A DNA stretch of 64,000 bases from Rhizobium etli CFN 42. GTDB taxonomy: Bacteria; Pseudomonadota; Alphaproteobacteria; Rhizobiales; Rhizobiaceae. The DNA lies in the NCBI RefSeq assembly GCF_000092045.1, contig NC_007761.1:2359001-2423000 (forward strand), written 5' to 3'. The notes under the pieces were generated by a model. That model saw only the letters and a list, made by a program, of their open reading frames with translations. It made no database searches and was not told the origin of the DNA. Positions 1 through 64,000 of the stretch are shown in pieces (positions within the stretch are counted from its first letter, which is position 1; each line of letters begins with the position of its first letter). The position numbers and the translations under genes are program-made.

Positions 1-422
1 TGCCTCTTTCCGAAATCGCAAGGCTCGAAGCGCTGGGCGGCGCCGAAATCAACGAGGCGAAGAAGATTCTCGCCACGGAAGCGACCGCGATCGTCCACGG
101 TCGCGTGGCGGCCGAAGCATCCGCAGAAACGGCCCGCACCACCTTCGAGGAAGGCCGCATCGCCGAAAACCTGCCTTCGGTCGAGATCCCGGCCACAGAA
201 CTCGACGGCGGCATCGGTCTGCTCTCGCTGATGGTGCGCGCCGGCCTTGCCGGCTCCAACGGCGAAGCCCGTCGCCACGTCCAGGGTGGCGCAGTGCGCG
301 TCAATGACGAGGCCATCAGCGACGAACGCCGCCTGATCGGCAGCGGCGAAATTACCGCCGACGGCGTCATCAAGCTCTCGCTCGGCAAGAAGAAGCACAT
401 CCTGATCCGCCGCGCGGCATAG
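1..422 (+). CDS. tyrS: Tyrosine--tRNA ligase, C-terminal part (partial)
   Basis: Only the 3' end of the gene lies in the window; the frame is open from base 3 and ends at a TAG. The visible 139 residues hold the linker and the C-terminal S4-like RNA-binding domain of class I tyrosyl-tRNA synthetase ([25 protein letters not shown]... then VRVNDE), ending in a basic KKKHILIR tail. The enzyme charges tRNA-Tyr in the cytoplasm, and the S4 domain contacts the tRNA. The catalytic Rossmann domain with its HIGH and KMSKS signatures lies upstream of the window. A GC-rich hairpin terminator follows 27 bases after the stop. The assignment rests on the S4 pattern and the typical tail, so it is likely but not complete. 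Confidence 0.85.
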
Positions 423-448
423 GTCGCTTCCAATTGGACGGATTTTGG

Positions 449-474
449 AGCCGGCGCCCCGCGCCGGCTTTTCC
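449..474 (+). terminator. Rho-independent terminator after tyrS
   Basis: AGCCGGCGC (449-457) pairs with GCGCCGGCT (461-469) across a CCC loop and is followed by TTTTCC. This perfect 9-bp stem with a T run lies just downstream of the tyrS stop. Confidence 0.8.
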
Positions 475-486
475 TTTGGCGCGGGA

Positions 487-768
487 TCAGTCGGCCCGCC
501 ACCGATATTCCGCTTCGTCTTGTTTCATCTCTCGCAGGAGAGGTCCGGGGGGATTAACCTCCGAAGCGGGTCGCACGCGCGACCACCAGCCGATCGAGAA
601 GATCGGCGCCGTCATCTTTGCGTCGAGCGGAACCAGGAGGACGTGCTCGACGGGGATGCTCTTCACCGGCTTCAGCCGTCCGCCCTTTTTTGCAGAATTC
701 GAAGCCTCGCCAACTGTCACGGCCATCATGGTGGCCGATAGGAAAGAGACTGTCCGGGCGCACTGCAT
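487..768 (-). CDS. Small hypothetical protein (93 aa)
   Basis: This candidate gene lies in the 538-base gap between tyrS and the GH13 gene. The frame stays open much further upstream as antisense of the next gene, but a good ribosome-binding site (GGAGG, 5 bases before ATG) points to a start at 768. The 93-residue product begins MQCARTVSFLSATMM, perhaps a weak signal or membrane-anchoring segment, and then has a stretch SIPVEHVLLVPLDAKM followed by IFSIGWW. I do not recognise a family and infer no function. Support comes from the ribosome-binding site and a protein-like composition only. The remaining bases 769-960 show no gene. Confidence 0.45.
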   Translation of the reverse strand: MQCARTVSFLSATMMAVTVGEASNSAKKGGRLKPVKSIPVEHVLLVPLDAKMTAPIFSIGWWSRVRPASEVNPPGPLLREMKQDEAEYRWRAD

Positions 769-960
769 GGCATCCTCCGACATTGCACCAATCGCTGTTG
801 CAGCTGGCACCCACATTACATCAGAATTATCTAAAATAAGCAAAGCATCAATGACCAGCCTATAAGTCGCAATTATCCAACTGGCCGCGCCACGATATCG
901 CCTTCCCGGAACCTTTTCCGCCCGACGGGATTTGCGACCAGATGCATTTGGAGCGCCGGC

Positions 961-2622
961 ATGATCAACGACCTCTGGTATAAGAACGCCGTCATCTACT
1001 GCCTGTCCGTCGAGAGCTTCATGGATGCGAACGGCGACGGTGTGGGCGATTTCCAGGGCCTGATGCGCCGTCTCGACTATCTCTCCGGCCTCGGCGTGAC
1101 GGCGATCTGGCTCATGCCGTTCCAGACGTCGCCCGGTCGGGACGACGGCTACGACGTCTCCGATTACTACAATGTCGACCCACGCTATGGCTCGCTCGGC
1201 GATTTCGTCGAGTTCACCCATGGTGCCAAACAGCGGGGCATCCGGGTGTTGATCGATCTGGTGATCAATCACACCTCCAAGGATCATCCCTGGTTCGAAG
1301 ACGCTAGGAGCGACCCGCATTCACGCTATCGCGAGTGGTACGTCTGGTCAGACAAAAAGCCCGCCAACGCGGATCAGGGCATGGTTTTCCCGGGCGTCCA
1401 GAAAACCACCTGGACCTATGACGAAAAAGCCAAGGGCTATTATTTTCACCGCTTCTACGATCACCAGCCCGATCTCAACACGTCCAATCCCGAGGTGCAG
1501 GCGGAGATCCTCAAGATCATGGGCTTCTGGATCCAGCTCGGCGTCTCGGGCTTCCGCATGGACGCCGCCCCCTTCATCATCGCCACCAAGGGCGCAGAGG
1601 TCACCAAGCCGGTCGAGCAGTTCGACATGCTGAGGAAATTTCGCGAATTCCTGCAATGGCGACTGGGAGATTCCATCGTGCTGGCGGAGGCCAATATCCT
1701 GCCGAAGGACAATTTCGAATATTTCGGCGACGATGGCGACCGCATGCAGATGATGTTCAATTTCCAGGTCAACCAGACGCTGTTTTATGCTCTCGCCACG
1801 GCCGACACGCGGCCTCTGAAGAAGGCTATGGATGCCACGAAGCCGCGCCCGGCAACCGCGCAATGGGGTCTATTTCTTCGCAACCACGATGAACTGGATC
1901 TCGGTCGCCTGACGGATAAGCAGCGCGATGCGGTATTCGCGGCATTTGGACCCGAGAAGGAAATGCAACTTTACGACAGGGGCATTCGCCGTCGCCTGGC
2001 GCCTATGCTCGGCGGCGACCGCCGCAGGATCGAGTTGGCCTACAGCCTGCTGTTCTCGCTGCCCGGAACGCCGGTCATCCGCTACGGCGATGAAATCGGC
2101 ATGGGCGATGATCTGTGCCTGCCGGAGCGCAATTGCGCGCGCACCCCGATGCAATGGTCGACGGAACCGGAAGGCGGTTTCACCAAAAGCGCGAAGCCCG
2201 TTTCGCCTGTTATCAAGGACGGCCCCTACGGCTTCGAGCATATCAATGTCGCCGCCCAGCGGCGCGACCCGAATTCGCTCTTGAACTGGACCGAGCGGAT
2301 GATCCGGATGCGCAAGGAGGCTCCCGAGATCGGTTGGGGCGATTTCTCAGCGGTCGACACAGGTGACGACGGCGTACTGGCGCTGCGTTATGACTGGCGC
2401 GGCAATTCGGTGCTGATCCTGCACAACCTGCATCCGCACCCGACGGAAGTGACCTTCGATCCTGATGTTGGTGAACTCGGGCGACTGCTGATCGATATTG
2501 CCGATGGGGCAAGTAGCGAAGCCGACGAAAACGGGCGCCATACGGTCGTGCTCGATGCCTATGGCTACCGCTGGTATCGCGTCGGCGGTCTCGACTATCT
2601 CCTCAGGCGGAAAGATATTTAG
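961..2622 (+). CDS. GH13 alpha-amylase-family protein, trehalose-synthase-like
   Basis: This 553-residue cytoplasmic protein has a complete GH13 TIM barrel. Visible landmarks are DLVINHTS (region I, ~99-106), GFRMDAAPF with nucleophile Asp201, VLAEANI with acid/base Glu243, and LRNHDEL with His309 and Asp310. The spacing, the FLRNHDEL context and the later CARTPMQWS motif resemble maltose-to-trehalose isomerases (TreS) more than secreted amylases, and there is no signal peptide. There is no C-terminal maltokinase domain. It probably interconverts or hydrolyses small alpha-glucosides such as maltose or trehalose. An oligo-1,6-glucosidase or sucrose-type activity cannot be excluded. A GGAG ribosome-binding site precedes the ATG. 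It converges on the AsmA-like gene with a 12-base gap. Confidence 0.82.
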   Translation: MINDLWYKNAVIYCLSVESFMDANGDGVGDFQGLMRRLDYLSGLGVTAIWLMPFQTSPGRDDGYDVSDYYNVDPRYGSLGDFVEFTHGAKQRGIRVLIDLVINHTSKDHPWFEDARSDPHSRYREWYVWSDKKPANADQGMVFPGVQKTTWTYDEKAKGYYFHRFYDHQPDLNTSNPEVQAEILKIMGFWIQLGVSGFRMDAAPFIIATKGAEVTKPVEQFDMLRKFREFLQWRLGDSIVLAEANILPKDNFEYFGDDGDRMQMMFNFQVNQTLFYALATADTRPLKKAMDATKPRPATAQWGLFLRNHDELDLGRLTDKQRDAVFAAFGPEKEMQLYDRGIRRRLAPMLGGDRRRIELAYSLLFSLPGTPVIRYGDEIGMGDDLCLPERNCARTPMQWSTEPEGGFTKSAKPVSPVIKDGPYGFEHINVAAQRRDPNSLLNWTERMIRMRKEAPEIGWGDFSAVDTGDDGVLALRYDWRGNSVLILHNLHPHPTEVTFDPDVGELGRLLIDIADGASSEADENGRHTVVLDAYGYRWYRVGGLDYLLRRKDI

Positions 2623-2634
2623 TCTCGCTTTCCC

Positions 2635-5600
2635 TCACTGGAATTCGAAAATCTGCCGGAAGACGCCCGGGGCGATGATCGACAGCGGATTGATCTGCAG
2701 GTTCGGCTGATCGAACTTGCCGGTGAGCTTAAAGGTGATGCCGATCAGGCCGCGGTCGCTTCCATTGCCGAGGATGACGCCGATCAGAGGCAGTTCGGCA
2801 AAGAGGCGATTGAGGCCATAGGCCGGCATGAAGGTGCCGGTCATATCCATATTGCCCTTGCGGTCGCGCACCACGCCCTGGAAGGTCGCGCCGATCTGGT
2901 CGCCGCGAAGCACGCCGTTCTCGATACCGACCATGCCGTTGCGCGAGACGATGCGGGCAAAGCCGCGCTGGAAGCGTTGCGACGAGGTATCGATGTCGCG
3001 TTTGACCGCCTCATTGAGGCTGCGCTGCTCGTTGCCGACAGGTGTCGAGACGATCGAACGCAGGCGCTGCTCGTTGACGATCGAGAAGCGGCGCACATCG
3101 AGCGAGCCGTCCCACCCGCCCTGCGGCGAAAGCCGGATCGCCAGATTGAGCAGGCCTCCCTGCATGTGCTGATAGAGATCGGCAAAACGCGATACCGCAC
3201 CGGCATCGCCGCTGGTGATATTGACGACACCGCCGTCCTTCATCTGGCTGACGACGGCCTCGCCGCTGTCCGTGATGCCGGAAAAATTCAGTGCCTGCAG
3301 CTTGTCGCCGCGCAGTGACACCTGCGCCTGGAAATTTCCGACCTTCTCGTCGTTGAAGCCGACGACATTTTTCAGCTTGGCGCGCACCGACACGCCGGTA
3401 TTGTCGCCATCGCCGTCCTCGCCGCCCTCCGAGCCCGCTTTCAATCGCGCGATGACCGGCCGCGCATCGGCGCTGTCGCCGGAAACGGAGACGTCGAAAT
3501 TGCCCTTGCTGCGCTTGACCGACAGGGCGAAATCATCGAGCGAGGAGAGCCTGACGCTGTCGAAATCCGCCGAGATAAGACCGGTCTTGCCGACAACAAG
3601 CGATCCGCTGGCGCCGAAGCCATCACCCTTCAGCCGGAAATTCTTGATCTCGGTATTCTCGGGCGGGCCGGACATCTCGAATTCGGCGGAGGCGGCAATG
3701 CCGCTGCCTTTCGACCAGCCGATCCAGGGCAGGTCGAGCATCGATTTGGTGAGATCGAGCTGAACGTCTTGTCGGTCGTCGTCGATCCGCGTCAGCACCA
3801 TCTTCAGGTTGCCCCTGACGATATCGGAAAGCCCGGGCATCACCTTGCTGCGCTCATCATCGGAGAGCGTGGCCGTAATCACGCGCTGCCGCTGCACACC
3901 AGACGACGCCTCGACCGGCTCGGTCAGATCGATGTCTGCGGGAATGCCGTCGATCTCCCCCTTGGCGTCAAGCGTGATCTGCTTCGGATCGCCATTCAGC
4001 ATGCCGCTGACATTGCTGATCGTGCGGCCGGAAAACGGCTTGGCAAGATCGACGTCAGCGAGCTTCATGGCGGCCTTCCACTCGGCCGGCGGCGGGTTTT
4101 GCGACGACAGCAGTCCGAAATGCGCCTTCACATTCGCGTCGATGTGCCCCTTGAAATCGTCGGGCGTAAAGCCGGCGCGCTGCAGCACCCGGATTGGTTT
4201 GTAGGTCAGGAGCTCGCCTATGGCGTCCGCCGCGCCTGATACCGCCAGATCGATATCGGCCATCAGCGGTTTGTCGTAGGCGGACGGTATGACGAACGTT
4301 CCCTGCCCGAGTGCGACGGACCGGCCGGAGGGGAAATAGGACATGCCGCTCTTGATCAAAATCGTTGCAACGGGCCCGGTCAGGTCGAAATGCGCCGCCG
4401 TATCGCGGACCGGCGGAATATCGCCCGCGACGTTCATCCGCGCGCCGGCAATATCGAAGCCGATGCGGATCTGATTGGCATCGAGCTTTAATCCCCTGCC
4501 CCCGGCTGCCTCGTCAAGCCGACCGAAGGGGATGAAGACGGAGATGGCCGCGTCGGTGACAGTGCCGCCGAAGAGATTGCCGTGCACCCATGTGCGCACC
4601 TTCGGCGCCATCCAGAACGGCCAGAGCTGCTTGATCGCCGTCGTCTGCAGCTCTCTGGATTGGCCGGCAAAGCTGATTTCCGGCGATTTATCGCCGAGCC
4701 TGACGTGCAACGCCCCGTAAAGCGCGCCGAGCGGGCTGGAGACAGTCATGTTGGGAAAGAGGAATTCCCGGCCGGCGACCATATAGCGTCCGGTCGCCTG
4801 GATGTCGAAGGCAACAGGCTGTTCGCCGGACCCGCTCGGGGCGGCGGTGCCGCCGCTGACGAGCAGATCGATGCCGAAGCCCTTGCCGGCTTTGGGATCG
4901 AGTTTGTCGAGATCGATCAGCGCGCCATTGAGGGGCAGCGTGGTTGCGCCGAACCGGAGATTCGATTTAGTGATCTCGACTGTCTGCTTGATGAAGTCAT
5001 AGGCCAGATTGATTTGCCCGCCCGACAGCTCCTGCGGATCGCCGTCGGCATAGATCAGACCGGGATCGACGTCGATCGTCGCCGCGAGGGACGGCTCGGC
5101 GCCATCGCGCGCCCTCGTGGCCGACACCGTCAGGTCGGCAAAAGTGGTAAGCCCCTGCCGTATCACGCCCTGGTCGTTGCGTTTCAGCGTAAACGGCGTG
5201 AGGTTCGCATGCTTGAGCGTCGCCACCACCTTCGACACCTGGCCGTCTTCCTTCTCGGCCAGCACGTCGAGTTCCGCCACCTCGCCATTAAGCGCAACCT
5301 CCCCTCTCAATTGCAGCGAGGATGGCCCGCCATGAGCGAACACCAGATTGTCGACGACGAGCGACAGCGGGCCGTTCGCCGTATCGGCAAGCTTGATGTC
5401 GATGCCGGAGATGCGCACGGAATTCGTCGAACCGCGCGCCACGATGCTGTCGAACATGTCGAGTTGCTCGAAGATCGTCTCCATCGCCGCCGGCATGGCG
5501 TCGATGCGCAGATCGTCAAGCTTGACCGGGTTGCCGGAGGGCAGAAGCGAAGTGTCGAGTGCGATATCCTCCGCTTCGATATCCGCAACGGCAATCCGGC

Positions 5601-6033
5601 CGCGGAAAAGCTGCAGCGGATCGAGGCCCAGGCGCACCGAACCCGTCGTCGACAGGTGCTCACCGCTCCTCTGGTCGATCATATTGACGTTGCGCGCTTC
5701 CAGCGCCAGTCGGAAGTCGGAGGTGAAACGGATAACGGTGGAGCCGACTTCGGCGCGGTAACGCGGTCCCGCCACGCCATCAAGCGCCGCCTGCGCCTGC
5801 TGAGACAGCGGCTTATCGAACATGCCGCTTTCGATGGTGAACACGATGGCGGCAAGAATAAGGAGAATCAGTCCGAGGAAAACCGACGTCAGCTTCGCCG
5901 TCCGGCGCATCGGCGAACGCGGCGGCGGGCAATGAACGATGATCGGATCCTCGGCCTGAGCGGACGGCAAGCGGTCCAGCGCAACGATATCCTTCTTGCG
6001 AAACGTGACCTTTTCGCCGCGGATGGCTGACAT
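2635..6033 (-). CDS. AsmA/DUF3971 (YhdP-like) envelope protein
   Basis: This 1132-residue protein has a basic cytoplasmic N-terminus (~40 residues), one transmembrane helix (~residues 46-68, FLGLILLILAAIVFTIESGMF) and a long periplasmic part rich in beta-strand-like alternating segments. The C-terminus LSIIAPGVFRQIFEF is typical of the AsmA-like C-terminal domain of YhdP/DUF3971 proteins. Members of the AsmA/TamB superfamily are thought to bridge the inner and outer membranes and help move phospholipids or keep the outer membrane intact. That role is known for the family, not shown here. GAGGG lies 5 bases before the ATG. It is divergent from bcp and probably transcribed alone. Confidence 0.8.
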   Translation of the reverse strand: MSAIRGEKVTFRKKDIVALDRLPSAQAEDPIIVHCPPPRSPMRRTAKLTSVFLGLILLILAAIVFTIESGMFDKPLSQQAQAALDGVAGPRYRAEVGSTVIRFTSDFRLALEARNVNMIDQRSGEHLSTTGSVRLGLDPLQLFRGRIAVADIEAEDIALDTSLLPSGNPVKLDDLRIDAMPAAMETIFEQLDMFDSIVARGSTNSVRISGIDIKLADTANGPLSLVVDNLVFAHGGPSSLQLRGEVALNGEVAELDVLAEKEDGQVSKVVATLKHANLTPFTLKRNDQGVIRQGLTTFADLTVSATRARDGAEPSLAATIDVDPGLIYADGDPQELSGGQINLAYDFIKQTVEITKSNLRFGATTLPLNGALIDLDKLDPKAGKGFGIDLLVSGGTAAPSGSGEQPVAFDIQATGRYMVAGREFLFPNMTVSSPLGALYGALHVRLGDKSPEISFAGQSRELQTTAIKQLWPFWMAPKVRTWVHGNLFGGTVTDAAISVFIPFGRLDEAAGGRGLKLDANQIRIGFDIAGARMNVAGDIPPVRDTAAHFDLTGPVATILIKSGMSYFPSGRSVALGQGTFVIPSAYDKPLMADIDLAVSGAADAIGELLTYKPIRVLQRAGFTPDDFKGHIDANVKAHFGLLSSQNPPPAEWKAAMKLADVDLAKPFSGRTISNVSGMLNGDPKQITLDAKGEIDGIPADIDLTEPVEASSGVQRQRVITATLSDDERSKVMPGLSDIVRGNLKMVLTRIDDDRQDVQLDLTKSMLDLPWIGWSKGSGIAASAEFEMSGPPENTEIKNFRLKGDGFGASGSLVVGKTGLISADFDSVRLSSLDDFALSVKRSKGNFDVSVSGDSADARPVIARLKAGSEGGEDGDGDNTGVSVRAKLKNVVGFNDEKVGNFQAQVSLRGDKLQALNFSGITDSGEAVVSQMKDGGVVNITSGDAGAVSRFADLYQHMQGGLLNLAIRLSPQGGWDGSLDVRRFSIVNEQRLRSIVSTPVGNEQRSLNEAVKRDIDTSSQRFQRGFARIVSRNGMVGIENGVLRGDQIGATFQGVVRDRKGNMDMTGTFMPAYGLNRLFAELPLIGVILGNGSDRGLIGITFKLTGKFDQPNLQINPLSIIAPGVFRQIFEFQ

Positions 6034-6080
6034 GCGCCCTCGGGCTCTCCCTTAAATTAAAGAATTGAACCCGGCCATGC

Positions 6081-6107
6081 TGGACGGGTTTCCGTCCACT
6101 ATATAAT
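6081..6107 (+). promoter_or_regulatory. Candidate bcp promoter with hairpin
   Basis: A perfect TATAAT (6102-6107) lies about 50 bases before the bcp start. It is immediately preceded by a perfect inverted repeat, TGGACGG (6081-6087) / CCGTCCA (6092-6098) with a GTTT loop, which sits where the -35 element would be. No good -35 hexamer is visible, so the site may need an activator. Confidence 0.4.
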
Positions 6108-6158
6108 TCGGGGACAGAGAGTGTCATCCACAAACCCGGCAAAAGAAAGGTTTCCCCA

Positions 6159-6632
6159 ATGGCGGTTCCCGGCATCGGTGCCCTGGCCCCCGACTTCAAC
6201 CTCCCCCGCGATGGCGGTGGCCGTGTCTCGCTATCCGATTTTCACGGCAGGCCGCTCGTCCTGTTCTTCTATCCCAAGGACGACACGACAGGCTGCACGG
6301 CCGAATCGCTGGCTTTTACTGCGCTGGCGCCGGAGTTTGAAGCAGCAGGTGCTGCCGTTATCGGCATGTCGCCCGATTCGGCAGCCTGCCACGACAAGTT
6401 TATCAAAAAGCACCGTCTTTCGGTCGCGCTCGCCTCGGATGAAGACAAGACGACATTGCAGGCCTATGGTGTCTGGAAGGAAAAGAGCATGTACGGCCGC
6501 AACTTCATGGGCGTCGAACGCACGACTTTCCTTATCCGTCAGGATGGCACGATCGCGACAATCTGGCAGAAGGTGAAAGTACAGGGCCATGCCGAGGCCG
6601 TCCTCGAGGCCGTCAGGAATCTGGCCGCGTGA
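6159..6632 (+). CDS. bcp: Thioredoxin-dependent peroxiredoxin (BCP/PrxQ)
   Basis: This 157-residue cytoplasmic peroxidase reduces hydrogen peroxide and organic hydroperoxides using thioredoxin. The peroxidatic Cys46 sits in FYPKDDTTGCTAE. The resolving cysteine usually found five residues later is Leu51 here. The only other candidate is Cys77 in SPDSAACHDKF, at a position like the alpha-3-type resolving cysteine of some PrxQ proteins, so this is probably an alpha-3-type PrxQ rather than the classic alpha-2 type. Its stop overlaps the GTG start of the DUF455 gene by four bases (GTGA), so the two are likely translationally coupled. Confidence 0.93.
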   Translation: MAVPGIGALAPDFNLPRDGGGRVSLSDFHGRPLVLFFYPKDDTTGCTAESLAFTALAPEFEAAGAAVIGMSPDSAACHDKFIKKHRLSVALASDEDKTTLQAYGVWKEKSMYGRNFMGVERTTFLIRQDGTIATIWQKVKVQGHAEAVLEAVRNLAA

Positions 6633-7456
6633 CCGGTGATCTCGCGATAAACTCGCTGCGCGGCGGCGCTATAGACGCCATCCGCTCGGCCGACCTCGAC
6701 CGCAAGACCGCCCTTGCGCAGGAAAGCGCCACCCGCTGGTTCGCCCGCCGGGTGTCGCTGCGCTCACCGCTCGACGCTGCCCTGCCGGAGAGGCCCGGCC
6801 GTCCCGATAAACCGGTGCTGACGCCGCCGACCCAGGTGGAAAAGCGCTCGTTGCACACGCTAAAAGGCCGGATCGCCCTCTTCCATGCCATTGCCCATAT
6901 CGAGCTCAACGCCGTCGATCTCGCGCTCGATATCGTGGCGCGATTTGCAACAGAGCCGGTGCCGAATTCCTTCTTCGACGGCTGGATGCAGGTCGCCTTC
7001 GAGGAGGCGAAGCATTTCCGCATGGTGCGCGCCCGCCTGAACGATCTCGGCGCCGATTACGGCGATCTTCCCGCCCACGACGGGTTGTGGCAGGCCGCCC
7101 ATTCGACGCGCAACGACCTGACGGCAAGGCTGGCGGTCGTGCCACTGATTCTCGAAGCCCGTGGTCTCGACGTCACGCCGTCGCTGCAGGCGAAGATGCG
7201 TGAGACCGGCGATCTCGAAAGCGCGGCGGTGCTCGATGTCATTTACAACGACGAGAAAGGTCATGTCGCCGTTGGCGCCAAATGGTTCCGCTTCCTCTGC
7301 GCGCGGGAGAAACGCGATCCGGCAAAGGCCTTTCAGGAGCTGGTGCGCACCAATTTCCGCGGGCCGCTGAAGCCGCCTTTCAACGATCTTGCCCGCGCCG
7401 AAGCCGGGTTGACGCCATCCTTCTACCGCTCCCTGGCATCGATCAGCCATGCCTGA
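6629..7456 (+). CDS. DUF455 ferritin-like protein
   Basis: This 275-residue protein starts at GTG and overlaps bcp by four bases. It carries the carboxylate/histidine pattern of a ferritin-like four-helix bundle: HAIAHIELNAVDLALD (~87-102), FEEAKHF (~125-131) and YNDEKGHVAVG (~209-219), which would bind a di-iron centre. This matches the DUF455 family, whose substrate is unknown. MiaE-like tRNA hydroxylases have a related fold, but the motifs fit DUF455. Coupling to a peroxiredoxin suggests a link to oxidative stress or iron handling, which is inference from context. Confidence 0.85.
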   Translation: MTGDLAINSLRGGAIDAIRSADLDRKTALAQESATRWFARRVSLRSPLDAALPERPGRPDKPVLTPPTQVEKRSLHTLKGRIALFHAIAHIELNAVDLALDIVARFATEPVPNSFFDGWMQVAFEEAKHFRMVRARLNDLGADYGDLPAHDGLWQAAHSTRNDLTARLAVVPLILEARGLDVTPSLQAKMRETGDLESAAVLDVIYNDEKGHVAVGAKWFRFLCAREKRDPAKAFQELVRTNFRGPLKPPFNDLARAEAGLTPSFYRSLASISHA

Positions 7457-7560
7457 GCTGATTGATTTTCTAACGTAAACGGCGGCGACGAAAGCATTCA
7501 TTAACCATAAACGTGTCTAATTTCCGAAAGAGGCGTAGAGCATCAATCGGGAGAGCCTGC

Positions 7561-8874
7561 GTGAACGGCGGACATCAGCACCGGGTATTCGGCAAGCGGG
7601 CGCAGGAACATATTCTGATCCTGGCAAGCGGTGACAAGGTCCGCCACATGACGGTTCGGCCGTGGATGGCCGCCCTCGCCTTCTGCTTCCTCGGCGTCTT
7701 TTCCATCGGCTACCTCCTGGCCACCTCCTATCTCGTGCTGCGCGACGACCTGATCGGCGCCACCATGGCGCGCCAAGCCCGCATGCAGCACGACTACGAA
7801 GATCGCATCGCCGCCCTTCGTGCCCAGGTCGATCGCATCACCTCCCGTCAGCTTCTCGACCAGCAGGTGGTGGAAGACAAGGTCGACAAGCTGATGGAGC
7901 AGCAGATGGCGCTCACCTCACGCCACGGCAAGCTCGACAACCTGCTCGATCGCGCCGAAAGCTCTGGGCTCACGGATAAGGACAGCGCGCCGTCTTCGCC
8001 CGTGCAATCCTACGCCCCTGCCATCAAGGACAAGCGCGCTTCGCTCGGCGGCAGCGGCATCGAGGCAATCGAGAAACAGCTGGCAAGCGGCGCACCAGCC
8101 GATGCCACTCCCGACAACACCACTCTTGCCTACGTGCCGGCCACAGAGACGGTCGGCGATCGCGCCGACCGCATCTTCTCCAAGGTGACGCTGTCGCTGA
8201 AGGATGTCGAACAGGACCAGCGCAAGCGCGTAGAGCAGCTGACGAGCGACGCCGGCAACGCGGCCAACGCCATCGAGGGCGTGCTGACCCGGTTCAAGAT
8301 TCCCACGCCCGAGACCGCTGCCAAGCAGGACGAGGATGACAGCGCCGTCGGCGGCCCCTATGTCGAGCCGGAGAACAATGACGATTTCAACAATTCGCTG
8401 ATCGCTCTCGACGGCGCGCTGACACGGCTCGAAGCTATACGCAGCACCGCCGAATCCCTGCCCTTCCGCAACCCCGCCGTCGGCAAGGAAATGACCAGCC
8501 CCTTCGGCAACCGCCGCGACCCCTTCCTCGGCCGCCTGGCGCTGCATTCCGGCATCGATTTCCGCTTTTCGCCGGGCGAAAAGATCCGCCCGACGGCGCC
8601 CGGCAAGGTGATATCAGCTGGCTGGACCGGCGGTTACGGCAATATGGTCGAGATCGATCACGGCAACGGCATCTCGACGCGCTACGGGCACATGTCCCAG
8701 GTCCTGGTCAAGATCGGCGATACGGTGGACCGAAACGACGTCATCGGCCTTGCCGGCAGCACGGGCCGCTCGACCGGTACGCATTTGCACTATGAAGTGC
8801 GCCAGAACGGCCATGCGGTCGACCCAGTATATTTCATGAGTGCGGGCCTTAAACTCGCCACCTATATCAAGTAA
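7561..8874 (+). CDS. M23/LytM metallopeptidase, membrane-anchored
   Basis: I prefer the GTG at 7561 because GGGAG lies 7 bases upstream; an in-frame GTG at 7513 would add 16 residues without a ribosome-binding site. The 437-residue protein has a short cytoplasmic head, one transmembrane helix (PWMAALAFCFLGVFSIGYLL), a coiled-coil-like segment (RQARMQHDYEDRIAALRAQV onward) and a C-terminal M23 domain. Zinc ligands HSGID and HLHYE are both present, so it should be an active peptidoglycan endopeptidase rather than a degenerate EnvC-type activator. The coiled coil plus LytM layout is common in cell-wall hydrolases that act during growth or division. It stands alone between DUF455 and the helicase. 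Confidence 0.85.
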   Translation: MNGGHQHRVFGKRAQEHILILASGDKVRHMTVRPWMAALAFCFLGVFSIGYLLATSYLVLRDDLIGATMARQARMQHDYEDRIAALRAQVDRITSRQLLDQQVVEDKVDKLMEQQMALTSRHGKLDNLLDRAESSGLTDKDSAPSSPVQSYAPAIKDKRASLGGSGIEAIEKQLASGAPADATPDNTTLAYVPATETVGDRADRIFSKVTLSLKDVEQDQRKRVEQLTSDAGNAANAIEGVLTRFKIPTPETAAKQDEDDSAVGGPYVEPENNDDFNNSLIALDGALTRLEAIRSTAESLPFRNPAVGKEMTSPFGNRRDPFLGRLALHSGIDFRFSPGEKIRPTAPGKVISAGWTGGYGNMVEIDHGNGISTRYGHMSQVLVKIGDTVDRNDVIGLAGSTGRSTGTHLHYEVRQNGHAVDPVYFMSAGLKLATYIK

Positions 8875-8928
8875 TACCCGCACAGTAACCAAAGCTTCAC
8901 TCTGCATGGGGTGCGGCCTCTCTATTTC

Positions 8929-8956
8929 TTGACTTGCCGGCCATTCGGGGCTATGT
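8929..8956 (+). promoter_or_regulatory. Candidate promoter of the DEAD-box helicase
   Basis: TTGACT (8929-8934) and CTATGT (8951-8956) are 16 bases apart. A transcript from here would have a 5' leader of about 70 bases before the TTG at 9032, which argues against translation from the TTG at 8966. Confidence 0.45.
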
Positions 8957-9031
8957 CGCGCTGCATTGCGGCATGCAATCCCGCCGACTCGTTCAGAGCT
9001 CGGCCGAACCGGAACGGAAACTGTTTTCCCT

Positions 9032-10549
9032 TTGACGACATTCGCTGACCTTGGCTTGAGCCAAAAAGTGCTATCCGCTGTCACAGACGCGGGCTATACG
9101 ATCCCCACACCTATCCAGGCGGGGGCCATTCCCTTTGCGCTCGAGCGTCGCGACATTTGCGGTATCGCGCAGACGGGCACCGGCAAAACGGCATCTTTTG
9201 TCCTGCCGATGCTGTCGCTTCTTGAAAAGGGCCGCGCCCGCGCCCGCATGCCCCGCACGCTGATCCTCGAGCCGACGCGCGAACTCGCCGCCCAGGTCGC
9301 CGAAAACTTCGAGAAATATGGCAAGAACCACCGCCTCAACGTCGCCCTCCTGATCGGCGGCGTTTCCTTCGAGGACCAGGATCGCAAGCTCGAGCGCGGC
9401 GCCGACGTTCTGATCTGCACGCCCGGCCGCCTGCTCGACCATTTCGAGCGCGGCAAGCTCTTGATGAGCGGCGTCGAGATCCTCGTCATCGATGAAGCCG
9501 ACCGCATGCTCGACATGGGCTTCATTCCCGACATCGAGCGCATCGCCAAGCTCATCCCCTTCACCCGCCAGACGCTGTTCTTCTCGGCCACCATGCCGCC
9601 GGAAATTCAGAAGCTCGCCGACCGCTTCCTGCAGAATCCCGAGCGCATCGAAGTGGCAAGGCCCGCTTCGGCTGCAAAGACCGTGACGCAGCGCTTCGTC
9701 GCCTCGCACAGCAAGGATTACGAGAAGCGCGCGGTTCTGCGTGAACTCGTCCGCGCCCAGACCGAACTCAAGAACGCCATCATCTTCTGCAATCGCAAGA
9801 AGGATGTCGCCGATCTCTTCCGGTCGCTCGAACGACACGGCTTCAACGTCGGTGCGTTGCATGGCGATATGGATCAACGCTCCCGCACGATGATGCTGCA
9901 GAACTTCCGTGACGGCAATCTCCAGCTGCTGGTCGCCTCCGACGTCGCCGCCCGCGGCCTCGACATTCCCGATGTCAGCCACGTCTTCAATTTCGACGTG
10001 CCGATCCATTCAGAAGACTACGTCCATCGCATCGGTCGCACAGGCCGCGCCGGCCGCTCGGGCGCCGCCTTCACGCTCGTCACCAAGCGCGACACCAAAT
10101 TTGTCGATGCGATCGAGAAGCTGATCGGCGAAAAGGTCGAATGGCTGAACGGCGATCTGAATTCTCTTCCACCGGCCGAAGAAAGTGCCGACAGCGATCG
10201 CCCGCGGCGCAACAGCCGCGAGCGTGGCGCGAAGGGTGAAAGGGGCGAGCGAGATCGCGGCCGCGGGCGCGGCAATCGCAGCGCCGCAGGTCATAAATCT
10301 GATAACGACATACAGGATAGTGACGTCCAAGTGATCGCAGCAGCACCAGCAAAGGCCGAAGTCGTGAAGAACGAGCGCAAAGCAGAGCAGAAGCCGCAAA
10401 ACAATGCGCGCAACAATCGGCCTTATCCAGCAAATGACGACAGCCGCGACCGCCGCCGTCATCGCGATCACGATGATGGCCCGACCCCCGTTGGTTTCGG
10501 CGACGACATCCCCGCCTTCATGCTGATCGCCGGCAGCGCCAAGGTCTGA
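9032..10549 (+). CDS. DEAD-box ATP-dependent RNA helicase (RhlE type)
   Basis: The 505-residue protein carries all helicase core motifs in order: the Q motif (TFADLGLS, GYTIPTPIQ), AQTGTGKT, PTRELA, TPGR, VIDEADRML, SAT, then ARGLDIP and HRIGRTGRAG. The last ~120 residues are a low-complexity Arg/Gly/Asp/Asn-rich tail with clusters such as RGRGRGNR, which probably binds RNA without sequence specificity. Such helicases unwind RNA duplexes in ribosome assembly or mRNA decay. A TTG start at 9032 (TTFADLGLS) matches where family members begin; a longer frame opens at TTG 8966. The stop is 7 bases before the Nudix gene, so the two may be cotranscribed. Confidence 0.9.
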   Translation: MTTFADLGLSQKVLSAVTDAGYTIPTPIQAGAIPFALERRDICGIAQTGTGKTASFVLPMLSLLEKGRARARMPRTLILEPTRELAAQVAENFEKYGKNHRLNVALLIGGVSFEDQDRKLERGADVLICTPGRLLDHFERGKLLMSGVEILVIDEADRMLDMGFIPDIERIAKLIPFTRQTLFFSATMPPEIQKLADRFLQNPERIEVARPASAAKTVTQRFVASHSKDYEKRAVLRELVRAQTELKNAIIFCNRKKDVADLFRSLERHGFNVGALHGDMDQRSRTMMLQNFRDGNLQLLVASDVAARGLDIPDVSHVFNFDVPIHSEDYVHRIGRTGRAGRSGAAFTLVTKRDTKFVDAIEKLIGEKVEWLNGDLNSLPPAEESADSDRPRRNSRERGAKGERGERDRGRGRGNRSAAGHKSDNDIQDSDVQVIAAAPAKAEVVKNERKAEQKPQNNARNNRPYPANDDSRDRRRHRDHDDGPTPVGFGDDIPAFMLIAGSAKV

Positions 10550-10556
10550 ACGTCCA

Positions 10557-11006
10557 GTGGGCAAGCCTGGCGTCGACTTCCCGGGCCTTGGCGTCGGCTT
10601 GGTGATTCTGCGCCAAGGCAGGATCCTTCTCTACAAGCGCATGCGCCCGCCTGAAGCCGGCTACTGGAACATCGTCGGGGGCAAGGTCGATCACATGGAG
10701 CCGGCTGAAGACGCTGCGCGCCGCGAAGCCCAGGAAGAAACCGGCCTCAGGATCGGCCGGATCGAGCGCATCGGCATGACCGAACAGATCATCGATGCCG
10801 ACCGCCAGCACTGGATCTCCATCCTTTATCTCGCGCGCGATGTCGATGGCGAGCCGCAATTGATCGAGCCGGACAAGCTTTCGGATTTCGGCTGGTTTCC
10901 CTTGACTGATTTGCCCGAGCCGCTCTCAGCCTTCACCAAGGCGGCGATCGCAGCCTTGCCGCCAGACGAAACCGCTCAACTTTCGGCGCGAAGCGCCGCC
11001 TCATAG
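10557..11006 (+). CDS. Nudix hydrolase
   Basis: This 149-residue protein starts at GTG, 7 bases after the helicase. The Nudix box is complete: GGKVDHME at ~42-49, then the conserved REAQEETGL at ~57-65, fitting GX5EX7REUXEEXGU. It hydrolyses a nucleoside diphosphate linked to another moiety; the substrate cannot be told from sequence, and an ADP-ribose or 8-oxo-dGTP type role is possible. Its 3' end overlaps the oppositely oriented TfoX-like gene by 31 bases, a tight convergent arrangement. Confidence 0.88.
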   Translation: MGKPGVDFPGLGVGLVILRQGRILLYKRMRPPEAGYWNIVGGKVDHMEPAEDAARREAQEETGLRIGRIERIGMTEQIIDADRQHWISILYLARDVDGEPQLIEPDKLSDFGWFPLTDLPEPLSAFTKAAIAALPPDETAQLSARSAAS

Positions 11007-11296
11007 GCAAGCCGTACCCACTTCGCCATCAGATCGGGATCGTCGTAAGCTTCTTCGGGGATCGACCAGTAGGGCATCTTCACCGGCTTGCCCTTCTTGC
11101 CTTCATAGGCCCATTGCGTGGCGCCGGCGGCGACAAATTCCGGGGCGCTCGTCTCATCGGCTTTCAGCAGCATCTCGTCGCGCACCTCGACGGCGACTAT
11201 GCGCCCGAGATGATAAATGCCCTTGCCGCCGAACATGCGCTTGATCGTGACGGGGCCAAGCCCCTGAAACATTTCCTCGATCCCGGCATTGTCCAT
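10976..11296 (-). CDS. TfoX N-terminal-domain protein
   Basis: This is a 106-residue single-domain protein. IKRMFGGKGIYHLGRIVA at ~18-35 and the later segment KPVKMPYWSIPEEAYDDP fit the TfoX/YjhX N-terminal family. In gammaproteobacteria full-length TfoX (Sxy) regulates competence, but the stand-alone N-terminal domain found in rhizobia has no established function. It is convergent with the Nudix gene, overlapping its last 31 bases, and 28 bases before the end of the flavin reductase gene, with which it could not share a transcript in that order without a common upstream promoter at the reductase. Confidence 0.8.
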   Translation of the reverse strand: MDNAGIEEMFQGLGPVTIKRMFGGKGIYHLGRIVAVEVRDEMLLKADETSAPEFVAAGATQWAYEGKKGKPVKMPYWSIPEEAYDDPDLMAKWVRLAYEAALRAES

Positions 11297-11323
11297 TTTC
11301 CATACCCTCGAATTGGCGGCCGA

Positions 11324-11818
11324 TTACAGCGTGTGATAATCCCGGTTCAGGTAGATAAGCGCCGGATGCTTTTCGCTGAAGCGGACGGCGGCGACCTCAC
11401 CGAAAATGACATTGTGCGTCGGCATTTCCTTGATGTCGGTCACCCGGCAATCGAAGGCGGCGAGCGCATCGGCAAGAACGGGCGCGCCGGTGACGAGCGT
11501 GTCGAAACGGGCGCTGGCGAAGCGCTCGTCATTGTCAATCGCGGTGCGCCCGGAGAAAGCGTCGGCGACGGCCTGATGGTGGGCGCCGAGCGTGTTGAGC
11601 ACGAAGATGCCGCTGCGGAAAAAGATCTCGTTCTTCGGATTGGTGTTGTTGAGGCAGATCAGCACCGAAGCCGGATTGTCCGAGACCGAGCAGGCGGCAG
11701 TGATGGTGACGCCGCGGCGCAGACCTTCCATCGCCGTCGTCACGAGCTGCACATGACCGGCATAACGGCTCATGGCATCGCGATAAAGGCCGGGATCGAT
11801 ATGCTGTCTGTTCAACAC
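11324..11818 (-). CDS. Flavin reductase-like (RutF/HpaC family) FMN-binding protein
   Basis: The 164-residue protein has the split-barrel flavin reductase pattern: RDAMSRYAGHVQLVTT near the N-terminus, GVTITAACSVSDNPASVLIC (~36-55), then NEIFFRSGIFVLNTLGAHHQ. Such enzymes reduce FMN or FAD with NAD(P)H and hand the reduced flavin to a monooxygenase. No partner monooxygenase is next to it. The start chosen is GTG at 11818, with GGAG six bases upstream; the frame remains open further upstream through a repeat element but without a ribosome-binding site. It is divergent from the binding-protein gene at 12104. Confidence 0.82.
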   Translation of the reverse strand: MLNRQHIDPGLYRDAMSRYAGHVQLVTTAMEGLRRGVTITAACSVSDNPASVLICLNNTNPKNEIFFRSGIFVLNTLGAHHQAVADAFSGRTAIDNDERFASARFDTLVTGAPVLADALAAFDCRVTDIKEMPTHNVIFGEVAAVRFSEKHPALIYLNRDYHTL

Positions 11819-11860
11819 CTGCTTCTCCCATGCACGTTCATCTGCCTGGATCGTCTTGCT

Positions 11861-11964
11861 AGAGCATATCGCCAAAAAGCGTGCAGCGTTTTGCGACAAC
11901 GACATGCGTAAAAACAAAGACCTAAAGCGCGAGGAGCGAATCTGAAAGATCGCGACGCGCTTTA
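11861..11964. repeat. Palindromic intergenic repeat, copy 1
   Basis: Two stacked palindromes lie here. The first has outer arms GCATATCG/CGACATGC, inner arms CAAAA/TTTTG and a GCGTGCAGCG loop. The second has arms AAAGCGCG (11925-11932) and CGCGCTTT (11956-11963). The first palindrome has the same architecture as the element at 15198-15256, so both belong to one repeat family of the kind common in rhizobial intergenic DNA. Confidence 0.75.
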
Positions 11965-12103
11965 TCGCGCCAATATGGCGAGCATCGGTTACCTTTTCTA
12001 CAATGGGACAGGTGAAAAGCGTCGGGTTCCGCTTGTTTTTCTTTGACGATTGCGGCCTTGCGGATAAAAGGGCATGGACGATGGCTAAGGATCTCTGCCT
12101 TTC

Positions 12104-13186
12104 ATGATCAACCTGCGTGGCATAGCAGCCCTTCTGACGCTGCTCGGAACGGCGGCGCAAGGCCATGCGGCCGGCGTGACGATCGGCGTCGTCGCCCCGC
12201 AGGGCGGACCGCTCGGCCTGCTCGGCGCGCAGATCGCCGCCGGCGCCGGTTTCCAGATACAGCAATCCGGCAATACGCTCGTCGCCGTCAACGAGACCTG
12301 CGAGGACAACAGCGGTGCTGCAGTTGCCGATGCGCTCGTCAATGCCAAGGTTCAGGTCGCGGTCGGTTTTCTCTGCAGTGAGACGCTGGAAGGAGCACTG
12401 CCGAAGCTGAAGGACGCCAATATTCCCGCGATCACCGTTTCGGCACGTTCGCGCATCCTGATGGAGGATGCGCTAAAAAACGGCTGGCCGCTCTTCCGCT
12501 TGGCACCTGCCGATGGCACCGAGGCGGCAAAGATCATCGAGGTGATCCTCAAGGACTGGGCAGCCGACCCGATCGCGCTGATTGAGGACGGCACCATTCA
12601 TGGCCGCGAACTGACGGAAGCCGTGCGCAATGCGCTGGAGCAGAACGGCCTGAAGCCGGTTTTCACCGATACCTATCGGCCGGGACAAGAGCAGCAGATC
12701 GCCCTCGTGCGCCGTCTGAAACGGGCCGGCGCCAGCAGGGTCTTCGTCGGCGGCGATCGCAACGATGTCGCCGTCATGGCCCGCGACGCCAAGGCGGAAA
12801 ACATTCCGCTGTCGATCCTCGGCGGCGATGCCATGCGCGCCGCCGATCAGCCGCTGCCGCTCACTCCCGGCGTGCGTGCCGTCGCCTTGCCCGAATATGC
12901 GCTTTTGCCGGAAGGCGCGCCGGCGGCCGACACGCTTCGCGCCAAGGGCACCGAGCCCGAAGGTTATGTCCTGCCATCGCTGGCGGCGGCCCTGATTGCC
13001 GGCCAGGCGGCCGAAGCCGCCGCGGCCGCCGGCAAGCCGCTGCGGGAGACACTTGTCGGCACGACATTCCAGACACCGATCGGCGCCGTCGCCTTCACCG
13101 GCGCGCATGAGCTTTCGCAAAACCCCTACCGCCTGCTTGAATGGCGGGGCAATGGCTTTTTTCCACCTGCTGCGCCGACGCAATGA
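12104..13186 (+). CDS. ABC transporter periplasmic binding protein, branched-chain amino acid type
   Basis: This 360-residue protein has a signal peptide (cleavage near QGHAAG, residue ~23) and a type I periplasmic-binding fold: [20 protein letters not shown] at the start of the mature chain, then [24 protein letters not shown] and [16 protein letters not shown]. It resembles Leu/Ile/Val-binding proteins, but no permease or ATPase genes are nearby. It may serve a transporter encoded elsewhere or act as a solute sensor. The ligand is unknown. The next gene, rpe, starts about 65 bases downstream. Confidence 0.8.
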
Positions 13187-13251
13187 GCGGTCGCCAGCCC
13201 TTGAATTCCGGCGCCGTGCGAAAGTGGCGCCCATACGGGAGTAAAGACTTG

Positions 13252-13929
13252 ATGACGCTGCCCATTCGCATTGCCCCTTCGATCCTCGCGGCGGATTTCG
13301 CCAGGCTCGGCGAGGAGGTGCGCGACGTCACGGCCGCCGGCGCCGACTGGATCCACCTCGACGTGATGGATGGGCATTTCGTGCCGAACATCTCCTTCGG
13401 TCCTGATGTCATCAAGTCGCTGCGCGCCTACACATCAGCCACTTTCGACTGCCATCTGATGATCTCGCCGGTCGACAACTATCTCGAAGCCTTCGCGAAG
13501 GCCGGCTGCGACCGTATCACCGTCCATGCCGAATCCGGGCCACATCTGCACCGCTCGCTGCAGACCATCCGCAATCTCGGCAAGAAGGTTGGCGTGACGC
13601 TCAATCCGGCGACGCCGCTCAGCGCCATCGAGAACGTGCTCGACGACGTCGACCTCATCCTCATCATGTCGGTCAATCCCGGTTTCGGCGGACAGAAATT
13701 CATCCCCGCGATGACGTCCAAGATCGCAGCGGCAAAGTCTCTGATCGGCGACAGGCCTATCGAACTCGAGGTCGACGGCGGCGTCACCGTGGAAACGGCG
13801 CCGGCAATCGCGCGCGCCGGCGGCAACGTCCTCGTCGCCGGCTCGGCCATTTTCAAGGGTGGCACGGTCGAGAATTATCGCCGGACCGTCGCCGATCTGC
13901 GCCGGGCAGCCGAAGGAGCACGATCATGA
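13252..13929 (+). CDS. rpe: Ribulose-phosphate 3-epimerase
   Basis: The 225-residue length is exactly that of the family. The TIM-barrel enzyme interconverts ribulose 5-phosphate and xylulose 5-phosphate in the pentose phosphate pathway. Signatures include [32 protein letters not shown] (metal-binding His and catalytic Asp), [18 protein letters not shown] and LEVDGGV with the second catalytic Asp. The ATG at 13252 gives the usual N-terminus; an open frame extends 37 codons further up without support. Its stop overlaps the DUF2259 start (ATGA), so those genes are translationally coupled. Confidence 0.95.
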
Positions 13930-14651
13930 AGAAGCAGCTTTTGATCGGCGGCCTGCTGGCCGCGGCGCTTGTCGGCCTGCCGGGCGCTGCACTTGCCGGC
14001 GACATCGCCAGCATCCAGCCGATCGGCTTTTCCGCCGACGGCAAGGTCTTCGCGTTCCAGGAGTTCGGCATCGAGGAGGGCAGCAACGTTCCCTATTCCA
14101 ACACCTATTTCATCGATACCGATAAGGGCCAGTATCTCGAGGGCACGCCCTTCCGCACCGAGCTGACCGACAAGGACGCCAATCTTTCCAAGGCGCGGCG
14201 GCAGAACCTGACGGCGGCGCGCAGCCAGATGGACAAATACGATCTCCTGACCAACCCCGGCCTGATCGCCGCCTTCAATCCGCCGACCGAACTCGGCTCG
14301 CCCGCAAAGACGCTGCGCTACACCACGCTTGCGACAGACGGCCCGCCGAAATCGCCCTATACGCTTTCCCTTGGCGAGTTGCCGATAGCGGCGCCGAAGG
14401 ACTGCGCGGCGATCGCCAAGCGGGTCCTTGGCTTCAGCCTGCAGATGATCGAGAAGGAAGGCGCTCCGAACCGGCAGGCAGCCCGCCAGGTGCAAACGGT
14501 TCCGGCCGAGCGCGCATGTTCGGTCGAATATAGAATAGGTGGCGCCGTCGTCTATCAGCCGGAAGCTGCAAACCAGGTTCATATCGCCCTGGTCCTGGCC
14601 TTCGATGCGCAAAGGAACGGGCGCTGGATCGCCGTCCCGGTTCATCCCTGA
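13926..14651 (+). CDS. DUF2259 exported protein
   Basis: This 241-residue protein has a clear signal peptide ([20 protein letters not shown], cleavage near ALAGD) and matches the DUF2259 pattern of predicted secreted proteins: [29 protein letters not shown] and a Cys pair at [14 protein letters not shown] and ERACSVEY positions. The function is unknown. It overlaps rpe by four bases and is followed 38 bases later by a small membrane protein, so rpe, this gene and the next probably form an operon. Confidence 0.8.
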
Positions 14652-14689
14652 GCCTGGATCATTCCGGAATGGGGCGCCGGAGGAGTCGC

Positions 14690-15166
14690 ATGCGAGCGGC
14701 ATGGCCGCCCTACCGCGATCTGGTTGCCGGCGCGCCGCTCTGGGGCATGCAGATGCTCGTCTCTGCTATGCTCGGTCTCTATCTGCGTAACGGCCTGGAG
14801 ACGAGCCGCCTTGCCGAACTCGCCGCGCTCTATTTCCTCGGCGGCCTGCTCGCTTGGCCCTTCGCTTTGCCGACTGCCCGCTTCCTCGCCTATGGCAAAC
14901 CGCCGGAGGCGCGTTTCGCCGCCTTTTTCGTGACGCTGATCGCGGCCACGATCGCGATGACCGCCTTCCTCTTCGCGATGGAATATCGGATCTTTTATTC
15001 GCGCTGGCACGCACCCTTCGGAAGCGGCATCTGGGTCTTCCAGTTCATCTTCACCAGCATCAGCGCCGTCTATCAGTTCCTGGTGATCGGTCTGCGTCTT
15101 TTCCTGCCGCTCGGTCTCGTCTGCCTTGTGGTCAGCAGCTATTATCTTGCCAAACGCATGCGTTGA
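14690..15166 (+). CDS. Four-helix membrane protein, unknown function
   Basis: The ATG at 14690 is chosen because GGAGGAG lies just upstream; an in-frame ATG at 14669 lacks a ribosome-binding site. The 158-residue product has about four hydrophobic segments (LWGMQMLVSAMLGLYL, LAALYFLGGLLAWPFAL, FAAFFVTLIAATIAMTAFLF, and a long C-terminal one ending VCLVVSSYYLAKRMR). I do not recognise the family. It is last in the probable rpe operon, before a palindromic repeat and purB. Confidence 0.7.
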   Translation: MRAAWPPYRDLVAGAPLWGMQMLVSAMLGLYLRNGLETSRLAELAALYFLGGLLAWPFALPTARFLAYGKPPEARFAAFFVTLIAATIAMTAFLFAMEYRIFYSRWHAPFGSGIWVFQFIFTSISAVYQFLVIGLRLFLPLGLVCLVVSSYYLAKRMR

Positions 15167-15197
15167 GATTGCTGCCCGTCTTTGCTACAGGGGCCCT

Positions 15198-15256
15198 GAA
15201 GCAATTTCAGCAAAAGTGTTCAGCGGTTTTGCGCCCGAAATTGCGCAAGACAAAAC
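15198..15256. repeat. Palindromic intergenic repeat, copy 2
   Basis: The outer arms are GCAATTTC (15201-15208) and GAAATTGC (15237-15244). The inner arms are GCAAAA (15210-15215) and TTTTGC (15227-15232) around GTGTTCAGCG. The nested layout and loop match the element at 11861, so this is a second copy of the same family, placed between the rpe operon and purB. Confidence 0.75.
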
Positions 15257-15293
15257 ATTGATGCTTAACCTCTTGAAGTGAAGGCAGCCGCCC

Positions 15294-16601
15294 ATGATCC
15301 CGCGTTACTCCCGGCCCGAAATGGTCGCCATCTGGTCTCCCGAAACCAAGTTCCGCATCTGGTTCGAGATCGAGGCGCATGCCTGCGACGCGCTGGCCGA
15401 GCTCGGCGTCATCCCGAAATCGGCGGCCAAGACGATCTGGGAAAAAGGCGGCGCCGCGACCTTCGATGTCGCCCGCATCGATGAGATCGAGGCTGTCACC
15501 AAGCATGACGTCATCGCCTTCCTGACCCATCTCGCCGAGATCGTCGGCCCGGATGCACGCTTCGTCCACCAGGGCATGACTTCGTCCGACGTGCTCGACA
15601 CCTGCTTCAACGTCCAGCTGGTGCGCGCCACCGATATTCTGATTGCCGATCTCGACCGGCTGCTGACGGCGCTGAAAACCCGCGCCTTCGAACACAAGGA
15701 CACCGTCACCATCGGCCGCTCGCACGGCATCCATGCCGAGCCCACCACCTTCGGCGTCAAGCTGGCGCTTGCCTATGCCGAATTCGAGCGCTGCCGCCAG
15801 CGCCTCGTCGCCGCCCGCGAGGAAGTCGCGACCTGCGCCATCTCGGGCGCCGTCGGCACCTTCGCCAATATCGATCCGCGCGTCGAGGAACATGTCGCAG
15901 AGGCGCTTGGCCTGAAGGCCGAGCCGGTTTCGACCCAGGTCATCCCGCGCGACCGTCACGCCATGTACTTCGCCACCCTCGGCGTCGTCGCCTCGTCGAT
16001 CGAGCGCCTGGCGACCGAAATCCGCCACTTGCAGCGCACCGAAGTGCTGGAAGCCGAAGAATACTTCTCGCCCGGCCAGAAGGGCTCCTCGGCGATGCCC
16101 CACAAGCGTAACCCGGTGCTGACCGAAAACCTGACCGGCCTTGCCCGAATGGTCCGCTCCTACGCCCTGCCGGCCATGGAAAACGTCGCCCTCTGGCACG
16201 AGCGTGATATCTCCCACTCCTCAGTCGAACGCATGATCGGCCCCGACGCCACCGTTACCCTCGACTTCGCCTTGTCGCGTCTGGCAGGCGTCATCGAAAA
16301 GCTGTTGGTTTACCCGGAGAACATGGAGAAGAACCTCAACAAGTTCCGCGGCCTCGTCCACTCCCAACGCGTCCTCCTGGCGCTGACCCAGGCCGGCACC
16401 TCCCGCGAAGACGCCTACCGCCTGGTCCAGCGCAACGCCATGAAGGTCTGGGAACAGGGCAAGGACTTTTTGGAAGAGCTGCTCGCGGATGCGGAGGTGC
16501 GCGCGGCGCTATCCGAGGAGGATATTCGGGAGAAGTTCGACCTTGGCTATCATACCAAGCACGTCGATACGATCTTCCGGCGGGTGTTTGGAGCCGCATA
16601 A
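15294..16601 (+). CDS. purB: Adenylosuccinate lyase
   Basis: The 435-residue protein catalyses two fumarate-releasing steps, SAICAR to AICAR and adenylosuccinate to AMP, in purine synthesis. Visible motifs include GMTSSDVLDTCFNVQL, IGRSHGIHAEPTTFG with the catalytic His, and the signature loop GSSAMPHKRNP. The short size and the N-terminus MIPRYSRPEMVAIWSPE fit the bacterial/Bacillus-type PurB. It lies 5.3 kb upstream of purC rather than in one operon with the other pur genes. Confidence 0.96.
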   Translation: MIPRYSRPEMVAIWSPETKFRIWFEIEAHACDALAELGVIPKSAAKTIWEKGGAATFDVARIDEIEAVTKHDVIAFLTHLAEIVGPDARFVHQGMTSSDVLDTCFNVQLVRATDILIADLDRLLTALKTRAFEHKDTVTIGRSHGIHAEPTTFGVKLALAYAEFERCRQRLVAAREEVATCAISGAVGTFANIDPRVEEHVAEALGLKAEPVSTQVIPRDRHAMYFATLGVVASSIERLATEIRHLQRTEVLEAEEYFSPGQKGSSAMPHKRNPVLTENLTGLARMVRSYALPAMENVALWHERDISHSSVERMIGPDATVTLDFALSRLAGVIEKLLVYPENMEKNLNKFRGLVHSQRVLLALTQAGTSREDAYRLVQRNAMKVWEQGKDFLEELLADAEVRAALSEEDIREKFDLGYHTKHVDTIFRRVFGAA

Positions 16602-16622
16602 GGATTCTTTTCTACGTCATGG

Positions 16623-16640
16623 CGGCGCCTTCCGGCGCCG
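16623..16640. terminator. Possible terminator after purB
   Basis: CGGCGCC (16623-16629) and GGCGCCG (16634-16640) form a perfect 7-bp stem with a TTCC loop between the convergent purB and the broken membrane-protein gene. The T run is weak (TTGTCT), so this is a candidate only. Confidence 0.4.
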
Positions 16641-16656
16641 TTGTCTACTGCGCTGT

Positions 16657-17057
16657 CTACCCGACGCTCCGTCTTAGCCGCAGCCTGATCATGACCGGGA
16701 AGTAGATGCATGTCGCAAGGAGAGAAGGAACGGACACAATCAGGATAAATATTGTCATGTCCTTCCGTGTGAGATCATTTATCCCGCCGCGCATCAAAAA
16801 GAACGACGCAACGATTAACACCAACGTTGCGATAAAGATGATGGCTCCCCACAAAAATTGGCGTGAATTTACTGCGGCATATTTAATGCGATAAAAAATA
16901 AACAATAAAATAACGATCGGAAGCGAAAGAAAAAACTTCGCGAACAGCAGACCGAGGCCTAGATCACTGAAGAAAATGGCAAATGGCCCAATGGCCCTAT
17001 GAGATAGGCCTGAAAAAACAATTCGACCTGCGGTTCTCTGAGAAAGGAATCGCGCAT
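16657..17057 (-). pseudogene. Frameshifted membrane-protein gene (8-bp tandem duplication)
   Basis: A good start exists at ATG 17057 with AGGGGGA directly upstream. Its frame (MRDSFLREPQVELFFQAYLI...) ends at a TAG at 16959-16961. A second frame continues the hydrophobic sequence to a natural stop at 16657. The switch coincides with an 8-bp tandem duplication, AATGGCCC twice (16982-16997). Removing one copy leaves 393 bases, a continuous 130-codon frame with about four hydrophobic segments and a basic C-terminus. The gene is therefore an otherwise intact small membrane protein inactivated by one duplication. The family is not recognised. It lies 56 bases downstream of the iron-permease-family gene and may be its operon partner. 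Confidence 0.75.
16982..16997. repeat. 8-bp tandem duplication
   Basis: AATGGCCC occurs twice in direct succession (16982-16989 and 16990-16997). It shifts the reading frame of the membrane-protein gene read on the minus strand. Confidence 0.95.
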
Positions 17058-17113
17058 TTCCCCCTGCAAAACAGCTTTAGACCCCGCATGCGTTATAAAG
17101 CATATTGAGGAGT

Positions 17114-17593
17114 TCAGCTCTTCTCAAGCGGTCGTTGCTTCATCTTCGAGCCCTTAGCATTCGCCGATCGCTTACGCGCATCGGTCTTTTTCGGCGCAGC
17201 GGCTTCCACCGCCTCCGCAGTTCTGCAAGCCTCCGTCTCGCCCCTGCCCTTGGCAGCCTTGGCGACCAGCTGGTCGAGATGTTTCAGCTCTTCCTCGTCG
17301 AGATTTTCGATGCCGATGAAGCGATTTTCGGCATGGCTTGTCAGGATGATTTCGTTGAGTTTGGCCTGGATCGCCCGCGTGTCGCGCGTCTGTGCGTTCT
17401 GCAGCACGAAGACCATCAGGAAGGTGATGATGGTCGTGCCGGTGTTGATGATCAGCTGCCAGGTTTCCGAATAGTCGAACAAGGGCCCGAGCATCGCCCA
17501 GATGATGACGACGCTCAGGGCCAGGATGAAGATGACGGGCTTGCCCGCCCATTCTGATGTCTTGGTTGCGAAGCGGGCAAACAGATGCTTCAT
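17114..17593 (-). CDS. Low-affinity iron permease family protein
   Basis: The 159-residue protein has two transmembrane helices (VIFILALSVVIIWAMLGPLF and LIINTGTTIITFLMVFVLQN) followed by NAQTRDTRAIQAKLNEIIL, the signature of the Iron_permease (PF04120) family. The C-terminal ~50 residues are charged and Lys/Ala-rich. Despite the family name, an iron-transport role is poorly supported in bacteria. It may be transcribed with the broken membrane-protein gene downstream; the DUF2189 gene lies 105 bases upstream in the same orientation. Confidence 0.82.
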   Translation of the reverse strand: MKHLFARFATKTSEWAGKPVIFILALSVVIIWAMLGPLFDYSETWQLIINTGTTIITFLMVFVLQNAQTRDTRAIQAKLNEIILTSHAENRFIGIENLDEEELKHLDQLVAKAAKGRGETEACRTAEAVEAAAPKKTDARKRSANAKGSKMKQRPLEKS

Positions 17594-17698
17594 CGTTACC
17601 TCTGAAATCCTCCCTCGGAGCCATATTTAAACTCCGAGGCAGGTTCGAGGTTCCCCTGAAGAATCGGAATCCGAAATCTCCGAGGGGCAAAACCGTGG

Positions 17699-18502
17699 CT
17701 ACGCGGCCTCCCGCGCAACCAGCTTGCGATAGAGATGCCAGGTCGCATGGCCGAGGATAGGAATGACGAGCGCAAGCCCGGCAAAGACGGGGATCGTGCC
17801 GATGACGAGGAGCGCCGCGACGATCAGGCCCCAGAGCAGCACCGGCACCGGATTGATGACCGTCGCACGGATCGAGGTCACGACGGCGGCAACCGCCCCG
17901 ATATCGCGATCGAGCAGCAGCGGGAAGGTGATGACTGAAATCGCCAGCACGACCAGCGCGAAGCCGAATCCGATGAGATTGCCCCAGACGATCAGCTGCA
18001 GGCCCTGGGCCGTGCCGAAGACCTGGCGGGTGAAGTCCGTCATGGTGCGCGGAAACACTTCGCCGAGAAGATTGGCGTATAGCGTCTGTGCCGTCACCAG
18101 CCAAACGACGAAAAGGCCAAAGAGCATCAGCCCGACGGCGATGATCGATGGCAGCGCCGGCGAATGGCGCACCTCGAGCGCATGCGTCCATGACGTATCG
18201 AGGCCTTCCTCGCGCCGGCGGCTGATCTCATAAAGACCGATCGCCGCAATCGGGCCAATCAGCACGAAACCGGACATCAGCGGGAAGACCATCGGCAGAA
18301 GGTTGGCGCCGGATGTCCAAAGCGTCAGGAAGACGCCGGCAATCGGATACATCAGGCACAGGAACACGTAATGGGAAGGTTTCTCACTGAAATCGTCGAG
18401 CCCGCGCTTCAGCGCATCGAAGACGTCGGCGATGCCGATGCGATTGACCACGGGCCGCGCCAGGTTTTCACTGGCACCCGTCATGACATGAAATGCCGCC
18501 AT
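17699..18502 (-). CDS. DUF2189 integral membrane protein
   Basis: The ATG at 18502 is preceded by GAGGAGGAG, which decides the start even though the frame stays open 50 codons further up. The 267-residue protein has about six membrane segments, with the loop IGLYEISRRREEGLDTSW that is characteristic of DUF2189 (a predicted membrane protein family with no known function). The last segment ends in HLYRKLVAREAA. It is divergent from the RBBP9-type hydrolase gene. Confidence 0.82.
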   Translation of the reverse strand: MAAFHVMTGASENLARPVVNRIGIADVFDALKRGLDDFSEKPSHYVFLCLMYPIAGVFLTLWTSGANLLPMVFPLMSGFVLIGPIAAIGLYEISRRREEGLDTSWTHALEVRHSPALPSIIAVGLMLFGLFVVWLVTAQTLYANLLGEVFPRTMTDFTRQVFGTAQGLQLIVWGNLIGFGFALVVLAISVITFPLLLDRDIGAVAAVVTSIRATVINPVPVLLWGLIVAALLVIGTIPVFAGLALVIPILGHATWHLYRKLVAREAA

Positions 18503-18674
18503 GGCTTTCTCCTCCTCAGCCGAGACTTGGTCGGCCGCGGACATGCATCGGCGGGTAAGCCGATACGAAATCCGCAACCGGCACTGGAGCAACATAACAA
18601 ATTTCAGCGCCCGTGTCGCTCCCTTGCCGCCCCCTCTTGACATCTTGGTCAAGCCTTCTCACATCGGCGGCACC

Positions 18675-19232
18675 ATGAAAGCCTCAGACGCAGATATTCT
18701 CATCATCCCCGGCTACACCAATTCCGGCCCCGGCCATTGGCAGAGCCGCTGGCAGGCGAAGCTCAGCACGGCGCGGCGCGTCGAACAGGCCGAATGGACG
18801 AAGCCGGTCCGCGAGGACTGGATCGCCCGCATCGCCGAAGAGGTGAACGCCTCGACCCGCCCGGTCGTGCTCATCGCCCATTCGCTCGGCGCGCCCTCGG
18901 CAATCCATGCCATCCCACGTTTTCGCAAGCGGGTGGCAGGCGCTTTCCTTGTCGCTCCGCCCGACGTCACCAATCCCGACATCCGCCCGAAGCATCTGAT
19001 GACCTTCGGTCCCTATCCACGCGATCCGCTGCCCTTCCCCTCGATCACCGTCGCCAGCCGCAACGATCCGTTCGGCAGCTATGAGCATGCAGACGATATG
19101 GCCAGCAGCTGGGGCTCTTTTCTCGTCGATGCCGGTGAAGCAGGACATATCAATGCCGATTCCGGTCACGGTCCCTGGCCAGAGGGCACCATGGTTTTTG
19201 CTCAGTTCCTGAGCCGTCTCTCCGCAGATTGA
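18675..19232 (+). CDS. RBBP9/YdeN-type serine hydrolase
   Basis: This 185-residue alpha/beta hydrolase has the short RBBP9/YdeN layout: ILIIPGYTNSGPGHWQSRW at the N-terminus, the nucleophile elbow AHSLG (Ser at ~77), the acid in SRNDPFGS and the His in AGHIN. The substrate is unknown; family members hydrolyse small esters. The in-frame ATG at 18675 starts directly with the conserved first strand. No operon partner is evident. Confidence 0.85.
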   Translation: MKASDADILIIPGYTNSGPGHWQSRWQAKLSTARRVEQAEWTKPVREDWIARIAEEVNASTRPVVLIAHSLGAPSAIHAIPRFRKRVAGAFLVAPPDVTNPDIRPKHLMTFGPYPRDPLPFPSITVASRNDPFGSYEHADDMASSWGSFLVDAGEAGHINADSGHGPWPEGTMVFAQFLSRLSAD

Positions 19233-19323
19233 GGAAAACCGCCTTCTCGTTAATTCAGAAGTTGCTTTCTAAGCCTTTCTTAATGGAAAGACAGCAGACT
19301 GCACCCGAGATGAATAAGCGAGA

Positions 19324-21618
19324 ATGCCCGTGAAGAAAGCCCATCCAGAGGCCGAGGATCCGCAGGGTGATGCCGCAGGGGCAGAGGCAGGCGTCGGCGG
19401 GGGAGCCGGCGATGCCGAGCTGGCGGAGCGGGAGAGCCGATGGAACCATGCACTGGTCGGCTCGGGCCTCGGTGTATGGGATCACAACTACCGTCTCGAC
19501 CGGAAATATTATTCGCCCACGTGGAAAACCATTCGCGGCATGGCGCCCGACGAGGAGGTTGCCGGCGATTACGATGCATGGCTGCAGCTCGTCCATCCCG
19601 ATGACCGAGATTTCGTCGCGCATGCCATCGAGCGCCAGAACGCCGGCGACCCGAATTATCAGATCTTCCAATATCGCGAGCGCCACAGGGACGGCCACTG
19701 GGTCTGGATCGACTGCCGCGGCGCCTGCGTCGAATGGGACGAGAACGGCGTGCCGACGCGCATCGTCGGCACGGATATCGACATCACCGCCCGCAAGGAA
19801 GCCGAGGAAACGCTGTCGCTTCTGTCGCGCCGGCTCGACCTGGCGCTGGAGATTTCCCATATCGGCGTTTTCGAGGCCGATATCGAGAATGATACGGTCG
19901 AATGGGACGATCGCCTCATCGCCATTTACGGCCTGCAGGGCGCCTCGCATCAGATCGCGAGCGATGCCTGGGCGAAAAGCCTGCATCCAGACGACCGCGA
20001 GCGCGTGCTCGGTCTGGCCGGCCGCAGCGTCGAAAGCGGCAGCGATTTCCAGCAGGAATATCGTATCATCCGTGGTGACGGCGTCGAACGCATCATCCGC
20101 GCTCGCTCGGCCTTTTTCGTCGATGGCAACGGCCACCGCAAGCTGATCGGCGCCAACTGGGACGTCACCGAGGACGTCGCGCTGCGCAATGAGCTGCAGC
20201 GTGCCAAGGATCTGGCCGAAGCCCGCAACCGCGAACTCGAAGCTGCCAAGGAGAACATCGAGCGCTTGGCGCTGCATGATTACCTCACTGATCTTCCGAA
20301 CCGGCGCTATCTCGACAAGATGCTGGACGAGCGCTCGGCCGAATGCCGTGCCAAGGGCCTTGCCCTGGCGATCCTCCACGTCGATCTCGATCGCTTCAAG
20401 CAGATCAACGACACGCTTGGTCACCGAGCCGGTGACGCCATGCTCCAGCACGCGGCGAATGTGCTCAGAAACTCCGTCCGCGCTGCCGATTTCGTCGCCC
20501 GCATCGGCGGCGATGAATTCGTCATCCTCTGCGCCATGAATGCCGCGTCGAAGAAGATCGGCGGCCTTGCCCAGCGCATCATTCGCGAATTGCGCAAACC
20601 CGTCAGATACGAGGGGCACGACTGCCGTTTCGGCGCCAGCATCGGCATCGCCGTCAATGGCGGCGCCAAGCTCGACGCCAAGCAGACGCTGCTCGACGCT
20701 GACATCGCGCTCTATCGCGCCAAAGGGCTCGGCCGAAACCGCTTCGAATTCTTCTCCGCATCGGCCCGCAACGATATCGTCTCCGCCAAGCAACTCGCCG
20801 ATGAAATCCTGATCGGCCTGGAGCGCAACGAATTCGTGCCGTTCTATCAATTGCAGTTCGACGCCCGCACGCTCGATGTCACGGGCGCCGAGACGCTCGC
20901 CCGGTGGCAACACCCCGTACACGGCCTGCTGACGCCCGACCGCTTTCTCGATATCGCCGAGGATCTCGACGTCGTCTCGACGATCGACGCCCTCATCCTG
21001 GAGCGCGCGCTGGCAGACCGCCGTGCCTGGATCAAGGATGGGCTGTCGATCCCGAAAATATCGGTCAACGTTTCCGCGCGGCGGCTGACCGATCCCGACC
21101 TCGGTAAGAAGCTCCGCGCCCTCAAAATCGAGCCCGGCGCCATCGCTTTCGAACTGCTGGAATCGATCTCGCTCGATGATTGCGAAAAGTCGGTGGCCGC
21201 CAATTTGAAAAAGCTGCGCAAGGTCGGCATCGACATCCATATCGACGACTTCGGCACAGGCCACGCTTCGATCGTCAGCCTTCTGCGCCTGAGCCCGAAC
21301 ACACTGAAGATTGATCGCGAGCTGATCCGCATGCTGCCGCAATCGGCCGAGCAGCGTAAACTGGTCGGCTCCATCATCGATATCGGCCGCTCGCTCAATA
21401 TTCTCGTCATTGCCGAGGGCGTCGAAACGGCGGATCATGTGCGCATTCTGGAGCAACTCGGCTGCGACACGCTGCAGGGCTATGCGCTGGCCCGTCCGAT
21501 GCCGGCCATGCAGATCCCCTCCTTCATTCGCGCCGGAAGCTGGCGCCACGGGCTGACCGCCGCGCGCGGCTTGCAGACGTATCTTCTCCGCGCGACGCCA
21601 AGCAGAACAGCCAAATAA
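19324..21618 (+). CDS. PAS-PAS-GGDEF-EAL cyclic-di-GMP protein
   Basis: The 764-residue protein lacks transmembrane segments and so is a cytoplasmic c-di-GMP enzyme. Two PAS/PAC domains (~40-160 and ~170-295, the first with YRERHRDGHWVWIDCRG) precede a GGDEF domain with intact GGDEF at 395-399 and an RxxD inhibitory site (RAAD, 386-389) five residues before it. The EAL domain follows (~500-745): the signature is ETL (Glu523) rather than EAL, but ELLES, DDFGTG, LKIDREL, EGVET and QGYALA are present. It may therefore have both cyclase and phosphodiesterase activity, switched by a PAS ligand. It stands alone. Confidence 0.92.
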   Translation: MPVKKAHPEAEDPQGDAAGAEAGVGGGAGDAELAERESRWNHALVGSGLGVWDHNYRLDRKYYSPTWKTIRGMAPDEEVAGDYDAWLQLVHPDDRDFVAHAIERQNAGDPNYQIFQYRERHRDGHWVWIDCRGACVEWDENGVPTRIVGTDIDITARKEAEETLSLLSRRLDLALEISHIGVFEADIENDTVEWDDRLIAIYGLQGASHQIASDAWAKSLHPDDRERVLGLAGRSVESGSDFQQEYRIIRGDGVERIIRARSAFFVDGNGHRKLIGANWDVTEDVALRNELQRAKDLAEARNRELEAAKENIERLALHDYLTDLPNRRYLDKMLDERSAECRAKGLALAILHVDLDRFKQINDTLGHRAGDAMLQHAANVLRNSVRAADFVARIGGDEFVILCAMNAASKKIGGLAQRIIRELRKPVRYEGHDCRFGASIGIAVNGGAKLDAKQTLLDADIALYRAKGLGRNRFEFFSASARNDIVSAKQLADEILIGLERNEFVPFYQLQFDARTLDVTGAETLARWQHPVHGLLTPDRFLDIAEDLDVVSTIDALILERALADRRAWIKDGLSIPKISVNVSARRLTDPDLGKKLRALKIEPGAIAFELLESISLDDCEKSVAANLKKLRKVGIDIHIDDFGTGHASIVSLLRLSPNTLKIDRELIRMLPQSAEQRKLVGSIIDIGRSLNILVIAEGVETADHVRILEQLGCDTLQGYALARPMPAMQIPSFIRAGSWRHGLTAARGLQTYLLRATPSRTAK

Positions 21619-21721
21619 AACCTATATAAGCGGCCCGCCATTTCGCCTTCATTCCACCATAGAGAAAAAGCCGCTAGACTCGTGAAGCGAATTCATTCGA
21701 TTCTCTTGGCGCTATTCCGTA

Positions 21722-21785
21722 AAATCGGGAAACCGAGCCATGAAATCCGGAAACCGGGGCCACGAAATCCGGAAACCGGGGAAGG
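21722..21785. repeat. Three imperfect 21-22-bp tandem repeats upstream of purC
   Basis: Copies start at 21722, 21743 and 21765. Each begins AAATC(C/G)GGAAACCG and the last two share AAATCCGGAAACCGGGG. They lie about 100 bases before purC in a 271-base gap that otherwise shows no gene. Confidence 0.8.
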
Positions 21786-21889
21786 AGCGACAGGCGGATT
21801 GTGAAACACTCTCTTTTCCTTTAAGGGGACGCCACGAGATCGATCCACTCGCGCTATCCCAAGAGCGCCAACAACAGAGAATGACCAAG

Positions 21890-22654
21890 ATGAACCGTCG
21901 CCGCCGTATCTACGAGGGCAAGGCAAAGATTCTGTATGAGGGTCCGGAGCCGGGCACCTTGATCCAGTTCTTCAAGGACGATGCCACCGCCTTCAATAAG
22001 AAGAAACACGAAGTCATCGACGGCAAGGGCGTCCTCAACAACCGCATTTCCGAATATATTTTCAGCCATCTGAACAAGATCGGCATCCCGACCCATTTCA
22101 TCCGCCGGCTCAACATGCGCGAGCAGTTGATCAGGGAAGTGGAGATGATCCCGCTGGAGATCGTCGTGCGCAATGTCGCCGCCGGTTCGCTTGCCAAGCG
22201 CCTCGGCATCGAGGAAGGCGTTGTCCTGCCGCGCTCGATCATCGAATTCTACTACAAATCCGATGCGCTCGACGATCCGATGGTCTCCGAAGAGCATATC
22301 ACCGCTTTCGGCTGGGCCAATCCGGCCGAGCTCGACGACATCATGGCCCTTGCCATCCGCGTCAACGATTTCATGACCGGCCTCTTCCTGGGTGTCGGCA
22401 TCCAGCTCGTCGACTTCAAGATCGAGTGCGGCCGGCTCTTCGAAGGCGACATGATGCGGATCATCCTCGCGGACGAAATCTCGCCCGACAGCTGCCGGCT
22501 CTGGGATATCGAAACCCGCGAGAAGATGGACAAGGACCGCTTCCGCCGCGATCTCGGCGGCTTGCTCGAAGCCTATTCCGAAGTCGCACGTCGTCTCGGC
22601 ATCATCAATGAAAACGAGCCTGTGCGCGGCACCGGCCCGGTTCTCGTCAAGTAA
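21890..22654 (+). CDS. purC: SAICAR synthase
   Basis: The 254-residue enzyme joins CAIR and aspartate with ATP to give SAICAR in purine synthesis. Motifs include [11 protein letters not shown] (the glycine-rich ATP loop), [31 protein letters not shown] and DFKIECG, and it ends with the typical [11 protein letters not shown] 21890 gives the usual alphaproteobacterial N-terminus [13 protein letters not shown]; an ATG at 21881 adds three residues and is also possible. purS follows after 15 bases, so purC-purS-kptA-purQ read as one operon. Confidence 0.96.
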
Positions 22655-22669
22655 GGCAGGAAAGACAAA

Positions 22670-22912
22670 GTGATCAAGGCTCGTGTCACCGTCACGCTGA
22701 AAAACGGCGTTCTCGATCCGCAGGGCAAGGCCATTGAAGGCGCGCTCGGCGCCCTCGGCTTTTCGGGCGTCGGCCATGTAAGGCAAGGCAAGGTCTTCGA
22801 CCTGGAGCTCGAAGGCGCCGACAAGGCCATGGCCGAGGCAGACCTCAAGGCGATGTGCGAAAAACTACTCGCCAACACGGTTATCGAGAATTACGCGATC
22901 GCGATCGACTGA
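22670..22912 (+). CDS. purS: Phosphoribosylformylglycinamidine synthase subunit PurS
   Basis: This 80-residue protein starts at GTG with an AGGAAAG ribosome-binding site. It has the PurS pattern MIKARVTVTLKNGVLDPQGK, then GFSGVGHVRQGKVFDLEL and a C-terminal helix. PurS bridges PurQ and PurL in the three-part FGAM synthase and is needed to channel ammonia. It lies between purC and kptA. Confidence 0.95.
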   Translation: MIKARVTVTLKNGVLDPQGKAIEGALGALGFSGVGHVRQGKVFDLELEGADKAMAEADLKAMCEKLLANTVIENYAIAID

Positions 22913-22960
22913 CCATTGCAGACCTGCCCGTCATCCGGCGGGTCTTATGGATTGAGCGTC

Positions 22961-23515
22961 ATGCTGAAGGCAAAGCTGGAGACGGAAGTCTCGAAATTCA
23001 TGAGCTATGTTTTGCGCCATGCGCCAGATGCCGCAGGCTTGACGCTTGATGCCGAGGGTTGGGTATCGTTCGATGATCTCGAAAAGGTGCTGACGTCGAA
23101 ATACGGCGTCTCCCGCGCCGATATCGTCGAGATCATCGACAACAGTCCGAAGAAACGCTTCACGCTTGTCGATAACAGGATCCGCGCCAACCAGGGCCAC
23201 AGTGTCGAGGTTGATCTGGCATTGACCCCGGTGGAACCGCCGGCAGTTCTCTTTCACGGCACGTCACTCACGAACTGGCCGTCGATCGCGCGCGAAGGCC
23301 TGAAGAAGATGGAGCGGCACCACGTCCATCTGTCGGCCGACATCGATACGGCGAAAATTGTCGCCGTGCGCCGCAAGGGCGACTATATCATTCTGCGTGT
23401 CGACGCAGCCGCCATGTTTTCAGAAGGCCATTCTTTCTTTGTCGCGGACAATGGAGTATGGCTCGCCGAGAGCGTTCCAGTCCAATATCTTTCGCGAAAT
23501 GCGGGGACCCTATGA
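22961..23515 (+). CDS. kptA: RNA 2'-phosphotransferase (Tpt1/KptA)
   Basis: The 184-residue protein matches KptA throughout: [10 protein letters not shown] (catalytic Arg), [28 protein letters not shown] (Arg and His of the active site), [14 protein letters not shown] and the [14 protein letters not shown] end. Tpt1 removes an internal 2'-phosphate from RNA using NAD+, releasing ADP-ribose 1'',2''-cyclic phosphate; in fungi it completes tRNA splicing, while the bacterial role is unclear. The ATG at 22961 is chosen from alignment-like N-terminal features; the ribosome-binding site is weak. Its stop overlaps the purQ ATG (ATGA), so it is translationally coupled to purine synthesis genes. Confidence 0.9.
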
Positions 23516-24183
23516 AATCAGCCGTCGTTCAACTTCCGGGCCTCAACCGCGATCGCGACATGATCGCCGCTCTCACCAAGATCTCGGGTCACCAACCGGT
23601 GACGATCTGGCAGACGGAGACGGAAATCCCCGACGTTGACCTGATCGTCATCCCCGGCGGCTTCTCCTATGGCGATTATCTGCGCTGCGGCGCGATCGCT
23701 GCCCGCATGCCGGTCATGCAGGCGATCATCGACAAGGCCGCAAAGGGCGTGAAGGTGCTCGGCGTCTGCAACGGCTTCCAGATCCTCGTCGAAGCGGGCC
23801 TGCTGCCGGGCGCGCTGATGCGTAACGCCTCGCTGAAATTCGTCTGCCGCGAGATCAAGCTCAAAGTCGTCAATGCCGAGACGGATTTTACCCGCGCCTA
23901 TGCGCAAGGGCAGGTCATCCGCTGCCCTGTCGCCCACCACGACGGCAATTATTTTGCCGACGAAGCGACGCTGGCGAAGATCGAGGGCAATGGTCAGGTG
24001 CTGTTCCGTTATGCCGAGGGCACCAATCCGAACGGTTCGATCAACGACATTGCCGGCGTGATGAACGAAAAGGGCAATGTGCTCGGCATGATGCCGCATC
24101 CCGAAAACCTGATCGAGGCCGCCCATGGCGGTTCGGATGGCCGGGGCCTCTTCGCCTCGGCGCTCGACGTCGTCGCCGCCTGA
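23512..24183 (+). CDS. purQ: Phosphoribosylformylglycinamidine synthase subunit PurQ
   Basis: The 223-residue class I glutaminase supplies ammonia to PurL. The nucleophile Cys86 sits in [11 protein letters not shown], and the His/Glu pair is in [10 protein letters not shown] near the C-terminus. The N-terminus [17 protein letters not shown] and the [12 protein letters not shown] segment are typical. It starts inside the end of kptA (ATGA overlap). purL is 3.1 kb further on, after a lipoprotein, a DUF1127/MocR pair and an outer-membrane protein. Confidence 0.96.
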
Positions 24184-24271
24184 CCCCACCTCAGCCATGC
24201 CGCCCCAGGCCTACCGCGGGCGACGGCATGCAGCCGAGAAGACCTTCATCCGGATCACTGGAGCAAGATCA

Positions 24272-24670
24272 ATGCGCCCACGCCTCTCTGTCGCAAACGC
24301 CGCTTTGTTGACTGGTCTGGCAACCATTGTGGCGGCCTGCCAATCGCCGGCACCGGCAACAGGTCCAAACCGGGCGGCATTGCCGACGATGGAGCGTGTA
24401 GCGCTCGGCGCCAATGCCTGCTGGTTCAAATCAGGCGATCCGGCCTTTGCAGCCTATAAGCTCGCTCCGGAACTCAATTCCTTCTCCGGTCGGCCGCGCA
24501 TCCTGCTCGTCCACAAGGGCAGCCCGGAGAGCCGGCCGCTGCTCGTGGTCCAGGCCGAGGGAAGCCCTGCCCATCTGCAGGCCTTTGGTCCGATGATGTC
24601 GGAGCCTGTCGCCGGCCGCATCGCCGCCGACGTGAATCGCTGGTCGGGCGGCAACAGGGCCTGCAATTGA
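24272..24670 (+). CDS. Putative lipoprotein, unknown function
   Basis: The 132-residue product starts at ATG 24272 with GGAG eight bases upstream. A basic N-terminus, a hydrophobic stretch and the lipobox IVAAC (Cys23) indicate a lipid-anchored envelope protein. The mature part is about 110 residues and includes NACWFKSGDPAF and ends ...GNRACN, so two further cysteines could form a disulfide. I do not recognise a family. It lies 88 bases after purQ. Confidence 0.72.
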   Translation: MRPRLSVANAALLTGLATIVAACQSPAPATGPNRAALPTMERVALGANACWFKSGDPAFAAYKLAPELNSFSGRPRILLVHKGSPESRPLLVVQAEGSPAHLQAFGPMMSEPVAGRIAADVNRWSGGNRACN

Positions 24671-24691
24671 TCGCTGCGCTCATCCGCAGCG

Positions 24692-24946
24692 TCAGTCCCA
24701 GAAAAATGACTTGCTGATTTCGCGTGCGGCTTCGGACTGCGATACCCCGATATCCTTGAGTCCCGCCGCCGTAAGCTCCCTGAGCGCCCGCCGGCCCTCC
24801 CGCTTCTGATGCCAGAGACGAATGGCGGCCCAGATCCGTCCGAGATGCGTCGTCGCCTCGGCAGGCGGGCTCGGAAGGATGACGCGCCTGTCCTCGTAAG
24901 AGACAATCGGCACAATTGGCGTATTTATTTCAGGCAATGCAGACAT
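24692..24946 (-). CDS. DUF1127 domain protein
   Basis: The 84-residue protein ends in the DUF1127 motif (WHQKREGRRALRELTAAGLKDIGVSQSEA, here cited in part), a small Arg-rich helical domain. Some short DUF1127 proteins in alphaproteobacteria affect RNA turnover and phosphate or carbon metabolism; that may not apply to this longer form. ATG 24946 has AGAGGA eight bases upstream. It is divergent from the MocR regulator, and the shared 81-base region holds a perfect palindrome, so MocR may regulate it. Confidence 0.75.
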   Translation of the reverse strand: MSALPEINTPIVPIVSYEDRRVILPSPPAEATTHLGRIWAAIRLWHQKREGRRALRELTAAGLKDIGVSQSEAAREISKSFFWD

Positions 24947-24989
24947 TCCAGGAATCCTCTCGGCTCGTCCGTGGAATAGACTCTTAATA

Positions 24990-25030
24990 TTGACAGAGTC
25001 ATGGTGACAATATAAGCAATTGTCACCATG
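24990..25030 (+). promoter_or_regulatory. MocR operator/promoter with perfect 12-bp inverted repeat
   Basis: CATGGTGACAAT (25000-25011) and ATTGTCACCATG (25019-25030) form a perfect inverted repeat with a 7-base spacer. The right arm includes the MocR start codon (25028). TTGACA (24990-24995) and TATAAG (25011-25016) suggest a MocR promoter that overlaps the palindrome, with a very short leader. Binding by the MocR protein would probably repress its own gene and could affect the divergent DUF1127 gene. Confidence 0.7.
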
Positions 25031-26446
25031 ACAAATTGGCTTCCAGATCTTTCCCGCGGCTCCGGGCCGGTCTATCTCCGGCTTGCCGACAGCATCGAAT
25101 CCGCCATTGCGAGCGGCGCTCTGCCCGCCGGCAGCAAATTGCCGCCGCAGCGCAATCTTGCCTATGATATCGGCGTGACGATCGGCACGATCGGCCGCGC
25201 CTACGCGCTGGTGCACGAGCGCGGCCTGGTTGCCGGCGAGGTTGGCCGCGGCACCTATGTGCTGAACCGAGCAGAGACGCCGCCCGGCGAACAAACCGAT
25301 CCACTGGCCGTCTCACTCGGCGGCACTCGCTTTCAGGACGCACCCGCCGACAAGATCCGTTTCGATACGACAGCCGCCCCCGACCTCGGCCAGGGCAAAA
25401 TCATAGCAGCCATCCTCGCCGAGATCGGTGAACAGCATCTCACCGAGATTTCCTCCTATTCCCGTAGTTTTCCGCGGAACTGGTTCGACGCCGGCCGCCG
25501 CTGGCTTGCCCGCAGCGGCTGGACACCGGAGGTCGAAAACATCGTGCCGACGCTCGGCGCCCATGCCGCGGCGGTCGCCGTTATTGCCGCTGTCTCGGCG
25601 CCGGGCGACAAGATCGTCTTCGAAAATCTGACCTACACCCAGGTCAGCCGCAGCGCCCGTCTTCTCGGCCGCCGCACGGTGACGGTCGATTCGGACGAAT
25701 TCGGCGTCCTTCCCGACGATTTCGAACGGCTCTGCCAGCAGCAGCATCCGAAGATCGCCTTCCTGATGCCGACCGTCCATAATCCGACAGTGACGGTCAT
25801 GCCCTATGAGCGGCGCGCAACAATTGCCGCAATTGCCAGAAAGCACAGCGTCTGGCTGATCGAGGACGACCTCTACGGCGGCATGGCCGACGATGAAACG
25901 CCGCTCATCGCCGCGCTTGCGCCTGACCGCACTTTCCTGGTCAACGGCCTGTCGAAATCGGTCGCCGCCGGCGTGCGCGGCGGCTGGGTCGCCTGCCCGC
26001 CGCATTTTGCCCAGCGCATCAAGGTAACGCACAGGATGGTCACCGGCGGCCTGCCTTTCATCCTGGCAGAGACCTGTGCCCGCCTGGTCGAAAGCGGCCG
26101 GGCGCACGAGATCCGCAGGGAAGTTATCGGGGAACTCTCCCGGCGTGCCCACCTCGCCCGCGAGCATCTGCAGGGTTTCGACTTCGCGTCGCACCCGCAT
26201 GCTCCCTTCCTCTGGCTGAAACTGCCGGAGCCCTGGATGTCCGGCACCTTCAAGAATGCCGCCTTTCGCGACGGCGTGCTGGTCGATGACGAAGACGAAT
26301 TCAAGGCGGCTCGCAGCGAGAAAACCTACTACCGCATTCGCATTGGCTTCTCCTCACCCAAAACGGGCCAGGAATTGACCGCAGGCCTGATGATCCTGCG
26401 CCGGCTGCTGGAAAATGGCGGTTCCGCCTATGACGGCGAAATATGA
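25028..26446 (+). CDS. MocR-type GntR/aminotransferase regulator
   Basis: The 472-residue protein joins an N-terminal GntR winged helix (~14-77: VYLRLADSIESAIASGALPA, LPPQRNLAYDIGVTIGTIGR) to a fold-type I aminotransferase-like domain. PLP-binding features are intact: HNPT (251-254), IEDDLYGG (Asp near 280) and Lys310 in NGLSKS. MocR/PdxR-type proteins use bound PLP as a sensor and control vitamin B6, GABA, taurine or amino-acid genes. The target here is unknown. The start codon lies in a perfect palindromic operator, which points to autoregulation. Confidence 0.9.
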   Translation: MTNWLPDLSRGSGPVYLRLADSIESAIASGALPAGSKLPPQRNLAYDIGVTIGTIGRAYALVHERGLVAGEVGRGTYVLNRAETPPGEQTDPLAVSLGGTRFQDAPADKIRFDTTAAPDLGQGKIIAAILAEIGEQHLTEISSYSRSFPRNWFDAGRRWLARSGWTPEVENIVPTLGAHAAAVAVIAAVSAPGDKIVFENLTYTQVSRSARLLGRRTVTVDSDEFGVLPDDFERLCQQQHPKIAFLMPTVHNPTVTVMPYERRATIAAIARKHSVWLIEDDLYGGMADDETPLIAALAPDRTFLVNGLSKSVAAGVRGGWVACPPHFAQRIKVTHRMVTGGLPFILAETCARLVESGRAHEIRREVIGELSRRAHLAREHLQGFDFASHPHAPFLWLKLPEPWMSGTFKNAAFRDGVLVDDEDEFKAARSEKTYYRIRIGFSSPKTGQELTAGLMILRRLLENGGSAYDGEI

Positions 26447-26568
26447 CCTGTTGCAAATACACGCCATAATTCCGAAAAAACGCACACGCCTGACGAGAGC
26501 GCTTTACCGCTCCGACCCCCGTGCTACCTCTTTGTCATTCCCGCTTGGTGCGAATCAAAGGACGGCAG

Positions 26569-27147
26569 ATGAGGGTCGAGTTCGGAAAGATCGTGTTACG
26601 CTTCTTGGGGCTGGCATCAGTGGCGGCCGTAGCCGCCACCTCGATGGCGGGTTCGGCCAATGCGGGCGAGCGGATATTCGATGAATTGCGTTTCGGGGCC
26701 TCTGCCTCGGTGCAATCGGGCCGTGCCGGCGAAGATGGCGTCTTTCCGGAGATTACCGCGCTCTTCGATCCTTTCGGATATGAAGAGGCTGTCGGCTGGC
26801 AGCAACAGCTGTTGCATCCCCGCGTCCATCTCGGCACTTCGATCGGCACCTCGGGTGAAGCAACGCAATTCTTCACGGGCTTCACCTGGACGGTCGATCT
26901 CAGCGAGAAGATCTTTGCCGAAGCCGGCTTTGGCGGCGTCATCCATACCGGCGACCTGGACGACAATGATGACGGCCCGGAACTCGGCTGCCGCGTCCTG
27001 TTCCACGAATATGTCGGCGCCGGCTACCGTTTCACCCGCAATTGGAACGTGATGGCCCAGATCGCCCACTCCTCTCATGCCGATCTCTGCGACGGCCCGA
27101 ACGACGGCATGACGCGCGCCGGCATCCAGATCGGCTACAAGTTCTGA
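26569..27147 (+). CDS. PagL-like outer-membrane acyloxyacyl hydrolase
   Basis: The 192-residue protein has a signal peptide (cleavage near ANAGE, ~33) and a beta-barrel pattern ending in GIQIGYKF, the usual C-terminal aromatic residue of outer-membrane proteins. The segment AHSSHADLCDGPNDGMTRAG resembles the PagL active-site region HxSN...PN.G (here HSSH), so this is probably lipid A 3-O-deacylase family (acyloxyacyl hydrolase). PagL removes the 3-linked acyl chain of lipid A. The substitution of the usual Asn leaves activity uncertain. It precedes the palindrome at 27187. Confidence 0.75.
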   Translation: MRVEFGKIVLRFLGLASVAAVAATSMAGSANAGERIFDELRFGASASVQSGRAGEDGVFPEITALFDPFGYEEAVGWQQQLLHPRVHLGTSIGTSGEATQFFTGFTWTVDLSEKIFAEAGFGGVIHTGDLDDNDDGPELGCRVLFHEYVGAGYRFTRNWNVMAQIAHSSHADLCDGPNDGMTRAGIQIGYKF

Positions 27148-27186
27148 GCGATTGCCGCCTTTACGAGAAAAGCCTGCCCGCCCCTG

Positions 27187-27232
27187 TGAACTGACCCCCG
27201 AAGTTGGGTGTCCAACTTCGGAGGTCGGTTCA
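27187..27232. repeat. Isolated pair of inverted repeats resembling IS ends
   Basis: TGAACTGACCCCCGAAGTTGG (27187-27207; 21 bases, first 20 shown as TGAACTGACCCCCGAAGTTG) pairs with the complement at 27212-27232 (19 of 21 positions match), separated by GTGT. The arms look like the ends of IS3-type insertion sequences brought together without a transposase between them. It lies between the PagL-like gene and purL. Confidence 0.7.
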
Positions 27233-27279
27233 GTGTGTTGACGGTGGGCTTTTTTCTGTCGCGCGCCGCCGCTACATAA

Positions 27280-29550
<2,271 letters not shown>

Positions 29551-29569
29551 TGCGCAAGGAGTAACGATC

Positions 29570-29803
29570 ATGGCCATGAAACCCGGCGATATCGAAGACA
29601 TGATCAAGGCTGGGATTCCCGGTGCCAAGGTGACGATCCGCGATCTGGCGGGCGACGGCGACCACTACGCCGCCGAAGTCGTCGCCGAAGCTTTCCGCGG
29701 CAAGAGCCGCGTACAGCAGCACCAGATGGTCTACGAGGCGCTGAAGGGCAACATGGGCGGCCTATTGCACGCTCTCGCTCTGCAGACCTCCGCCCCGGAT
29801 TGA
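29570..29803 (+). CDS. BolA family protein
   Basis: The 77-residue protein matches BolA: IEDMIKAGIPGAKVTIRDLAGDGDHYAAEVVAEAF, RGKSRVQQHQMVYEAL (helix-turn-helix-like motif with the His of the iron-sulfur site) and LHALALQT. BolA proteins pair with CGFS-type monothiol glutaredoxins to bind a [2Fe-2S] cluster and take part in iron-sulfur trafficking and iron sensing. In many alphaproteobacteria the grxD partner is next door; here it lies 12.8 kb further on. GGAGTAACGATC precedes the ATG. Confidence 0.93.
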   Translation: MAMKPGDIEDMIKAGIPGAKVTIRDLAGDGDHYAAEVVAEAFRGKSRVQQHQMVYEALKGNMGGLLHALALQTSAPD

Positions 29804-29842
29804 CATGCCGGTTTCGGCCGGTTGAAGCTTTGAAATAAAGAG

Positions 29843-29880
29843 GCCCGGGCGGTAGGATTCCTTCCTGCCGGGCAGTTTCA
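29843..29880 (+). terminator. Candidate terminator after bolA
   Basis: An imperfect GC-rich hairpin with arms starting GCCCGG (29843) and ending CCGGGC (29873), followed by AGTTTCATTC, lies 40 bases after bolA. The stem has mismatches, so it is a candidate. Confidence 0.4.
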
Positions 29881-29938
29881 TTCAAAGCGGTTCCCTATGA
29901 CAATGTCGGACTCGTTGGACGAGCTGGCGCGCAACCAT

Positions 29939-30976
29939 TTAGATCAGGCTGATACGCTGGCCCGCTGCGGCGGATCGCTTCACTGCGTCGATAACCTTTA
30001 AGGTTTCTAGTCCCTCACGTCCGCTGACCAACGGTGCTTCCTCGCCTCTGATGACCCTGCAAAACTGGCGTATCTGCAGGATTAGTGGATCCTCGTTCTC
30101 GACTTCGGCGCTATAACATTCGAACGGTTCCATCCAGCTCCTTTTGCCCGGATTGCTCCACATGTTGAGTGACGGCACTGACAGCGACCCGTGGGTGCCG
30201 CCGATCATGTAGCAAGCCTCCTCAGTTTTAGGGTAAGCGGGGTTTTCGCCAGTCGTCATCTCCCAACTCCATGGCGCGACGACGGAATCCGAAACGGAAG
30301 CAGTGCCGAGAATTCCGTTCTTGAACTCGATGAGGATCACCGCGGTCTCCTCAACGGCGTTTCCGCGAACTGCGTTGGATTCGATCGCCTGGACCGCCGT
30401 GATATCCCCGAATAAGTAGCGAAGGTTGTCGATGTCGTGGATCAGATTGAGAAAGACTGGTCCCGCGCCGCGTTCGCGGCGCCAGGGAGTGTCGAAGTAT
30501 TCCTCCGGCTTGAACAGCCAGAACATTGCATTCACGATCAATATTCGCCCGAGCTTTCCGCTTTCGATGATCTGTTTAGCTTTTTGCATCATCGGATTAT
30601 GTCGGCGATGATGTCCGGTCAGCAGCGGAACGCCTTTGGCCTCGGCCATCCCAACGAGCCTCTCGCCAGCGGCAATATCGTCGACGATTGGCTTCTCGAT
30701 CAATGCCGGGATGCCAGCCTCTACGGCCTCAAACCCATTTCTGACGTGGATCTGGTTAGGCGTCGCGATGATGACGCCGTCAGGGCGCGCTGCGGCGACC
30801 ATCTCAGCGAAGTTCGAAAACCATTTGACGCCAACCTCGCTGGCGATCGCCTGTCCAACCGGGCTCGGGTCGACGACAGCGACAAGCTCCGCCGTCGTTT
30901 CGTCCAGCACGTGTTTGATGTGGCGCTTCCCGATAAGTCCCGCGCCGAGGACCGCCAGTTTGACCGGAGGAGCCAT
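29939..30976 (-). CDS. Gfo/Idh/MocA family oxidoreductase
   Basis: The 345-residue protein has an N-terminal Rossmann fold (LAVLGAGLIGKRHIKHVL), an EKPIVDD motif (the EKP signature near residue 94) and a C-terminal alpha/beta domain with the VFLNLIHDIDNLRYLFG His motif. Such enzymes oxidise or reduce sugars, inositols or cyclic polyols with NAD(P). In this operon of quinate/shikimate-type genes it may act on a hydroaromatic polyol such as quinate, but that is inference. It is the last gene of the leftward operon, three bases after aroQ, with GAAGGA eight bases before the ATG. Its stop is close to the left edge of the island. Confidence 0.85.
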   Translation of the reverse strand: MAPPVKLAVLGAGLIGKRHIKHVLDETTAELVAVVDPSPVGQAIASEVGVKWFSNFAEMVAAARPDGVIIATPNQIHVRNGFEAVEAGIPALIEKPIVDDIAAGERLVGMAEAKGVPLLTGHHRRHNPMMQKAKQIIESGKLGRILIVNAMFWLFKPEEYFDTPWRRERGAGPVFLNLIHDIDNLRYLFGDITAVQAIESNAVRGNAVEETAVILIEFKNGILGTASVSDSVVAPWSWEMTTGENPAYPKTEEACYMIGGTHGSLSVPSLNMWSNPGKRSWMEPFECYSAEVENEDPLILQIRQFCRVIRGEEAPLVSGREGLETLKVIDAVKRSAAAGQRISLI

Positions 30977-30979
30977 TTG

Positions 30980-31429
30980 TCAGTCCTTCTTCGGCGCCGT
31001 GAGCATCGTCGCGACGCGGCGGATTCCGAGCCGATAGCCCTCCGTACCAAGACCGGTGATGATGCCGTCGGCGCGGTGGGAAACGAAGGAATGATGACGG
31101 AAGCTTTCGCGCTTATACATGTTGGAGATATGGATCTCGATCACGGGACCTTCGAACGTGTTCAAGGCGTCGAGGATCGCAAGCGATGTGTGCGTGAATG
31201 CGGCCGGATTGATGACGATACCGGATCCGTCTTCGCGCGCTTCGTGGATCCAGTCAATGATTTCATATTCACGGTTGCTCTGGTGGAAACGGATCTCGTG
31301 GCCGAGTTCCGAGGCCAGTTTCCGGCAGTCTGCCTCGACATCGGCCAGCGTCTCGTGACCATAGATGTGAGGCTGACGCTTGCCGAGCAAATTGAGGTTT
31401 GGGCCATTAAGAACGTAGATCAGGCTCAT
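30980..31429 (-). CDS. aroQ: 3-dehydroquinate dehydratase, type II
   Basis: The 149-residue protein is a complete type II dehydroquinase: [19 protein letters not shown] with Arg18 and catalytic Tyr23, [10 protein letters not shown] (Asn74), catalytic His100 in IEIHISN and the RESFRHHS segment. It interconverts 3-dehydroquinate and 3-dehydroshikimate. In a catabolic operon with a quinate/shikimate dehydrogenase the likely direction is towards 3-dehydroshikimate for breakdown rather than for aromatic amino-acid synthesis. A housekeeping copy is expected elsewhere. It lies between the CHMI-type gene (31-base gap) and the Gfo/Idh gene. Confidence 0.92.
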
Positions 31430-31460
31430 TGCGATTCTCCTTGTGAGGGCGTTGCCAAGC

Positions 31461-31829
31461 TTAGGCGAACGCTATTTCCTGGAATGCGAAACTCGGATCG
31501 GACTCGTAAAGATCGGCCCGCAGCCCCAGCCGGCCTGCTTGCAGCGCGGTGGCTGCGACAGCGCGCGCAGCTTCGAGGACCCCCTTCAACAACTCCCGCT
31601 TCGTTTCTGCCGGCCGGCCAGGCGCCATGCGCACGATTATCTGGATGAAGTGATTTTCCGGATGCTCGTCGCCGACGCAGGAGAAGGTCGCCTCCCTGGC
31701 GAAGGTCCGCACGGCAGTGGGCTTCACCACGCCTCCGTCGCGCACCCGGCAGTGGACCGCTCTGGTCAATTCGTCGATCGCCACCCGTTCGGCAGCACCT
31801 CGGCTGTAGTCGATGATGATGTGCGGCAA
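31461..31829 (-). CDS. 5-carboxymethyl-2-hydroxymuconate isomerase-like tautomerase
   Basis: The 122-residue protein starts MPHIIIDYS, so Pro would be exposed as the catalytic N-terminal residue after Met removal, as in the tautomerase superfamily. The length and the later segments (LLRAVH-like [45 protein letters not shown]) fit 5-carboxymethyl-2-hydroxymuconate delta-isomerase (HpaF, PF02962) rather than short 4-oxalocrotonate tautomerases. HpaF moves a double bond after ring cleavage of homoprotocatechuate. Here the substrate would be the muconate-type product of the ring-cleavage gene in the divergent operon. AGGAGG directly precedes the ATG. Confidence 0.82.
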
Positions 31830-31844
31830 GGCATGTCCTCCTGG

Positions 31845-32705
31845 TCAGGCTGGAGCTCGGCACAATTCTTCGAAGTGACGCGACATACGATCCGCATCCG
31901 GCTTTACACCCGTGAACAGCTCAAAGGCCGCCGCAGCCTGGAACACGGTCATGCCGCCGCCCGGCAAGGTCCTGCACCCCTTCTTCTCTGCCAGGGCCAG
32001 AAGTTCCGTCACCAGCGGCATGTAGACGATATCGGCGACCCAGTGACGTGGATGAAGCCATTCCGGTTCGATCGGAAGACCCGGATGACTTCGCATGCCC
32101 GTCGGCGTAGCGTGAATCAACCCGTCGGCCGAAGCGAGCGCCGCACCGACTTCCCTGACCGGTTGCGCGCAGGTTCTTGAAAAGCGTCGGTTGAGCTGAT
32201 CGGCAAGCGCGGCGGCGCGATTTGTGTCCTGGTCGAAGATCGAGAGCATCCTGATACCGAGCTTGATGGCCGCATGCGCGACGGCGACCCCTGCGCCGCC
32301 TGCGCCGAGCAGGACGGCATGAGTTTTAGCGACACCGGGCATACCGCGCTCGAAGTTCTTGTAGAAGCCATACCAGTCCGTATTGTGCCCGATCCGCTTC
32401 CCGTCCCGAAGCACGACGGTGTTGACTGCTCCGAGCATCTCGGCGTCCTCGGACAGGCTGCTAAGATGAGCGATCACAGCCTGCTTGCACGGGTGCGTAA
32501 TGTTGCTTCCTGCGAAGCCGCGGTCTTCGAGTTCTACGAGCAATTCAGGCAGGGCAGAAGCGGGCAAACCGCGCTCGGCGAAATCGACGAGTTCGTAATG
32601 GTAATCCAGCTCCAAGTGCCACGCCTCGGTTTCGTGCAGGGCGGGCGACTTCGACATCTGGATGTCGGCCCCGATGAGACCGACGAGGAATTTGTTGTTA
32701 TCCAT
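31845..32705 (-). CDS. Quinate/shikimate dehydrogenase (AroE/QsuD family)
   Basis: The 286-residue protein has the AroE layout: SKSPALHE (shikimate-binding Ser), GSNITHPCKQ with catalytic Lys74, GAVNTVV and GHNTD with Asp110, then the nucleotide loop GAGGAGVAVAHA. The residue after the second strand is acidic (FDQDTNRAAAL, Asp158) and the NRT-type NADP-binding cluster of biosynthetic AroE is missing, so NAD+ is the likely cofactor, as in catabolic QsuD enzymes. It would oxidise quinate or shikimate to the 3-dehydro compound. It lies 15 bases before the CHMI-like gene. Confidence 0.87.
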   Translation of the reverse strand: MDNNKFLVGLIGADIQMSKSPALHETEAWHLELDYHYELVDFAERGLPASALPELLVELEDRGFAGSNITHPCKQAVIAHLSSLSEDAEMLGAVNTVVLRDGKRIGHNTDWYGFYKNFERGMPGVAKTHAVLLGAGGAGVAVAHAAIKLGIRMLSIFDQDTNRAAALADQLNRRFSRTCAQPVREVGAALASADGLIHATPTGMRSHPGLPIEPEWLHPRHWVADIVYMPLVTELLALAEKKGCRTLPGGGMTVFQAAAAFELFTGVKPDADRMSRHFEELCRAPA

Positions 32706-32723
32706 TTCGATAACCCAATCAGC

Positions 32724-33497
32724 TCAATGATGTGCGAGGATCTCGCCAAGGAAAGCCTTGGTGCGCTCATGCTTCGGAGACTTGAAAAAGACCCCGGGCT
32801 CGGCCTCTTCGATGATCTCGCCGGAAGCCATGAAGATGACCCTGTCTGCAACCTGACGGGCGAAGCCCATTTCATGCGTGACGCAGATCATGGTCATGCC
32901 GTCGCGTGCGAGACCGATCATCGTATCCAGCACTTCCTTGACCATTTCCGGATCGAGCGCCGATGTCGGTTCGTCGAACAGCATCGCCTTGGGCTCCATG
33001 CAAAGGGCTCTGGCAATGGCGACACGCTGCTGCTGCCCACCGCTGAGTTGCGCGGGATACTTCTCCGCCTGATCAAGGATTCGAACCCGTTCGAGGTATT
33101 TTCTCGCCAGCCTCTCGGCGTCGGCCCGGCTGGTTCCGCGGACCCTCATGGGCGCAAGCGCGCAGTTCTGCAGCACGGTCATGTGCGGGAACAAATTGAA
33201 GTTCTGGAACACCATCCCGACTTCGCGCCGAATGGCGTCAACCGCCTTGCTCGTGCCGTCGAGCGACTGCCCGTCGACGACGATCCTGCCTTCCTCGATC
33301 AACTCGAGAGCGTTGATGCAGCGGATCAACGTCGACTTGCCGGAACCCGATGGCCCGCAAAGGACGATCTTTTCACCTTTGCGAACCGACAGGCTGATGT
33401 TTTTCAACGCATGGAAGGAGCCGTACCATTTCCCAACCTTTTCGAGGGATATCAATGTCGACTGATCTTTAGCGGAACTGAGCACGGCGCCCTCCAT
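32724..33497 (-). CDS. Polar amino-acid-type ABC transporter ATPase
   Basis: The 257-residue protein is a GlnQ/HisP-type ATPase: Walker [25 protein letters not shown], Walker [14 protein letters not shown] and the H-loop VTHEMGFA. It powers import with the two permeases and binding protein upstream in the same operon. The ATG at 33497 has a poor ribosome-binding site; a GTG at 33485 is preceded by GGAGG at ideal distance and may be the real start (253 residues). The gene starts 7 bases after the binding-protein stop. Confidence 0.93.
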
Positions 33498-33504
33498 GGA
33501 TGCT

Positions 33505-34329
33505 TTACTTGACGGTGAACGGGATGTTGGCGATGGTTTCCGGGAACGTCGGCAGATCGATCTTCATCCACTTCTTGGTGATGGCTGCAAGTTCGCCGTT
33601 AGCCTTGATCTTGTCGAGGAAGGCATTGACGGCCTCGTTCCAGTCCTTCTCGCCCAGTCGCGTCCCGACGCCATTGTAAGTCGTAAGGAAGTCGATCTTG
33701 CGCTCGTAGGTGCCTGGGCTGGCGGCATCCAGCCGCTGTCCGTAGAACATGTTGCCTCCAACGGCCTTGACCTGTCCGGAGACCAGCGCCTGAATGGTAG
33801 AGGCGTCGTCGTCGAAGCGGCGGACGGTGGCCGTCGATCCCACAGCATCGGTAATGGCCTTGTCCTGCGAGCTGGACTTCGGCACGCCGATTTCCCACCC
33901 GGCAACATCGGCAGGCGTTTTCGCGGTATCGGCCTTTGCCGCATAAAGCGAGATCGTGTTTGCCGCGTATGGCTTGCTGTACTGGATCGATTTGGCGCGC
34001 TCTTCCGTCATTGCCATCGTGGCGAACAAGATATCGACCTTGCCGGTGGTCAGGGCCGGAATGCGATTGGCGACGGCGAGCGGCTGGAACTGGACCTTAA
34101 CTCCGAGTTCCTTGGCGAAGAGTGTCGCGACATCGGCGTCGAACCCGTCCTGCTTGCCGCTCGAGTCGACGAAGCCCCATGGCGCGTTGTCGCCCTGAAT
34201 GCCGACGACGATCGTGCCCTTGGCCTTGATCTCCTCGACGGTCGCCGCGGAAGCCACTGCGGCGCCTACTGTGGCGAAGGCGGCCGTAGCCAGGGCCATT
34301 CCAAGAAATTGTCTGCGATTGTTATGCAT
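33505..34329 (-). CDS. ABC transporter substrate-binding protein (SBP_bac_3, Tat signal)
   Basis: The 274-residue protein starts at ATG 34329 (or two codons earlier), with GGAGGAGA upstream. The N-terminus [19 protein letters not shown] carries an RRxFLG twin-arginine motif, so it may be exported folded by Tat, with cleavage near ASAATVE. The mature part is a type II periplasmic-binding domain: [56 protein letters not shown]. Operon context suggests an acidic hydroaromatic or aromatic ligand rather than an amino acid. Confidence 0.9.
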
Positions 34330-34373
34330 TTCCATTCTCCTCCTCTGTGGTCTTTGCTTCGGGCGAAGCAAGG

Positions 34374-35024
34374 TTAGCGGACGGCTCTCGCCATCCGTTT
34401 TTCGAGGCCGCTCCCGATGTGGGAGAGAGGCCAACAAATGATGAAGTAGACCATTCCGACGATCCCGAAGACGAGCAGTGGGCGGTAGGTCTGGTTCGAA
34501 ATGATCTGTCCGGCACGGGTCAGCTCGATAAAGCCGACAATTGCTGCAAGCGATGTGCCCTTGATGAGCTGAACGAGAAATCCGATGGTTGCGGGCATCG
34601 AAATCTTCAGCGCCTGTGGCAGGACAACGTCCTTCATTCGGGAGATGTAATGCAGCCCGAGTGCGTTCGCGGCTTCGGTCTGGCCCTTCGGAACGGCTTC
34701 GATCGAACCGCGCCAGATCTCGCCCAGGAAGGCGCTTGCATGCAGGGTGAACGCGATTGCCACAGCGATCCATGCATTGACGTCGACGCCCAATAGCGCG
34801 ACGCCGTAGTAGACGACGAAGAGCTGCATCAGGAGCGGCGTGCCCTGGAAGAGCGCGATGTAACCCGACGATACGAAACGTGCGAAGCGGTTCTTCGACG
34901 TGCGCACCAGAGCGATCAGGATTCCGAATACACCTCCTCCGACGAAGCCGATGAAGGCCAGCAGCACGGTCCACTTCAAACCCTGCAAGAGGAAGAACAG
35001 CTCGTTTTCGCCGATGGGACCCAT
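34374..35024 (-). CDS. ABC transporter permease (HisM/GlnP type)
   Basis: The 216-residue permease has about five transmembrane helices. The EAA loop reads EAANALGLHYISRMKDVVLPQAL, contacting the ATPase, and the N-terminal helix FLLQGLKWTVLLAFIGFVGG is typical of the HisMQ family. It pairs with the next permease gene, nine bases upstream, to form the membrane channel. Confidence 0.93.
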   Translation of the reverse strand: MGPIGENELFFLLQGLKWTVLLAFIGFVGGGVFGILIALVRTSKNRFARFVSSGYIALFQGTPLLMQLFVVYYGVALLGVDVNAWIAVAIAFTLHASAFLGEIWRGSIEAVPKGQTEAANALGLHYISRMKDVVLPQALKISMPATIGFLVQLIKGTSLAAIVGFIELTRAGQIISNQTYRPLLVFGIVGMVYFIICWPLSHIGSGLEKRMARAVR

Positions 35025-35033
35025 GAACGCCTC

Positions 35034-35702
35034 CTATCGGGTCGGGTAGTTGAAGTAGGAACGGGAGATAAGGGCGAAGATGCCCATCATCAGGCTCGAG
35101 ATTACGAGGTAGATTGCGGTCACGCTGAAATAGACCTCGAAGCTTCGGAAAGTGTCGGATTCGATTCGTTGGGCCGCAGAGGTCAACTCGTAGGCGGCGA
35201 TCGAAGTGCAGACCGAAGTCGTCAAGGTCAGCATCACGAACTGGCTGGTCAGGGACGGATAAATCGCCCGCAGAGCCGGCTTCAGAACGATCAGCCGGAA
35301 CACATCGGCCTTGTGCAAGCCCAACGCGAAACCTGCCTCAACCTGTCCCTTGTTCACGCTTTCCACGCCGCCTCGAATAATCTCGATCGCATAAGCGCCG
35401 CCATTGATCCCCAGCGCGATAATAGCGGTAGCGGTGGGGTTCAATCGGATGCCCATGAGCGGAAGTGCGAAGTAGATGAAGAATATCTGCACCAGGAACG
35501 GTGTGTTTCGGACAATCTCGACGAAGGCAATTACCGGAGATTGAACGAGTTTGTTCTTGGATGTTCTTGCAGCAACGCCGAGAATACCGATGGCGAGCGC
35601 AAGGATCATTCCGGCAACCGCGAGACCGAGCGTCCCAAGCGAACCCCAAAACAATTCCGGGGCGCGGTCGAAGACCGCACCAAAATCGAACGTATAACCC
35701 AT
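35034..35702 (-). CDS. ABC transporter permease (HisQ/GlnP type)
   Basis: The 222-residue permease has about five transmembrane helices and the EAA loop VEAGFALGLHKADVFRLIVL. The segment IVRNTPFLVQIFFIYFALP is the family hallmark. It is the first transporter gene of the leftward operon, after the TIM-barrel gene, with GGAGGGAGGAAG upstream of the ATG. Confidence 0.93.
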   Translation of the reverse strand: MGYTFDFGAVFDRAPELFWGSLGTLGLAVAGMILALAIGILGVAARTSKNKLVQSPVIAFVEIVRNTPFLVQIFFIYFALPLMGIRLNPTATAIIALGINGGAYAIEIIRGGVESVNKGQVEAGFALGLHKADVFRLIVLKPALRAIYPSLTSQFVMLTLTTSVCTSIAAYELTSAAQRIESDTFRSFEVYFSVTAIYLVISSLMMGIFALISRSYFNYPTR

Positions 35703-35750
35703 ATGTTGACTTCCTCCCTCCGGCGCGACTCACGCCTCGCCGGCGCCGGA

Positions 35751-36575
35751 TCAGCAATCCGGCCCGAATAATCCTTCGGCCTTGTCGTACAGATTCTTCA
35801 AATGCGCCTCAGGCGGGGCGGACCCCGTGAGCGGCACCTCAACCGAGATCGCAGCGCAGCCATCGAACGCTGCGATGAGTTCCTTTAACGGCAGTTCGCC
35901 CTCTCCCGGCGCGAACCGCCCGCCTCTAGCTTCAGCGATCATTTCCTCTGTCGTCACCGGCGCCGGTCCAGCGACATCGCACAACTGAACGTGCTTTACC
36001 CAGCGGATCTCGGTCGCCAGCGTGGCGAGCGTGCCGCCATTCCTGAAGAAATGTACTCCGTCCACGAGGGCGCCGGCATTGCGGGCGCCACTCGACTTCA
36101 CAATACTGACGCTGTCTTGGAAGGTTCTCGTCACCCGCCAACCCATGTTCTCGACATCGACAGCCAAGCCGTAGCGGTCCGCAAGGCCGCAGAGATCCGA
36201 AAAGTTCGATACCAATCTGGATTGATCCGGATCATCTCCGCAGACACTGAGCCGGCGTGCTCCAATATTCGCAGCCGCGGCGACTATGGCCTCCATCGAC
36301 GACGCGTCGAACGAGGGGTCGATTACGAAAAACTCGATATCGAAAACCTCGACGCCCTCACCGGCAAGCACGAATTTCAGCTCGCCTGCAGCCGGACCAC
36401 CGACAGGCAACTCGTAGTAGGGCGCACCAGGGAACGCCGGATGCAGCCTGAGCCCGATCCTGGAGAACCCCGCGCGCGCTGCGGCCTTCGCAAACTCCAC
36501 GGGAGGCAGCAATATCGATGAAAAGTGCGCGACACCAATCGGGGGCGCCGATTTCGATGTTGCGGCGGCCATCAC
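35751..36575 (-). CDS. Sugar phosphate isomerase/epimerase-like TIM-barrel protein
   Basis: The 274-residue protein has the xylose isomerase-like TIM-barrel pattern (AP_endonuc_2 superfamily): AKAAARAGFSRIGLRLHP, VDVENMG (metal-binding Glu near ~140), GALVDGVHF and WVKHVQLCDVAGP, with final IAAFDGCAAISVEVPL. This fold includes 3-dehydroshikimate dehydratases (QuiC/AsbF type), which make protocatechuate. With dehydroquinase and quinate/shikimate dehydrogenase in the operon, a dehydratase role is attractive but not shown; an epimerase is equally possible by motif. Its start overlaps the GntR stop by four bases. Confidence 0.78.
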   Translation of the reverse strand: MMAAATSKSAPPIGVAHFSSILLPPVEFAKAAARAGFSRIGLRLHPAFPGAPYYELPVGGPAAGELKFVLAGEGVEVFDIEFFVIDPSFDASSMEAIVAAAANIGARRLSVCGDDPDQSRLVSNFSDLCGLADRYGLAVDVENMGWRVTRTFQDSVSIVKSSGARNAGALVDGVHFFRNGGTLATLATEIRWVKHVQLCDVAGPAPVTTEEMIAEARGGRFAPGEGELPLKELIAAFDGCAAISVEVPLTGSAPPEAHLKNLYDKAEGLFGPDC

Positions 36576-37306
36576 ACGATTCCCTTCGTCGCGAGATGGT
36601 TGCGCAGATTGGTGCCGGTGCGATGAATGTGCTGGCGGAGCTTGTCGCAGGCATAGTCGGCATCACGCGCGACTGCGCCCTGGGCAATCTCGCTATGCTC
36701 CTGCCCGACGTTGCGATCGCCCGACGTACGGATCAGGAAGACGCGGCGATATCGGTCGTTGAGATTGAGCAGAAGACTGCAAAAATGAAGTAGCAGAGGT
36801 TTCCCGCAGCCCGAGATCAGCGTCAGGTGGAACTCGCGGTGAAGCGCCTCCCAGTGCTCCAGCGTTTCAGGATGCGCGGCGTCGCGCTCCGTACGGTTTA
36901 GACGATGAAGCGCACGCATGACGTTGCCCTCCCAATCGACGTCTCCGAGACGCATGGATTCACGCAGCGCGAACACTTCGAGTTCTTCGCGTAGGCTGGT
37001 GACCTCTTCGAGATTAGCCAGGGAGATCGGCGCGACGCGATAGCCTCTATTGTCCTGAAACTCGACCAGACCGTCTGAAATGAGCCGGGCCAGACCCTCC
37101 CGCAACGGGCTCAGGCTGACATTGAAAATCTTCCGCGCCTTGTCGAGATTGATCTTGCTGCCCGCTTCCAGTTCACCGGAGATGATCGCCTCCCGAAGGC
37201 GCCATGCGAGCTGACTGCCGATGGTGTTCTTGCCATCGTCGAGGAAGCCGGCTGACGGTGCGTCTTCTGTCAACGGCCCAAGTGAGCTGTCGTCGGCCGA
37301 GTCCAT
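36572..37306 (-). CDS. GntR/FCD-family transcriptional regulator
   Basis: The 244-residue protein has a GntR winged helix (~30-98: LREAIISGELEAGSKINLDK, LSPLREGLARLISDGLV) and a C-terminal FCD domain with the metal-binding pattern LREELEVFALRES, WEALHREFHLTLISGCG and the later HSEIAQGAVARD and QHIHRTG. FCD regulators bind small acids and usually release DNA on binding. The ATG at 37306 has GGAGGAAAG directly upstream. It is the first gene of the leftward operon and faces the dioxygenase operon across two palindromes, which makes it the likely regulator of both. Confidence 0.92.
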   Translation of the reverse strand: MDSADDSSLGPLTEDAPSAGFLDDGKNTIGSQLAWRLREAIISGELEAGSKINLDKARKIFNVSLSPLREGLARLISDGLVEFQDNRGYRVAPISLANLEEVTSLREELEVFALRESMRLGDVDWEGNVMRALHRLNRTERDAAHPETLEHWEALHREFHLTLISGCGKPLLLHFCSLLLNLNDRYRRVFLIRTSGDRNVGQEHSEIAQGAVARDADYACDKLRQHIHRTGTNLRNHLATKGIV

Positions 37307-37336
37307 CTTTCCTCCAAAAGCGATCGCAAAGTTTCG

Positions 37337-37369
37337 ATAATCGATATGATAAACGATTATTGTTGTCAA
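37337..37369 (-). promoter_or_regulatory. Leftward promoter with GntR operator
   Basis: Read on the minus strand, TTGACA (37369-37364) and TATCGA (37346-37341) are 17 bases apart. ATAATCG (37337-37343) and CGATTAT (37354-37360) form an inverted repeat over the spacer and -10 element. A bound repressor would block the promoter. Confidence 0.65.
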
Positions 37370-37506
37370 CTTGAATACGTGAGAAGTCGCTAGATATCTA
37401 TGTCTGCGTCCTGACAAAAACTATTTTATGATGTAATTACAATACGTTAAATCAAAATCAATCACGCTTCCTCCTCTGCCAAGAGCATTGAGCGCTCGGT
37501 CTCCGC

Positions 37507-37534
37507 TTGACAGATAATCGATTATTATTATAGT
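37507..37534 (+). promoter_or_regulatory. Rightward promoter with GntR operator
   Basis: TTGACA (37507-37512) and TATAGT (37529-37534) are 16 bases apart. The perfect 12-bp palindrome ATAATCGATTAT (37514-37525) lies wholly in the spacer. It shares the ATAATCG half-site with the leftward promoter, suggesting one regulator controls both. Confidence 0.7.
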
Positions 37535-37559
37535 CGAACCCCGTCAGGGAGGTAGCCTT

Positions 37560-38453
37560 ATGGTAATTAGAACCGAGAGCGAGTTGACACCCGCCGTTCT
37601 CGCCGCGATGAACCGCACTGCGGATCCACGGCTGCGGAATATCCTCGTTGCAATGGTGAAGCACCTCCACGCATTCGTGCGGGAGGTCAGGCTGTCGGAA
37701 GTCGAGTTTCGCGAAGCGACCGCCATCCTCAACGAAATTGGGCAATTGCAGACGGACAGCCACAATGAATTCGTGCTCATGGCCGGATCCCTTGGCGTCT
37801 CGTCGCTTGTGTGCCTGCTCAACAACGGCGACAACGGGCAGACCGAGACATCACAGTCGCTGCTCGGGCCCTTCTGGCGGCTCAATTCTCCGCGGGTCGA
37901 GAACGGCGGAACCATCGTCAGGTCGGAAACGCCGGGAACACCCTTGTTCGTCCACGCGAAGGTGGTTGATCGGGCAGGTAAGCCCATCCAGGGCGCCGAG
38001 ATCGACGTATGGCACGCCTCTCCTGTCGGCCTTTACGAGAACCAGGATCCTGATCAGGCGGAAATGAACCTGCGTGGCAAGTTCACCACCGATGACGAGG
38101 GTCGGTTCTGGTTTAGAACGGTCAAGATGGTGGGCTATCCCATCCCTGTCGACGGAGTCGTAGGTCGGCTTCTCCGAGCCCAAGGCCGCCACCCTTACCG
38201 ACCTGCGCATCTGCACGCCCTGATCTTCAAAGAGGGATACAAAACCCTCATCTCCCAGGTCTTCGACCCGAGCGATCCGAACATTGATTCCGATGTGCAG
38301 TTCGGCGTCACCGCGGCTTTGACAGGCGACTTTGTCCGTCATGACGAGCCGCACCCGTCCAACACGGACGTCACTGGCCCGTGGTTTTCACTCGACTACA
38401 CCTACGTCATGGAGCCGGGCGAGGCCACCCTGCCGCGTCCCCCGATCAAGTAA
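37560..38453 (+). CDS. Intradiol ring-cleavage dioxygenase (hydroxyquinol 1,2-dioxygenase-like)
   Basis: The 297-residue protein has a helical N-terminal dimerisation domain and a C-terminal beta-sandwich with the Fe(III) ligands Tyr159 (VGLYENQ), Tyr193 (VGYPIP), His217 and His219 (RPAHLH). The VGYPIPVDG segment resembles hydroxyquinol 1,2-dioxygenases more than classical catechol enzymes. It would open a catechol- or trihydroxybenzene-type ring between two hydroxyls to a muconate. The TSQSLLGPFW segment before the sandwich is also typical. GGGAGG precedes the ATG. It is first in the rightward operon under the palindromic promoter. Confidence 0.9.
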   Translation: MVIRTESELTPAVLAAMNRTADPRLRNILVAMVKHLHAFVREVRLSEVEFREATAILNEIGQLQTDSHNEFVLMAGSLGVSSLVCLLNNGDNGQTETSQSLLGPFWRLNSPRVENGGTIVRSETPGTPLFVHAKVVDRAGKPIQGAEIDVWHASPVGLYENQDPDQAEMNLRGKFTTDDEGRFWFRTVKMVGYPIPVDGVVGRLLRAQGRHPYRPAHLHALIFKEGYKTLISQVFDPSDPNIDSDVQFGVTAALTGDFVRHDEPHPSNTDVTGPWFSLDYTYVMEPGEATLPRPPIK

Positions 38454-38474
38454 CGAAATCAGCAGAGCTAAATT

Positions 38475-39257
38475 ATGATTACCGAAAAGGAACGCCAGGC
38501 GGCAGCCGACGCGCTGCTGAAGGCAGAAACCGAACGCAGGCCCATCGTCCAGCCAAGCAAGACATATCCGCATTTGGAACTTGAAGACGCATATAAGATA
38601 CAAGCGCTCTGGGCGCAGGCACGGATTGCAAACGGCGCACGGATCGCGGGTCATAAAATTGGACTGACATCGCGAGCGATGCAGATGGCCTCGAAAATGA
38701 CGGAGCCCGATTACGGCGTGATCCTCGACGACGCTCTCTATAACGACGGAGCGCAGATCAGGGCGGAGCTCTTCATCAAGCCTCGTCTGGAAGTCGAGCT
38801 CGCCTTCGTAATGGGCGAAGATCTCGAGGGGCCAAGCGCTCGGATCTATGATGTCATGCGCGCGACTGAATTTGTCGTTCCTGCGCTTGAGATCATCGAC
38901 TACCGAACCGAGGTGCCCAGAGCGATCACCGATACTATCGCCGACAACGCCGCCTTTGGAGCGATCGTCGTGGGCGGCCGCATTATCCGGCCCATGGATA
39001 TTGACATCCGCTGGGTCGGCGCGACGCTTTCGAAAAACGGCATCATCGAGGAATCGGGTGTTTCCGCAGCTATAATGGGGCATCCGGCCGCGGGTATCGC
39101 CTGGCTCGTGAACAAGCTCCATGCCGTCGGAGGCGGCTTGAAGAAGGGCCAGATCGTGCTTGCCGGCTCGTTCACCCGCCCCGTGGACATCGTCAAGGGC
39201 GATGTCATCCAAGCCGACTATGGTCCGGTCGGCTCCATCGGCGTCTCGTTCGTGTGA
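38475..39257 (+). CDS. 2-oxo-hept-4-ene-1,7-dioate hydratase-like (HpaH family)
   Basis: The 260-residue protein matches HpaH along its length: [41 protein letters not shown] (metal-binding Glu residues), [26 protein letters not shown] and [15 protein letters not shown]. These metal-dependent enzymes add water to a 2-oxo-enoate to give a 4-hydroxy-2-oxo acid. The exact substrate here is unknown; the expected product feeds the next gene, an HpaI-type aldolase. It lies 21 bases after the dioxygenase. Confidence 0.9.
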
Positions 39258-39264
39258 GGCGCCG

Positions 39265-40029
39265 ATGGAACTTCCCGTCAATCACTTCAAACGGAAACTC
39301 AGAGCCGGTAAAAGCCAGATCGGTCTCTGGTGCGGCCTTCCCGGAAGCTACGCGGCAGAAATCGTCGCGCCGGCGGGCTTCGACTGGGTGCTGTTCGATA
39401 CCGAGCACTCTCCAAGCGACGTCCTCACCGTCCTACCGCAGTTGCAGGCGGTCGCGCCTTACGACGTTTCTCCGGTCGTACGCCCGGCAAGCAACGATCC
39501 CGTGCTGATCAAACGCTTTTTGGATATTGGCGTCCAGACGCTCCTCGTTCCCTATGTGCAGAACGAAGAGGAAGCGAAGGCAGCGGTCGCCGCCATACGG
39601 TATCCGCCGCACGGGGTTCGCGGGGTCTCCGCCTTGACGCGCGCCACCCGCTTCGGGCGGGTACCGAACTACGCGCGGATTGCCGAACAGGAGATCTGCC
39701 TGCTTCTGCAGATCGAGACCAGAGAGGCGCTCGGTCGGCTAGAGGCCATCGCAACGGTCGAAGGCGTCGACGGCGTCTTCATCGGCCCCGCCGATCTGGC
39801 AGCTAGCTTCGGTCATCCCGGTCAACCGGGGCATCCCGAGGTGGTCGCGGCGATCGAAGACGCGATCGGGCGCCTGAAAATTCTTGGAAAGCCGGCAGGC
39901 ATCCTCACGCCGGACGAGACGTTTGCAGCCCGCTGTATTTCGCTCGGGACGTCGTTCACCGCCGTTGGCGTAGACATCGCCCTCCTCGCGAGAGGATCCG
40001 AGGCGCTCGCAGCCCGATTTGCAACTTAG
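39265..40029 (+). CDS. HpcH/HpaI family class II aldolase
   Basis: The 254-residue TIM-barrel protein has the HpaI/GarL pattern: [30 protein letters not shown] (metal and base residues), [31 protein letters not shown] (Glu metal ligand) and [14 protein letters not shown]. Such enzymes split 4-hydroxy-2-oxo diacids into pyruvate and an aldehyde. After an HpaH-type hydratase the likely substrate is the 4-hydroxy-2-oxo diacid. It starts 7 bases after the hydratase, GAGGCGCCG before the ATG. Confidence 0.92.
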
Positions 40030-40041
40030 AAGTTCGCGCCG

Positions 40042-40761
40042 ATGTCTACCCGAGAGAAAGTTCTGTCCGAGATAGCGCCGGCGGGCGTAATCCGGGCCGC
40101 CGTCAACATGTCGAATGCGGCGTTGGTCCGTTGGGATGATCAGGCCGGCGCCCTGGTCGGTCCAAGCGCTCAGATCGGTCACAAAATTGGCGAGCAACTG
40201 GATCGCGGCCTGTTGCTGATCCAATACGGCTCAGCCGCGGACATCCTCGCCGCTTCGGATCGTGGCGAGTGGGACATTGCTTTTATTGCCTCGGACCCCT
40301 CAAGAGCCGACCGGTTTTCCTTTTCACCTCCCTACATCTCCGTCAGAGCGACCTATTTGGTGCCGGAGGGTTCAGCGTTTCGAACGGTCGGAGACGTCGA
40401 TGCTGAAGGAGTGCGGATAGCCTCCGCAAGAAGCGCCGCCTATACGAAACAGCTCGAGCGTATTCTTGAAAAAGCCACTGTCTCGCATACTGACAGCCCG
40501 GCAGCTGCAATCGATCTTCTTGTCGGGTCGCGGTGCGACGCGGCTGCAGGATTGACCGAGTTCCTCGTTCAGAGGTCGAAGCGAACTTCCGGCTTCCGGC
40601 TGGTGGAGGGAGCGTTCTCTGAAATTCCCCAGACGATCGCCGTGCACCGAAGATCCATTCATGCCTCAGCCTTCTTTGCGGATTTCGTACGCCGTCTGAA
40701 CGCAAGTGCTGGAGGATACCATGACGTGGCCGGCCACGGTGCCGCACTCACCCCATTTTGA
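40042..40761 (+). CDS. Periplasmic-binding-fold protein without signal peptide
   Basis: The 239-residue protein has the SBP_bac_3 fold pattern: GVIRAAVNMSNAALVRWD, AQIGHKIGEQLD, GEWDIAFIASDPSRADRFSF, PPYISVRATYLVPEGS, but the N-terminus MSTREKVLSEIAPAG has no signal sequence or membrane segment. It is therefore predicted to stay in the cytoplasm, where it could bind a pathway intermediate as a sensor or carrier, or it may be a binding protein with a lost signal peptide. It is the last gene of the rightward operon, 12 bases after the aldolase. Confidence 0.75.
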   Translation: MSTREKVLSEIAPAGVIRAAVNMSNAALVRWDDQAGALVGPSAQIGHKIGEQLDRGLLLIQYGSAADILAASDRGEWDIAFIASDPSRADRFSFSPPYISVRATYLVPEGSAFRTVGDVDAEGVRIASARSAAYTKQLERILEKATVSHTDSPAAAIDLLVGSRCDAAAGLTEFLVQRSKRTSGFRLVEGAFSEIPQTIAVHRRSIHASAFFADFVRRLNASAGGYHDVAGHGAALTPF

Positions 40762-40857
40762 GCGGCGTAACGTAATATCCTCGGCTCTTGGGCGCATGCT
40801 GGCCTTGGCGGGATCAGAACGGCATCGTAACCAGTCAACACCGCAGGAGCCCAGCCT

Positions 40858-42048
40858 TCAAGCCGGCAGCTTGTTCTGCTCCTGAGAGGCAAAGACCGAG
40901 GCCGGCATCGGTCCTGACGTCATCAGCGTGAAGTCAAAGGGCGCCTTGAGATCGGGGCCGAGCACATATTGCCGATGGACCCGCAGCTGGTCCTTGCGGA
41001 TCTTCCGGTAATGTTCGCTCGTCAGCATCTGCTTGACGCGGATAAGAAGAATCTTTGCCGGAGGCGCATCTGCATGGCCGGAGACGGCAACAACAGGCAC
41101 CTTGTAGAAATTGATCGAATCCGTCAGGCATTGCACGTCGAGCCAGAAGATCTCCGGACAGCGGGCGATCAGGCCGACGCGGGCGCGAAGCAGGCTTGCC
41201 GACGATAGAAGCGCGCATTGCAGAATGGCGCTGCCGAGCGTGGCAAACACCACGCGCTTGCCCCTGAAAATCTCCGGCTCCCTTTCAAGCAATACGCCGA
41301 TGACATGGGCGGCGACACTCGATCCCATGCTGTGCGAAGAGATCACATACTCATCGGCTTCTTCAGTGAATGCCTGGCGCACGGCAGTCGCCCGCTCTTC
41401 CAGCCAGTCATTGAACTCGGCCCGGTCCATGCGGCCGAGCGCCACCGCCATTTCCCAATCGGCAAAGAGATGCAGGGTGTGGAAGCGCTCGGAAAACGGC
41501 AGGAAGACGAATGCGAAGAAGCACAGCGCCAGCGGTCCGCTCCAAAGCATGTGCCATAGCGAAAAGCCAAGGCTATAGGGCATGAGGGCGATCTGTACCG
41601 TTAGCGCGATCGCCAGTGCCGTCAGCAGGAACGGGAAGAGGAAGAACAGACCGAAGCGCCAGGCGTGGCGGAAATATCCCCGCACGCCACCTTCCAGCAT
41701 GATCTGAGCGCAGCTTCGAAAGCCTGCGATTATCTGGCTCAGTGTGTTGCCGCCGCGCAGCCTGCGCACGAACCCATCGTGGTCGACCAGGTGGATCCGG
41801 CTCTTCGTCTGCCATCCGGAGGGACCGGGCTCTGCCCCGGGCGTCGCCTCGCCGGCTGCCTGTGCCGCTGTCGTCACCATAAAGCTGATCGGGTCGCTCC
41901 CCGCTTCCGGCACACCGATTTCGACAGAATAGTTCCAGACGGCGGCACTTTGCCTTGCCGAGCGCTCATAGCGCGCCCTGTGGGCAAGACCGTCAAGCGG
42001 CTCGAAGCCCGGAAAATGCAGGACGACCCGCTTCTCGATCAGTTTCAT
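40858..42048 (-). CDS. Membrane protein with alpha/beta-hydrolase (lipase-like) motif
   Basis: The 396-residue protein has an N-terminal soluble part (KRVVLHFPGFEPLDGLAHRARYE), two transmembrane helices (~140-190, LFFLFPFLLTALAIALTVQI and LWHMLWSGPLALCFFAFVFL) and a C-terminal part with SHSMGSSVAAHVIG, a nucleophile-elbow-like motif. It may be a membrane-attached serine hydrolase, but the acid and His of a triad are not clear and I do not recognise a family. The ATG at 42048 is preceded by GGAAAAACGGA; the frame is open seven codons further. It is just right of the catabolic island and divergent from the basic protein at 42213. Confidence 0.72.
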   Translation of the reverse strand: MKLIEKRVVLHFPGFEPLDGLAHRARYERSARQSAAVWNYSVEIGVPEAGSDPISFMVTTAAQAAGEATPGAEPGPSGWQTKSRIHLVDHDGFVRRLRGGNTLSQIIAGFRSCAQIMLEGGVRGYFRHAWRFGLFFLFPFLLTALAIALTVQIALMPYSLGFSLWHMLWSGPLALCFFAFVFLPFSERFHTLHLFADWEMAVALGRMDRAEFNDWLEERATAVRQAFTEEADEYVISSHSMGSSVAAHVIGVLLEREPEIFRGKRVVFATLGSAILQCALLSSASLLRARVGLIARCPEIFWLDVQCLTDSINFYKVPVVAVSGHADAPPAKILLIRVKQMLTSEHYRKIRKDQLRVHRQYVLGPDLKAPFDFTLMTSGPMPASVFASQEQNKLPA

Positions 42049-42212
42049 TCCGTTTTTCCGGCCGGGCAATCAGCCGGCTTGTTGCTGCGATCCGGCTGCT
42101 GGTCGCTTATATTGGCGAAAACGCAAGTTAGATGTCTGGGCCGCCTTGCTAACGGAACTCTTCCGGAATTCAATAGCGGCCATGTCGTTTCCACCGTCAA
42201 CGGAGGGATTTT

Positions 42213-42443
42213 GTGGCCGATCTCGTAAAAGAATTGATATCCGGCGTCGTCGACAGCGTGCTGAAGGAAATCCTGAAGAAAACGACCCGCCGCACGAGGA
42301 CGAAGCGCAGTAGGCGCAAAACACGTGCCGCCGCAACGACCGCAGCTGCACGGAAAACAACCTCCGCCAAGCGCAAACCCGCCCGCAAGCAGATCAGCAA
42401 GCGCCGCACCGCCGCCGGTCGCAGCCGTCATCGTCGCAGCTGA
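42213..42443 (+). CDS. Small Lys/Arg/Ala-rich protein
   Basis: This 76-residue protein starts at GTG with GGAGG six bases upstream. After a short amphipathic helix (MADLVKELISGVVDSVLKEI) it is extremely basic, with histone H1-like KRSRRKTRAAATTAAARK stretches. It is likely to bind nucleic acid, but the function is unknown. It is convergent with nothing nearby; grxD follows 166 bases later. Confidence 0.62.
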   Translation: MADLVKELISGVVDSVLKEILKKTTRRTRTKRSRRKTRAAATTAAARKTTSAKRKPARKQISKRRTAAGRSRHRRS

Positions 42444-42609
42444 AGCATAGCCTCTTGCCCTTTACCGCGAGGGCAACAATCTCGAAGCGGTCTGACCAGA
42501 TTGGTCTTTTTTTGGTTTGGGCGGCTGGAATTCCTGCCGTCGCATGCTATCTAAAGGCAACGATTGAAACGGCGGGCCTTTAACTCGCCTGTTGAAAGGA
42601 TCAGATCCC

Positions 42610-42945
42610 ATGAGCGGCATTCACGAATTCATCGACAACGAAATCAAGAGCAACGACGTCGTCCTCTTCATGAAGGGCACCCCGCAGTTTCCGCAGTGCG
42701 GGTTCTCCGGCCAGGTCGTGCAGATTCTGGATTACATCGGCGTCGACTACAAGGGCATCAATGTGCTCGCCGATTCGGAAATCCGCCAGGGCATCAAGGA
42801 CTATTCCAATTGGCCGACGATCCCGCAGCTTTACATCAAGGGCGAGTTCATCGGCGGTTGCGACATCGTCCGGGAAATGTTCCAGGCCGGTGAACTGCAG
42901 CAGCATCTCCAGGAAAACGGCGTCACCGTTCGCGGCGCCGCCTGA
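42610..42945 (+). CDS. grxD: Monothiol glutaredoxin (Grx4 type)
   Basis: The 111-residue protein has the monothiol CGFS active site (Cys30 in FPQCGFSGQ), preceded by FMKGTPQ, plus [19 protein letters not shown], the glutathione-binding segments. Grx4 proteins carry a [2Fe-2S] cluster bound with glutathione and work with BolA in iron-sulfur transfer. Its usual partner gene bolA is 12.7 kb upstream here, across the catabolic block. Confidence 0.95.
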
Positions 42946-43040
42946 CCGGTCACCGGACGTCCGCCCGGTTTCCACATCTGTTTCTCGAGTCCGAGGCGCT
43001 GCGGTGAGCAGCGCCTTGGCCCGTTTATGGGAATTTCATT

Positions 43041-44288
43041 GTGACAGATTCATCACAAGCCGTGTCCGCGGGCCGCCTGCCCATGGGCAAGCGTGAGTTC
43101 ATCGCGCTTGCCGCCTTTCTGATGGCCATCAACTCGCTTGCCATCGACATCATGCTCCCGGCGCTGCAGCAGATCGGCGCGAGCCTCGGCGTCGAAAGCG
43201 AAAATCACCGGCAGTTCGTCGTCTCCTCTTATCTGCTCGGTTTCGGCTGCGCCCAGCTTTTCTACGGTCCGCTCTCCGACCGCTTCGGCCGCCGCACGCC
43301 GCTGTTGATCGGCCTCGTCGTCTATATCACCTCCGCCATCGGAATCGTTTTCGTTCCCTCCTTCGCCGGGCTGCTGGTGCTGCGCTTCATCCAGGGCGTC
43401 GGCTCGGCCGCCACCCGCGTCATCACCATCTCCATCGTCCGCGACATCTATGGCGGCCGGCAGATGGCGGAGGTCATGTCGCTCATCATGATGGTCTTCA
43501 TGATCGTGCCCGTGATTGCGCCCGGCACCGGCCAGATCGTCATGTTCTTCGGCAACTGGCACCTGATCTTCCTCTTCATCGCCACAATGGCAACGGCAAT
43601 CGGCGTCTGGGCTTATGTCCGCCTACCGGAAACGCTGCATCCGCAGAATATCCGCCCCTTCACCGCCCGCTCGATCTTCGGCGCCTTCAAGCTGGTGCTG
43701 ACCAACCGCGTGGCGCTCTGCTACACGATCGCCAGCACCTTCATCTTCGGCGCGCTGTTCGGCTTCATCAATTCCGCCCAGCAGATTTATGTCGGCATCT
43801 ACGGCCTCGGCGTCTATTTCCCCTTCGCCTTTGCCGGCGTGGCGATCTTCATGTCGCTGTCGTCCTTCTTCAATTCCCGCTTCGTCGGTAAGCTCGGCAT
43901 GCGCCGTCTGTCACACGGTTCTCTCCTCGGCTTTATCGCCATCAACACCATCTGGCTGATCGTCCAGACGGCAAGCTCCGAGCCGATGCCGTTTGCGCTG
44001 TTTATCTCCTTCTTCGGCTTGGCGATGTTCCAGTTCGGCTGGATCGGCTCGAACTTCAACTCGCTTGCCATGGAGCCGCTCGGACATGTCGCCGGCACTG
44101 CCTCCTCCGTTCTCGGCTTCATGAGCACGGTCGGCGGCGCCCTTATCGGCGCCGGCATCGGGCAGGCTTTCGACGGCACTGCGCTGCCGATGGTCGCCGG
44201 TTATTTCATCGTCTCGATCATCGGTCTCATCTTCGTGCTGATCGCCGAGAAGGGCCGCCTCTTCCATCAGCATAATCCGGCCATTTGA
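43041..44288 (+). CDS. MFS drug exporter, Bcr/CflA family (copy 1)
   Basis: The 415-residue protein has 12 predicted membrane helices and the Bcr/CflA signature: LAIDIMLPALQQIGASLGV in the first helix, GPLSDRFGRRTPLLIGL (motif A) and LRFIQGVGSAATRV. It would export a drug or metabolite by proton antiport; the substrate is unknown. It starts at GTG with GGGAA upstream. The next gene, also Bcr/CflA, is close behind, and similar to it, suggesting a tandem duplication. Confidence 0.9.
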   Translation: MTDSSQAVSAGRLPMGKREFIALAAFLMAINSLAIDIMLPALQQIGASLGVESENHRQFVVSSYLLGFGCAQLFYGPLSDRFGRRTPLLIGLVVYITSAIGIVFVPSFAGLLVLRFIQGVGSAATRVITISIVRDIYGGRQMAEVMSLIMMVFMIVPVIAPGTGQIVMFFGNWHLIFLFIATMATAIGVWAYVRLPETLHPQNIRPFTARSIFGAFKLVLTNRVALCYTIASTFIFGALFGFINSAQQIYVGIYGLGVYFPFAFAGVAIFMSLSSFFNSRFVGKLGMRRLSHGSLLGFIAINTIWLIVQTASSEPMPFALFISFFGLAMFQFGWIGSNFNSLAMEPLGHVAGTASSVLGFMSTVGGALIGAGIGQAFDGTALPMVAGYFIVSIIGLIFVLIAEKGRLFHQHNPAI

Positions 44289-44323
44289 ACGGCCGGTCGC
44301 TTCCGCATCCAGGATTTCACCGC

Positions 44324-45604
44324 ATGACGCCGCCGCATAAGCCGCACCAGGAAAACCAGGGCTCCCGCCGTATCGGCATGGGTTTCGGCGAATTCGTCGT
44401 CACCATCGCCATCATGACCGCCAGCATTGCCATGGCAATCGACAGCATGCTGCCGGCATTACCCAATATTGGCCATTCCCTCGGCGTCACCAACACCAAC
44501 GACGCGCAGCTTATCATAGGCGTGTTCTTCCTCGGCTTCGGAGTCTCGCAGATATTCTTCGGCAGCCTTTCCGACACCTTCGGCCGCCGCAACATCCTGC
44601 TTGGCGGCCTTGCCTGCTATGTGGTCGCGATGTTTGCCGCTGCCGCAACGGGCAGCTTCGAAATGCTGCTCCTCATGCGCTTCGTTCAGGGGGTGGGCGG
44701 CGCGGCCGTGCGCATCACCACCATGGCCATCGTCCGCGACTGCTTCGGCGGCCGCGAAATGGCCCGCGTCATGTCCTATGTCATGATCGTTTTCATGATC
44801 GTGCCCATCGTTGCCCCTTCGGTCGGCCAGCTTATCGTCCTCTATGCCAACTGGCACTGGATCTTCATCCTGCTCGGCGCCGTCGCCACCATTCTGTTCG
44901 TCTGGGCTCTTCTGCGGCTGAAGGAATCGCTGCCTCCGGCAGAACGCCTGCCGCTGTCGGTCGGCTCCGTCGCCGACGGCTTCAAGACCGTGCTCACCAA
45001 CCGCATCACCTGCGGCTACATGATCGGTCTGACCATGTTCACCGGCGTCATCAGCGCCTATGTGATTTCCGTGCAGCAGGTTTTCGGTGAAGTCTATGGC
45101 CTTGGCGACCGGCTGCCGATCGCCTTTGCGGCGACCGCCGGCGGCATTGCCGTCGCCAATTTCGCCAACGGCTTCTTCGTCCGCAAATTCGGCATGCGCC
45201 GCATCTCGCACGCGGCGCTGCTGATCTTCACGGCGCTGTCAGCTGTCGGCTTCGTAATCGCCTTGGCGGGCAAGCCGGACTTCGCCACCGCCTACAGCAT
45301 CTTCACTATCGTTCTGATGATGTTTGCGGTGATCGCCACCAATTTCACCGCCATCAGCCTCGAACCAATGGGCAATCTCGCAGGTACGGCGACCGCCATT
45401 ACCGGCTTTGTCTCGACAACCTTCGGCGCCATCTTAGGCGGTCTGGTCGGCCAGATGTTCAACGGCACGGTGCAGCCGCTTTTCGGCGGCTTCGCGCTCT
45501 TCGGCCTGCTGACGATCGCCGCCACGCTCTGGGCTGAGAACGGCAAGCTCTTCACCCATCCCGGCGACAGCCCGCAAGTCGATCCGGGCGCCGCCCATTT
45601 CTGA
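44324..45604 (+). CDS. MFS drug exporter, Bcr/CflA family (copy 2)
   Basis: The 426-residue protein starts at ATG 44324 (AGGA nine bases upstream) with a 30-residue polar N-terminus. The same marks as its neighbour recur: MAIDSMLPALPNIGHSLGV, GSLSDTFGRRNILLGGL and LLMRFVQGVGGAAVRI, and the C-terminal EPMGNLAGTATAITGF parallels EPLGHVAGTASSVLGF in copy 1. The two appear to be diverged paralogues. Both may be transcribed from a promoter before copy 1. Confidence 0.9.
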   Translation: MTPPHKPHQENQGSRRIGMGFGEFVVTIAIMTASIAMAIDSMLPALPNIGHSLGVTNTNDAQLIIGVFFLGFGVSQIFFGSLSDTFGRRNILLGGLACYVVAMFAAAATGSFEMLLLMRFVQGVGGAAVRITTMAIVRDCFGGREMARVMSYVMIVFMIVPIVAPSVGQLIVLYANWHWIFILLGAVATILFVWALLRLKESLPPAERLPLSVGSVADGFKTVLTNRITCGYMIGLTMFTGVISAYVISVQQVFGEVYGLGDRLPIAFAATAGGIAVANFANGFFVRKFGMRRISHAALLIFTALSAVGFVIALAGKPDFATAYSIFTIVLMMFAVIATNFTAISLEPMGNLAGTATAITGFVSTTFGAILGGLVGQMFNGTVQPLFGGFALFGLLTIAATLWAENGKLFTHPGDSPQVDPGAAHF

Positions 45605-45638
45605 GGCAGGTGAACCGGATTAATTCAAGGAGGTCTTG

Positions 45639-46112
45639 GTGGACGAGCGAATTCTGATCAGGCCTTATGCGCCGGGTGACGTGGACGCCACGATCGAGAT
45701 TTTTCTACGCTCCATCCGAGAAGTCTCGTCAAAAGACTATTCCTCCGCCGAGATCGAAGCTTGGGCAAAGGTGGAGGATCGCGGCCTGTGGGCGGAACGA
45801 AGGATGAGCAGGCCGGCATGGATAGCAGAGATCGCCGGAAACCCCGCGGGTTTTTCGGATCTCACCAGCGACGGGTGCCTCGACATGATGTTCGTCCACC
45901 CTGACTTTCAAGGGCTCGGTGTAGCAACCCGCCTACTGGGCAGGGTCGATGAAGAGGCTCTCAGGCTGGGGTTCCGCCGAATATATACGGAAGCCAGCAG
46001 AACTGCTCGTCGGTTCTTTGAACGCAAAGGATTTCGCGTGGTAACCCTGCAAATCGTCGAGAAGCGCGGACAGGGCCTGGAAAACTTCCTGATGGAAAAG
46101 TTCTACACCTAA
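45639..46112 (+). CDS. GNAT family N-acetyltransferase (1)
   Basis: The 157-residue protein starts at GTG five bases after AGGAGG. It has the GNAT core: IRPYAPGDVDATIEIFLRSI, the acetyl-CoA loop VHPDFQGLGVATRLL (Q-G-L-G-V) and the later TEASRTARRFFERKGFRVV. The substrate is unknown; it could be a small-molecule amine. It is followed by a palindromic non-coding element. Confidence 0.88.
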   Translation: MDERILIRPYAPGDVDATIEIFLRSIREVSSKDYSSAEIEAWAKVEDRGLWAERRMSRPAWIAEIAGNPAGFSDLTSDGCLDMMFVHPDFQGLGVATRLLGRVDEEALRLGFRRIYTEASRTARRFFERKGFRVVTLQIVEKRGQGLENFLMEKFYT

Positions 46113-46156
46113 ATTGTCATTTACGACCGGCTTTGCGACGGCCGGTCGCATAGGTT

Positions 46157-46513
46157 TAGAGCTTTTCCGGGTTAGCTTGAAGCATTCTGCCGGAGCAGGT
46201 TTTCGTCAGGGCAGAGGCGATTGGCGATGGGCATACCTCCAGGTACGTCCGAGCCGATCGCCTCTGATCCTGGCGGAAACATGCCCGGCCCACCGGCCGC
46301 ACCGCTTCGCCACGGCGAAGCGACAAGTGCGTCCGGCGATTCCAAAGTCTTGCAGATTTGCCAGGCAAATCTGCGGGAGGGTTGGCTGAAACGGGCCGGC
46401 TGATCGACCGGCCGACTTGGCCGTAGAGCTGGGCTACGACGCGCGCCGGCCGGTCGACCATCCGACTCCGTTTGAACCAACAGAATGCTTCAATCTAACC
46501 CGGAAAAGCTCTA
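46157..46513. repeat. 357-bp palindromic element with multiple hairpins
   Basis: 33-base terminal inverted repeats (46157-46189 and 46481-46513) match at 32 of 33 positions and begin TAGAGCTTTTCC. Inside are perfect or near-perfect hairpins: GCTTCGCC/GGCGAAGC, GCAGATTTGCC/GGCAAATCTGC with a one-base loop, GAGGCGAT/ATCGCCTC and GGCCGG/CCGGCC. The right arm supplies the stop codon of the next gene (46511-46513). No transposase is present. It resembles a MITE or RIME-type rhizobial element. The open frames inside it do not look like genes. Confidence 0.85.
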
Positions 46514-47335
46514 GATGGTAACGACCTCACGCCGCAGCGTGTCCCACGATGCCTTGTCGGGCGCAATCAGCAGTCCGCCGTCGAGATGCTGCGGCAGGTA
46601 GGGCGAGCCATCGAAGCGGGCCGCATAGGCGCCGGCCTCCTGCGAGATCAGCGTGCCGGCAAGATGATCCCAAGGCATCAGCTTGTTGTACATCAGGTAA
46701 TGAACGTGCCCGCCGGCAAGAGTGCGGTATTCGTGAGCGGCGCAGCGGTAGTTGGTAAGGAACCGCACCTTGGCGAGATTGCCCAGGACCTCGGCGCGCT
46801 TCTCCACCGGTAAATAGCCGGTCGAAGCCATGCCGACCATCTGATCAAGCGCAACAGGTTCGGCGGCCTGCAGTCGCTGCACCTCGCCATCCGGCCTGCG
46901 AAGCCAGGCGCCACCGCCCTTCTCCGCCATCACCCAGTCGTCGCCCATCGGATCGTAGATGATGCCGGCAATGGTTTCGCCGCCTGAAATGACAGAGGCC
47001 ATGACGCCGAAGGCCGGAATGCCGGCGGCGAAGTTAAACGTTCCGTCGACCGGATCGACCACGATCGCGAGATCGGCACCGGCAAGCCTGCCAAGCAGCG
47101 TCGGGTCGGCCGCCACCGACTCTTCCCCGAGGAACAGCGCGTCCGGCCAGAGCTGTTGCGCTTCCGCCTTGATCATCCGCTCGGCCTGCTCGTCGGCCTC
47201 GGTGACAAGATCGGTCGCCTCGCTCTTGGCGCGCACTTCATCGCGGCCGAGCCGGCGGAAGCGCGGCAGGATCTCGGCCTTTGCCGCGCGGCGCAGGAGA
47301 TCGGCGAGAACGGTCACGTCAACGCTTGTTGTCAT
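46511..47335 (-). CDS. Inositol monophosphatase family protein (1)
   Basis: The 274-residue protein has the IMPase metal and substrate motifs: EATDLVTEADEQAE, GEES, DPVDGTFNFAAGIP and PWDHLAGTLISQEAG. It hydrolyses a sugar or inositol monophosphate; histidinol-phosphatase or 3'(2'),5'-bisphosphatase activity is also possible. The ATG at 47335 has AGAGGA upstream. Its TAG is inside the inverted repeat of the palindromic element. The next gene upstream is a paralogue. Confidence 0.9.
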   Translation of the reverse strand: MTTSVDVTVLADLLRRAAKAEILPRFRRLGRDEVRAKSEATDLVTEADEQAERMIKAEAQQLWPDALFLGEESVAADPTLLGRLAGADLAIVVDPVDGTFNFAAGIPAFGVMASVISGGETIAGIIYDPMGDDWVMAEKGGGAWLRRPDGEVQRLQAAEPVALDQMVGMASTGYLPVEKRAEVLGNLAKVRFLTNYRCAAHEYRTLAGGHVHYLMYNKLMPWDHLAGTLISQEAGAYAARFDGSPYLPQHLDGGLLIAPDKASWDTLRREVVTI

Positions 47336-47368
47336 ATCAAATCCTCTCACTTCGGCCGAGGCCTCATA

Positions 47369-48196
47369 TCAAATGCCGACGATCTCGCGCCGGATCAGCT
47401 GCCAGCTTTCCCTATCAGGCGCAGAAATGATGCCGCCGGTCGTCTCGCCCGGACGGTAGGGTGTGCCATCGAATTTCGCCGTGTGGCCGCCCGCCTCCTG
47501 GTGCGCGAGCACGCCGGCCAGGTGATCCCAGGGCATCAGCTTCGCATGACCAATGAAATGCATCTTGCCGGATGCGACCATCCAATATTCATAGGCCGAG
47601 CAGTTGAAAGCGAAGGTCATTCGCGCCTTTGCCATGTTGGCGCAGATGCGCGAGCGATCGGGCTCTTCCATATGGCCCCATGACATGCCGCCGACCATCT
47701 GGTTCAAGGCGGCAGGCTCAGCCACGCTCAGCCTGCTCGATTGTCCATCCCGGCGCAACAGAAAGGCGCCCGCCCCCTTGATCGCCGTCACCGTGTCGCC
47801 GAGAGCGGGATCGTGAATGATGCCGGCGACGGTCTCGCCCCTGACGGTAACCGCAAGCATCGTTCCGAAGACGGGAAGTCCGGCGGCGAAATTGAACGTG
47901 CCGTCGACAGGATCGATGACAAAGGCAAGCTCGGCATCGGCAAGCGCCGGCACCACCGATTTATCGGCGTCATAGGCTTCCTCGCCGACGACGAGTGCCG
48001 AGGGAAAGCGCTCTTTCAGGGCCGCGGTGATCCGGTGTTCGGCAAGCAGATCCGCCTGCGTCACCAAATCGGTTGCCGAGGTTTTTTCCGAAACATCCGT
48101 ATCGCCGAGGTTGCGGAAACGCGGCATGATTTCCGCACGCGCCGCGTCCTTTACACATTCGCCGAGAAAGAGAATATCCTGATCTGAAATAGTCAT
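47369..48196 (-). CDS. Inositol monophosphatase family protein (2)
   Basis: The 275-residue paralogue shows SATDLVTQADLLAE, VGEEAYD, IDPVDGTFNFAAGLPVFG and PWDHLAGVLAHQEAG. It is closely related to its downstream neighbour and ends with the same RREIVGI/RREVVTI tail, so they arose by tandem duplication. They are 33 bases apart and probably cotranscribed. Divergence in the intervening loops may give different substrates. Confidence 0.9.
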   Translation of the reverse strand: MTISDQDILFLGECVKDAARAEIMPRFRNLGDTDVSEKTSATDLVTQADLLAEHRITAALKERFPSALVVGEEAYDADKSVVPALADAELAFVIDPVDGTFNFAAGLPVFGTMLAVTVRGETVAGIIHDPALGDTVTAIKGAGAFLLRRDGQSSRLSVAEPAALNQMVGGMSWGHMEEPDRSRICANMAKARMTFAFNCSAYEYWMVASGKMHFIGHAKLMPWDHLAGVLAHQEAGGHTAKFDGTPYRPGETTGGIISAPDRESWQLIRREIVGI

Positions 48197-48240
48197 GCGA
48201 ATTGCTGTCCTTCAAAGAGCCAGCCTGCTTAGCCGGCCTT

Positions 48241-49113
48241 TCATGAAGGATCGGTGACACCAAGGCTGGAAAAGTCGAAGAGTTTCGGATCGAGCAGATG
48301 CGACGGGTTCACATGCGAAAGCGCCCGCAGCATCGTGTCCTTGCGTCCAGGCATGCGCCGTTCGATATCGGCGAGCATGTCCTTCATCGCATTGCGCTGC
48401 AGCCCGTCTTGGGAGCCGCAGAGATCGCAGGGAATGATCGGAAACTGCATGGCGGCGGCGAACCTGGCAAGGTCGTCCTCGGCGGCATAGGCGAGCGGCC
48501 GCAGCACCATCAGGTCGCCCTCGTCGTTCAGAAGCTTTGCCGGCATAGAGGCAAGCCGCCCGCCGTGAAAGAAATTCATGAAGAAGGTTTCGAGAATGTC
48601 CTCACGGTGATGGCCGAGCACCAAGGCGTCGCAGCCCTCCTCCCGGGCGATGCGATAGAGATTGCCGCGCCGCAGCCGCGAACAGAGCGAGCAATAGGTG
48701 GCGCCTTCGGGCACTTTTTCTTTCACGATCGAATAGGTGTCGCGATATTCGATCCGATGCCGGACGCCGATCTTCGTCAGATAATCCGGCAACACATGCT
48801 TTGGAAAGTTCGGCTGCCCCTGGTCGAGATTGCAGGCAATGAGCTCCACCGACAGCAGGCCGCGCCATTTAAGATCGAGCAGCAGCGCCAACAGACCGTA
48901 GGAATCCTTGCCGCCGGAAAGGCCGACCAGCCAGCGTTTCTGCCCCTTCAGCATGTCGAAGTCATCGAAAGCCTGGCGTACCTGCCTGAGCAGGCGCTTG
49001 CGCAGCTTGTTGAAGGAGACCGAACGTGGCGCATCGGCAAAGAGTGCCGGACCGGCACCGTCGTCGATGTCGCCAGTTTCCGGATCATCAGCGATGTTGG
49101 CTGCGATATTCAT
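48241..49113 (-). CDS. ttcA: tRNA 2-thiocytidine synthetase TtcA
   Basis: The 290-residue protein thiolates C32 of certain tRNAs. The PP-loop GLSGGKDS lies at 64-71, and the cluster-binding cysteines Cys141 and Cys144 ([10 protein letters not shown]) are present, together with PCDLCGSQ (Cys229, Cys232) and [15 protein letters not shown]. All point to TtcA rather than MesJ/TilS. The two upstream genes are IMPase paralogues; the order suggests independent transcription. Confidence 0.93.
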
Positions 49114-49171
49114 TGCTCCGTCCTATCGAAGATCTGCCTGCCTTAGCAGAAAGTCATACGGCAACACAGCC

Positions 49172-50101
49172 TCAATCGCCGAAAACCGACCAGCCGGTGC
49201 GGGCCGCAAGCATCTCAAGCGCCACGGCGCCAAGCTGCGAATTGCCGACCTTGTTCAGCCCCGGCGACCAGACCGCGATCGAGGCAATGCCGGGCGCTAC
49301 TGCAAAAATGCCGCCGCCGACGCCGCTCTTGCCGGGCAGACCGACATGATAGGCAAAGTCGCCCGAGCCGTCATAATGGCCGCAGGTCAGCATCAGCGCA
49401 TTGATACGCCGCGCCCGCTTCGGCGAGACCACGGAATGACCGGTCATCGGATTGCTGCCCCGCGCCGCCAGGAACAACCCAGCCCTGGCCAACTGCTCGC
49501 AGCTCATCGCGAGCGCGCATTGATGGAAATAGACGCCGAGCACGTGATCGACGGGATGGTCGAGATTGCGATAGGCGCGCATGAAATTGGCAAGTGCGAC
49601 GTTGCGGTATCCCGTCTGCGTTTCGGAACGCGCCACTTTGTCGTCAATGGTGATCGACTCGTCGTCGGCGAGATACCGCACGAAACGCAGCAGCTCGCCG
49701 ATCGCCTCGCGCGGCGCATGGCCCGCCATGACGACGTCGGTGACGGCGATCGCGCCGGCATTGATGAAGGGATTGCGAGGAATGCCGCTCTCGTGTTCGA
49801 GCTGGACGATCGAATTGAAGGCCGATCCCGATGGCTCGCGCCCGACCCGCTTCCACAGTCCCTCGCCGACCTTGCCGAGCGCCAAGGTCAGCATGAAGAC
49901 CTTGGATATGCTCTGGATCGAAAAGGCGATATCGGCATCGCCGACCCGAAAGACCTGGCCGTCGACGGTGACGATCGCCATGCCGAACTGCCGCGGATCG
50001 ATCTTGGCGAGCTCGGGTATATAGTCGGCGACCTTGCCCTCGCCGATGCGCGGCAGGATATCGGTGTAGATGCTGTCGAGGGTCGCCTGCAAATCCGCCA
50101 T
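49172..50101 (-). CDS. glsA: Glutaminase
   Basis: The 309-residue serine-dependent beta-lactamase-fold glutaminase hydrolyses glutamine to glutamate and ammonia. The catalytic Ser64-x-x-Lys67 is in [22 protein letters not shown], the YxxN-like [10 protein letters not shown] and [13 protein letters not shown] are typical. It has the standard size, no signal peptide, and is preceded by the rpsD terminator, so it should have its own promoter. Confidence 0.95.
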
Positions 50102-50118
50102 CGCTTCTCTCCGAATAA

Positions 50119-50147
50119 CAAAAAAGCCGCCCGAAAGAGCGGCTTTT
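50119..50147 (-). terminator. rpsD terminator
   Basis: On the minus strand GAAAAGCCGC pairs with GCGGCTTTTTT across a TCTTTCGG loop; the T run follows directly. It lies 27 bases after the rpsD stop. Confidence 0.9.
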
Positions 50148-50173
50148 CCATAAGCGAAAACGCCTGGTGCTTC

Positions 50174-50791
50174 TTAACGCGAATAGAATTCGACGACCAG
50201 ATGCGGTTCCATGACAACTGGGAACGGAACATCGCTGAGCGTCGGGACGCGGCCGAAGGTAGCAACCATCTTGTTGTGATCGACTTCGATATAGTCGGGG
50301 ACGTCACGCTCGGCGAGGCTGACGGCTTCCAGAACGGTCACCAGCTGCTTCGACTTCTCGCGAACTTCGATGACGTCGCCAGCCTTGCAGCGATAGGAAC
50401 CGATGTTGACGCGCACGCCGTTAACGGTGACGTGGCCATGGTTGACGAACTGACGGGCAGCAAAGACCGTCGGAACGAACTTGGCGCGATAGACGATCGC
50501 GTCGAGGCGCGATTCCAGCAGACCGATCAGGTTTTCCGAGGTGTCGCCCTTGCGGCGGGCAGCTTCTGCGAAGATGGCGCGGAACTGCTTCTCGCGCAGG
50601 TCACCGTAGTAACCCTTGAGCTTCTGCTTGGCGCGCAGCTGCACACCGAAGTCCGAAAGCTTGCCCTTGCGGCGCTGGCCGTGCTGGCCCGGGCCGTATT
50701 CGCGGCGGTTCACCGGGGACTTCGGACGACCCCAGATGTTTTCGCCCATACGGCGGTCAATTTTGTACTTGGACGATTCGCGCTTGCTCAT
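50174..50791 (-). CDS. rpsD: 30S ribosomal protein S4
   Basis: The 205-residue protein is the primary 16S rRNA-binding protein S4. It has the N-terminal [40 protein letters not shown] and the S4 RNA-binding domain [20 protein letters not shown] with [20 protein letters not shown]. The start at 50791 gives the usual N-terminus; the frame runs 19 codons further. A strong terminator follows. Confidence 0.98.
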
Positions 50792-50921
50792 CGTATTTCC
50801 TTTCAAAAGTTTATGGCGGCCTGTTGCCAAACCGCGCGAAGGAAACACGCCCTCCTCTGACCTCTGCCGAGACCTGACAGGATGTTTCGGTTACGCGAAC
50901 AGAAACGATCCACGGGACATG

Positions 50922-50953
50922 TCAAATGAAACACCGGACATTGCTGCCCGGTG
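50922..50953 (-). terminator. Candidate terminator of the HerA-like gene
   Basis: On the minus strand CACCGG (50953-50948) pairs with CCGGTG (50937-50932) and TTTCATTTG follows. It lies 64 bases beyond the stop of the ATPase gene. The stem is only 6 bp. Confidence 0.4.
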
Positions 50954-51016
50954 CTTGGCGCGGTCTTTAGAGGCCCGTCATGAAAATGTCAACTGCGCCA
51001 AAGCCCGAAAGCGCTA

Positions 51017-52528
51017 CTATTCCGCAGCCAAGGGCTGATCGCCGGTATCGGGCGCGTTGGCGTCGCCCGGCGCGGTCTGGCAATTCATGTCGGGGAAAGC
51101 CACGATGCGCTTGCCCGAGAAATCCGTATGCACAACGACGATCCCCTGCTCCTCGAAATAACCGAGCAGACGGCGGGCGCGCCGCGCCGAGTGGGTTCCG
51201 TAGGCGCGGGCGATGCGGGCGTCCGAAGGGCACGGTTCGCCGCAGACGGCGGCCTTGGCGAGCATCAGGAAAACACCCTGCAGGTCGTCGGTGACACTTG
51301 ATGACAACGATAGCGCCGTCGCCCACTCGTCGCTCGCGGCTGTCGCGGCATCGACGCCGGAGCGGGAGATCGCCACGCGCCGGCGGAAATCCGGCAGCGA
51401 AATCGGCGGTCCCGGGACGCGGCGCATGCGCAGCCGCACGAGAAAATCCTGGTAGAGCACCGAATCGGTGCGGAAGGCGGAGGCGGGATCGTCGAGTATT
51501 TCGGCAAACACGCCGGCAAGGCGCTCTTCCCGTTCCTCGGCCGAAATCTCCACTTGGCTCGCCCGCGCCTCGACAGGTGCAGGCGACGCCGCCGGCGTCG
51601 AGCGTGAGAGCTCCGCCAGGATATCGGTCGTCGGCCGCGGCGCCGGCGGCGTGCGGCGCACCAGCGGGCGCTGGAACTCCTCGGGATCGGGGGTGAAGAT
51701 CAGATCTTCGACATCCTGGGGCGCATCCGGCAGCGGCATCAGTTTCGGGCTGGAGGAGCGCGCCGACGTTTCCACTGCGCCGATCTGGATCGGCAGCGGC
51801 CGGCGCGACAGCGCGGGACCGAGAGCGACGAAATTGCCGCGCTTCAGATCGCGGAACATCTCCGCTTGGCGCCGGTCCATGCCGAGCAGATCGGCGGCGC
51901 GCGCCATGTCGATATCGAGGAAGGTGCGGCCCATCAGGAAGTTCGAGGCTTCGGCCGCGACGTTCTTGGCAAGTTTGGCAAGCCGCTGCGTCGCGATCAC
52001 CCCGGCAAGACCGCGCTTGCGGCCGCGGCACATCAGGTTCGTCATCGCGCCCAACGACATCTTGCGCGCATCTTCCGAAACGTCACCGCCGACGGAGGGG
52101 GCAAACATCTGCGCCTCATCGACGACGACAAGGACGGGATACCAATATTCGCGATCGGCATCGAACATGCCGTTGAGGAAGGCGGCGGCAGCGCGCATCT
52201 GCTGCTCGATATCGAGACCTTCGAGCGTCAGCACGCAGGACACGCGATGCTGGCGAATGCGGTTGGCAATGCCTGCCAGCTCCGCCTCGGTCCGCTCGCC
52301 GTCGACGACGATGTGACCGAACCTGTCGGAAAGCGTGACGAAATCACCCTCGGGATCGATGATGACCTGTTGCACCCATTGTGCAGACTGCTCGAGCAAG
52401 CGGCGCAGGAGATGCGACTTGCCCGACCCGGAATTGCCCTGCACGAGCAGGCGCGTCGCCAGCAGCTCCTCGATATCGAGCGTCGCCGGAGCGCCGGACG
52501 CCAATCCCATATCGATGCCAACCTGCAA
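51017..52528 (-). CDS. HerA/DUF87-like ATP-binding protein
   Basis: The 503-residue protein starts at TTG with CGAGGA six bases upstream. Walker A is GNSGSGKS (32-39), Walker B VVVDEAQMF, and ATQRLAKLAKNV is the typical HerA/TrwB-like sensor segment. The C-terminal half is an Ala/Pro/Arg-rich linker and a domain ending in KRIVAFPDMNCQTAPGD. HerA-type ATPases pump DNA or remodel protein-DNA complexes, usually with a NurA nuclease, but no such partner is nearby. It stands alone between rpsD and murI. Exact role unknown. Confidence 0.8.
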   Translation of the reverse strand: MQVGIDMGLASGAPATLDIEELLATRLLVQGNSGSGKSHLLRRLLEQSAQWVQQVIIDPEGDFVTLSDRFGHIVVDGERTEAELAGIANRIRQHRVSCVLTLEGLDIEQQMRAAAAFLNGMFDADREYWYPVLVVVDEAQMFAPSVGGDVSEDARKMSLGAMTNLMCRGRKRGLAGVIATQRLAKLAKNVAAEASNFLMGRTFLDIDMARAADLLGMDRRQAEMFRDLKRGNFVALGPALSRRPLPIQIGAVETSARSSSPKLMPLPDAPQDVEDLIFTPDPEEFQRPLVRRTPPAPRPTTDILAELSRSTPAASPAPVEARASQVEISAEEREERLAGVFAEILDDPASAFRTDSVLYQDFLVRLRMRRVPGPPISLPDFRRRVAISRSGVDAATAASDEWATALSLSSSVTDDLQGVFLMLAKAAVCGEPCPSDARIARAYGTHSARRARRLLGYFEEQGIVVVHTDFSGKRIVAFPDMNCQTAPGDANAPDTGDQPLAAE

Positions 52529-52656
52529 TGCTGATCCTCGCGGCGAAGAGACTCACATGAATGAAGTGCCATTCTTCCGAAACGGCAAAGCCCCGTCTAT
52601 CAAAGAATGCGCAGTTTTTCAGGACCGGATTTCGCCAACCCACAGGACAATTCCGC

Positions 52657-53457
52657 TTACGCTCTCAAGCCGAATCCCTGCATCAATCGTCGCGTGGCAA
52701 AATCGGGATTGCCTGATGTGAAGACTGCAAAGTCGAAATTGTCCGGATGCACCGCATCGGCAACCAGCGGCACCAGCGTGCGGGCGCGCCGCGCGATTGC
52801 CTCGGCCGGATCGAGCCAGTCGACCGGCCAGGGCGCAAGACGGCGGAAGAGATTGGCCATGAACGGATAGTGCGTGCAGGCAAGCACCACGATATCGGTC
52901 TTGTAACCCTCTTTCTCGACGAAGCACTGGTCGATCTCGGCAAGCACGGCCTCGTCGGAGACGGCGTCGCCGCGAATATAGGCTTCGGCCATGCGCGCAA
53001 GGTTTTCCGACCCGACAAGCCGCACGTGGCATTGCTGCGCGAAGGACTGGATGAGATCGCGCGTATAGGCTCGCTTCACGGTACCCGGCGTCGCCAGCAC
53101 CGAGACCAGGCCCGAACGCGTGCGCTCCGCCGCCGGCTTGATCGCCGGCACGGTGCCGACGAAGGTCATTTGGGGAAAGGCCGCGCGCAGGTCGGCGCCG
53201 ACAAGCGTGAAGGCGGTATTGCAGGCGATGATGCAGACTTCGGGATGGTAATCCTGAAGCAGCTTGCCGAAGAGCCCGATGATGCGCTCCTTCAGCGCCT
53301 GCTCTTCCCAACCACCATAAGGGAATCCGGCATCGTCGGCGACATAGACGAAGCCGCGCTCCGGCATCAGCACGCGCGCCTCGCGCAGCACGGTCAGCCC
53401 GCCTATGCCTGAATCGAAGACGAGGACGGGTTTCAGCTCATTGGTCGGCGCTGTCAT
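52657..53457 (-). CDS. murI: Glutamate racemase
   Basis: The 266-residue enzyme makes D-glutamate for peptidoglycan. Catalytic cysteines are in IACNTA (~74) and LACTHYP (~190), and the N-terminus [14 protein letters not shown] and [11 protein letters not shown] are typical. It overlaps the 3' end of trmJ by 20 bases, so the two are probably cotranscribed. Confidence 0.95.
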
Positions 53458-54268
53458 CGGTTGGCGCTTCCTTGCCGGATCTGGTGAAACCGCCTTTGCG
53501 CGGACTGTTACGCGAAAAGCGATCGAGGGAGGAGATGACGCCGCGCAGCACGCTGATTTCCTGTTCCGTGAAGGCCCGGCGGGAGAGAACAGCGCGAAGG
53601 TTGTCCACCATTTTCGGCTTTTTCGAGGGCGGATGGAAATAGTTGCGTGAATCGAGCGCTTCTTCCAGCTGGTCGAACAGGCCGAAGAGCTGCTCCTTGG
53701 TGGAAGGCCGCTGCTCGAGCGCCTGGAACGGCACCGCTTCCAGATCCTCCATGCCGGACTTCATCCATTCATAGGACATCAGAAGCACGGCCTGAGCAAT
53801 ATTCAGCGAGGCGAAGGCGGGATTGACCGGAAAGGTCACGATCTCGTCCGCCAGCGCCACTTCCTCATTGGTCAGCCCCCAACGCTCGCGGCCGAAGAGA
53901 ATGCCCGTTGCCTCGCCCGCCCGGAACCTTGTGCGCAGCGTTTGCGCGGCAAAGACCGGGGAGCGCACCGGTTTATAGTTGTCGCGGCTGCGCGCCGTCG
54001 TGGCGTAAACGAAATTGAGATCGGCAATTGCCTGCTCCAACGTGTCATAGACTTTGGTGCCCTCGATCACGTGGTCCGCCTTGGAGGCCGTCGCCTGCGC
54101 TTTCTCGTTCGGCCAACCGTCGCGCGGATTGACGAGACGCAGTTCGGCCAGGCCGAAATTCGCCATGGCGCGCGCCACCATACCGATATTCTCGCCCATC
54201 TGCGGCTCGACCAGAATGATGGCCGGCCCTTCGGCCAGAAGTTGACGCTCGCTGTTCGTGCCTGCCAT
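53438..54268 (-). CDS. trmJ: tRNA (cytidine/uridine-2'-O-)-methyltransferase TrmJ-like
   Basis: The 276-residue SPOUT methyltransferase has [20 protein letters not shown] (N-terminal SPOUT), [14 protein letters not shown] and [21 protein letters not shown] (motifs 2 and 3 of the knot), then a C-terminal helical extension of ~90 residues. It methylates the ribose at position 32 of tRNAs. TrmJ is the best fit; a related TrmL-type enzyme would be shorter. It ends inside the murI start by 20 bases. The ATG at 54268 follows AGGGATAAGACC, and the frame extends upstream without support. Confidence 0.9.
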
Positions 54269-54272
54269 GGTC

Positions 54273-56312
54273 TTATCCCTGTTTCGAGCGCGCAATAGCC
54301 TCGCCCGACGCAAACGGCAAGGTGTCGGCCTGCGGATAGAGCCTTTCCAGCGCCGAACCGACCATCTCGAGCCCCACCCGGGCGCCCTCTCGCGACACTG
54401 GCAAATGCCGCCCTGCGGTTCGCGACGCCTTGCGCTTGATAAAGAAACAAGCAGAACCGCGTGACGCCGCATCATCGACCAGCGCCAGATCCGCCGTGAT
54501 CAACCTCCTCTGATCATCGTCGGCAGGCGGTGCTTCATAGCTCCTCGCCAGGACGCGTGCCCAATAGGTGCAGGAAAGAAAGATCGCCAATGTCTGGCGG
54601 ATCTGACCGGGCCGCGTCACAACCGACCAGGAGGAGCCAAGCGGGCGGGCCGCCACCGTCACGTCGCGGTAGCAGGCATCGATCTTCTGCGACAATGCGA
54701 TCAATTCGAAACCGCTCTTGCCCTCGCCGATTGCGCCCAGCAGCTCGCGCAGCGCCTGGAACCAACGGGCGAGCGCAGCATCGAGCGCGCCGCGCGTGCG
54801 CGCCGGGAAAACGACGAAAGCAACTGCCGTTCCGGCCGCCGCGCCAATCACGGTCTCCCCGATGCGCAGTTTGAGCAGATCAAGCGTCAATACGCCGGTC
54901 ATGCCGTAGACCAGACAGAGCACGATCGAAATGAAGAAGGTCATCGTCGCGTACGAAACCTGCAGGAAGTAGAAAGCGAGAAAGATGCATATGGCCATAA
55001 CCGGGATAGCGATATCAGGCTCGCCCGAAATCAAGGTCGCCAGGACGAGGCCCATGGCGATGCCGAACACCGTGCCGAGCGAACGCGATAAAGCTTTCAT
55101 GGCTGTGTCGCCGCGCGAATTGGTGTTGGTAAAGACAAGGAAAGAGGCAAGCACCGCCCAAAACCAGCGCTCGCGCGACAAGAGCAGACCGAAGCCCATG
55201 GCGATCGCCGAGGCGAGCGTGATCTGCAGCGCTGAACGCAGCAGCGGATTGGCCAGCGAAAAATCGATCGCCTGCGCTTGCGCTGTGTCCTTGGCCGCAT
55301 CAACGCCGGAGAAACCGCATGCGCCTCCCCTGTTGATCGCCTCGGTCAGTTGCCGCCGCGCTTCGCCCAGCCAGAGCAGCGCCCGTACGGTTTCGCCCTG
55401 CGGCTGATCCTTGCTGGCCTCGATCATTCCCTCATATCTCTTGAGTTCTGCCGCATCGGCCCCGATCACCGCGTGAACGAGTGCAAAGGGCGGCGGGCTC
55501 TGGAAGCTCAGCACGATAGCGCTTTCGGCGGCAAGATGCGCATCGAAGAGCCGGATCGCCAGCTCCGCAGCGGGATTGGAAGCGCCGTCGAAGACGCCCG
55601 CTGATGGGCGCGGGATGAAGGTCTCGGCCATCAACACCACTTCCTTCAGCCGGTCTTCCAGCTGGCGCAGTTCCTGCCGGTCGGCCTCGCCGATGTCGCC
55701 ACTGGCGGCAAGGGCAGCGAGCTTGAAGAGGATCTGATTGATCCGCCCGCTGACACTTTCGAGCGAGCGCAGCAGATCGCGCCGCCAGTCATCAGGTAGA
55801 AGCACCGCCCTTACCATATGGCCGACAAGCACGGAAACGACCGGCCCGATCGCCACCTCAGGCAGTTCGGCAAGCGGCGGCTGGAAATAGGCCCCCATGA
55901 AATAGGAGGTGAAGGCGAACATGCCGATTGCAAAGCCGCGCGGCCCGAACACCCGGCCTGCCGATGCGAGCAAGATGATGACGAGAAAAACGAGATCGGA
56001 GAGAACGCGCTGATCCTCGAGCCCTGCGGCAATGGCGACGACAACAAGGCTTACGGCACAGCCGAACAGCCGCGTCACCAGCTGGCGCGCATTACCCTTG
56101 TCGCGCACCGCCACCCCACCTTCGATCGACAGTACGATGCCGAGGCCGAAGGCCGCCGTCGGCAGCGGCAAGATGAAAGCCTCTATGGCAAGCAGGATCA
56201 GGAATACGAGGAGGATGGTCAGCGTCACCCGCGAGGCCATGCGCAGGCGCGAAAGCGCCGGATCATTGGCAAGCAGCCAGTCGCGGAACTGAAAGCGGGA
56301 AAACAAATGCAT
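54273..56312 (-). CDS. FUSC family membrane protein (putative aromatic-acid efflux)
   Basis: The 679-residue protein has two membrane blocks of five to six helices (~28-165 and ~355-500) flanking cytoplasmic domains, the FUSC/AaeB/YccS pattern. Examples are LTILLVFLILLAIEAFILPL and GFGLLLSRERWFWAVLASFL. Family members export aromatic carboxylates or other organic acids. GAGGG lies just before the ATG. trmJ starts 4 bases after its stop, so the two are likely one transcription unit with murI. Confidence 0.85.
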   Translation of the reverse strand: MHLFSRFQFRDWLLANDPALSRLRMASRVTLTILLVFLILLAIEAFILPLPTAAFGLGIVLSIEGGVAVRDKGNARQLVTRLFGCAVSLVVVAIAAGLEDQRVLSDLVFLVIILLASAGRVFGPRGFAIGMFAFTSYFMGAYFQPPLAELPEVAIGPVVSVLVGHMVRAVLLPDDWRRDLLRSLESVSGRINQILFKLAALAASGDIGEADRQELRQLEDRLKEVVLMAETFIPRPSAGVFDGASNPAAELAIRLFDAHLAAESAIVLSFQSPPPFALVHAVIGADAAELKRYEGMIEASKDQPQGETVRALLWLGEARRQLTEAINRGGACGFSGVDAAKDTAQAQAIDFSLANPLLRSALQITLASAIAMGFGLLLSRERWFWAVLASFLVFTNTNSRGDTAMKALSRSLGTVFGIAMGLVLATLISGEPDIAIPVMAICIFLAFYFLQVSYATMTFFISIVLCLVYGMTGVLTLDLLKLRIGETVIGAAAGTAVAFVVFPARTRGALDAALARWFQALRELLGAIGEGKSGFELIALSQKIDACYRDVTVAARPLGSSWSVVTRPGQIRQTLAIFLSCTYWARVLARSYEAPPADDDQRRLITADLALVDDAASRGSACFFIKRKASRTAGRHLPVSREGARVGLEMVGSALERLYPQADTLPFASGEAIARSKQG

Positions 56313-56402
56313 GAGCCCTCATGCCATGAAGCATCGATAGATACCGCCGCGGGAGCGGAAATCAAACCGCTGACGCGCCCCATGCGATCGGATGTCGCCC
56401 GC

Positions 56403-56945
56403 TTACTGGCCCTTGGCGATCAGCGTCATGGTTTCCTTGAGCGAGGTCGGCCGCTGCCCCTCTTCACCCTGAACCATGATGTCATCGATGACGGATTTGC
56501 CGTTCTCCTCAATCACCTCGAAGCGCACAGTCGTGACGTCATCTTTGTAGGGGGCGCCTTCCATGCAGGTCGCCGCCTTGAATTTCACGGTCACCTCTGT
56601 CGTGCCGTTTGCCGGCTGGCCGCTTTCGATGGAAAGGTCCTGCAGCGGACAGGCATCCTGGCCGTTGACGATCACGTCATAGTCGAAGGGCGAAATGCCA
56701 TCCTCGTCGGCCGCCGGGTTCCGGGCGGCTACTTTGTATTTGTCGCCGAAGTCCTTGCTGTAGAGCCGGCCGAGTACGCTTTCCTCGAAAATATCGATCC
56801 AGTCGCTGACGTCGCTCGCCCAGTTCGCCTGCGTGTCCTTCATGATTTCCTTGACCGGCTCGGTCGCATCGGCTGCAAGCAAAAGCCCAGGTGCGACAGG
56901 CACGGCGGCAATAAGGCCGGCGAACAGAACGGCGATCTTCTTCAT
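56403..56945 (-). CDS. Exported hypothetical protein
   Basis: The 180-residue protein has a signal peptide (KKIAVLFAGLIAAVPVAPGL, cleavage near LAADAT) and a compact mature part with FEESVLGRLYSKDFGDKY and paired cysteines (QDACPLQDLS, KAATCMEGAP) that could form a disulfide. It looks like a small periplasmic NTF2-like (DUF3828-like) domain, but this is tentative. The function is unknown. It is divergent from icd. Confidence 0.7.
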   Translation of the reverse strand: MKKIAVLFAGLIAAVPVAPGLLLAADATEPVKEIMKDTQANWASDVSDWIDIFEESVLGRLYSKDFGDKYKVAARNPAADEDGISPFDYDVIVNGQDACPLQDLSIESGQPANGTTEVTVKFKAATCMEGAPYKDDVTTVRFEVIEENGKSVIDDIMVQGEEGQRPTSLKETMTLIAKGQ

Positions 56946-57048
56946 GGCAAAATGTCCGGGACTCGGGCGGGCTTATGCCGCGGAGGTTAGCCATTTTCCG
57001 CCACTTGGCAATGGCGGCAAAAACGTGATGTCCCTGCCCGTTGCAGCT

Positions 57049-57076
57049 TTGCGTTCCCGGCTCACAATGCTATAGC
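57049..57076 (+). promoter_or_regulatory. Candidate icd promoter
   Basis: TTGCGT (57049-57054) and TATAGC (57071-57076) are 16 bases apart, 62 bases before the icd ATG. Confidence 0.45.
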
Positions 57077-57137
57077 GCTCCGGATTACATCACCCAGCCG
57101 GGACAATATCCCCTTCCAAGCTTAACGAGGCAGATAC

Positions 57138-58349
57138 ATGAAGAAGATCAAGGTCGCCAATCCCGTCGCCGATCTCGACGGCGATGAAATGACACGCATC
57201 ATCTGGCAGCTCATCAAGGATAAGCTGATCCATCCGTATCTCGACCTCGATATCGACTATTACGACCTCTCGGTCGAAAATCGCGACGCCACCAACGACC
57301 AGGTGACGGTCGACGCCGCCAACGCCATCAAGAAATACGGCGTCGGTATCAAGTGCGCAACGATCACGCCTGATGAAGCCCGCGTCAAGGAATTCAATCT
57401 CAAGGAAATGTGGAAGAGCCCGAACGGCACGATCCGAAACATTCTCGGCGGCGTCATCTTCCGCGAGCCGATCATCTGCCGCAACGTTCCGCGCCTCGTT
57501 CCCGGCTGGACGCAGCCGATCGTCGTCGGCCGTCACGCTTTCGGCGACCAGTACCGCGCAACCGACTTCAAGTTCCCCGGCAAGGGCAAGCTGACGATCA
57601 AGTTCGTCGGTGAAGACGGCACCGTCATCGAGAAGGAGGTCTTCAACGCGCCGGGCGCCGGCGTTGCCATGGCCATGTACAACCTCGACGAATCGATCCG
57701 CGAATTCGCCCGCGCCTCGATGATGTACGGCCTGATGCGCAAATGGCCGGTCTACCTGTCGACCAAGAACACCATCCTCAAGGCCTATGACGGCCGCTTC
57801 AAGGACATCTTCGAGGAAGTCTACGAGACCGAATTCAAGGATCAGTTCAAGGAAGCCGGGATCACCTACGAACACCGTCTGATCGACGACATGGTCGCCT
57901 CGGCCCTGAAGTGGTCCGGAGGCTACGTCTGGGCCTGCAAGAACTACGACGGCGACGTCCAGTCCGATACCGTCGCGCAAGGCTTCGGCTCGCTCGGGCT
58001 GATGACCTCGGTTCTGCTGACGCCCGATGGCAAGACGGTCGAAGCCGAAGCCGCTCATGGTACGGTGACCCGCCACTATCGTCAGCATCAGAAGGGTCAG
58101 GAAACCTCGACGAACTCGATTGCATCGATCTTCGCCTGGACCCGTGGTCTCGCCCACCGCGCCAAGCTCGACGACAATGCCGAACTTGCCAAGTTCGCCT
58201 CGACGCTGGAAAAGGTCTGCGTCGACACCGTTGAATCCGGCTTCATGACCAAGGACTTGGCGCTGCTCATCGGCCCCGATCAGCCGTGGCTCTCGACCAC
58301 CGCCTTCCTCGACAAGATCGATCAGAACCTGCAGAAGGCGATGGCGTAA
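57138..58349 (+). CDS. icd: Isocitrate dehydrogenase (NADP+)
   Basis: The 403-residue enzyme oxidatively decarboxylates isocitrate to 2-oxoglutarate in the citric acid cycle. It belongs to the eukaryote-like (type II) subfamily: [20 protein letters not shown] at the N-terminus, [32 protein letters not shown] and the later [18 protein letters not shown], which holds the NADP-specific residues. The length fits. A strong terminator follows. Confidence 0.97.
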
Positions 58350-58374
58350 GCCGGCCGTTTCGGGATAGCATTGA

Positions 58375-58404
58375 AACGGCGGGGATTTCCCCGCCGTTTT
58401 CATT
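58375..58404 (+). terminator. icd terminator
   Basis: AACGGCGGGG (58375-58384) pairs with CCCCGCCGTT (58389-58398), ATTT loop, followed by TTCATTTT. It is a perfect 10-bp stem. Confidence 0.92.
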
Positions 58405-58419
58405 TTGGGAGAACCGCAA

Positions 58420-58866
58420 ATGACGGCGACCGTGCGCCCGCTCGAACCCTCTGACCGTACCGCTTGGGAGCCATTATGGAAGGCGTATCAGCGCTTCTAC
58501 GAGGTGGTCATCTCTGCCGACACCACGGATCTCACCTGGGCCCGCTTCCACGATCCTGACGAACCGATGCACGCGCTCGGCGCCTTTGATGAAGACGGCC
58601 GCCTCGTCGGCATCGTGCATGCGATTTTTCACCGCTCCTGCTGGCTGCCGCAATGGACCTGCTATCTGCAGGATCTCTATGTCGCCGATAGCCAGCGCGG
58701 CCTCGGCACCGGTGCCGCACTGATCGATGCGGTCGCCGCTCTTGCGCGCGCAAACGGCGCAGGCCGGCTCTACTGGATGACGCACGAAACGAATGCCACG
58801 GCGCGGCGGCTGTACGACCGGATCGCCGAACGCTCAGGCTTCATCCAGTATCGCAAAGCTCTCTGA
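58420..58866 (+). CDS. GNAT family N-acetyltransferase (2)
   Basis: The 148-residue protein starts at ATG 58420 with GGGAGAA upstream. It has GNAT marks: ATVRPLEPSDRTAWEPLW, CYLQDLYVADSQRGLGTGAALI (acetyl-CoA loop QRGLGTG) and TRRLYDRIAERSGF-like RRLYDRIAERSGFIQYRK. The substrate is unknown. It follows the icd terminator and likely has its own promoter. Confidence 0.88.
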   Translation: MTATVRPLEPSDRTAWEPLWKAYQRFYEVVISADTTDLTWARFHDPDEPMHALGAFDEDGRLVGIVHAIFHRSCWLPQWTCYLQDLYVADSQRGLGTGAALIDAVAALARANGAGRLYWMTHETNATARRLYDRIAERSGFIQYRKAL

Positions 58867-58954
58867 CGATCGGACTTGCACAAAGACCTCACCGCGCTAT
58901 TGATTCCGGGCGACGGCAATGCCTGACCAGCACGACAACAGGAGGAGGAATGTC

Positions 58955-59581
58955 ATGGCCGAAGAATTGGTATTCTACACGAACCCGATGTCGCGCGGCC
59001 GCATCGCGCGCTGGATGCTGGAGGAGATCGGCCGGCCCTATCGCACCGAACTCCTGACCTTCGGTGAAAGCATGAAGGCGCCGGAATATCTCCGTGTCAA
59101 TCCGATGGGCAAGGTGCCGGCAATCCGCCACGGCAACACCGTGGTCACTGAATGCGCGGCAATCTGCGCCTACCTCGCCGAGACCTTCCCGGAAAAGGGG
59201 CTGGCCCCAAGACCGGAGGAGCGCGCCCGCTATTACCGCTGGATGTTCTTTGCTGCCGGTCCACTGGAATCGGCGGTGACGATGAAGGCGCTCGGTTTCG
59301 AAATTCCGACGGAGCGCCTGCGCATGGCCGGCTGCGGCGGTTTCGGCGACGTCATGAACACGCTCGAAATGGCCGTTTCCGGCTCGACTTATGTCACCGG
59401 CGAGCGCTTCACCGCCGCCGACGTCTATGTCGGCGCGCATATCGGCTGGGGCCTCGGCTTCGGTTCCATCGAAAAACGCCAGGCGTTCGTCGATTACTTC
59501 GGCCGCATCAGCCAGCGTGACGCCTATAAGCGCGCCAATGCACTGGACGACGAGGCCGGCAAGACGATGCAGGCCGCCTGA
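58955..59581 (+). CDS. Glutathione S-transferase family protein
   Basis: The 208-residue protein has a thioredoxin-fold N-terminal domain (FYTNPMSRGRIARWMLEEIG, NPMGKVPAIRHG with the glutathione-binding cis-Pro) and ECAAICAYLAETF, then an all-helical domain with YVTGERFTAADVYVG. The active-site residue is probably Ser in PMSRGR, fitting Ser-type GSTs (Theta/Beta-like). AGGAGGAGG precedes the ATG. It converges on the AraC gene with a hairpin between. Confidence 0.9.
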   Translation: MAEELVFYTNPMSRGRIARWMLEEIGRPYRTELLTFGESMKAPEYLRVNPMGKVPAIRHGNTVVTECAAICAYLAETFPEKGLAPRPEERARYYRWMFFAAGPLESAVTMKALGFEIPTERLRMAGCGGFGDVMNTLEMAVSGSTYVTGERFTAADVYVGAHIGWGLGFGSIEKRQAFVDYFGRISQRDAYKRANALDDEAGKTMQAA

Positions 59582-59600
59582 GCGTTCAGGCACGATTGAC

Positions 59601-59622
59601 GACGCGGCAACTCCGCCGCGTC
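59601..59622. terminator. Hairpin between convergent GST and AraC genes
   Basis: GACGCGGC (59601-59608) and GCCGCGTC (59615-59622) form a perfect 8-bp stem. There is no T run, so it may act as a weak bidirectional terminator. Confidence 0.45.
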
Positions 59623-59633
59623 CTCGCGCGAGC

Positions 59634-60485
59634 TCAGGCAAGCGGCATGTGGATTTCTGTCAGCAGCTCGGTTGGCGGCACGTCGCGTGGGTTGTTGAGA
59701 TATTCCTCGAACATAACGCTGTCCTTCAACTGCCGTCCTGATTTGGGCAGCCACTCCCCATAAAGCCACTGATAAGCCGTGTGCATGTCGGCATAGGGAC
59801 CTTTGTGACGCAGCACGGCATAGGTGCCGCCGTCGATCCTGCGTCGCTCGAACGGCGCTTCGGCCGGAACGTCGGCGGAGCCGGTTACACAGGCGATCGA
59901 GCGCAACTGTTCGGCCGGCACGATATCGGGATCGTCGAGATAGACACCGATCATCCTCATGTCGGGCCTGGCGAGGCCGCGGGCGTAAAGCGTACCGAAC
60001 AATGTCTCGAAGGCTTTGCCGATCTGCATATAAGAGCCGGTATGGGCGACGCCGATCAGCTCGGTTGGTGCGATCTCACGTATGGTAACGTCGAACATGA
60101 TTTGGGTCTTTCCGTTAGGTGAGGGTTTAAAGGCTGTGTGGCTTCCCTCTTTTCGATAGCGGGCCGGCGGCATGCCGTAGACCGACTTGAAAATGCGATT
60201 GAAGGATTGGAGATTGGGATAGCCTGATCGTTTCGCAATCTCACTGACGACAAGCTCCGTGCCGACGATCTCGCCCGCCGCGCGATGCAACCTCAGCCGC
60301 TTGACGGTGGCCGCCAGCGTCTCGCCATAAATCGCCCGGTAGATCCTGTGCCAGTGATAGCTCGACAGGCAGGCGATCTCAGCGAGGCGCTCCATATCCA
60401 GCTCCTCGTCGAGGTGGTCGTGAATATAGGCAGAAACCCGTCTCAGACGGCTTTCATAGAGCGCCCATGCCGTTTCGCCATTCAT
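59634..60485 (-). CDS. AraC-family regulator with GyrI-like ligand domain
   Basis: The 283-residue protein has two AraC helix-turn-helix motifs at the N-terminus (YIHDHLDEELDMERLAEIAC, CLSSYHWHRIYRAIYGETLA; then VVSEIAKRSGYPNLQSFNRI) and a GyrI-like effector domain (~130-283: VTIREIAPTELIGVAHTGSY, AVLRHKGPYADMHTAYQWLY). The domain order is that of Rob-like or SoxS/BmrR hybrid regulators that respond to small molecules. The ATG at 60485 has GAGG six bases upstream. It could regulate the GST or drug transporters, but no operator was identified. Confidence 0.87.
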   Translation of the reverse strand: MNGETAWALYESRLRRVSAYIHDHLDEELDMERLAEIACLSSYHWHRIYRAIYGETLAATVKRLRLHRAAGEIVGTELVVSEIAKRSGYPNLQSFNRIFKSVYGMPPARYRKEGSHTAFKPSPNGKTQIMFDVTIREIAPTELIGVAHTGSYMQIGKAFETLFGTLYARGLARPDMRMIGVYLDDPDIVPAEQLRSIACVTGSADVPAEAPFERRRIDGGTYAVLRHKGPYADMHTAYQWLYGEWLPKSGRQLKDSVMFEEYLNNPRDVPPTELLTEIHMPLA

Positions 60486-60621
60486 GTCAAACCTCATGCA
60501 AATCGATCGGCTGCAGAGAACCATAACTCGATTTGACAAATCCTGCTGAGCTGCCGGCTCCGGATCCCAACGCTACGCGGCAGGAGAAGCATCGCTATTG
60601 CCTACTACGCTGCTTCACCTT

Positions 60622-60776
60622 CTCATTCCTGTGCCCATCACAGGAAATCCAGCCACGGCGCGTCCGCGCCGCGAATGAATCAGTATCTAAAGAAAAACTC
60701 TTTCACGCCCAAAGACTTGGGCGCACTGGATTCCTGTGACATCCCTCTGGCGAATCCCTGAGGACACAGGAATGAG
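60622..60776. repeat. 155-bp palindromic intergenic element
   Basis: Outer arms CTCATTCCTGTG (60622-60633) and CACAGGAATGAG (60765-60776) are perfect. Inner arms CACAGGAAATCCAG (60640-60653) and CTGGATTCCTGTG (60727-60739) pair imperfectly, and CGGCGCG/CGCGCCG lies between. This resembles common rhizobial repeat elements. It fills most of the 378-base gap between the AraC gene and alaS; no gene is seen in the rest. Confidence 0.75.
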
Positions 60777-60863
60777 AGAGGTCTGGGAGAACGCCGAATC
60801 AAGAACGTTCACCACCAAGCTAAGGCGGAAGCCGACCTTACGGCTTAGGAATGAACCGTCAAC

Positions 60864-63518
<2,655 letters not shown>

Positions 63519-63605
63519 TCTATGCCCTTCAATGCTGCCGGAGGCAGATAAATTCAAATCCATCGGCTTTTAACGTTCGCCTCCGCCACTGTCCAGCCGA
63601 CAAAC

Positions 63606-63641
63606 AAAACCGGCCGCATTCTGATGAGGGAAGGCGGCCGG
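63606..63641 (-). terminator. recA terminator
   Basis: On the minus strand CCGGCCGC (63641-63634) pairs with GCGGCCGG (63617-63610), 16-base loop, followed by TTTTGTTTG. It is between recA and alaS. Confidence 0.75.
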
Positions 63642-63673
63642 CTGACATATCAGATCAAGTTCAAGCGCGAAAA

Positions 63674-64000
63674 TTACATTTCCGCGGCAGCATCGCCGTC
63701 ATCGGCATCCGGACCGCCATTCTGCAGGAACCGGTCGGCGATCAGGCCGGCATTCTGGCGCAGCGCCAGCTCGATCTCGCGAGCGAGATCCGGATTGTCG
63801 CGCAGGAAGGTTTTGGCGTTTTCGCGGCCCTGACCAAGACGCTGGCTGTTATAGGAGAACCAGGCGCCCGACTTCTCGACGATACCGGCCTTGACGCCGA
63901 GATCGACGAGTTCGCCCGTCTTCGACACGCCTTCGCCATACATGATGTCGAACTCGACCTGCTTAAAGGGAGGCGCCATCTTGTTCTTGACGACCTTGAC
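63674..64000 (-). CDS. recA: Recombinase RecA, C-terminal part (partial)
   Basis: The 3' end of the gene is visible (~108 residues); the start lies beyond the window edge. [59 protein letters not shown] and the acidic tail ending GDAAAEM are RecA hallmarks. RecA forms filaments on single-stranded DNA for recombination and SOS induction. The ATP-binding core is outside the window. Terminator at 63606-63641. Confidence 0.97.

Follow-up and report, generated by a model that had tools for sequence, protein, structure and literature searches.

A 14-gene block of Rhizobium etli CFN 42, at 29939-40761 of the window (the whole 64,000-nucleotide stretch of DNA analysed), may well direct, under GntR control, the catabolism of shikimate/quinate-type plant acids via gallate, intradiol ring cleavage and an HpaH/HpaI finish. 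This tentative reading is drawn from sequence, and it is weakest at the formation of gallate and at the function of the TIM barrel protein. The gene content of the block, its conservation, the clade of its dioxygenase and a candidate operator were observed directly. That bacteria possess a natural oxidative route from shikimate-type acids to gallate, with a dedicated single-chain intradiol gallate dioxygenase and an HpaH/HpaI-type finish, giving a second gallate pathway that is not homologous to gal/lig yet arrives at its intermediates, is a wider proposal that we consider possible and somewhat unlikely.

All gene calls of the block were present, organised as a divergent pair of operons that includes a GntR regulator (Table 1). 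Ten non-transporter proteins were scanned against Pfam and NCBIfam, and the four transporter genes were assigned by visual inspection of their sequences. The block described in the earlier note is real, the ten proteins fitting named families. Its QsuD-like dehydrogenase is also present, at 31845-32705, with the quinate/shikimate dehydrogenase 3jyo (which we take to be QsuD) as best PDB match; the product of 29939-30976 is a Gfo/Idh/MocA protein instead. Family models score both a predicted shikimate/quinate dehydrogenase and a predicted dehydroquinase over cut-off in the block. The earlier statement that it holds no lactonising enzyme, maleylacetate reductase or extradiol dioxygenase was borne out by the ten proteins scanned and the ABC genes read by eye.

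Table 1. Genes and candidate regulatory sites of the block (window coordinates)
Feature	Coordinates	Strand	Basis
gfo, Gfo/Idh/MocA-type NAD dehydrogenase, accessory	29939..30976	-	PF01408/PF22725/PF02894
Type II 3-dehydroquinate dehydratase	30980..31429	-	PF01220 195 bits; NF003806 219.6 vs cut-off 171
chmi, CHMI-like tautomerase	31461..31829	-	PF02962 65.6 vs 26.5; TTG start
AroE/QsuD-like shikimate or quinate dehydrogenase	31845..32705	-	PRK12549 442 vs 235; PDB 3jyo 220 bits
ABC transporter ATPase, polar amino acid type	32724..33497	-	sequence by eye
ABC exported solute-binding protein	33505..34335	-	by eye: signal-like N-terminus, start choice; order kept in relatives
ABC permease 1	34374..35024	-	by eye; order kept in relatives
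ABC permease 2	35034..35702	-	by eye; order kept in relatives
timb, AP_endonuc_2 TIM barrel, dehydroshikimate-dehydratase-like	35751..36575	-	PF01261
gntR, GntR/FCD transcription regulator	36572..37306	-	PF00392 + PF07729; start chosen by eye
Candidate operator copy ATAAACGATTAT, gntR side	37349..37360	+	one of two window matches at <=2 mismatches
Promoter-like site of dox operon, TTGACA-16-TATAGT	37507..37534	+	consensus scan, 11/12
Candidate operator palindrome ATAATCGATTAT, inside dox promoter	37514..37525	+	conserved among relatives
dox, intradiol ring-cleavage dioxygenase of G83/Q251 clade	37560..38453	+	PF00775+PF04444, pocket columns, tree
hpaH, HpaH-type 2-oxo-enoic acid hydratase	38475..39257	+	TIGR02312 356.1 vs 351.5
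hpaI, HpaI-type class II pyruvate aldolase	39265..40029	+	TIGR02311 402.5 vs 368.8; clade motif DTEHS
sbp2, solute-binding-protein fold without recognisable signal peptide (by eye)	40042..40761	+	PF00497 29.2 vs 26.4

In the route that we infer, with every one of its substrates and reactions, imported acids would be oxidised and dehydrated by the AroE-like and Gfo dehydrogenases and the dehydroquinase to 3-dehydroshikimate. This, keeping all its ring oxygens, would be turned into an aromatic with three vicinal hydroxyls, of which gallate is the likeliest. From gallate, the single-chain intradiol dioxygenase would produce 4-carboxy-2-hydroxymuconate, which is 4-oxalomesaconate in its enol form. 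With a vicinal triol, intradiol cleavage leads to the product that the known extradiol gallate dioxygenase forms, and intradiol-to-aldolase chemistry requires such a triol. Interconversion of the tautomers would fall to the CHMI-like protein (GalD in some relatives). Hydration by the HpaH-type enzyme would then yield 4-carboxy-4-hydroxy-2-oxoadipate, to be split by the HpaI-type aldolase into pyruvate and oxaloacetate.

The same arrangement was sought in other genomes, where it recurs and is not due to chance. Of 168 loci found through the dioxygenase 80 were kept, which are related and picked by dioxygenase similarity; the denominators 79, 78 and 72 are loci with enough flank for the gene counted. 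In 70/79 loci hpaH adjoins dox, sharing its strand and lying no more than 300 bp away. hpaI is found in 64 of 78, as are the TIM barrel gene (69/78), gntR (69/78) and sbp2 (53/78), and dox-hpaH-hpaI is a conserved unit in a block with no lactonising enzyme. The dehydroquinase gene (59/72), the ABC ATPase gene (57/72) and an AroE/QsuD-like or another shikimate dehydrogenase type (55/72) are likewise frequent; shikimate dehydrogenase and dehydroquinase recur beside ABC transporters, or a TRAP transporter in L113 and L114. gfo is present in 47 of 72 loci and was not detected in the other 25, which rules it out as an obligatory step of gallate formation. A tautomerase had been given a place in the route, and a CHMI-family gene is indeed there; it is not part of the core (46/72).

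In fold, the TIM barrel protein comes nearest to three proteins, one of which is QuiC1, a protocatechuate-forming enzyme. The TIM barrel could thus be an ordinary dehydroshikimate dehydratase feeding the genome's pca pathway, with dox-hpaH-hpaI serving a separate co-occurring substrate, e.g. gallate from tannins or syringate. We regard this as unlikely, and it survives best among the alternatives. Of the ten active-site residues that PMC7442255 lists for QuiC/QsuB, the TIM barrel keeps six; a PcaH-like match occurs in the genome (C6:71359), and gfo and transporter clusters with QuiC-like proteins (so labelled from length and N-terminal similarity) exist with no dox in the stretch read. The likeness to QuiC1 and the occurrence of gfo in such clusters both count against the gallate route. 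However, neither R64 nor S206 of the QuiC site is kept in the TIM barrel. The gene runs of L114 (gntR-timb-dhq-dox-hpaH-hpaI-sbp2 on a single strand with short gaps) and of L113 (likewise, plus gfo) also suggest one pathway. NF042435 gave 20.1 against 1200 with the TIM barrel protein, the model being built on a longer two-domain protein. In L164 a Gfo-related domain is fused to a TIM barrel.

None of the NCBIfam intradiol models exceeded its cut-off for the window's dioxygenase, and its closest PDB chains are PnpC (3n9t, 193 bits) and hydroxyquinol dioxygenase (1tmx, 192 bits). The hpaH-linked dioxygenases are monophyletic, forming one clade (support 100/96). In an alignment of 115 rows, with 1tmx numbering, Asp83 of the hydroxyquinol dioxygenase pocket, presumably a substrate contact, is replaced by Gly in 89 rows, the window's dioxygenase among them. 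G83, S84 and Q251 occur together in 88 of the 115, one further row being cut off before column 251, which we take to line the pocket. The remaining 26 rows keep D83; 25 of them keep V251 and L118_18480 has Ile. No carboxylate-binding residue was identified in the clade, whose R113 is also present in the sister group, and this counts against the gallate route.

The HpaH and HpaI family models both exceeded their NCBIfam cut-offs in the block, and the DTEHS motif of the aldolase was found in 69 of 70 rows. The reference substrates of HpaH and HpaI are dicarboxylates lacking a third carboxylate, a further point against gallate. The 21 genome matches to HpaE all stayed below the 638.35 cut-off (best 481.7), so a homoprotocatechuate role is less likely. 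As for a class III extradiol gallate dioxygenase, one LigB-domain protein (109 bits) lies elsewhere in the genome. The chmi product has Pro directly after the start residue, and the CHMI equivalog model gave it only 18.1 against a cut-off of 215. For sbp2 the SBP fold comes from structure prediction, and 16 columns, R88 among them, are invariant across 21 sequences; its product is a candidate cytoplasmic acid sensor or enzyme.

The earlier note had proposed that the dioxygenase opens a pyrogallol-type ring. In such a route gallate or another precursor would be decarboxylated, pyrogallol cleaved to 2-hydroxymuconate, this tautomerised by the CHMI-like protein, and the HpaH product 4-hydroxy-2-oxoadipate split by HpaI into pyruvate and malonate semialdehyde. 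Its intradiol-to-aldolase idea is retained, given the conserved dox-hpaH-hpaI, the lack of a lactonising enzyme and pocket columns unlike those of hydroxyquinol enzymes; pyrogallol as the specific substrate is not, and we judge this route to be still more doubtful than the protocatechuate one. The HpaH/HpaI reference substrates are nearer to C6 intermediates, and V251Q places a polar residue in a presumed pocket column. PMC9204233 documents intradiol cleavage of pyrogallol to 2-hydroxymuconate in vitro; it also reports that the catechol 1,2-dioxygenase accepting pyrogallol does not accept gallate, which counts against the gallate route. For syringol conversion, PMC6628648 names a dioxygenase cleaving pyrogallol to a further metabolisable product as future work. 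However, no decarboxylase was recognised among the 14 genes, the informative neighbours in relatives indicate carboxylated intermediates (they act on carboxylated rings or 4-oxalomesaconate), and the literature searched gave no paper joining 4-hydroxy-2-oxoadipate, aldolase and malonate semialdehyde. Malonate semialdehyde was likewise dropped as the product, since gallate would yield pyruvate and oxaloacetate.

On gene context, gallate appears a better candidate substrate than pyrogallol because of three sets of neighbours. A 4-oxalomesaconate tautomerase (GalD) homolog lies within the fetched flanks of L043, L044, L074, L076 and L077 (5/80 loci); three were scored (505.6, 509.9 and 517.9 against the 440 cut-off). 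In L096, which is without hpaH, dox is followed by TctC and LysR genes and then by galD (536 vs 440), a PF04909 protein taken to be LigJ, and ligK (406 vs 304.5); this brings GalD proximity to 6/80 loci, which are not independent. In G851, folD and purU come after dox-hpaH-hpaI on the opposite strand, and two DesA/LigM-type folate-dependent O-demethylases, of which one is a LigM equivalog (831 vs 580), lie 12-16 kb away from dox, separated from it by other genes. The R. etli genome itself gave no match to GalD at E 1e-90 or to LigK at E 1e-70; together with the lack of HpaE over cut-off and of maleylacetate reductase above 31% identity, this counts in favour of the gallate route. The distance of the O-demethylases counts against the gallate route. 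So do the position of dox between pcaF and pcaHG in 7 Bradyrhizobium loci and beside pcaF in L099 and L103, which is a beta-ketoadipate setting, and the distribution of LigK in Bradyrhizobium, which does not follow dox.

It is very improbable that the dioxygenase makes maleylacetate like its nearest solved relatives, the hydroxyquinol dioxygenases, leaving hydratase and aldolase to act on something else: the distant L226 does pair a 43% dox, TIM barrel and gfo with an iron-containing alcohol dehydrogenase read as maleylacetate reductase, but its dox keeps D83/V251 and falls outside the clade, and the block is without maleylacetate reductase, genome matches to the L226 enzyme being only 28-31% identical.

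As to regulation, ATAATCGAT was found in 65 of 67 gntR-dox intergenic regions; the conserved palindrome ATAATCGATTAT is a candidate operator.

If the gallate route is true, plant-associated Alphaproteobacteria would have an intradiol gallate dioxygenase and, at four steps of the gallate pathway (dioxygenase, tautomerase, hydratase and aldolase), a non-homologous substitute for the known enzyme. The route would hint, too, at the means by which rhizobia exploit carbon from shikimate, quinate and tannins.

Compared with the beta-ketoadipate pathway, no lactonising enzyme accompanies the block's dioxygenase among the ten proteins scanned. The homoprotocatechuate (hpa) meta pathway shares HpaH and HpaI over NCBIfam cut-offs and a CHMI-family tautomerase, whereas the block has an intradiol enzyme, no recognised extradiol dioxygenase and, genome-wide, no HpaE over cut-off. 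Hydroxyquinol 1,2-dioxygenases (1tmx, 3n9t) belong to the same fold family, and R218 and Y164, Y197, H221 and H223, the last four presumably iron ligands, are kept in the aligned rows; D83G, V84S and V251Q mark the block's clade, whereas V113R is common to the sister group too. With quinate/shikimate catabolism (qsu/qui) the block has in common an AroE/QsuD-like dehydrogenase, a type II dehydroquinase, a QuiC-like TIM barrel and a transporter, but its TIM barrel is single-domain with an altered site, and a Gfo dehydrogenase, a single-chain intradiol enzyme other than PcaGH and an aldolase are linked to it. If the substrate is gallate, intermediates and end products would be identical to those of the gal/lig pathway (GalA, GalD, GalB/LigJ, GalC/LigK). 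Unlike that pathway, the block has an intradiol rather than extradiol dioxygenase, a CHMI-like rather than PrpF-type tautomerase, an HpaH-type hydratase in place of GalB/LigJ and an HpaI-type aldolase in place of the RraA-type LigK, with shikimate/quinate-type genes alongside.

The block is made up of two divergent operons, in total 14 genes, flanked by bolA and grxD in the window. The leftward operon carries gntR, a TIM barrel gene (timb), two ABC permease genes, a binding protein and an ATPase, followed by genes for an AroE/QsuD-like dehydrogenase, a CHMI-like tautomerase (chmi), a type II dehydroquinase (dhq) and a Gfo/Idh/MocA dehydrogenase (gfo). In the rightward operon the intradiol dioxygenase gene (dox) is followed by hpaH, hpaI and a gene (sbp2) for a binding-protein fold that shows no recognisable signal peptide. 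The nearest named loci by dioxygenase are from R. aethiopicum, R. esperanzae and R. hidalgonense.

Relatives of dox were collected in one scan, in which 168 of 201 candidate stretches were confirmed, and the best 80 of the 168 loci were used. Gene neighbours were counted by tblastn with identity thresholds, with loci having enough flank as denominators. Of the 79 loci having at least 1 kb of flank, 70 have hpaH 3′ of dox, in the same orientation and no more than 300 bp away. Also present are hpaI (64/78), the TIM barrel and gntR (69/78 each), dehydroquinase (59/72), a shikimate dehydrogenase of either type (55/72), gfo (47/72), chmi (46/72) and the ABC ATPase (57/72); a TRAP permease was found in 0/72 at the identity threshold applied. 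The dox-hpaH pair occurs in genera such as Rhizobium, Sinorhizobium, Mesorhizobium, Shinella, Aureimonas, Bosea, Methylobacterium and Paracoccus. The sbp2 gene is retained downstream of hpaI in 53/78 loci; possible roles for its product are those of a cytoplasmic sensor and of an enzyme resembling dehydratases.

The set recurs in three more distant genomes (dox 59-61%). L114 has a single-strand run gntR-timb-dhq-dox-hpaH-hpaI-sbp2 with short gaps, L113 has the same arrangement plus gfo, and L111 an abbreviated version. A TRAP transporter and a different shikimate dehydrogenase adjoin the set in L113 and L114. The link between shikimate/quinate genes, dox, hydratase and aldolase thus outlasts a change of transporter. 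The 14-gene block described in the earlier note is real. Both bolA and grxD flank only 4/80 loci, all near relatives, and grxD was seen in L071; these flanks were not found in the remaining loci within the stretch covered for each, which suggests that the cluster moves as one unit. Nine loci lack hpaH: L083 (a Hyphomicrobiaceae MAG) and eight labelled Bradyrhizobium (L096, L097, L098, L099, L103, L107, L109, L110). In a tree of 45 rows the hpaH-less Bradyrhizobium dioxygenases are nested within hpaH-linked ones, and they therefore look derived.

The gntR-dox intergenic region contains a near-consensus promoter-like TTGACA-16-TATAGT, with the palindrome ATAATCGATTAT in its spacer and a second copy, ATAAACGATTAT, on the gntR side. 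These are the sole matches in the 64-kb window at up to 2 mismatches, a count that alone says little because 1.19 are expected by chance and two were reached in 32 of 100 shuffles. The case for an operator rests on conservation, since ATAATCGAT occurs in 65/67 gntR-dox intergenic regions. In L091 a perfect 12-mer directly precedes the gntR frame, and in L217, a dehydroquinase-gfo-hpaI cluster, one lies 22 bp beyond the gntR end. A search at up to 2 mismatches gave no copy of the palindrome in L113 and none next to gntR in L111. It is taken as a candidate GntR operator.

Coordinates of the features discussed
Source	Position	Strand	Feature
Window	29939-40761		14-gene block
Window	37560..38453	+	dox
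Window	40042-40761		sbp2, solute-binding-protein fold
L096	5308-7041		FAD dehydrogenase, ketosteroid/cyclohexenone type (PRK12843 832 vs 758)
L164	8367-10259		Single 630-residue protein, AP_endonuc_2 TIM barrel fused to Gfo/Idh/MocA dehydrogenase
L172	8456-10167		Second dox copy of Bradyrhizobium jicamae (G199)
L226	8126-13875		Shikimate dehydrogenase, gfo, SnoaL-like protein, iron-containing alcohol dehydrogenase (maleylacetate-reductase-like), 43% dox, TIM barrel

Variant clusters were also seen. The L226 set may be a form of this system that works on hydroxyquinol. HpaI relatives (54-59%) occur in L216 and L217 within TRAP-gfo clusters beside QuiC-like 630-residue proteins, with the motif DCEHS in L216 and DTEHS in L217; neither dox nor hpaH was found in the stretch read. 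Further variants are suggested by L165 and L092, where CoA-transferase-like genes (by eye) adjoin sets of the shikimate-dehydrogenase type; the L165 set includes dehydroquinase, gfo and a TIM barrel and lacks dox, and that of L092 includes dox and hpaH. At the second dox copy of G199, P450, ferredoxin and MFS transporter genes adjoin, and the hpaH match falls into two overlapping pieces; its frame is apparently broken. With the dioxygenases of a sister group (45-60% identity; L112, L115-L121, L259, L260) go genes, named by eye, for a short-chain dehydrogenase, for DUF849/BKACE-like and quinone-reductase-like enzymes and, in most cases, for a cupin. This is another intradiol cluster, apparently uncharacterised, whose pathway could end in beta-keto acid cleavage.

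An HpaH-family hydratase followed by an HpaI-family pyruvate aldolase needs a 2-oxo-enoic acid. From pathway chemistry, an intradiol product would fit if the ring has a third, vicinal hydroxyl, as in pyrogallol or gallate. In such a triol the bond broken by the proposed intradiol cleavage is equivalent to the one split by the extradiol gallate dioxygenase, and gallate would therefore give 4-carboxy-2-hydroxymuconate, the enol of 4-oxalomesaconate (OMA).

Neighbouring genes speak for gallate. Downstream of dox, L096 carries a TctC-type gene, a LysR gene, galD (OMA tautomerase; model score 536 vs 440), a PF04909 amidohydrolase, presumably LigJ, and ligK (406 vs 304.5). A scripted search of the 80 loci with this GalD as query found homologs in five others (L043, L044, L074, L076, L077). 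All three scored exceed the OMA tautomerase cut-off, L074 and L077 being left out as the end of the locus cuts them. Each has a LysR gene as its partner; the pair sits to the left of the cluster in four loci and to its right in L043. GalD lies ~9 kb from dox in G138, with apparent transposase genes between. Of 199 genomes sampled in the family, 85 have GalD; with about one copy assumed per 5-6 Mb, roughly 0.1 such coincidences would arise by chance among 80 loci of 21 kb, a guide and not a P value because the loci are related. In G851 (Boseaceae), dox-hpaH-hpaI is followed by opposite-strand folD and purU, then a gntR that also carries the candidate operator palindrome, an ABC transporter and two further genes, one PobA-like and one methylenetetrahydrofolate-reductase-like. 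Two O-demethylases lie 12 to 16 kb from dox, one scoring as a LigM equivalog (831 vs 580) and one DesA/LigM-like and below both cut-offs (512 vs 800, 456 vs 580). Enzymes of this type convert syringate to gallate and vanillate to protocatechuate. The neighbours of the second dox copy in G199 (P450, ferredoxin, MFS transporter) are counted with this evidence. Separately, the FAD dehydrogenase encoded one gene before dox in L096 could act on 3-dehydroshikimate, aromatising it to gallate.

The core of the proposed intradiol-to-aldolase route stands as the best reading. Its pyrogallol substrate gives way to gallate on the neighbouring genes: gallate is put forward tentatively, and pyrogallol, which shares the vicinal hydroxyl, is unlikely.

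In the R. etli genome (G000) no match was found to OMA tautomerase at E 1e-90 or to LigK at E 1e-70, and no HpaE over the cut-off. A maleylacetate-reductase-like query gave only 28-31% matches. There is one PcaH-like match, and the block appears to be the only candidate found there for this chemistry, one LigB-domain protein aside.

The nearest solved relatives of the window's dioxygenase are hydroxyquinol dioxygenases. The full G83/S84/Q251 signature (1tmx numbering) is present in 88 of 115 aligned rows, and one further row stops short of column 251. D83 is kept in each of the remaining 26 and V251 in 25 of them, L118_18480 having Ile. In the tree the G83/Q251 enzymes form one clade (support 100/96). 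V113R is found in the clade but is common to the sister group too. Compared with 1tmx, the clade retains Y164, Y197, R218, H221 and H223 and is marked by D83 to G, V84 to S and V251 to Q, of which positions 83 and 251 presumably line the pocket in hydroxyquinol dioxygenase.
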